IMG/VR virus record: IMGVR_UViG_3300009163_000179
Span: 1 to 24,131 of that record
Length of the DNA: 24,131 bases
Direction: 5' to 3' (one strand)
Source of the DNA: a virus
In this document: piece after piece, positions 1 to 24,131 of the stretch
How positions within the stretch are numbered: position 1 is the first letter of the stretch
How the letters are laid out: every line of letters begins with the position of its first letter
The notes under the pieces: model-generated
Told to the model about the DNA's origin: nothing
The model's input: the letters and a program-made list of their open reading frames with translations, nothing else
Database searches by the model: none
Position numbers and translations under genes: made by a program

Positions 1-837
1 ACACTGCAAAGCTACATTACTGCTGTCAGATACTTGTTGCACGATGCAAACGCAAACTTTTACACCAACAGTCAATTAACTGACTACATCAATGGTGCGA
101 GAGCGCGTGTTGTTCGTGATACAGGGTGTCTCCGCACGGTCCAAACAAGTCAAACACCTTGCACCCCGGTGGCTGGCGGAAGCGACCCTGTTATATGGGC
201 ATCTGGCTTAGTAGTAAGTGTGGGCAATTACGTATTTTCCAATATCTTTATTTATGTAGTGACTGTTGCTGGTACTTTGGGGGACCCTCCCGATTACCCT
301 TCTGCAACTAGCATTTATCCTCCAAGCGCACCGTTTACTAATGGAACGGCTACAGTTCAGTACGCCGGTCCTTCAGAAGTAATTAATTATTCTTGCTTGC
401 CGTCTGGAATATTGACCTTAGACGTCATCAACATTAATCTCTATTGGGGAAATTCCAGAATACCGTTGCGGTATATGGCTTGGACAGACTTTAACGCACA
501 GTTGCGTTATTGGCAGAACCGCATCGGAACGCCGGTTGCCTATAGCATTTACGGGCAATCTCAAATCTATATTGGACCCGTTCCTGACATAGCTTACACA
601 ATTGACTTAGATACGGTTCTCCTGCCAACAGATTTAGTGAATCTGTCTGACACGGATAATATTAACGAACCGTTTTCTTCTCCAGTTAAGTTTTATGCTG
701 CTTACCTTGCTAAATATTATGAACAGTCGTTTGGTGAGGCTGAAATTTATTTAGGTCAGTACAAGCAACAGATTCAAGCTGTTCAGGCGTCCATCTACAC
801 TCGGAGACTGCCTGACCCTTATTCCAGAGCGTACTAG
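1..837 (+). CDS. Head-tail adaptor-like virion protein (5' end outside window)
   Basis: The reading frame is open from base 1. Eleven codons (TLQSYITAVRY) precede the first possible start, a TTG at 34, and read smoothly into the rest, so the gene most likely begins upstream of the window. The N-terminal part (LLHDANANFYTNSQLTDYIN, then NGARARVVRDTGC) has the helical look of phage connector or adaptor proteins that sit below the portal. The middle is beta-rich, and the C-terminus is helical (KFYAAYLAKYYEQSFGEA). The stop is followed after 3 nt by the tail-hub-like gene, as expected for an adaptor/hub pair of the P22 gp4/gp10 kind. The family assignment rests on position and general character, not on a diagnostic motif. 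It could instead be another tail-completion protein. Confidence 0.6.
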   Translation, partial: TLQSYITAVRYLLHDANANFYTNSQLTDYINGARARVVRDTGCLRTVQTSQTPCTPVAGGSDPVIWASGLVVSVGNYVFSNIFIYVVTVAGTLGDPPDYPSATSIYPPSAPFTNGTATVQYAGPSEVINYSCLPSGILTLDVININLYWGNSRIPLRYMAWTDFNAQLRYWQNRIGTPVAYSIYGQSQIYIGPVPDIAYTIDLDTVLLPTDLVNLSDTDNINEPFSSPVKFYAAYLAKYYEQSFGEAEIYLGQYKQQIQAVQASIYTRRLPDPYSRAY

Positions 838-840
838 GTC

Positions 841-2826
841 ATGGCTGCCGCAGAACAAAAAAAATCGTATGACGTTGTTAAGAACTTTCGGGGAGTCAAC
901 ACGAAAGCTAACCGCACGGCTATTGGAGACGATGAATTCTTCTGGCTTGAGAACGCTATGCCGGTGGGATACGCTAACTTAAAGATTACGCCAACTTATG
1001 ATGCTGTTGGTAGCGTTACGTTTTCCCATACGGTTGTTAATTTCTTCTCAGCTAACATTGGCTTAGATGATTATTTAATAGCTTTTGAAGATGATGGAAG
1101 TTGTGAATACGTTAATCTGACAACCAATGCTAAAAGCACATTAGCGACTGCTGGTACGTTTTCAACCAGCGGCATGAATATTAGCCAATGGAAAAATGAC
1201 CGTGTTCTAATTATTGACCCGGCTAAAGGTTACTTTACGTGGGATGCAACCAGTTTAATTTTTGTTGGTTCAATAGGTTCTATTGGAATTGTAAGTAGAG
1301 GTACAGGTTATACGTCTGCTCCTTCTGTCGTTATATCAGCACCGAATCAGACGAACGGAATACAAGCTACAGCTATTGCTACCATTACGGCTAACGCCGT
1401 TTCGTCTGTTACTTTGCTTGAGGCTGGTTCTGGTTATACGTCTTCCCCAACGATTACTTTTAATGGGGGAGCAGGTTCAGGAGCAAATGCTTTAGCGTCT
1501 GTTACGACGTTTGCTCAAGGAACGGTTGCTGTTCTGGTGACAAATGGTGGAACTGGTTATACAAATTCCTCCAATATTTCTGTCAGCATTGCTGGCGGCG
1601 GTGGAACTAATGCAGCCGGTACAGCCATTATTAGCGGCAACATAGTGACTCAGGTCATTATGACAAACAATGGAACTGGATACACAAACAGTTCAAACAT
1701 TACGGTATCTATTACTGGTGGTGGCGGTAGCAACGCAACGGCTAAAGCAATTATTAATACCGGGACTAACTCAGGTATTCAATCGTTTTCTGGACGGGTT
1801 TGGATTTCTAACGGCAGGACTATTTATTATTCTGCTGCTGGTTCGTACAGTGACTTTGTAACGGTGTCTGCTGGTACGGTAGTGCTTACTGACGCTACAT
1901 TGCATGGAAACATTATTCAGCTATTGTCAGCCAATAACTTTTTGTATATTTTTGGTGATGACAGCATTAACGTGTTTTCAGACGTCAGGGTTACAACGGC
2001 TGGCACGACTTTGTTTACGAACACGAACGTCAGTGCGTCGGTAGGTACGAAGTTGGCGTATGCCATTTTCCCGTACTTCCGGTCTGTGTTGTTTATGAAT
2101 GACTACGGTGTGTATGCGTTGGTAGGTTCGACCACATCCAAAATATCGGATTCGTTGGACGGCATATTTCCTAATATTGATTTTGTTACTGGCAATACTA
2201 GCGGTGGTCAGGTTTTGTTAAACAGTATTCTTTGTTCTGCATTTAACTTCCGTTATACAGGAGGGTTAGGAACATCGAGCGACAACAGATATATACAAGC
2301 TATTTTCTTTGAAAAGAAGTGGTTTTTTACTAGCGCAGGAAACAATCTGAAGTTTGTTACTTCTGCGCCGGTAGGTGGCAAGATTACGTTGTACGGTACA
2401 GATGGAACATCGTGCATAAAAATGTATGCGAATTCAACTGCAAGTGTTAGCAGTTATGTTCAAACATCTTTGAATCCGATGAAGGACCCGATTAGAACAA
2501 AACAAGCATTAAAGGTTGGTGTTGAAGCCACATTAACTAATACGTCAACCATTAGTGTTTCAATTGATTCTGAAACGGGTTCTAGTTCTGTTGTTGAATT
2601 AGGTTATCAATCAATAAGCTGGCTGAATAATTCTTCTATTGCTATTCCTTGGACTAACAATAGTTCAACAGTAATAACTTGGAGTACCGGCTCGACAGGG
2701 TACACGTTGTACAAAACAGATGCCAAGCAGTATGGCAAATACTTGGGAATGACCGTGACATCGACCAATGCTGGCGTTGTGTACAACGGTTTTGAATACG
2801 AACATGAATTGAGAGTGAGGTTCTAA
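841..2826 (+). CDS. Tail hub / DNA-stabilisation-like protein with GxGYT repeats
   Basis: A 661-aa beta-rich protein. The N-terminus (FRGVNTKANRTAIGDDEFFW then LENAMP) resembles the start of podovirus tail-hub proteins of the P22 gp10 or T7 gp12 type, which open with a 'native fold covers the whole tail knob' region and form propeller-like knobs. Residues about 148-305 hold four tandem repeats built on GxGYTSxPxVxI or GTGYTNSSNI followed by a glycine stretch and alanine-rich strand. Such repeats are common in phage structural proteins and look inserted into the hub fold. After the repeats the hub-like sequence resumes (SGRVWISNGRTIYYSAAG, then LHGNIIQLLSANNFLYIFGD). The C-terminus ends in a W/N-rich segment followed by FEYEHELRVRF. 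It follows the adaptor gene by 3 nt and precedes fibre genes. The exact hub family is inferred; the structural role is fairly sure. Confidence 0.65.
   Translation: MAAAEQKKSYDVVKNFRGVNTKANRTAIGDDEFFWLENAMPVGYANLKITPTYDAVGSVTFSHTVVNFFSANIGLDDYLIAFEDDGSCEYVNLTTNAKSTLATAGTFSTSGMNISQWKNDRVLIIDPAKGYFTWDATSLIFVGSIGSIGIVSRGTGYTSAPSVVISAPNQTNGIQATAIATITANAVSSVTLLEAGSGYTSSPTITFNGGAGSGANALASVTTFAQGTVAVLVTNGGTGYTNSSNISVSIAGGGGTNAAGTAIISGNIVTQVIMTNNGTGYTNSSNITVSITGGGGSNATAKAIINTGTNSGIQSFSGRVWISNGRTIYYSAAGSYSDFVTVSAGTVVLTDATLHGNIIQLLSANNFLYIFGDDSINVFSDVRVTTAGTTLFTNTNVSASVGTKLAYAIFPYFRSVLFMNDYGVYALVGSTTSKISDSLDGIFPNIDFVTGNTSGGQVLLNSILCSAFNFRYTGGLGTSSDNRYIQAIFFEKKWFFTSAGNNLKFVTSAPVGGKITLYGTDGTSCIKMYANSTASVSSYVQTSLNPMKDPIRTKQALKVGVEATLTNTSTISVSIDSETGSSSVVELGYQSISWLNNSSIAIPWTNNSSTVITWSTGSTGYTLYKTDAKQYGKYLGMTVTSTNAGVVYNGFEYEHELRVRF
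1285..1765 (+). repeat. Four GxGYT protein repeats inside the hub gene
   Basis: Four repeats of roughly 35-45 codons, each with a G-x-G-Y-T core (SRGTGYTSAP, EAGSGYTSSP, TNGGTGYTNSS, TNNGTGYTNSS). The last two are closest to each other (both continue NSSNI-x-VSI-x-GGGG), which suggests a recent duplication. Repeat edges are approximate. Confidence 0.75.
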
Positions 2827-2827
2827 A

Positions 2828-3346
2828 ATGCCTGTTACATATACTTTTGCTACGGCAACTACATCCATCCCGTTATCTCAGTTAGATACAAACTTTGCTA
2901 CAGCTATCACGCTTGGCAATACAAGTATCCAACTTGGAAATACTGTTACTACGTTAAATAATATGACGATGCCAAACGTCACTATTACTAGCGGAACTGC
3001 TAACGCAGTCACCATAGGTAACGGTACGTACACTAACTACACCGAGTCTGTTGTCAACATTGGTACGGTGACTACAACCAATACAATTGCGTTAAGCAAT
3101 GGTACGGTTCAGACGGTGACATTAACGGCGGCTAATACGTGTACGTTTACGATGCCAACGGCAACGGCTGGCAAATCGTTCATCTTAATTGTGACCGGTG
3201 CTGCTACTGCTAATGCTACGTTTACTGGCGTTAAGTGGGCTGCTAATACCGCACCGACGATTACTACAACCGGCAACAAAGATATTTTGAGCTTTATTGC
3301 TGACGGTACGAACTGGTACGGGAATTACGCTCAGAACTACGCATAA
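2828..3346 (+). CDS. Short tail-fibre-like protein
   Basis: A 172-aa Thr/Ala/Asn-rich protein with almost no charged residues, typical of beta-helical fibre segments. The N-terminus (TFATATTSIPLSQLDTNF) matches a stretch I know from the starts of many phage fibre or appendage proteins and may be a virion-attachment tip. The C-terminal half (TFTMPTATAGKSFILIV, then DILSFIADGTNWYGNYAQNY) resembles C-terminal strands of short fibre proteins. GAGG at 2817-2820 lies 7 nt before the ATG and overlaps the end of the hub gene. The neighbours are the hub and a glycine-rich adhesin, so it probably belongs to the receptor-binding apparatus. The specific role is not known. Confidence 0.65.
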   Translation: MPVTYTFATATTSIPLSQLDTNFATAITLGNTSIQLGNTVTTLNNMTMPNVTITSGTANAVTIGNGTYTNYTESVVNIGTVTTTNTIALSNGTVQTVTLTAANTCTFTMPTATAGKSFILIVTGAATANATFTGVKWAANTAPTITTTGNKDILSFIADGTNWYGNYAQNYA

Positions 3347-3355
3347 GGAGTTCTA

Positions 3356-4963
3356 ATGTTTTCTTTTACAAAAATTAGCCTAGCGTTAAAAAAAGCTGGC
3401 GGTGGCTCTGTCACCGTTATTCAGCGTTTCCTTGCGTCTGGTACGTGGACTGCTCCGACAGGCGTTACGTCTGTTGACTACCTTGTTGTAGCTGGTGGTG
3501 CTGGTGGTGGCAATGGAGTTAATGGTGTTTCTGCTGGAGGTGGTGGTGGCGCAGGAGGTTTTCGTACCGGAACAGCGTTAGCTGTTACCGCTGGCACAGA
3601 TTACACGGTTACGGTTGGAGCAGGAGGCTCAGTTGCTACGGCTGGAGGCAATTCAACATTTAGCACCATTACATCTAATGGCGGTGGTTTAGGAGGTAGT
3701 GGACCAGCAACTGCTGCTGGCAATGGAGGTTCTGGTGGTGGTGGTTATGGAATAGCTCCAAGCGCGGCAGGTAGTGGCAATACACCTAGCCAGCCGTCTG
3801 CTGGTGGAAATGGCGCACCTGCTGTAGCGTATCAAGGATTTAGTGGTGGTGCTGGTGGCGGTGCCAGCTCTACTGCTGGAGGTGGCGGCGGTGGAGCAAG
3901 CGCAGCAGGAACGGCGGGAGCAGGACCATCAGGAGGTACAGGAGGTAGCGGTGGTGCTGGGCAAGCATCTACTATTACAGGTCCGTCTGTAACTTACGCT
4001 GGTGGTGGTGGTGGTGGCGGTACTACTCTTGGACCCGGTGGTTCTGGTGGCGGCGGTAATGGTGGTGCTGGTGGTGGACCCGGAACATCGGCTGTTGTTG
4101 GTACTGCAAATACTGGCGGTGGTGGTGGAGGCGGTAATGGTGGCGCACAAGTTAGCGGTGCTGCTGGTGGCTCCGGCATAGTCATTCTTTCTTATTCCGT
4201 AGCATCACAAACAGTCTTTACATTTAAATCATCTACTGCATGGATATGTCCTACAGGTGTGACTAGCGTTGATTACCTTGTTGTAGCAGGTGGTGGAGGT
4301 GGTGCTACTTCAAATGGTGGTGGAGGCGGTGCTGGTGGGTACAGAACAGGAACTTCTTTATCAGTAACTGCCGGCACAGAATATACCGTTACCGTTGGCG
4401 CAGGAGGGGCTGGAACAAGCACGGCTGGAAATCAAGCAAGTAGTGGTAATAATTCAATATTTAGCACAATTACATCTGCTGGAGGTGGTGGTGGTGGTTC
4501 GGGCCAAACTCCAAATCGAAATGGTTTATCTGGTGGGTCAGGTGGTGGAGGAGGTTCCTCAGTAGGTACTGGAGGCTCTGGAAATACTCCGGCAACACCA
4601 TCAAGTCAAGGTAGCAATGGCGGCACTGGTTTTGGCTCTCCAAACTTTGCAGGTGGTGGTGGTGGCGGCGCTTCTGCTGTGGGCGCTGATGGCACATCAA
4701 GTTCTGGCGGCAATGGAGGCGCTGGTACTGCTTCTACTATTTCTGGTTCTAGTGTTACTTATGCTGGCGGTGGTGGCGGTGCAAGAGATGCGGCTCCGGG
4801 AGGTTCTGGAGGGTCTGGAGGCGGTGGCGCAGGTGCTGGAGGTGCTCCGGGAACAGGAACGAATGGAACTGCAAACACTGGTGGCGGTGCTGGTGGTGGA
4901 TTTAATGGCGGTCTTGGCGGTACAGGCGGCTCTGGCATTGTAATTATCAAGATTAATCAATAG
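3356..4963 (+). CDS. Glycine-rich tail adhesin with two tandem polyglycine domains
   Basis: A 535-aa protein made of two copies of a glycine-rich domain (about residues 24-280 and 284-533). Each copy opens with a W-x-x-PTGVTSVDYLVVAGG strand, passes through G(3-7) runs separated by short spacers, and closes with GGSGIVI-(L/I)-x-(Y/I). The opening and closing motifs are those of the glycine-rich domain found in phage fibre tips, where polyglycine-II helices pack in a lattice (known from the S16-type gp38 adhesin). By analogy it should bind a cell-surface receptor. A good AAGGAG lies 6 nt before the start. GGT-rich DNA makes other frames artificially open here; those are shadows. The two domains are clearly homologous but diverged in their loops. 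Confidence 0.8.
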   Translation: MFSFTKISLALKKAGGGSVTVIQRFLASGTWTAPTGVTSVDYLVVAGGAGGGNGVNGVSAGGGGGAGGFRTGTALAVTAGTDYTVTVGAGGSVATAGGNSTFSTITSNGGGLGGSGPATAAGNGGSGGGGYGIAPSAAGSGNTPSQPSAGGNGAPAVAYQGFSGGAGGGASSTAGGGGGGASAAGTAGAGPSGGTGGSGGAGQASTITGPSVTYAGGGGGGGTTLGPGGSGGGGNGGAGGGPGTSAVVGTANTGGGGGGGNGGAQVSGAAGGSGIVILSYSVASQTVFTFKSSTAWICPTGVTSVDYLVVAGGGGGATSNGGGGGAGGYRTGTSLSVTAGTEYTVTVGAGGAGTSTAGNQASSGNNSIFSTITSAGGGGGGSGQTPNRNGLSGGSGGGGGSSVGTGGSGNTPATPSSQGSNGGTGFGSPNFAGGGGGGASAVGADGTSSSGGNGGAGTASTISGSSVTYAGGGGGARDAAPGGSGGSGGGGAGAGGAPGTGTNGTANTGGGAGGGFNGGLGGTGGSGIVIIKINQ

Positions 4964-4972
4964 GGGATATTG

Positions 4973-5254
4973 ATGGAAACTAAACTTTACAGAATGTACG
5001 GCATTGATGTGGCTATGCAATTGCTACGCCCTAATGCTAAGTGGGAAATATCCAACACGATGTTTACACGTTGGGAAGACCCAAGACCTTGCCCATCATG
5101 GGAAGAAGTTCAATGGGTGATGGATAAGATTCGTGAGTTTGAAGACAGTATTCCGACTATTTGGTTGCCTGAAGATTTAGAGAAAATGAAAATTGAGTCA
5201 GACGAATTTGATAAAGCAATAGGAGAAGCAGATGGCACACTTTGCACAGCTTGA
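4973..5254 (+). CDS. Conserved small phage protein, unknown function
   Basis: A 93-aa acidic protein between fibre genes. I chose the ATG at 4973 rather than the TTG at 4970 because AGGGG at 4962-4966 is correctly spaced for it. The middle carries a striking W-E-D-P-R-P-C-P-S-W-E-E-V stretch, followed by a predicted helix (VMDKIREFEDSI) and an acidic tail. I recognise the PCPSWEEV type of sequence from small proteins near tail-fibre genes of aquatic phages, but know no function for it. The 3' end overlaps the next gene by 23 nt, which suggests coupled translation. A chaperone or fibre-assembly role is possible but unsupported. Confidence 0.6.
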   Translation: METKLYRMYGIDVAMQLLRPNAKWEISNTMFTRWEDPRPCPSWEEVQWVMDKIREFEDSIPTIWLPEDLEKMKIESDEFDKAIGEADGTLCTA

Positions 5255-5594
5255 TGAAAACAATGTAGTTGTTTCCGTTATCGTCGTTGATAACAAGGAC
5301 ACGGCTGATGCTAATGGTGTAGAGAAAGAGTACATCGGCGCAGCCTTTTGCGAACGTCTGTTTGGCGGTACATGGAAACAGACCAGCTACAACGGAAACA
5401 TTCGTAAGAACTATGCTGGCATCGGTTATACCTACCGTGCTGACATAGATGCGTTTGTTTCTCCGCAGCCTTTCCCAAGCTGGACGTTAGACCCTAACGC
5501 TCAGTGGCAAGCTCCAGTAGCTATGCCTACGGACGGTGGAATGTATAGCTGGAATGAAGCTAACCAAGCATGGGAGGTGTCTAGTGGGACTTAA
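5232..5594 (+). CDS. Small tail/fibre-associated protein (MAHFAQLDENN family)
   Basis: A 120-aa protein beginning MAHFAQLDENNVVVSVIVV, with the middle CERLFGGTWKQTSYNG then NIRKNYAGIGYTY, and the end FPSWTLDPNAQWQAPV then MPTDGGMYSWNEANQAW. This pattern is very familiar from marine and freshwater phages, including cyanomyoviruses, where it lies near fibre or baseplate genes. The last part resembles the tail-fibre-assembly type region rich in W and P. AGGAG at 5221-5225 is 6 nt before the ATG, so the start is secure. It overlaps the upstream gene by 23 nt and the downstream gene by 11 nt. The function is unproven; a virion-associated role is inferred. Confidence 0.7.
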   Translation: MAHFAQLDENNVVVSVIVVDNKDTADANGVEKEYIGAAFCERLFGGTWKQTSYNGNIRKNYAGIGYTYRADIDAFVSPQPFPSWTLDPNAQWQAPVAMPTDGGMYSWNEANQAWEVSSGT

Positions 5595-5913
5595 TGCCTT
5601 TACTAAGACGGGCAACACCATCACGTTTACGGCTAACGTAGCGGCTCCTACACCTGTTCAATGCCTCTCTACTACCTTAGGTGGCAACCAATACCGTGTC
5701 ATTAATACAGGCACGATAACGGTGTTTCTAGGCTATGGAAGTACGTCGGCTGAAGCTGCAAACAATGCTGTTGTCGTGACAAGCTCACAAACAGCGTTTC
5801 CTCTGTTGCCGAGTACGGATGAGATTCTGACGTTTGTGCCAAATGCTTATTTCACAGCTATTAGTTCTAGTGGAACAGCAACGATATACATTACTCCCGG
5901 CGATGGGTTATAG
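5584..5913 (+). CDS. Small beta-rich protein, paralogue of 13861-14202
   Basis: A 109-aa protein starting at GTG 5584. GGGAGG at 5572-5577 sits 6 nt upstream, and the upstream ATG at 5536 has no ribosome-binding site, so the GTG is preferred. The sequence is uncharged and strand-rich (GNTITFTANVAA, GGNQYRVINTGTITVFLG) and ends SSGTATIYITPGDGL. The gene at 13861-14202 ends ASGTGTIYVTPGEGL and aligns along the whole length (a nucleic-acid-independent N-x-(Y/V)RV core, then a glycine-centred strand). The two are therefore diverged copies. Such proteins may decorate the virion or cap a fibre; the function is not known. Confidence 0.6.
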   Translation: MGLNAFTKTGNTITFTANVAAPTPVQCLSTTLGGNQYRVINTGTITVFLGYGSTSAEAANNAVVVTSSQTAFPLLPSTDEILTFVPNAYFTAISSSGTATIYITPGDGL

Positions 5914-5941
5914 ACCGTCTCCGTAGTTAAAAGGAACAATT

Positions 5942-6985
5942 ATGCTAAAGGTAGCTGGCGGTGGAGGGGGTGGAGGTAACGGTACAGGTACGGTAACCCA
6001 AGTTAGTACGGGTACTGGTCTGACTGGTGGCCCAATTACGACCAGTGGTACCGTTAGTTTAGCGAACACGGCTGTTACTGCGGGAACGTATGGTAACGCT
6101 ACAACGGTTCCTCAGATTACAATTGATGCTCAAGGCCGTATTACTTCTGCATCCAATGTAAGCATTTCTTCTGGTGGTGTAGGAACAGTTACTCAGGTCA
6201 ATACTGGCACGGGTTTAACTGGTGGTCCTATCATATCAACCGGCACAGTCTCATTAGCCAATACAGCGGTTGTTGCTGCTGCTTACGGCTCTGCTACTCA
6301 GGTTGGCACCTTTACCGTTGATGCACAAGGACGATTGACTGCTGCTGCTAATGCGGCTATTAACATCGCGGTAGCCAATGTTGCTGGTGCTGTACCCAAC
6401 ACGGTTAATGTGCTTGCTGGCACAGGCTTGTCTGGTGGCGGTGCATTAACAGCAAACGTCACCGTCAACCTTGCTAATACGGCTGTAACGCTCGGAAGCT
6501 ACGGTAGTGCTACTCAGGTAGCTGCCATTACGATTGACGCGCAGGGACGCATTACAGCGGCTGCTAACGTGGCTGTCAGCGGTGGTGGTGGCGGTACCGG
6601 CAATATTGTTTCCAATGTTGTGACGGTTACTGCTGGAACTAATGTTTCTTGGACGAATTCAACTAGCGTTGTTTTGTCGTGGATTAACAATGCAAGCGGT
6701 ATTGTTACGTGGACCAACACGGCGTATGCGGCAAACAACAACAATGCGACCATCTTAGTTAATTACCCTGACGCACCGTTTAGCGTTGTCTTGCCGTCGG
6801 CTAACACAGTAGTTGGACAAGAATTCAGAGTTAAGAAGATTGATAACTCTGCTAATGCGGTAACGATTAACACGACATCCTCACAAACGATTGATGGCAA
6901 CTTAACGTACACGTTAGCAACGATATACAAGAGCGTTACGGTGCAGTCAGACGGTTCCAATTACTATATTTTTGCTACAACTTAA
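5942..6985 (+). CDS. Tail fibre protein with three long repeats
   Basis: A 347-aa protein. A glycine run (residues 6-12) leads into three repeats of about 65 residues: G-T-V-T-Q-V-x-TGTGLTGGPI, then SLANTAV-x-x-(G/A)-x-YG-x-AT-x-V, then a TIDAQGRIT strand. The third copy is the most diverged (GTGLSGGGALTANVTVNLAN). This repeat is widespread in phage tail fibres and probably forms a trimeric beta-structure. A W/N-rich segment follows at about residues 233-258. The C-terminus (FSVVLPSANTVVGQEFRVKK, then SSQTIDG and VTVQSDGSNYYIF) resembles fibre C-terminal or receptor-contact regions. AAGGAA at 5931-5936 supports the ATG. It ends the fibre block. Confidence 0.8.
   Translation: MLKVAGGGGGGGNGTGTVTQVSTGTGLTGGPITTSGTVSLANTAVTAGTYGNATTVPQITIDAQGRITSASNVSISSGGVGTVTQVNTGTGLTGGPIISTGTVSLANTAVVAAAYGSATQVGTFTVDAQGRLTAAANAAINIAVANVAGAVPNTVNVLAGTGLSGGGALTANVTVNLANTAVTLGSYGSATQVAAITIDAQGRITAAANVAVSGGGGGTGNIVSNVVTVTAGTNVSWTNSTSVVLSWINNASGIVTWTNTAYAANNNNATILVNYPDAPFSVVLPSANTVVGQEFRVKKIDNSANAVTINTTSSQTIDGNLTYTLATIYKSVTVQSDGSNYYIFATT
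5985..6590 (+). repeat. Three tandem fibre repeats
   Basis: Copies at roughly 5985-6178, 6180-6395 and 6400-6590. Repeats 1 and 2 share GTGLTGGPI and SLANTAV; all three share an AQGR turn inside a T-(I/V)-DAQGR-(I/L)-T strand. They are recombination-prone at the DNA level. Confidence 0.75.
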
Positions 6986-6986
6986 C

Positions 6987-7208
6987 ATGGACGGACAATC
7001 TTTGTTTAATTTAGTGGTTGGCGTTGCTGCGTTCTTTGGTGGCTGGACGCTAAACAACATTACACGAATGCTTAATCGTATAGATGACGATATTCGTGAG
7101 ATACCGCACATATATTTAAGCAAAGATGATTACAAGACAGACATTGCTGAGATTAAGGGAATGTTAGGCAAGATATTTGACCGCTTAGAGAACAAGGCAG
7201 ACAAGTAA
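6987..7208 (+). CDS. Small membrane-anchored coiled-coil protein (XhlA/holin-like)
   Basis: A 73-aa protein from ATG 6987, 1 nt after the fibre stop. Residues about 7-24 (FNLVVGVAAFFGGWTLNNI) form one hydrophobic segment. The rest is a charged helix (NRIDDDIREIPHIYLSKDDY, then IAEIKGMLGKIFDRLE) with coiled-coil spacing. One TM followed by a coiled coil is the layout of XhlA-type haemolysin/holin accessory proteins, and this sequence resembles small phage proteins of that type. The main holin and endolysin, however, lie 7 kb downstream, so a virion or membrane-anchoring role is an alternative. The stop overlaps the next start by one base (TAATG). Confidence 0.55.
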   Translation: MDGQSLFNLVVGVAAFFGGWTLNNITRMLNRIDDDIREIPHIYLSKDDYKTDIAEIKGMLGKIFDRLENKADK

Positions 7209-7546
7209 TGAACATGGACACGCTCTCCATTGTTGAATACGGGAATGATGATTCCCTAGGAGAGTTTTTGTTTGAAAATGGGCTGCAACATAAGCTATTT
7301 CAGGAAGTATTCATGGATAGTGGCATTTCAGTGCCTATTTATCCCATTATTGACGCCCAAACAGACAACCTAGATGACTGGTTATTGGCTCACCAAGTCG
7401 AGCATCAAGCGTTTGCAAGCCTCTTAGGATTGAATAATCCGTTCAATATGTTGGACGTTGACTTCAATAATGAGTCTGATTTCTATGACTGGATAGCCAG
7501 CCATTTGTACATTCATGAACAAATCGCAGCTTCTTTAGGACTATAA
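7208..7546 (+). CDS. Acidic protein with three helical His-containing repeats
   Basis: A 112-aa protein with no strong family match that I can name, though similar sequences occur in aquatic podovirus genomes. It contains three related segments of about 22 residues: SLGEFLFENGLQHKLFQEVF, NLDDWLLAHQVEHQAFASLL and DFYDWIASHLYIHEQIAASL. Each is a helix with a W/F near the start and a conserved H in the second half; copies 2 and 3 both end LGL. The protein is strongly acidic. Starts at 7208 and 7214 are both possible; 7208 gives TAATG coupling to the previous gene. Its place between the fibre and ejection-protein genes suggests a virion or assembly role (inference). Confidence 0.6.
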   Translation: MNMDTLSIVEYGNDDSLGEFLFENGLQHKLFQEVFMDSGISVPIYPIIDAQTDNLDDWLLAHQVEHQAFASLLGLNNPFNMLDVDFNNESDFYDWIASHLYIHEQIAASLGL

Positions 7547-7548
7547 AA

Positions 7549-8034
7549 ATGCTCCCCGTCCCCCAAAAAAAATCAGGTTTTGAGTTGCCAAATAATCAAG
7601 CTGTTATGGAGCAGGTTAAGAAACAACGTCAGCCAGCAGAGCCTATGGATGTCATTGACATTCTGGAATCTACTACTGGAGATAGAGCGCAAGCTATTAA
7701 GTTGTACAACACGTTTGCTGACTTAGTAGCTACTGACCCTGATTTCAGAGTAATGAGAGCAAACAACACGCTATTTATTTACAACAACAATAGGGATGGC
7801 AGCGTTGATATAACAATGGATACGGCTGACTCGCCTAGAACTTTGGTTGAAAGCATTAAAGAGTTTAAGCAAGCAATGAAAATAGCAGGATTTAAAACTG
7901 GCAGATTTGATATTGATAATCCTCAAATCATGAAAGTTTTAAAGATGGCTGGCATCGACATTAAAACTCAGCCAAGCGGAACCGTGTTGGATGACGGTGT
8001 TACTCCGGGCTTAATCGGTATGGGAGAATTTTAA
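7549..8034 (+). CDS. Putative small virion protein, unknown
   Basis: A 161-aa protein beginning MLPVPQKKSGFELPNNQAV. It has a helical first half (DVIDILESTTGDRAQAIKLY) and a mixed second half with TLFIYNNNRDGSVDITMD and MKVLKMAGIDI. There are no signal peptide, membrane segments or catalytic motifs that I recognise. It starts 2 nt after the previous stop and shares one base with the next start (TAATG), so it is co-translated with the ejection-protein genes. I infer a role in the internal virion set; this is weak. Confidence 0.5.
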   Translation: MLPVPQKKSGFELPNNQAVMEQVKKQRQPAEPMDVIDILESTTGDRAQAIKLYNTFADLVATDPDFRVMRANNTLFIYNNNRDGSVDITMDTADSPRTLVESIKEFKQAMKIAGFKTGRFDIDNPQIMKVLKMAGIDIKTQPSGTVLDDGVTPGLIGMGEF

Positions 8035-9041
8035 TGGGTGGAGCAGTCAAAGCAGTGACTAAAGCTGTTTCTGGCGCGGCTAAAGCTGTTAGTAAAGTAG
8101 TCAGTAAAGTTGCGACTAATGTTAAAACAGCCGTTTCTAATGTCATTAAGAATCCGTTGCCAGTTATTGAAACAATTGCAGTCGCTTATGTTGCTGGCCC
8201 TTATGTGGCGTCATCTATGGCGGGAGCATCTACGGCTGCTGTTGCTGCTACTACTTCTGCTGTTTCTTCTGCTGCTGTAAAAGCAATGAATGGCGGCAAT
8301 GTAGGTGACATTGCTACGGCTGCGGCTACTGCTGGTGCTGGTGGTTATGCAGGACAAGTTGCTGGTACGGCTGTAGGTGCAGAGATTGGTTCTGAAGCCT
8401 CCGGCAGACAATTAACGACATTAGGAAAAATTACATCGTCTGCGGTTGGTGGTTCTACAACAACGACATTAAAACAATTGGCTGACGGCAGTAGCTTGTC
8501 AGATGCTGTTGCTGCTGGAGCTAAAGTAGGTGTTTCTGCTGGGATTACTACTGGAACTATTGAAGGATTAAAAGCCGGATTTAATACAGAACCAACGTAT
8601 CCGGCTCCTGTAGAAGAAAGAGGAACTATAGCGGCTACGGGAGAAGCTGTAGCAGCAGAACCTCCTCCGTTGGGAATACAGCAACAATACGCAACATTAA
8701 GAGCAGATTCGCCATATACACCTAGCGACCCTCTTATTGGTAAAACAGAAGAAAGATTATTGGCTAGTGCGTTGTATCCAGCGGTGTATTCGACTTTGTT
8801 TGGTAAGCAACAACAAGCCCCAGTATCTGCTACACCAACAACAACTACTAAAGCACCGACTCAACAGCAACAACCTGTTAGCCCAATACAAACAACGTCT
8901 TCTGTTGGTACTGCGGCATTAGGACAAGCATTACGTATTGGCGACGCTGGTGCGCCGATATTTGGCGGTGATAAGGAAGAAGGTAAGAAAGCTGGCTGGA
9001 ACGTGGAATCGTTGCGCTATATGGGTAATTCGGAGGCTTAA
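8034..9041 (+). CDS. Probable internal virion (ejection) protein, Ala/Gly-rich
   Basis: A 335-aa protein. Residues 1-40 are an amphipathic Lys/Ala/Val repeat (KAVTKAVSGAAKAVSKVV). A hydrophobic stretch (PLPVIETIAVAYVAGPYV) and long Ala/Gly-rich helices with glycine-zipper spacing follow up to about residue 185. The last third is Pro/Gln/Thr-rich and probably disordered (QQQQPVSPIQTTSSVG). Membrane-active, low-complexity helical proteins in this position are typical of podovirus proteins ejected into the host to form a DNA conduit. No lytic transglycosylase motif is visible. Translation is coupled to the previous gene by TAATG. Confidence 0.55.
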   Translation: MGGAVKAVTKAVSGAAKAVSKVVSKVATNVKTAVSNVIKNPLPVIETIAVAYVAGPYVASSMAGASTAAVAATTSAVSSAAVKAMNGGNVGDIATAAATAGAGGYAGQVAGTAVGAEIGSEASGRQLTTLGKITSSAVGGSTTTTLKQLADGSSLSDAVAAGAKVGVSAGITTGTIEGLKAGFNTEPTYPAPVEERGTIAATGEAVAAEPPPLGIQQQYATLRADSPYTPSDPLIGKTEERLLASALYPAVYSTLFGKQQQAPVSATPTTTTKAPTQQQQPVSPIQTTSSVGTAALGQALRIGDAGAPIFGGDKEEGKKAGWNVESLRYMGNSEA

Positions 9042-9042
9042 A

Positions 9043-10155
9043 ATGAGTAAACAACTAGCACGGCTATTACGGGCCGATATTCAAGAGACTAGCGATTTAA
9101 AATCAATTGCTAAGATGCTCGCCGATAAAGGTCGTGGTGGCGATACTCTGCTTGCCCACATAACGCCAAAAGAAGTCAAGCTATTGAAAGAAGCTGGCGG
9201 TGCCGGAACAGTCAATCCTGACACTGGATTGATGGAATTTTATGATGATTATTATTCTGATTATTACCAAATTGCACCGGGTCCAGAATCTTCTTATTCT
9301 CAACCAGCAGAAACATTCTCTCCAGAAGTGGCTAGTGGAGAAGTAGCGTACAGCCCTCCATACACTCAGTACGAACCACCTGCTCAAGTTGGAACTCAAG
9401 ACTTTTATTATCAGCCGTCTACCCCGGTTGAATTAACGCCTCCTCAAGCTGCGGTAGAAGCTCCTGCTGCTGCTGCAAATGTTTTTGGAGTTCCTGCTGT
9501 CCAACCTCCTGCGCCAGCATCTACTGAAGCCAGACAAGCTGTTGAACGACAGCAAGCTGAACAAGCTGCCGGTGGAGGTACAGCAGCAGGAGACCAAAGA
9601 AGTTTCTTGCAAAGATTTGTTGGCGACCCATTAGCACAATTAAAAGCAACTACAGGCATAACTGGTGCTGACCTTCTTCGTGTTGGTGGTGCTGGTGCTG
9701 GCGCAATAGTTGGCAGAAAACAAGCGCAACAAGCAGCTAAACAAATTCAAGAAGCTACACAAGAACAAAAGAATGTAGGTCAGCCATATCAAAAAGCAGG
9801 ACAGGATTTACAGCGTGCTGCTATGGCTGGTGAATTGACTCCACAAGGCGCACAGGCTTATCAAGCTATGAGAGCGCAAATGGCTCAAGGTGTTGAGTCT
9901 AGAGGTGGTGTTGGCGTTGCTCAAGCTCAAGCGCAGACAGAAGCCTTTCGTCAGCAATTACTGTCAAATCAGTACAACCTTGGATTACAAGTTGCACAAA
10001 TTGGCGACAACATTGCGCTGGGTGCTATTAGAACGGGTATGCAACTTGACCAGCAGCTTGCTCAAGCTAATCAGCAGTTCTACACGCAACTGGCTCAAAT
10101 TGCTGGTGGAGGTACATACGGATATGCCCCTCAACAAACTAGAGGTACTCCATAA
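9043..10155 (+). CDS. Probable internal virion protein with GGDTLLAHI motif
   Basis: A 370-aa protein. CGGAGG at 9031-9036 sits 6 nt before ATG 9043, 1 nt after the previous stop, so an upstream in-frame start at 8938 is rejected. Residues about 32-60 carry GGDTLLAHITPKEVKLLKEA followed by GG-x-GTVNPDTGL-(M)-EF, a short conserved unit that I know from many phage structural and internal proteins. A Tyr/Pro-rich then Ala/Gln/Pro-rich linker follows (about 65-190), then a glycine-zipper patch (LLRVGGAGAGAIVGRKQAQQ) and long Gln/Ala-rich helices to the end. The composition fits an ejected or tail-lumen protein. The function is inferred from context. Confidence 0.6.
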   Translation: MSKQLARLLRADIQETSDLKSIAKMLADKGRGGDTLLAHITPKEVKLLKEAGGAGTVNPDTGLMEFYDDYYSDYYQIAPGPESSYSQPAETFSPEVASGEVAYSPPYTQYEPPAQVGTQDFYYQPSTPVELTPPQAAVEAPAAAANVFGVPAVQPPAPASTEARQAVERQQAEQAAGGGTAAGDQRSFLQRFVGDPLAQLKATTGITGADLLRVGGAGAGAIVGRKQAQQAAKQIQEATQEQKNVGQPYQKAGQDLQRAAMAGELTPQGAQAYQAMRAQMAQGVESRGGVGVAQAQAQTEAFRQQLLSNQYNLGLQVAQIGDNIALGAIRTGMQLDQQLAQANQQFYTQLAQIAGGGTYGYAPQQTRGTP

Positions 10156-11705
10156 TGGCTGAAGACACTAAAGAATTAACTCAGCAACCTAAAACATTAA
10201 AGTTTCAGGCTCCTAAAGAAATTGAAGTTTTAAACACTTCTTTGGGTGGTGTTCCGGGTGTTGATTACAGCCGTATGGCAAAAGAAATTAAAACGCCTGA
10301 ACAAGTTGCCGTGGCAGAAGGTGAGCTTTATAAGCAGATGGAACCACAACGGCAACGTATTGCTGAGATGGAATCTGAAAAAGCCAGAGTTGATACTGCT
10401 AACAGAGCTATGCTTGCTGAAGCAGAAGCGGAAAAAGTATATGGCGCAGAGAATCAAAGAAAAAGGATGTATGAAGAAAATCCTTATCCAAAACTAAACC
10501 CAACAAAAGAAAACATACAAAGTCTTGCTACTTTGTTTAGTTTGATTGGTGTTGTTGGCGTTGGTCTTGGTGGCAGAGGAAAAATGTCAGCCATGAATTC
10601 GTTGAACGCTATGACCGGATTGATGAAAGGCTGGCAGCAAGGTCGTGCAGATTTATTTAAGAGAGATTTGCAAGAATTTGAAAAGAGCATGAATTCTGTT
10701 AAAGCAATTCTTGATGCTGCTGACAAAGAGGCTGACCGTATTTACAAGCTGCTTCCTGTTGACCGTGCTAGAGCAGAAACAGAAATGGCTGCTCTTACGG
10801 CTTCTCTTGGTGGTCAAGTGTTGAAACAAAAGACACAGCTTCAAGGCATTGAGCAGGGTATTTCTTTTATCAAAGATTTGAAGAAAACCAGTGATGACGC
10901 TTGGGAAAGAGCGTTTAAAGAGAAGAAAGAAGCAAGAGAAACAGAACAAGCTAAAGAGACAGCAAGACTGAGAGAAAAAGAAATTGACGTTAATGAAAAA
11001 CTACGTCGCGCTCAAATACAATTAACTGCTGAAACAAAAGCAGGACGTATTACTCAGCAACAAATGATGTCTCAAAGAGCGGTCAACTCTCTTGGAGGTC
11101 TTGTCAGTGCTGTTGAAGCAATTAAAGAGTTACCTGCTGGAACAACAACAGGTCTTTTGCCTAATCTGCAAACAAAAGACGGTATATTGAATTACGTAAG
11201 AAACAATATTGGTAGAAAGATTACCAAACGTGAACAAGAAGAAATGAACACGTTGTTTACTGGTATTGGTCGAAACCTTGCGTCTATTGAAGCATCTGGT
11301 GCGGCTACTGGCTTGTCTGAGCTTTCCAAGCAAATGCAATCTGGTTTGTACATTAACGCTGGAACAGATGACCCATACAAAGTTGCTATTAAACTTGCCG
11401 ACATTAAGCGTATTGCTGTTGAAAACATTTTGCCAGCAATTCAATCCGGAACTTTAACCAAAGGTCAGGCTGCGGTTGCTCAAGCTCTTGTAGATAAACT
11501 TGAAACAATAATTCCTTACTCAACCGTTGATGTTATTAAAGCTGGAAGACCCGCCGGTAAACAAACAATTGGTGAGTCATCACAACAAGCTGTTTCTGGA
11601 AAAAATTATGCTACTGAAGAAGAAGCTCAAGCGGCAGCAAATAGAAAAGAATTAAAAGCTGGAGATAAAGTAAACATTGGCGGCGTTTCAGGAACTTGGA
11701 GATAA
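10155..11705 (+). CDS. Probable internal virion protein, long coiled coil
   Basis: A 516-aa protein, mostly alpha-helical and highly charged. Residues about 35-110 form a coiled coil (QRQRIAEMESEKARVDTANR). A hydrophobic glycine-zipper patch follows at about 120-145 (ATLFSLIGVVGVGLGGRGK), then a second long charged helical region (about 155-310). The C-terminal half is more globular (ITKREQEEMNTLFTGIGRNL). The last 30 residues end LKAGDKVNIGGVSGTWR, a short tail seen at the ends of several phage virion proteins. The combination of coiled coil and membrane-like patch fits a DNA-ejection or tape-like protein of a short-tailed phage. It shares one base with the upstream stop (TAATG). Confidence 0.6.
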   Translation: MAEDTKELTQQPKTLKFQAPKEIEVLNTSLGGVPGVDYSRMAKEIKTPEQVAVAEGELYKQMEPQRQRIAEMESEKARVDTANRAMLAEAEAEKVYGAENQRKRMYEENPYPKLNPTKENIQSLATLFSLIGVVGVGLGGRGKMSAMNSLNAMTGLMKGWQQGRADLFKRDLQEFEKSMNSVKAILDAADKEADRIYKLLPVDRARAETEMAALTASLGGQVLKQKTQLQGIEQGISFIKDLKKTSDDAWERAFKEKKEARETEQAKETARLREKEIDVNEKLRRAQIQLTAETKAGRITQQQMMSQRAVNSLGGLVSAVEAIKELPAGTTTGLLPNLQTKDGILNYVRNNIGRKITKREQEEMNTLFTGIGRNLASIEASGAATGLSELSKQMQSGLYINAGTDDPYKVAIKLADIKRIAVENILPAIQSGTLTKGQAAVAQALVDKLETIIPYSTVDVIKAGRPAGKQTIGESSQQAVSGKNYATEEEAQAAANRKELKAGDKVNIGGVSGTWR

Positions 11706-11707
11706 CC

Positions 11708-13078
11708 ATGCCATTTGAACCAGACAAACCAAAAGGAAAATTTCAACCTGACTCCCCATCTGAACCCGGTTTTGGTGAAAAAGTTGGTGCGCTTGCTTAT
11801 GGTGCAGCCACAGGCTTTACTGGAGGTTTAGGTGAGCTTGAGAAGTTTGGTGCTTATACCGTTCCTGAATATTTAGGATTTAGAGAGCCGGGTGAGCGCG
11901 ACAAATACAAGGTTATGGGCGTAGAGAGAGAAACAATTTTTCCTACGGTAAAAGAGTCTGAAAAAGTTTTGTCTAAACTTGGAATTCAACCACCTAGAGA
12001 AGAAGTTGGTGGTTATCAAACAGCCGGTGAGATTGCCGGTGGTTTTGGCCCTGCTTTGCCCGGAATGGCTAAAACTGGAGCAAAAGCTATTCTTGGCGTT
12101 CCTTCTGTTTCTCGCGAAGCAACAGCAAAGGTTGCTGAAAGTCTTGGATTCAAACTTAGCCCTTCTCAAGTTAAAAGGGATGTTCCAACTGCTGCAAAAG
12201 GAGCTACTGGTTGGGCGGCTGAAAATCAAACATTAGCAAACAAACTTGCGTCTGCATCTACCGGAAAAGAAGTTGCTGAGATTACGCCTGACTTTGTTCG
12301 AGGGAGAATTAAAGATTTAGGTTCTGAATTTGATAAAGTTTACAAAGGCAAAATATTTAATATTGACCCTCAAGCTATTCAAGCATTGGACGCAATAAGG
12401 ACATTTGAGACTCAACTTCCTCCTTCTCAGCAATTAGCTGCTGTTAGAAATACGGCAGATGCTGTTGTTAAAAAATTTAGCCAATTAGCCAGCAGACAAG
12501 GTTCTCAGCCAAGTACGTTTGCTATTGAGGGTGATGCTCTCCAGACCATTCGTAATGATTTAATGGCTGCGGCTAGGTCTGCTTCTGACCGTTCTGACGC
12601 TCACAGGCTTTATGAGTTGATTGACACTATTGATGCGTCAGTAGCAAGAAATCATCCTCAAGTTGCTGCAAAACTAAATGAATTACGTCCTCTGTATCGT
12701 AATACCGTAATTCTTGAAGACTTGTTGCGTCAAAAAGGAATTCGCGGTGGCGACATTAGCCTTGAATCATTAGGCAATATGCTTGGCTCTACTAAACAGG
12801 CTGTACGTCGTGCTGGCGGTGAGTTAGACCAATTAGGTGAAGTGGGCCGTGAACTTCAGTTACGCGCTCGTTGGCAAAAAGAGCTTAATGAAGCAGGTCT
12901 GCCTGAATTGTTAAAAGCGACTCTTGGAAAGAGTGCCGCTATGCTTGGCTTGAGAAGCCGACCAGCTAGAGCTGTTCAAAGGGCTTTAGAAGAAGGAACG
13001 CCGACTACAGCTAAACAACGTGCCGCTACAGGTGCCGCTGCTGGTACGACATCCAGACCTTTCCAATCGGAGGAATAA
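11708..13078 (+). CDS. Probable internal virion / ejection protein
   Basis: A 456-aa protein from ATG 11708, with GGAG at 11698-11701 spaced 6 nt. The N-terminus is Pro/Lys-rich and is followed by glycine-zipper segments ([20 protein letters not shown], then [20 protein letters not shown]). These are separated by a charged stretch with the phrase [20 protein letters not shown]. From about residue 160 it is a mixed helical domain ([19 protein letters not shown]) ending in a basic, Ala-rich tail. Glycine zippers near the N-terminus again suggest membrane interaction after ejection. No enzymatic motif is seen. It is the last of the large virion proteins; the stop overlaps the next start by one base. 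Confidence 0.55.
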
Positions 13079-13227
13079 TGCCGCTATCTAAAGGTTCTAG
13101 TCAAAAGACTATTAGCAAGAATATACGCAAAGAAATGAAGCGTGGCAGACCGCAGAAGCAAGCTGTAGCTATTGCTCTGTCAGTTGCTCGTAAGGCTAAG
13201 AAAGGTCGAAAGGCAAAACGTGGCTAA
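13078..13227 (+). CDS. Small basic protein, DUF6496-like
   Basis: A 49-aa Lys/Arg-rich protein: [20 protein letters not shown], then K[21 protein letters not shown]. This is the pattern of the DUF6496 family of small phage proteins (K-T-I-S-K-N-I...[11 protein letters not shown]-x-AR). GGAGGAATA precedes the ATG, and the start shares a base with the previous stop. The strong positive charge suggests nucleic-acid or virion-core binding, but the function is not established. Confidence 0.8.
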
Positions 13228-13429
13228 GAAACAAAAGGGGATAAATCCAGAGCTTGAGAGTGCTATTGCTCAAATGCTGGTGGCTGTAATGAATGACCCA
13301 ATGGCGTCCATTACAGACAAGACAAAGGTACTGGATAGGGCATTAAAGTTGGAAGCAATTAAGTTGAAGCTGTCCGATGATGAGTGGGGTTCTGGCTTTG
13401 GTATGGACGATGAGGATGATAAGGATTAG
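13220..13429 (+). CDS. Small acidic helical protein, unknown
   Basis: A 69-aa protein from GTG 13220, which overlaps the previous stop (GTGGCTAA). AAAGG at 13209-13213 is 6 nt upstream, whereas the ATG further upstream at 13172 lies in the previous gene and lacks a site. The sequence has a basic start (MAKKQKG), a helical body ([20 protein letters not shown], then [20 protein letters not shown]) and an acidic end (SDDEWGSGF then DEDDKD). I recognise the SITDK...[12 protein letters not shown]...DDEWGSGF pattern from aquatic phages. Small helical proteins near packaging genes can be small terminase subunits, but no DNA-binding motif is evident here. Confidence 0.65.
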
Positions 13430-13460
13430 ACTATGAATCTCTTTCATTTAGGGGATATTC

Positions 13461-13682
13461 ATGGACGGAGTTACTTTAATCACATTGGCTTTGCGCGTCA
13501 TCTCAAACCGGCTCATTACGATTTTGGCACTACTGACATCGTTTGGCCTAGGTTGCTGGACAATGTGGGACCCGAAATGGGAACGGGTGACAACCCTAGC
13601 GATATTTGTAATTTTCAGTTACCTTTTAGTAAAGGTCGAGGAAAGGAAGAACGATGAAAGACAAACTACACAAGCGCAATAG
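13461..13682 (+). CDS. Small membrane protein with two TM segments (holin-like)
   Basis: A 73-aa protein with hydrophobic segments at about residues 17-34 (LITILALLTSFGLGCWTM) and 43-59 (VTTLAIFVIFSYLLVKV), joined by the short turn WDPKWER, and a charged tail (EERKNDERQ). AGGGGAT at 13450-13456 supports ATG 13461. Two TMs and a charged C-terminus suit a holin-like or inner-membrane accessory protein. A different frame from 13433 is also open but has no ribosome-binding site. The gene overlaps the next by 29 nt. Confidence 0.6.
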   Translation: MDGVTLITLALRVISNRLITILALLTSFGLGCWTMWDPKWERVTTLAIFVIFSYLLVKVEERKNDERQTTQAQ

Positions 13683-13860
13683 CGACTTAAACCAACAGGT
13701 TGCTAAATCAACCCGTCCACAGTTGCCAAGAGACGGCAGCAGAGACGGTCAGAACAATACAGACCGGATGCCAGCAGGTTTTATATCTGTTTGGGATTTC
13801 GGCAATGGTGAGCAAACTAAACGCAGCCCAACCACAGGTGGCGGCAAAAAGGTGTGCTAA
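13654..13860 (+). CDS. Small hydrophilic protein, unknown
   Basis: A 68-aa polar, probably disordered protein (MKDKLHKRNSDLNQQVAKST ... RMPAGFISVWDFGNG). AAGGAAG lies just before the ATG, it overlaps the upstream membrane-protein gene by 29 nt, and its stop abuts the next ATG exactly. This favours it over the overlapping frame that begins at 13700. No family is recognised. The N-D-R-M-P-A-G-F run may be the only folded or binding element. Confidence 0.5.
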   Translation: MKDKLHKRNSDLNQQVAKSTRPQLPRDGSRDGQNNTDRMPAGFISVWDFGNGEQTKRSPTTGGGKKVC

Positions 13861-14202
13861 ATGGCTAATAACATTCCGTTTCAACCGATGGGTAAAACCA
13901 CTCGGATAAATGTCACAACGTCAGCAAACACAGTTGCTATTCTGTCTGACAGTCCTGCGAATCAAGTGAGGGTTCATAACGGAACTGCGGCTGAAATATT
14001 TATTCGTTTAGGCACGGCTAGTACGGATGACGCTGTTATCCCTACGGCTGGAACTCCTGCTTATGGTGTGCTTTTGCATAACAATGCAACGGCTATTCTT
14101 ACTGCTCCTAAACAAGCAACAAATACAGCCGTGTTGTATGTATCAGCCATTATTGCTAGTGGCACAGGAACTATTTACGTAACTCCGGGTGAGGGCTTGT
14201 AA
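13861..14202 (+). CDS. Small beta-rich protein, paralogue of 5584-5913
   Basis: A 113-aa strand-rich protein (MANNIPFQPMGKTTRINVTT, then NQVRVHNGTAAEIFIRLG, ending ASGTGTIYVTPGEGL). It matches the protein of 5584-5913 in layout and in its last 15 residues. It starts immediately after the upstream stop and overlaps the next ATG by one base. One copy lies in the fibre block and this one just before the lysis genes. A small virion decoration or cap protein is possible; the function is unknown. Confidence 0.65.
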   Translation: MANNIPFQPMGKTTRINVTTSANTVAILSDSPANQVRVHNGTAAEIFIRLGTASTDDAVIPTAGTPAYGVLLHNNATAILTAPKQATNTAVLYVSAIIASGTGTIYVTPGEGL

Positions 14203-14462
14203 TGAGTTGGGCTGACGCACTAAAGGCGATTATTCCGATAGTGGTTGCCAGCCTAGCTTGGCTTCTCGGCGAGGTTGGCTCATTCAATACCAGACTGACC
14301 AAGATTGAAGGCCAGATGCCAACGTTGATTACGCCGCAAGGGGTGCCAACTGACAGTCCGTTAAGTGCAGAGGCTAGGCACAAGCTAAAAGAAGACATTT
14401 ACAAAGACCTGCATGATTTACAGGTTCGCATCAAACTAATGGAAGAAAGAGCTAAGAGATGA
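14202..14462 (+). CDS. Small TM/coiled-coil protein, lysis-associated
   Basis: An 86-aa protein with an N-terminal hydrophobic segment (LKAIIPIVVASLAWLLGEV, residues 6-24). A proline-rich middle (PTLITPQGVPTDSPLS) and a charged C-terminal helix (ARHKLKEDIYKDLHDLQVRI) follow. It is immediately upstream of a 3-TM holin and an endolysin, with 1-nt and 4-nt overlaps, so it belongs to the lysis cassette. The layout resembles Rz-like or holin-accessory proteins, but no lipobox or signal-peptidase site is evident, so the exact role is open. Confidence 0.6.
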   Translation: MSWADALKAIIPIVVASLAWLLGEVGSFNTRLTKIEGQMPTLITPQGVPTDSPLSAEARHKLKEDIYKDLHDLQVRIKLMEERAKR

Positions 14463-14977
14463 TTCCTATTGTTGGTGCCTTACTTGGCACGTTAGCTGAA
14501 AATGGTCTGACCCTACTTTCTAGTGCAATTCAAGCCAAGGGAAAGCAGATTGTTGAGGATAAGTTAGGTGTAAAGATACCTGACAACCCAACATCGGCTG
14601 ACGTTGAGAGTTTGCGTCAACTTCAATACGAACATGAAGAAAAACTATTAGAGCTTGGCATTGAGAAAGCAAAGATAGAGCAGGAAGAACTCAAGGCTTT
14701 ATTGGAAGCACAAGCCAATCAAGAAAACAATGTTAGTGACCGCTGGAAGTCTGATATGGCGTCTGATTCTTGGTTGTCTAAGAACATTCGCCCTATGACG
14801 CTAGTTTACATTTTGACTGCATACCTTCTGTTCGCTGGCTTAAGTGCAGCAGGGATTAACGTCCAAGAATCGTATGTTTCATTGCTAGGCCAGTGGGGTA
14901 TGTTGGTTATGACGGCTTACTTTGGTGGTCGCACGGTTGAAAAGGTTATGGAGTTGCGTAACAAGGGGGACAAATGA
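14459..14977 (+). CDS. Holin, 3-TM GTA-holin-like family
   Basis: A 172-aa protein. The N-terminus is hydrophobic (IPIVGALLGTLAENGLTLL). A charged helix follows (LLELGIEKAKIEQEELKALL), then the diagnostic block DRWKSDMASDSWLSKNIRPM with TM segments at about residues 116-133 (TLVYILTAYLLFAGLSA) and 143-158 (LLGQWGMLVMTAYFGGR) and the ending EKVMELRNKG. The RW-x-SDM-x-SDSWLSKN-(I)-RP pattern is that of the 'holin of 3TMs, for gene-transfer release' family (PF11351). It overlaps both neighbours by 4 nt (ATGA), placing it directly before the endolysin. It should form the inner-membrane lesion that triggers lysis. Confidence 0.85.
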   Translation: MIPIVGALLGTLAENGLTLLSSAIQAKGKQIVEDKLGVKIPDNPTSADVESLRQLQYEHEEKLLELGIEKAKIEQEELKALLEAQANQENNVSDRWKSDMASDSWLSKNIRPMTLVYILTAYLLFAGLSAAGINVQESYVSLLGQWGMLVMTAYFGGRTVEKVMELRNKGDK

Positions 14978-15312
14978 GTCTTGCACAAGAACAAGCCGCT
15001 TTCCTTTTAGATGCTTGTAAACTGATTCAGTACGCTACGGAACAAGGCTTTATTGTTACTGGCGGTGAGTTAGCGCGTACTCCAGAGCAACAAGCCATTT
15101 ACTTTAAGAACGGTCGCTCCAAGACCATGAACAGTATTCATTTGAAGCGGTGTGCAATCGACTTAAACTTCTTCAAAGACGGAAAAATTATTTGGGACAA
15201 AGAGGTGCTTGCTCCGTTGGGTGCTTATTGGGAATCTTTGTATCCCAAAAACCGTTGGGGCGGTAACTTTAAGAGTCTTGTTGATTGTCCACACTTTGAG
15301 CGCAATGTCTAA
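14974..15312 (+). CDS. Endolysin, M15-family peptidase (L-alanyl-D-glutamate type)
   Basis: A 112-aa single-domain enzyme that would cut the peptide stems of peptidoglycan. The zinc ligands fit the M15/VanY-like pattern: S-I-H56-L-K-R-C-A-I-D63-L, and H107 in D-C-P-H-F-E, with D104 close by as the likely catalytic acid partner. The N-terminal half has the usual ELARTPEQQAIYFKNGRS helix-turn, and W-G-G at 95-97 precedes the last ligand. The length is typical for small phage M15 endolysins. There is no signal peptide, so it depends on the holin encoded just upstream (4-nt ATGA overlap). Confidence 0.9.
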   Translation: MSLAQEQAAFLLDACKLIQYATEQGFIVTGGELARTPEQQAIYFKNGRSKTMNSIHLKRCAIDLNFFKDGKIIWDKEVLAPLGAYWESLYPKNRWGGNFKSLVDCPHFERNV

Positions 15313-15529
15313 AGACACTAATCTATCTGTAGGTAGGGGTGAGAAGCTGTCAGTCAAAGCTGGCGGTGGTCTTACGGCTAAAGGTCGCAAGAAGTACAAT
15401 CGTGCTACCGGCAGTAAACTAAAAGCCCCAACCAAATCAGGACCAAGACACAAGTCTTTCTGTGCAAGGTCTAAGAACTGGAAGGGTGAGAGAGGTAAGG
15501 CAGCTAGACGTCGTTGGGGGTGCAGATGA
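15305..15529 (+). CDS. Small basic protein, DUF6321-like
   Basis: A 74-aa Lys/Arg/Gly-rich protein starting at ATG 15305 inside the end of the endolysin gene. The core AGGGLTAKGRKKYNRATGSK, then LKAP...SGPRHKSFCAR, is the DUF6321 pattern found in many phages. The tail (KNWKGERGKAARRRWGCR) is very basic. It probably binds nucleic acid or sits in the virion; this is not established. A longer upstream frame (from 15209) lacks a ribosome-binding site and would lie within the endolysin gene. Confidence 0.8.
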   Translation: MSKDTNLSVGRGEKLSVKAGGGLTAKGRKKYNRATGSKLKAPTKSGPRHKSFCARSKNWKGERGKAARRRWGCR

Positions 15530-15678
15530 AACCGGGTTTATACGCAAACATTCACGCTAAACGTAGACGCATTGCCAAGGGTTCTGGCGAACGTATGAGG
15601 ACACCCGGCAGTAAAGGTGCCCCGACAGCAGCAGCGTTCAGGAAGTCTAAAAAGACAGCTAGAAAAGCACGTCGTTAA
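15526..15678 (+). CDS. Small basic protein, GLYANI family
   Basis: A 50-aa protein: MKPGLYANIHAKRRRIAKGS, then GERMR-(T)-PGSKGAPTA, and a Lys/Arg-rich end. It belongs to a well-recognised family of tiny phage proteins (GLYANI-x-AKR-x-RI-x-GSGERMR). It overlaps the upstream stop (ATGA, 4 nt), and its own stop TAA (15676-15678) shares bases with the stop of the converging gene. Despite its size the family match makes it credible. The function is unknown; the charge suggests nucleic-acid contact. Confidence 0.8.
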   Translation: MKPGLYANIHAKRRRIAKGSGERMRTPGSKGAPTAAAFRKSKKTARKARR

Positions 15679-16520
15679 GGGTATGACAGTTTAGCTAGTA
15701 AAAACACTTGTCTAGCCTGTGCATAACCATAGTCCAGTTCTACCGTTTTGACCTTCAGTACCTCAAACCCATTCTTTTGCATTAATGCCATTGCTGACGG
15801 CTCAGTAAAGTAATTGATGTGTTCGTGAAAAGAAATGGGATGCTCTCCAGAGGTTGCAATCTCATCTGGTACGTCAATGAACAGGATTGTGTCCTTGTGC
15901 ATCCAGTTCGATATTTTGTCTAACGCTTGTGCTGGATACGGCAAGTGTTCTAAGACGTTACTACAAATAATAAAGTCTACGTAACCATTAGACGCATCAT
16001 TGACCTTAGTGACCCCTTCTACAGCGTCTACACCGGAGACTTCGTAGACGTATTTCTTGGCCTGAGAGAAGTAGGAAGGGATGTGCTGGCCTTCGTCCCC
16101 GCCGTAGTCTAAGACTGAGCTAACCTTGGCTACATCGACTTCTGGCTGCACAAAAGAAGCTAAAGCAGCGGCTCTACTTTGCACTTCTTGGGGGTGTTTG
16201 CCCAAATTTTTGTTTAATTGGGCGTAACCCGGCTCAAATATTGACCGTAAAGCGGTGTAATCCTCGCCTCTATAGTCCGTATATATCTTTGCCATCTCCT
16301 CATCATCAAACCTAACCTGTGAGAAAACAAAGGAGCAGTCCACACACCGCAAGGAATTCGTGAACAGGAGGGGGTAAAAAGCCCCGCCATTGACGTTTAA
16401 CTCTTGGGCAGGGTAATCCATCACCTTATTAGAAATAAACGGCTGGAAGTACCCTAGACGCTTTTCTAGCTTCTTAGAACCACAGCACACACAATTGCTA
16501 ATTAGTTTCACGGCTTCCAT
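15675..16520 (-). CDS. SAM-dependent methyltransferase with N-terminal zinc-binding motif
   Basis: A 281-aa class I methyltransferase. Cys10/Cys13 (CVCC) and Cys59/Cys62 (CVDC) form a zinc-binding N-terminal part. The phrase FSQVRFDDEEMAKIYTDYRG then EDY is typical of the C-methyltransferase-like family that acts on sugar nucleotides and related glycans. SAM-binding motif I is LDYGGDEG (137-144), and SNVLEHL (188-193) marks the usual post-II region. HEHINYFTEPSAMALMQKNG is also typical of this family. It is the last gene of the leftward operon, next to a glycosyltransferase. I infer modification of a surface sugar or virion glycan, but the substrate cannot be read from the sequence. Confidence 0.75.
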   Translation of the reverse strand: MEAVKLISNCVCCGSKKLEKRLGYFQPFISNKVMDYPAQELNVNGGAFYPLLFTNSLRCVDCSFVFSQVRFDDEEMAKIYTDYRGEDYTALRSIFEPGYAQLNKNLGKHPQEVQSRAAALASFVQPEVDVAKVSSVLDYGGDEGQHIPSYFSQAKKYVYEVSGVDAVEGVTKVNDASNGYVDFIICSNVLEHLPYPAQALDKISNWMHKDTILFIDVPDEIATSGEHPISFHEHINYFTEPSAMALMQKNGFEVLKVKTVELDYGYAQARQVFLLAKLSYP

Positions 16521-16553
16521 CCCCCAAGTAAAACAGTATGTTGCGCTGCAACA

Positions 16554-16907
16554 TTAACCTATATCAGCAACTAGGTACCATTCGGTTATGTAGTCTTTAA
16601 AGGCGATTAGACCTTTGCCACAATCGGCATAACTGCCGTTTGGCAGAATCCTCCAGAAACGCTCTACACGCATCCCATCATCACTATCCCCATTGATGAC
16701 TAGGACAGTGGTCTTAGGAAGCCCTGAGAGGGCTTTTAAGAGGATTTCTTGGCCTTTGCTTATCTTCTCCCCGTCCCGCTTCCATTCACCGAACAGGAAG
16801 TGTCCCTTGCGTTCTAGGACCATATCCAGATTTGACGGCAAAACCTTGCCAAGTAAGCCGGACAACTCCCCAAAATCAACATGGGGAGCGTACTTATCGC
16901 GCATCAT
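16554..16907 (-). CDS. PD-(D/E)XK nuclease-like protein (VRR-NUC/resolvase-like)
   Basis: A 117-aa protein. D28 (SNLDMVLERKG), E41-W-K43 (FLFGEWKRDG) and Q53 (ISKGQEILLKAL) are in the order and spacing of the PD-(D/E)XK fold used by VRR-NUC domains and small Holliday-junction or repair nucleases (D...ExK...Q). The following strand TTVLVINGD fits the core sheet. It overlaps the glycosyltransferase stop by 4 nt (ATGA). It may process DNA together with the RecT/exonuclease/RusA genes upstream. The alternative is a non-catalytic restriction-fold protein. The start is 16907 or 16904. Confidence 0.55.
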   Translation of the reverse strand: MMRDKYAPHVDFGELSGLLGKVLPSNLDMVLERKGHFLFGEWKRDGEKISKGQEILLKALSGLPKTTVLVINGDSDDGMRVERFWRILPNGSYADCGKGLIAFKDYITEWYLVADIG

Positions 16908-17641
16908 GGGGTTTGTAGTAACTGGCCTTCAAACGCATAGGTGCCAACGTGAGCTAACTTCACCCAAGGGGCTGCCCATACTTTTTTACCGATTTTGCGT
17001 GCTTTCTTGCAAAAGTCGTAATCCTCAGAAAGCAATATATTGGACTCTGGCTCAATCTGAGTCGCAAAGAACTCATTAATCTTTTCACCGTTGCCGGGGT
17101 TGTTTAGGTCCAAGACGTTATTTAGGTAACTTGGCACGTTTCCGATTAAATCCTCAAATACCTGACGCTTAATCAGCATAAATCCTGTGCCACCGTTCCA
17201 AATTTGCACGGGTTGATTAATTGGCACCGTTACCTCGGTTTGGTAATCCACCAGATTGACCACAAACGCCCCTGTATGAAGTTTTAGCTGGTCATCCGGT
17301 ACACCGGCATTGATTGCGTTACGAACTGTCTGCCAGTTAATTTCCTTCTTTGGATACACGCCACAGATGATGTCTTTATCAGACTCCATCATCGGAATGA
17401 TGTCAGCGGGATTGAAGTGAATATCCGCATCAATGAACATCATGTGCGTAGCGTCAGATTTTAAGAAATGACTAGCCAGTAAGTTTCTAGCCCGTTGAAT
17501 CAGAGATTCATTGAACAGGTAAGAAAAGCTCAAGTTGACATTAGCGTCTTTACAGAGCGTTTGCAGCTTTAAGCACGATTGTGTGTAGAAGCCAAAACAT
17601 GAACCGCCATACATCGGTGTAGCTACGAAAATGTGTTTCAT
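16904..17641 (-). CDS. GT-A-fold glycosyltransferase
   Basis: A 245-aa protein beginning MKHIFVATPMYGGSCFGFYT. It has a NESLIQRARN helix (44-53) that binds the nucleotide part, FIDADIHF with a D-A-D metal/sugar-nucleotide site at 71-73, a second loop WNGGTGFMLIKRQVFEDL, and LLSEDYDFCKKARKIGKKVW. This is the GT-A/GT2-like arrangement found in phage-encoded glycosyltransferases. AAGGGAT on the - strand lies just upstream of the ATG. A 64-nt gap separates it from the methyltransferase-gene stop. The acceptor could be modified DNA, a virion protein or host LPS; the sequence does not say. Confidence 0.8.
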   Translation of the reverse strand: MKHIFVATPMYGGSCFGFYTQSCLKLQTLCKDANVNLSFSYLFNESLIQRARNLLASHFLKSDATHMMFIDADIHFNPADIIPMMESDKDIICGVYPKKEINWQTVRNAINAGVPDDQLKLHTGAFVVNLVDYQTEVTVPINQPVQIWNGGTGFMLIKRQVFEDLIGNVPSYLNNVLDLNNPGNGEKINEFFATQIEPESNILLSEDYDFCKKARKIGKKVWAAPWVKLAHVGTYAFEGQLLQTP

Positions 17642-17705
17642 TTTTATCCCTTATGAATTAGTGGGGCTACTGGAAACGACGCCCCGTACCGTTCCTAACC
17701 TGTCC

Positions 17706-18578
17706 TCAGAGGGACTCGCCTTCCAGATAGCGGGGGTTCAAAATTCTCCATGCAACTGCTGCACAAAGAGGCACTTGTCCATTTCCAATGGCTTTAAGTC
17801 TGTCCACCCTATCGGCCATCCCATCAGCCACTCTACCCACTGCGGGTTCAGTTTCCCACCAACTTGAGCTGCTAATGTTGGTGTATTCCGATTTGCTTCG
17901 CTCGGAGAATTCATTTCCTTCGAGTTGTGTGCTGTCGGTGTTGGCCACATTTGAACTAATCGACCTAAGCCAACGCTGCCATCTTTCCCATTCTGATTTA
18001 TTTTCCTTGGCATCCCCGTTGACGTTGTGTAATAAGTGTCGTTTTTCCCAATCACTGCACCGCTGGTTGCGTCGCTCGATACCGGAGTGGGAACCGAGAA
18101 TCCAAATACGGTTTCTTTGATGGGGTGCTCCAATGGCTGAAGCTCCCAACACTCCCCATTTCGCATCAAACCCCATTGAGGCCAAGTTTCCAAGAACTCG
18201 TCCAAGCCCCCTAGAAGTAAGCATTGGTGAGTTTTCCACGAACACGAATCTAGGTCGTACTTCGTTAATGACCCTCGCCATTTCTCCCCACATTCCGCTT
18301 CGTTCTCCGTCAATTCCTGCGCCTTTTCCTGCTGCGCTAATGTCTTGGCATGGAAATCCTCCAGATACAACGTCAACAATTCCTCTCCACGGCTTTCCGT
18401 CAAAGGTTTGAACGTCATCCCAAATCGGGAAAGGCGGGAGAATTTCGTCATTTTGTCTTGCAACAAGTACGCTTGCTGGATATGGTTCCCATTCGACGGC
18501 GCAGACTGTTCGCCATCCGAGCATCTTTCCCCCAAGTATGCCTCCACCAGCACCCGCGAAAAGAGCCAACTCATTCAC
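17706..18578 (-). CDS. dcm-like: DNA (cytosine-5-)-methyltransferase
   Basis: 290 aa from GTG 18578. GGAGG at 18588-18584 lies 5 nt upstream, and the family start MNELALFAGAGGG fits this codon better than the TTG at 18602. Motifs in order: I (LFAGAGGGILGG), IV (GGFPCQDIS, catalytic C77), VI (VENSP, 114-118), VIII (QRNRIWI, 154-160), then a variable target-recognition part, and X (GNGQVP, 265-270). It methylates C5 of cytosine, probably for protection against host restriction; no restriction endonuclease is adjacent. It overlaps the 3' end of rusA by 8 nt. A second long frame runs through nearly the entire gene (see 17738-18574). Confidence 0.92.
   Translation of the reverse strand: MNELALFAGAGGGILGGKMLGWRTVCAVEWEPYPASVLVARQNDEILPPFPIWDDVQTFDGKPWRGIVDVVSGGFPCQDISAAGKGAGIDGERSGMWGEMARVINEVRPRFVFVENSPMLTSRGLGRVLGNLASMGFDAKWGVLGASAIGAPHQRNRIWILGSHSGIERRNQRCSDWEKRHLLHNVNGDAKENKSEWERWQRWLRSISSNVANTDSTQLEGNEFSERSKSEYTNISSSSWWETEPAVGRVADGMADRVDRLKAIGNGQVPLCAAVAWRILNPRYLEGESL
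17738..18574 (-). CDS. Overprinted protein inside the methyltransferase gene, +1 frame
   Basis: 278 codons without a stop, wholly inside the C5-methyltransferase gene in another frame. ATG 18574 forms an ATGA overlap with the rusA stop, and the same GGAGG used by the methyltransferase lies 9 nt upstream. The protein contains SRFGMTFKPLTESRGEELLT, CGEKWRGSLTKYDLDSCSWK, WPQWGLMRNGECWELQPLEH, WPTPTAHN, and GGKLNPQWVEWLMGWPIGWT followed by DLKPLEMDK. I recognise this combination (GMTF-x-x-LT, WPTPTA, LNPxWVEWLMGWPxGWTDL) from separately annotated phage proteins, often labelled hypothetical or methylase-associated. Whether it is made, and what it does, is unknown. The alternative is that the frame stays open only because the methyltransferase sequence constrains it. 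Confidence 0.55.
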   Translation of the reverse strand: MSWLFSRVLVEAYLGERCSDGEQSAPSNGNHIQQAYLLQDKMTKFSRLSRFGMTFKPLTESRGEELLTLYLEDFHAKTLAQQEKAQELTENEAECGEKWRGSLTKYDLDSCSWKTHQCLLLGGLDEFLETWPQWGLMRNGECWELQPLEHPIKETVFGFSVPTPVSSDATSGAVIGKNDTYYTTSTGMPRKINQNGKDGSVGLGRLVQMWPTPTAHNSKEMNSPSEANRNTPTLAAQVGGKLNPQWVEWLMGWPIGWTDLKPLEMDKCLFVQQLHGEF

Positions 18579-18939
18579 CTTCTCCTCCAGAAATTTCTTC
18601 AATCAGCACCCTTATAAGGCCACCCTTGATTTGTTCTCCTCGAATCATTTCAATGTGGTCCACCTGAAAATCATCATCGAAAACACCAGCATCTTGTAAG
18701 CTGTCTAGGACGGCTTTAATCCTGTTATCGATGTCAATTTTCCTCTTATCTCTAGGGCGCAAAATCATTGTTATCTTCAACTTCTTGTCCCCAAATTTAG
18801 GAATGTTCTTTTCTATGATGTAGTCCTGAACGTCTGTTTTGAATTGCCGTCCATTTTTTGAGAGAACAGTTCTCCCCCGAAAGTTACGCCAATACGTATT
18901 CATTGAAGGCGGGAACGGCAATTCAAGCCATGCGTGCAT
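18571..18939 (-). CDS. rusA: RusA-like Holliday junction resolvase
   Basis: 122 aa from ATG 18939, which overlaps the upstream stop by one base (TAATG); an in-frame TTG at 18945 is less likely. The N-terminal LPFPPSMNTYWRN is the RusA signature opening. RPRDKRKIDIDNRIKAVLDS with QDAGVFDDDFQVDHIEM supplies the acidic active-site residues (D69, D71, D89/D90) that bind Mg2+. RusA resolves four-way junctions made during recombination and clears branched DNA before packaging. It follows the RecT/exonuclease/OB-like genes in the same operon. Its last bases also hold the ribosome-binding site and starts of the methyltransferase and the overprinted frame. Confidence 0.9.
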   Translation of the reverse strand: MHAWLELPFPPSMNTYWRNFRGRTVLSKNGRQFKTDVQDYIIEKNIPKFGDKKLKITMILRPRDKRKIDIDNRIKAVLDSLQDAGVFDDDFQVDHIEMIRGEQIKGGLIRVLIEEISGGEGE

Positions 18940-19220
18940 TACCAAGGAATATCGCCAGCCATCTTAGATTTTGGCGTTATCTCTTTTGGATACTGAGCGT
19001 CCTTCTGCTTATCCTTCCAATCAGGGTCAGATACCTTGATGTTGAAGTATTCGCCATGAGGACCGTCGTTCTTCCAGATACCAAAATTAACAATCTGGCC
19101 TTTGACGCACAGGGTTCCCTTTAAATCAGGGTCAGTATCCTTTTGCTTGTATTTGTTGTGCGTGATACGCCCTTTTAGTTCTTGGGGAATAAACTTTGTG
19201 TATTCTTTTGCTTCACTCAT
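18939..19220 (-). CDS. Small OB/DUF736-like protein, possible ssDNA-binding
   Basis: A 93-aa protein from ATG 19220, with AAAGGAA on the - strand about 7 nt upstream; a longer frame to 19289 crosses a terminator-like hairpin and is rejected. It has the pattern KGRITHNKYKQKDTDPDLKG, then VKGQIVNFGIWKND, then GEYFNIKVSDPDW, which is a beta-barrel-like alternation similar to small OB or DUF736 proteins. Its place between recT and rusA suggests a single-strand-binding or accessory role in recombination. The family is uncertain, and no aromatic DNA-binding signature can be proved by eye. Confidence 0.5.
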   Translation of the reverse strand: MSEAKEYTKFIPQELKGRITHNKYKQKDTDPDLKGTLCVKGQIVNFGIWKNDGPHGEYFNIKVSDPDWKDKQKDAQYPKEITPKSKMAGDIPW

Positions 19221-19244
19221 CACTGGTTCCTTTATTTTGGGTAG

Positions 19245-19266
19245 AAAAGCCCCGATGCTTTGGGGC
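19245..19266 (-). terminator. Terminator-like hairpin after recT
   Basis: On the - strand GCCCC-N8-GGGGC (arms 19266-19262 and 19253-19249) is followed by TTTTC. It lies between the recT stop (19282) and the start at 19220. The T run is short, so it may be a partial terminator that lowers expression of the genes downstream. Confidence 0.5.
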
Positions 19267-19281
19267 GCGTTATGCCTGAAA

Positions 19282-20079
19282 TTACTCAATAGGGTCCTCC
19301 AGACTTGCGAAGGTATCGACTCCCTGCTTGGCTGCTATAAATTGTGTCTTGGTAACTGCATCCATGCGCTTGATTGCGTCAGCGTTCCCCGCCTCCCAAG
19401 TTTTTCGCTTTTCTGACTTTTCATCCGCTTTTAGCTTCGGTGAATTCTCGATAGCGTCTAGCATTGCTACATAGCGTTCAATGTAGTCTTGCCAGCCAGT
19501 GCAATTAGCGTAGACAGACCCGTCTGGCAAAAATAACTGATACTCGCTTACCGGTTCCTCAATAACGATTTCTGCTTCGCCCATGTCCTTGACAGTCGCG
19601 CTAGGCGTCTTGAACGTCTCGACTTCTTCAGGCGTGTAAACTCCAACGACGCAGCCCGGATAGACTGTTCTAACGCCTTCAGAGACGCATCTGGCTCTAA
19701 GCATAGCTCTGGCGTAATTCTTCCAGTTATCCTTAGACGCAAGTCCGATTTTCTTTGCCATCTCGAGTGTCCAAGTGACAGTAACACTCCCGCCGTTAGG
19801 ATGGCTAAAGGTGCCAGATACTCTTTCATCAGTGTATTCCTCCCATTTGACTGAACCACCAGCCTGTTGGAAGCGAGCAAGCATCGCGTCCGACTTAAGG
19901 GCGGGCCTGCCCAAAATTACATTAAAGTCACGCATAGCAATAGCAGGATGCAGGTTCTCGGCTTGACAGAGAAGCATAATTGCCATTGCTTCGTCTGGAG
20001 ATTTAAAGCCAAACATCTTGCTCTTGGCTGCTACTTCAGCCATTTCGCGTATTTCATTAATCGGTACTAATGCAGTCAT
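19282..20079 (-). CDS. recT: RecT-family single-strand annealing protein
   Basis: 265 aa. The core block matches RecT proteins: AMAIMLLCQAENLHPAIAMR, then DFNVILGRPALKSDAMLARF, then the V-S-G-T-F-S-H-P-N-G-G strand with VTVTWTLEMAKKIGL, and NWKNYARAMLRARCVSEGVR followed by VVGVYTPEEV. RecT coats single strands made by the exonuclease and anneals them. The C-terminal 90 residues are charged and variable, as in the family. The start shares a base with the stop of the small gene upstream (TAATG). The exonuclease gene lies 0.2 kb upstream, the usual two-component arrangement. Confidence 0.9.
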   Translation of the reverse strand: MTALVPINEIREMAEVAAKSKMFGFKSPDEAMAIMLLCQAENLHPAIAMRDFNVILGRPALKSDAMLARFQQAGGSVKWEEYTDERVSGTFSHPNGGSVTVTWTLEMAKKIGLASKDNWKNYARAMLRARCVSEGVRTVYPGCVVGVYTPEEVETFKTPSATVKDMGEAEIVIEEPVSEYQLFLPDGSVYANCTGWQDYIERYVAMLDAIENSPKLKADEKSEKRKTWEAGNADAIKRMDAVTKTQFIAAKQGVDTFASLEDPIE

Positions 20080-20276
20080 TATTCGTCCCTCGCTTTCATC
20101 ATTGCGTCAGCTATTTCATAGGCTATTTTTGCTTCTTCGTGAGCGTTCCAATCTAAATCTTCACGAAAGTCATTCATCAATGCCTGTAATGCTTTAGCAG
20201 CAAAGTAATCCCGCAACTTCATGCCGCCTTGTTGTGTACCGGTTTTGGGGTCATGCCCACTAGGAAATGCGTACAT
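20079..20276 (-). CDS. Small helical phage protein, GMKLRDYFAAKA type
   Basis: 65 aa from ATG 20276, with GGAGGGGAT just upstream on the - strand; a longer frame would begin inside the exonuclease gene. The sequence MYAFPSGHDPKTGTQQGGMK, then LRDYFAAKALQALM and IAYEIADAMMKAR, is a familiar small phage protein whose conserved core is G-M-(T/K)-LRDYFAAKA and A-Y-x-IADAM-(L/M)-KAR. It lies between the exonuclease and recT, but similar genes occur in many contexts. The function is unknown. Confidence 0.75.
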   Translation of the reverse strand: MYAFPSGHDPKTGTQQGGMKLRDYFAAKALQALMNDFREDLDWNAHEEAKIAYEIADAMMKARDE

Positions 20277-20286
20277 ATCCCCTCCA

Positions 20287-21186
20287 TTATTTAAGTAAGA
20301 AGCGGCGAGAACCTGCCGTTTCCGAGACAAACTTTTCGTAGATGTCCGGATGTTGGGCTTGGAATAACTTAGCGTCGAATCGTTTGCTGCCTTTGCTGTT
20401 TTTCCATGTAGCGAGAACTTTTCCATCGAAACTCACCAGTTCGCTCGACCATTGCATGTGATTTTGAATAGCGGTTAGAAGGTGTTCTTCCTTTTCCTCT
20501 AGCCGCTTGATTTCTTCCTTAATGAACTTGAGTGCTTCGGCTGCTTTCTCAATGGGCTGTATGGCAACGATAGATGTCCCACTGTCTTGAGAATAAATAA
20601 GTTTTGTCTGCTCCGTGTTCTCTGGCTCAAGTGGCTGTTTGGTAGCGACTGCACCCCAAAAACGTGCCATATCCTTAATAAGCGATTCCTTTTGGGCTTC
20701 AGAAATTGTAAATTCAAACGTCTCAAAATTCTGGCCGCCAAAGAGGACAGCGAGTACAATTTTCTCAACATTGTGAACTGCCGCTTCGTGGATAATTTGC
20801 GCCATGTCTGCTGGCGGGATAATGTTCGCTTCCGAATCAAACTTGTTGCGAACCGCTGCGTTGTAGTTTTTGGCTTCCACCAGCGTTTTACCGTCCGCAG
20901 AGATGAAATCGAAATGTGATTTGAGCCAACCTTCTTTGGGGTGTGTAAGCGCATAGTCAGCGTCCTTTAGTTCAATCTGTAACTTGTCTTGGGCTAGTCT
21001 GCCGATTGTTGGCTGCATTACATGACCCATTTGGACAGCTTCCACTTGGCTAAGGTCTGGACGCTCTTTCAAACCTAGCTTCTCTAATACGGCTTCATTA
21101 CCGCGGCCGTTGGCTGCTTTCCTGCTGTCACCGCTCCACCAAGCCGAGTTACGGACTTCTGGCGCAAAATCACTTTGATTGTTCAT
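20287..21186 (-). CDS. YqaJ-type viral recombinase / PD-(D/E)XK exonuclease
   Basis: 299 aa. WWSGDSRKAANGRGNEAVLEKLG and GHVMQPTIGRLAQDKL open the fold. KSHFDFISADGKTLVEAKNY supplies D93 and E104-A-K106, the PD-(D/E)XK metal site, and DMAQIIHEAAVHNVEKIVLA carries the usual late Gln/helix. This is the YqaJ/lambda-exonuclease type enzyme that degrades one strand from DNA ends to make substrate for RecT. The early acidic position that is Glu in many relatives reads Q58 here. The C-terminal third is an added coiled coil (IKEEIKRLEEKEEHLL). It overlaps the gene upstream by 17 nt. Confidence 0.85.
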   Translation of the reverse strand: MNNQSDFAPEVRNSAWWSGDSRKAANGRGNEAVLEKLGLKERPDLSQVEAVQMGHVMQPTIGRLAQDKLQIELKDADYALTHPKEGWLKSHFDFISADGKTLVEAKNYNAAVRNKFDSEANIIPPADMAQIIHEAAVHNVEKIVLAVLFGGQNFETFEFTISEAQKESLIKDMARFWGAVATKQPLEPENTEQTKLIYSQDSGTSIVAIQPIEKAAEALKFIKEEIKRLEEKEEHLLTAIQNHMQWSSELVSFDGKVLATWKNSKGSKRFDAKLFQAQHPDIYEKFVSETAGSRRFLLK

Positions 21187-21409
21187 CTTTATCTCCGTAA
21201 GTTAGGAATAATGCTTCTGCTAGTAATTTAATCAGTTTGTCTTGCTTATCTACCTCAGCCTCCAACATGGCTATCTGGTCACGCATTTGAGCTTTTTCTT
21301 CAATCAAACTTCTTTCAAATGCTGAGTATTCAACCCTATCAAATGGTCTGAGAAGGTCTTGAACGCTTATTGGGCTGAAACCTTCTAGGTTCATGGTTTG
21401 GATGGTCAT
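21170..21409 (-). CDS. Small coiled-coil protein
   Basis: A 79-aa protein with a short N-terminus (MTIQTMNLEGFSPISVQDLL) and a charged heptad-type helix (EKAQMRDQIAMLEAEVDKQD). No family is known to me. ATG 21409 overlaps the upstream stop as ATGA. The end of the gene contains a TTCCTAAC leader element for the exonuclease. It may be a recombination accessory protein by position only. Confidence 0.55.
   Translation of the reverse strand: MTIQTMNLEGFSPISVQDLLRPFDRVEYSAFERSLIEEKAQMRDQIAMLEAEVDKQDKLIKLLAEALFLTYGDKDEQSK
21200..21209 (-). promoter_or_regulatory. TTCCTAAC leader element before the exonuclease gene
   Basis: TATTCCTAAC on the - strand, followed by GGAG and ATG 21186. It is inside the coding end of 21170-21409. 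Confidence 0.45.
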
Positions 21410-21642
21410 TGGTTTTGTCCTCTGATGTTAGGAAAATTGGTATCTGGAAAAAGTGCTGCAATGTCATAAATAACAGGCTCCATTGGTTCAAATAGAAGTC
21501 CTTCAGGCTTACAAGCGCGAGTATCTAAACGCATGACAGCGCAATATTCGGACTTTAAACCGCCCTCAACTAAATCAAAACCGTTGGATGGATGAAAACA
21601 GGAACGTGCTTTGTAGTGCTTGCAGTCAATGCAAAGTTTCAT
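21406..21642 (-). CDS. Small Cys-rich, probably zinc-binding protein
   Basis: A 78-aa protein with C4-x-x-C7 (LCIDCKHYKARSCFHPSNG), C15 and C34 (SEYCAVMRLDTRACKPEG), and F-E-P after the last Cys. The order C-x-x-C-K-H-Y...C-x-H-P...Y-C-x-x-x-R...C-x-P-E-G-x-x-F-E-P is a pattern I recall from small phage proteins and looks like a zinc knuckle. AAAGGGG on the - strand and a candidate promoter lie upstream. The function is unknown; an early-expressed regulator or inhibitor would fit. Confidence 0.6.
   Translation of the reverse strand: MKLCIDCKHYKARSCFHPSNGFDLVEGGLKSEYCAVMRLDTRACKPEGLLFEPMEPVIYDIAALFPDTNFPNIRGQNQ
21427..21436 (-). promoter_or_regulatory. TTTCCTAAC leader element before 21170-21409
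   Basis: TTTTCCTAAC on the - strand, followed by AGAGG and ATG 21409. It is inside the coding end of 21406-21642, in a different codon frame from the 21200 copy. Confidence 0.45.
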
Positions 21643-21658
21643 AGTTACCCCTTTAGAT

Positions 21659-21668
21659 GGTTAGGAAA
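21659..21668 (-). promoter_or_regulatory. TTTCCTAACC leader element before 21406-21642
   Basis: TTTCCTAACC, then TAAAGGGG and ACTATG on the - strand. It lies about 10 nt downstream of a candidate -10 box. Confidence 0.5.
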
Positions 21669-21678
21669 TACAGGTACT

Positions 21679-21708
21679 ACTATATAGATTAGATAGATTA
21701 TATGTCAA
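21679..21708 (-). promoter_or_regulatory. Leftward promoter for the recombination operon
   Basis: TTGACA (21708-21703), 18 nt, TATAGT (21684-21679). It lies just upstream of the gene starting at 21642 and overlaps the last codons of 21698-21898. Confidence 0.5.
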
Positions 21709-21898
21709 GATATTTGTGGTTATCCTCCTTATTTATGTTGTTGTCGCACATGGTACAAACGGGCAAACCGTGTTTTTGAGTTGAAACAATGTATTTAGAC
21801 TTTTTCATACCGCCAGTTGCGTACATTTTGCAGAATGAATTAGTACCGTTCCAATAATGTGCGCTACCTGTTAGCGTCTTCCTGACTAGATATTTCAT
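21698..21898 (-). CDS. Small Cys-containing protein, unknown
   Basis: A 66-aa basic protein. It has CKMY (C23) and a VCTMCDNNIN C-x-x-C pair (C48, C51) plus several His, so a small zinc site is possible. GGGAC on the - strand is the only ribosome-binding candidate. Its last codons (TATCTTGACATATAA) double as a -35 box for the next gene. The long GC-rich leader upstream may regulate it. No family is recognised. Confidence 0.5.
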   Translation of the reverse strand: MKYLVRKTLTGSAHYWNGTNSFCKMYATGGMKKSKYIVSTQKHGLPVCTMCDNNINKEDNHKYLDI

Positions 21899-22150
21899 TA
21901 TGTATAGTCCCGTTCACCAAAAGACCCCCCTACCCCAAACCGAAAAGGGTAGAGAGAGAAGGTTCACCGCCCATAATGGGCATCGTCATGCTACGGATTG
22001 GCTACCGTACGCCCCTCGGCTTGACGATTCGACCAGCCGACCGGATTATTCGGGAACTGCCCCCTAGCTAACTTCAGCATACCGGCTACGCTTTTCTCCC
22101 GCGCCACCACGTTTAGGTGCTTGCTATCGTGCGGGGTACGGTCTATACGC
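21899..22150. other. GC-rich non-coding stretch with hairpins
   Basis: About 250 nt without a supportable gene, visibly richer in G+C than its flanks. It contains the inverted repeat CTACCC/GGGTAG (21930-21935 and 21947-21952), the 13-bp palindrome GCCCATAATGGGC (21969-21981) and TCGGCT/AGCCGA (22016-22021 and 22035-22040). One - strand frame (about 22220 to 21991) stays open but has no start with a ribosome-binding site. It may be a structured leader of the gene at 21698-21898, or part of a non-coding RNA. No tRNA is recognised. Confidence 0.4.
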
Positions 22151-22173
22151 AAAAAAGCCCTCAAGTTTTGGCT
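22151..22173 (-). terminator. Rho-independent terminator
   Basis: On the - strand AGCC (22173-22170), a 10-nt loop and GGCT (22159-22156) are followed by a T run at 22156-22151. The complementary T run at 22231-22236 on the + strand follows CTAAAGGGCTTTAG, so the element could work in both directions. Confidence 0.55.
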
Positions 22174-22254
22174 CTCGCGTGTGTGCGCACGCTCCCTAAG
22201 GATGAAGAACCAAAGCTAAAGGGCTTTAGGTTTTTTCTATGCGCACACATAGAC
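22151..22254 (-). ncRNA. Candidate small RNA or attenuator
   Basis: Between a sigma70-type promoter (22289-22261) and a terminator T run (22156-22151) lies a unit of about 100 nt. The predicted RNA begins at about 22254 with a hairpin CTATG/CATAG. Then follows CTAAAGCCCTTTAG (a tight hairpin whose AAAGCCCT can instead pair with AGGGCTTT at 22161-22154), then GCGTG/CACGC, and the terminator stem. Two exclusive folds suggest a switch. A 29-codon frame from ATG 22250 ends at TGA 22163-22161 inside the terminator, so a leader-peptide attenuator is the main alternative. Transcription is predicted, not shown. Confidence 0.4.
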
Positions 22255-22260
22255 AACCCG

Positions 22261-22289
22261 AACATACCCCCGCGGGGGGCAAATGTCAA
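22261..22289 (-). promoter_or_regulatory. Leftward promoter with GC palindrome in the spacer
   Basis: TTGACA (22289-22284), 17 nt, TATGTT (22266-22261). The spacer contains the perfect 12-bp palindrome CCCCCGCGGGGG (22267-22278), an operator-like placement. Confidence 0.5.
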
Positions 22290-22399
22290 TCAGGTGGCGT
22301 TAAAAAAGTCCAAAGAATCCAAGCCACTATTGTCAAAAGCATTATTCCCATACCCATAAATATCCCCGAAACTAATAAAGTAAAAATAATGGTAAGCAT
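22286..22399 (-). CDS. Tiny membrane protein (37 aa)
   Basis: ATG 22399 shares a base with the upstream stop (TAATG). The peptide is almost wholly hydrophobic (MLTIIFTLLVSGIFMGMGIM, then LLTIVAWILWTFLTPPD), with one or two membrane spans. A second start at 22357 is preceded by GGGGATATT, the same context used by two + strand genes, and would give a 23-aa single-span peptide. Its stop overlaps the -35 box of the promoter downstream. A phage toxin-like or membrane-modifying role is possible; the function is unknown. Confidence 0.5.
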   Translation of the reverse strand: MLTIIFTLLVSGIFMGMGIMLLTIVAWILWTFLTPPD

Positions 22400-22638
22400 T
22401 ATTTGTTTTGTTCTGCTTTGATTTCAGCAATGGGACGCCAGCCGAATCGACGCCAAGTCTTTGTTACATCGGTTTGACTACTAGGCGTCCATTCTCGACC
22501 GTCTAAAAGCCCCCTAGAGGGCTTTAAATACGCTGCTGATACCTCGACATCGGATAAGCGTTCAATCGGCTTAAAAGGCCGATAATCAAGGTCAATGTTC
22601 TCTTGCTCAACTATTAATGATTGTTTAACTTTGCCCAT
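22399..22638 (-). CDS. Small hydrophilic early protein, unknown
   Basis: A 79-aa protein (MGKVKQSLIVEQENIDLDYR, then PFKPIERLSDVEVSAAYLKP and TWRRFGWRPIAEIK). GGAG lies 9 nt before the ATG, and it follows the 53-aa gene by one base. There is no family that I can name. The W-R-R-F-G-W-R-P end could be a binding motif. An inverted repeat AAAGCCC/GGGCTTT at 22506-22525 lies inside the coding region, with the same arms as in the candidate RNA downstream. Confidence 0.55.
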   Translation of the reverse strand: MGKVKQSLIVEQENIDLDYRPFKPIERLSDVEVSAAYLKPSRGLLDGREWTPSSQTDVTKTWRRFGWRPIAEIKAEQNK

Positions 22639-22639
22639 G

Positions 22640-22801
22640 TTAGTTTTCTCCTAAGAAATCAAAAGCACTTATCAAGTCATCAATTGACATTGCGTGCGCG
22701 TCCCAGTCGTGCGCGTGCATGTCCAATTGTTGAAATGCTTGTATTGCGCCTTGTAAGTCAGCAAAAGCACATTTAATAGCTGTTATTTGTTGCTCATTCA
22801 T
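22640..22801 (-). CDS. Small helical phage protein (HDWDAH type)
   Basis: 53 aa: MNEQQITAIKCAFADLQGAI, then QAFQQLDMHAHDWDAHAMSI and DDLISAFDFLGEN. AAAGGGGAT on the - strand is correctly spaced before ATG 22801. I recall similar tiny phage proteins with HDWDAH followed by an I-x-(D/E)-L helix. The double GTGCGCG in the DNA encodes the HAHDWDAH run. The function is unknown. Confidence 0.65.
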   Translation of the reverse strand: MNEQQITAIKCAFADLQGAIQAFQQLDMHAHDWDAHAMSIDDLISAFDFLGEN

Positions 22802-22820
22802 AGTAAATCCCCTTTAAAAC

Positions 22821-22830
22821 GATTAGGAAG
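22821..22830 (-). promoter_or_regulatory. TTCCTAATC leader element before 22640-22801
   Basis: CTTCCTAATC, then TTTTAAAGGGG and ACTATG on the - strand. It is directly preceded by a GCCC/GGGC hairpin. Confidence 0.5.
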
Positions 22831-22875
22831 GCCCGTAGGGCGATTAAATAGGGTTGCCAATAGTAAGACAACCCT
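22831..22875 (-). promoter_or_regulatory. Promoter with two hairpins upstream of 22640-22801
   Basis: TTGTCT (22871-22866), 17 nt, TTTAAT (22848-22843). The -35 box lies in an AGGGTTG/CAACCCT inverted repeat (22850-22856 and 22869-22875). The hairpin GCCC-TAC-GGGC (22841-22831) follows and touches the TTCCTAATC element. Confidence 0.4.
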
Positions 22876-22902
22876 ATACAGATAAAACTGCTTATGCGGG
22901 CT

Positions 22903-23211
22903 TTATGCCCATAATTTATTTGTGCCCCATGCCAGTATCGGCAATCGGCTTGAATTGTCTTTAATCCAATTCCAATAATATGAAAATGGCACATTACATT
23001 TAAGACCTAAGCCGGTAGCTAAAATGTACCCTTCTGGAGCTTTTTTAGAATCAGGAACCGTTAACAAGTGCCCGTTTTCCCATTCTGTAGACGGTTTATA
23101 GTACAAATAAAGGGCTTCAAAATTGCCATTATTTGCATTTTCTTGAGCTAATTTTTGCGCTTGTTCTGAGCAAACTGTTACTAATTGATTCCAATTTTTA
23201 ATGTAATCCAT
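22903..23211 (-). CDS. Small early protein, unknown
   Basis: A 102-aa protein: MDYIKNWNQLVTVCSEQAQK, then LYLYYKPSTEWENGHLLTVP, and FSYYWNWIKDNSSRLPILAW. It is rich in aromatic residues, with no signal peptide or clear motif. ATG 23211 is preceded by TTAGGGAT. It sits among other small leftward genes of the early-type cluster. An overlapping frame (22794-22994) is a shadow. The function is unknown. Confidence 0.55.
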   Translation of the reverse strand: MDYIKNWNQLVTVCSEQAQKLAQENANNGNFEALYLYYKPSTEWENGHLLTVPDSKKAPEGYILATGLGLKCNVPFSYYWNWIKDNSSRLPILAWGTNKLWA

Positions 23212-23224
23212 AATTAATCCCTAA

Positions 23225-23233
23225 GTTAGAAAG
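23225..23233 (-). promoter_or_regulatory. Variant leader element before 22903-23211
   Basis: CTTTCTAAC followed by TTAGGG and ATG 23211. It lacks one C compared with the other copies, so it is the weakest instance. Confidence 0.35.
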
Positions 23234-23312
23234 AAAGCAAAACAAAGAAAAACAGATAAACAAGTGCCGCACCGACTAAGCCAGCAACGTATTCAAGTAG
23301 TATTTCAAACAT
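23226..23312 (-). CDS. Tiny membrane peptide (28 aa)
   Basis: A 28-aa peptide: MFEILLEYVAGLVGAALVYL then FFFVLLSF, one membrane span. GAGG on the - strand is 7 nt before ATG 23312, and the start overlaps the end of the upstream gene by 8 nt, as in a coupled pair. It fills a gap that otherwise has no gene. Small phage membrane peptides of this size are easily missed. The function is unknown. Confidence 0.5.
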   Translation of the reverse strand: MFEILLEYVAGLVGAALVYLFFFVLLSF

Positions 23313-23547
23313 TTTCTACCTCTTCCTCGTCCTGATAATGCTCTGCTATTTCGTGCCAGTTGACATCGTCTATAAATGCCAATGCATAGTCACGGCCTAC
23401 ACCCTCGTCCGTGGTGTCAATGATTATTTCCTCGACAAAATCCCGTGCTGATTCTGCCGTCCATTGGCACTCGGAACCGTCAAACATTTCAAGATTGACG
23501 CGCCAAGTAGCGTAGTTTGTCCAGCCGTTGTAAGTAGTGTTTTGCAT
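23305..23547 (-). CDS. DUF7249-like small phage protein
   Basis: 80 aa: TYNGWTNYATWRVNLEMFDG near the start, and FIDDVNWHEIAEHYQDEEEV at the end. The NGWTNYATWRVNLE...DDVNWHEIAEHY pair is a widespread phage and plasmid pattern that I associate with the DUF7249 family. It is strongly acidic. AAGGGG is 6 nt before the ATG, preceded by two tandem TTTCCTAAC elements. Its acidity and early position are compatible with a DNA-mimic or host-takeover protein, which is speculation. Confidence 0.75.
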   Translation of the reverse strand: MQNTTYNGWTNYATWRVNLEMFDGSECQWTAESARDFVEEIIIDTTDEGVGRDYALAFIDDVNWHEIAEHYQDEEEVENV

Positions 23548-23559
23548 GGTAAGCCCCTT

Positions 23560-23579
23560 GTTAGGAAAGGTTAGGAAAG
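23560..23579 (-). repeat. Two tandem CTTTCCTAAC elements before 23305-23547
   Basis: Two exact 10-bp copies on the - strand, followed by AAGGGG and ATG 23547. A terminator-like hairpin ends exactly where they begin. Confidence 0.6.
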
Positions 23580-23595
23580 CCAGTTAAGCACTGGC
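23579..23595 (-). terminator. Terminator-like hairpin after 23607-23822
   Basis: On the - strand GCCAGT-N5-ACTGGC is a perfect 6-bp stem and is followed directly by TTTCC. It lies between the stop at 23607 and the next leader, so it may partly terminate the upstream gene. Confidence 0.45.
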
Positions 23596-23606
23596 AAGCT
23601 GTTTGA

Positions 23607-23822
23607 TTATTTTCTAGCTAACTGACGGAAGTTATAACTAATTCCATCACGTTTGCACCAAATGACAATTTCAAATCTTTCTTTTAATTCGTCAGCGCAT
23701 TGGTATTGAAGTCTTTTTAATTCACGAAAAACCTTTTGCTCTTGCTCTGTTAACCAGATTAAAGCGTAGTAACCATTGTCACGGATTAAACGCCTAGCTT
23801 GTTTATATTGAGTACGGTTCAT
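23607..23822 (-). CDS. Small basic early protein, unknown
   Basis: 71 aa from ATG 23822, with GAGG 6 nt upstream; the ATG at 23834 has no such site. The sequence MNRTQYKQARRLIRDNGYYA, then LIWLTEQEQKVFRELKRLQY and FEIVIWCKRDGISYNFRQLA, is basic and mostly helical. It is the first gene after the AT-rich control region, so it is probably the first one transcribed leftward. Similar short phage proteins exist, but no function is known to me. Confidence 0.55.
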   Translation of the reverse strand: MNRTQYKQARRLIRDNGYYALIWLTEQEQKVFRELKRLQYQCADELKERFEIVIWCKRDGISYNFRQLARK

Positions 23823-23836
23823 TTGATACCTCATTA

Positions 23837-23846
23837 GATTAGGAAA
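23837..23846 (-). promoter_or_regulatory. TTTCCTAATC leader element before 23607-23822
   Basis: TTTCCTAATC, then TAATGAGG and ATG 23822 on the - strand, 30 nt downstream of the TATAAT box. Confidence 0.5.
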
Positions 23847-23875
23847 TTAATAACTACTCTTTGTTGCTGTTTACG

Positions 23876-23903
23876 ATTATACAGATTAGGTAGGTTAATG
23901 CAA
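23876..23903 (-). promoter_or_regulatory. Leftward early promoter
   Basis: TTGCAT (23903-23898), 16 nt, perfect TATAAT (23881-23876). It would drive the gene cluster that starts at 23822. Confidence 0.5.
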
Positions 23904-23912
23904 CTGCAGTTG
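23901..23912. promoter_or_regulatory. Operator-like palindrome
   Basis: CAACTGCAGTTG is a perfect 12-bp palindrome overlapping the -35 box of the early promoter. A repressor site is plausible. Confidence 0.35.
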
Positions 23913-24131
23913 TATTTATATTTAAAAGATAGTCTTTGTATATATAAAACATATTATGTAGATAACATATTATCTACATATCATAGTTACTATATATATA
24001 TAGTAAGGATATATCTATACATAATCTACTTATACTGTAAGTGTTATATATTAAGCATACCTACTTATCAATCGGTTATGTTCGGTGATTGTTAACTCTA
24101 TCCGCCCTTAGATTTAACAATTGTCTAGGGG

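Follow-up and report, generated by a model that had tools for sequence, protein, structure and literature searches.

A probable two-chain C5-cytosine DNA methyltransferase in a phage genome, with one subunit overprinted on the gene of the other

The small chain of the C5-methyltransferase M.EcoHK31I is reportedly read from another frame inside the gene of its large chain. M.EcoHK31I (YGGCCR) consists of two polypeptides, the large chain carrying motifs I-VIII and X and the small chain motif IX, while the two-polypeptide C5-methyltransferase M.AquI (CYCGRG) has its natural split after motif VIII, with I-VIII on one chain and IX-X on the other, and its small chain also holds the distal recognition region (PMC3404938). 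In this study, we analyzed a 24,131-base virus record (the window, meaning this whole stretch of DNA), in which two open frames on the minus strand share the M.EcoHK31I motif layout; the comparison is one of layout, not of sequence. In the window and its family, the predicted large chain (alpha) has motifs I-VIII and X, and motif IX belongs to a predicted second chain (beta), the frame of which is nested in the alpha gene. The single-chain arrangement, in which one polypeptide holds I-VIII, the target-recognition domain (TRD), IX and X, was not found in the window, nor was the M.AquI type, with motif X on the small chain, which we found in loci L162, L240 and L244. Catdawg gp6/gp5 share the M.AquI layout with L240 and L244. 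Unlike M.AquI, the window family has motif X on the large chain, and its coding regions overlap almost completely. M.EcoHK31I belongs to a restriction-modification system, whereas the window pair lies in a phage genome beside a RusA gene. The published view of M.EcoHK31I places a predicted TRD on the large chain, whereas in the family studied here single-chain relatives and selection favour beta. The two-chain layout is already known from M.AquI and M.EcoHK31I; what appears to be new, within the literature searched, is its unexpected breadth. Such pairs are common across phages and prophages, where as a rule a single gene is annotated.

The two frames and their setting

Both frames lie where an earlier note on this DNA had located them, the methyltransferase frame starting at GTG 18578 and the second frame at ATG 18574, from which it is open for 278 codons. 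The features of the locus are as follows.

17706..18578, minus strand: predicted alpha chain, C5-cytosine methyltransferase frame, GTG start at 18578, 290 aa
17738..18574, minus strand: predicted beta chain, second (+1) frame, ATG start at 18574, 278 aa
18336..18362, minus strand: motif IV, catalytic GGFPCQDIS in the alpha frame, by translation
17859..18098, minus strand: the stretch from motif VIII to motif X (alpha codons 161-240), overlapping the beta WPTP modules
17924..17947, minus strand: beta module WPTPTAHN, the second of the two modules reading VPTPVSSD
17795..17854, minus strand: beta motif IX, KLNPQWVEWLMGWPIGWTDL, by hhalign to the single-chain form; overlapping alpha wobble bases frozen
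17769..17798, minus strand: motif X, LKAIGNGQVP in the alpha frame, by sequence
18584..18588, minus strand: GGAGG resembling a Shine-Dalgarno site, with spacings of 5 nt to the alpha GTG and 9 nt to the beta ATG downstream
18571..18945, minus strand: upstream RusA-like resolvase gene, PF05866, E 2.5e-13

We searched both frames against Pfam, NCBIfam and PHROGs, as the earlier note had proposed. Alpha matched methyltransferase families (PF00145, E 1.2e-32; phrog_363, E 6e-69 over residues 3-279), and beta matched phrog_1008 (E 8.9e-28) and two small PHROGs of unknown function. Neither beta nor the small chains of the split relatives were recognised by any Pfam or NCBIfam family, and comparison of the beta profile with PDB sequences gave no meaningful match. 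Motifs I, IV (PCQ), VI (ENV/ENS), VIII and X are present in order in the alpha frame. The claim that this frame has all motifs in order went too far, as I-VIII and X are present and the motif IX-like stretch is absent from the window alpha frame and sits in the +1 frame instead. Translation confirmed that DFHAKTL in the second frame is the frame-shifted reading of the catalytic GFPCQDIS. The single GGAGG site could serve both the alpha and the beta start. The TGA of the RusA-like gene overlaps the beta ATG (ATGA), and hence the start of beta may be translationally coupled.

Beta and the region between motifs VIII and X

Beta carries C5-methyltransferase motif IX (KLNPQWVEWLMGWP) and WPTP modules at the position of the TRD. 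When relatives were read in three frames, LNPxWVEWLMGWPxGW of the second frame occupied the place of motif IX, which in M.HhaI is RKLHPRECARVMGYP. Comparison by hhalign of the second-frame profile (A1) with the single-chain profile (A3) gave a probability of 96.9 and an E of 1.3e-10, with window beta residues 136-259 aligned to residues 166-311 of L255, between motifs VIII and X. In addition, phrog_1008 matches the second frame of the window, the Redbud internal gene, Catdawg gp5, and the C-terminal half of ShiLan gp70. By these alignments, beta is a homologue of the stretch between motifs VIII and X in single-chain relatives. Beta residues 1-135, which lie over motifs I-VII, are conserved and have no counterpart in single-chain enzymes. 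AlphaFold2 predicted beta alone poorly (49-sequence alignment, mean pLDDT 51.6), and this model was not used for a fold search; the low score fits a chain that folds only beside its partner, and proves nothing. The single-chain form was predicted with a pTM of 0.76 and a well-predicted motif IX-X end, and Foldseek matched this prediction to M.HhaI over its length (E 5e-14, TM 0.54); because the output came without a residue alignment, the structural position of motif IX is drawn from coverage and sequence only. The sequence NTPTLA lies directly before motif IX in the window. Its assignment to the TRD 'TL' motif, the consensus of which comes from PMC2413257, was dropped, since the loose pattern fits just 22 of 46 family members.

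Both frames are open, conserved and under selection, and motif IX is in beta only. We consider it probable (about 0.82) that the locus encodes a two-chain C5-cytosine DNA methyltransferase with the beta subunit overprinted on the alpha gene. Initiation at GTG 18578 would give alpha, with AdoMet binding, the catalytic cysteine and motifs I-VIII and X, and initiation 4 nt downstream at ATG 18574 would give beta in the +1 frame. The C-terminal half of beta would contribute motif IX and, through its WPTP modules, most likely the region that recognises the target. Alpha and beta would assemble into one enzyme, with which the phage would probably methylate its genome as protection from restriction by the host. 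From the sequence we infer the translation of both chains, their mutual binding, the specificity borne by beta and the biological role.

Alternatively, beta could be a separate protein, for example a regulator, a methyltransferase inhibitor or an anti-restriction factor, with an incidental or inherited likeness to motif IX. Its conserved residues 1-135 without a single-chain counterpart would suit such a protein, but alpha is without motif IX, the C-terminal half of beta is homologous to the VIII-to-X region of methyltransferases, and the +1 chain of split forms carries motif X too, all of which make this explanation unlikely. The earlier note had gone further and seen a whole second protein evolved on top of a methyltransferase. 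Two coding frames and purifying selection on the second were upheld; a separate, unrelated protein atop a complete methyltransferase was left unsupported, because the C-terminal half of beta aligns with the recognition/IX region and relatives alternate between one and two chains. The note was right that relatives of the second frame have been annotated separately, namely as phrog_1008, the Redbud 'g50 internal gene' and Catdawg gp5/gp6. On this evidence, the second frame most likely supplies the portion of the enzyme that alpha lacks.

The relatives form several architectures. LPTP modules, EWMMGWPAGWV and GNGVVP are in frame with motifs I-VIII in actinobacteriophages, including ShiLan gp70. 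Catdawg, a Spirochaetia MAG (L240) and Paraburkholderia (L244) have a first frame that terminates directly behind motif VIII, and in all three the recognition region, IX and X are found in +1. The M.AquI-like splits, in which alpha ends after VIII and the +1 frame has the recognition region, IX and X, are listed here.

L240:2997-4167
L244:2955-4497
L162:2089-3040

In a survey of architectures by motif, the counts of which include duplicates, 18 loci had frame 0 carrying IX as well as X, 239 had an open frame 0 carrying X but IX in +1, and 15 had a stop in frame 0 and both motifs in +1; a further 15 loci were other cases, and 41 were left unassigned to a class. The split form falls in three separate parts of a tree built from motifs I-VIII of 100 representatives. 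Two actinobacteriophage genes, L259:2001-3392 and L268:2001-3612, come from phages that are about 96% identical and are one 1-nt indel apart; the indel, near L268:2598, shifts the recognition region from frame 0 (single-chain) to +1 (split, with overlapping frames), and may be a sequencing error in one of the two. The family extends over Pseudomonadota, Verrucomicrobiota, Acidobacteriota, Spirochaetota, Nitrospirota, archaeal MAGs and many phages. Literature searches on overprinting in phage methyltransferases returned no report of this alpha/beta family, and its breadth and its single-chain/split/overprinted series appear to be undescribed in the literature searched.

Openness of and selection on the second frame

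Relatives recruited by either frame comprised 102 distinct loci, of which 98 were clean after four had been set aside (the second frame has a stop in L079, and the first frame has one in L037 and ends early in L023 and L081). The earlier note had named stops in relatives as evidence that would count against a second protein. The second frame contained no stops in 98 of 98 clean relatives, compared with a mean of 5.0 expected per gene under synonymous codon shuffling (mean P(open)=0.0016 per gene); the relatives share descent, and therefore these counts are not independent draws. All five sub-regions were without stops, with 52-167 stops expected per region in total. The frame was also free of stops in 35 GC-rich genes (108 expected), and 59 full-length bacterial/archaeal loci had 5 stops, all in two loci, compared with 204 expected. 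For the window gene, an openness by chance of near 2 in a million had been put forward. This figure came from the wrong null because the methyltransferase's own amino acids were ignored, and synonymous shuffles give 5.4 expected stops and P(open)=0.0002.

The second frame starts with ATG in all 102 viral loci, at an offset of +4 in 93 and -23 in 9. The Asn codon that creates the ATG is AAT in 93/93 viral loci; elsewhere in these genes AAT makes up 37% of Asn codons, and AAC is commoner. In the nine loci with the offset of -23 (L127, L130 and seven others), the beginning of beta is lengthened or repeated (MSWLISNALMNSLSSQGLVEE), which points to short duplications that kept the frame at the common start. 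Could the ribosome instead reach the beta C-terminus by a programmed frameshift, translating I-VIII in frame 0 and shifting to +1 to make one chain, with no start in +1? The single-chain relatives have exactly such a composition. Yet the +1 frame begins with an ATG and has no stop through an N-terminal part that the shift product would not need (0 stops in codons 2-160 vs about 307 expected), the AAT that creates this ATG is fixed, and alpha in the overprinted form is open as far as its own motif X. We therefore consider a frameshift quite improbable and continue with the two-chain enzyme with an overprinted beta subunit.

We measured selection by a four-class count (NN, NS, SN, SS) on 47 non-overlapping sequence pairs, which detected purifying selection on both frames of the overlapping pair. 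For beta, dNN/dNS was 0.49 overall (95% 0.42-0.55), and for alpha, dNN/dSN was 0.27 overall (0.24-0.30), with SS sites being few and saturated and the constraint being uneven along alpha. The substitution-class test across relatives that the earlier note had asked for thus came out for purifying selection on the second frame. At methyltransferase codons 161-240, beta is constrained (dNN/dNS 0.37-0.38) and the alpha frame itself only weakly so (dNN/dSN about 0.9). Over codons 241-281, which encode the beta C-terminus, dNN/dNS of the second frame fell to 0.26. Third bases are frozen at alpha codons 247-264, where they spell WVEWLMGWPLGWTDLKPL in the second frame, and are variable after codon 268. 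The frozen wobbles use differing codons for the same amino acid, Asp being GAT in 65/65 and GAC in 95/95, and Gly likewise GGT in 88/88 at one site and GGG in 97/97 at another. Identities and the shuffle comparison are inflated by common descent, which leaves the contrast between neighbouring regions unaffected.

It is very improbable that methyltransferase conservation and biased codon use alone keep the second frame open and conserved. In the alignment, the conserved motifs I, IV and VI-VIII dictate much of the N-terminus of the second frame, but the synonymous shuffles, the frozen wobbles at its motif IX and the conservation at codons 241-260, which is 0.87 for the second-frame residues vs 0.72 for the overlapping methyltransferase residues, all speak against such a by-product. 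Comparison across relatives gives us high confidence that the second protein is real. ShiLan gp65 is another phage methylase gene with an additional coding frame in it, a hidden HNH element (PMC11855218); the gene is a different one, and the element is an inserted mobile nuclease unrelated to beta. Despite this published precedent, we rejected a homing endonuclease hidden in the other frame as next to impossible, since beta has no match to HNH or other nuclease families in Pfam and NCBIfam, the second frame is no insertion and spans the catalytic motifs themselves, and it is kept family-wide and not sporadically.

We tentatively extend the two-chain reading, at somewhat below even odds, to an enzyme that carries its own TRD in the +1 frame of its catalytic gene, with specificity and catalysis locked in the same nucleotides. 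Alpha between VIII and X would then be a near-neutral spacer, WPTP units could be gained and lost in beta without harm to alpha, and the N-terminal 135 residues of beta would be an overprinted assembly domain.

Annotation, evolution and variants of the pair

Many 'orphan' cytosine methyltransferases of phages and prophages are annotated, and would be cloned, as alpha alone; if the two-chain model is right, alpha-only clones would test inactive or with the wrong specificity. The family phrog_1008 is named 'DNA methyltransferase' as if it were a complete enzyme, although its overprinted members are without catalytic motifs. This name gives the other half a whole-enzyme label and likely misleads phage annotation. 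The relatives make up a rare natural series that runs from one chain through split chains to full overprint and includes near-identical phages separated by one base; it suits asking how extensive gene overlaps on the same strand arise and persist. A near-complete same-strand overlap of two conserved proteins can, on this evidence, last across bacterial phyla.

Several variants were seen among the relatives. The WPTP modules differ greatly in number and kind, with both frames open (A1, columns 180-410), which looks like an exchange of recognition cassettes. In L206, L209 and L023, alpha has a stop or an early end before motif X and beta is open and without motif X; the cause may be decay, an error in the sequence, or an enzyme form that has no motif X, and the alpha stops in L206 and L209 count against the two-chain reading. 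A Gallionella MAG (L241:3001-3984) has residues 1-82 of the second frame running into methyltransferase residues 84-280 in one frame; this fusion is possibly an assembly error (indel) and was not used as evidence. The alpha/beta pair also occurs in E. coli prophages, intact in PT62 (L329:1500-2237) and with a stop in both frames at nearly the same place in PCP07014 (L330:1500-2261); in the prophages checked, alpha is the only one of the two frames that RefSeq annotates.
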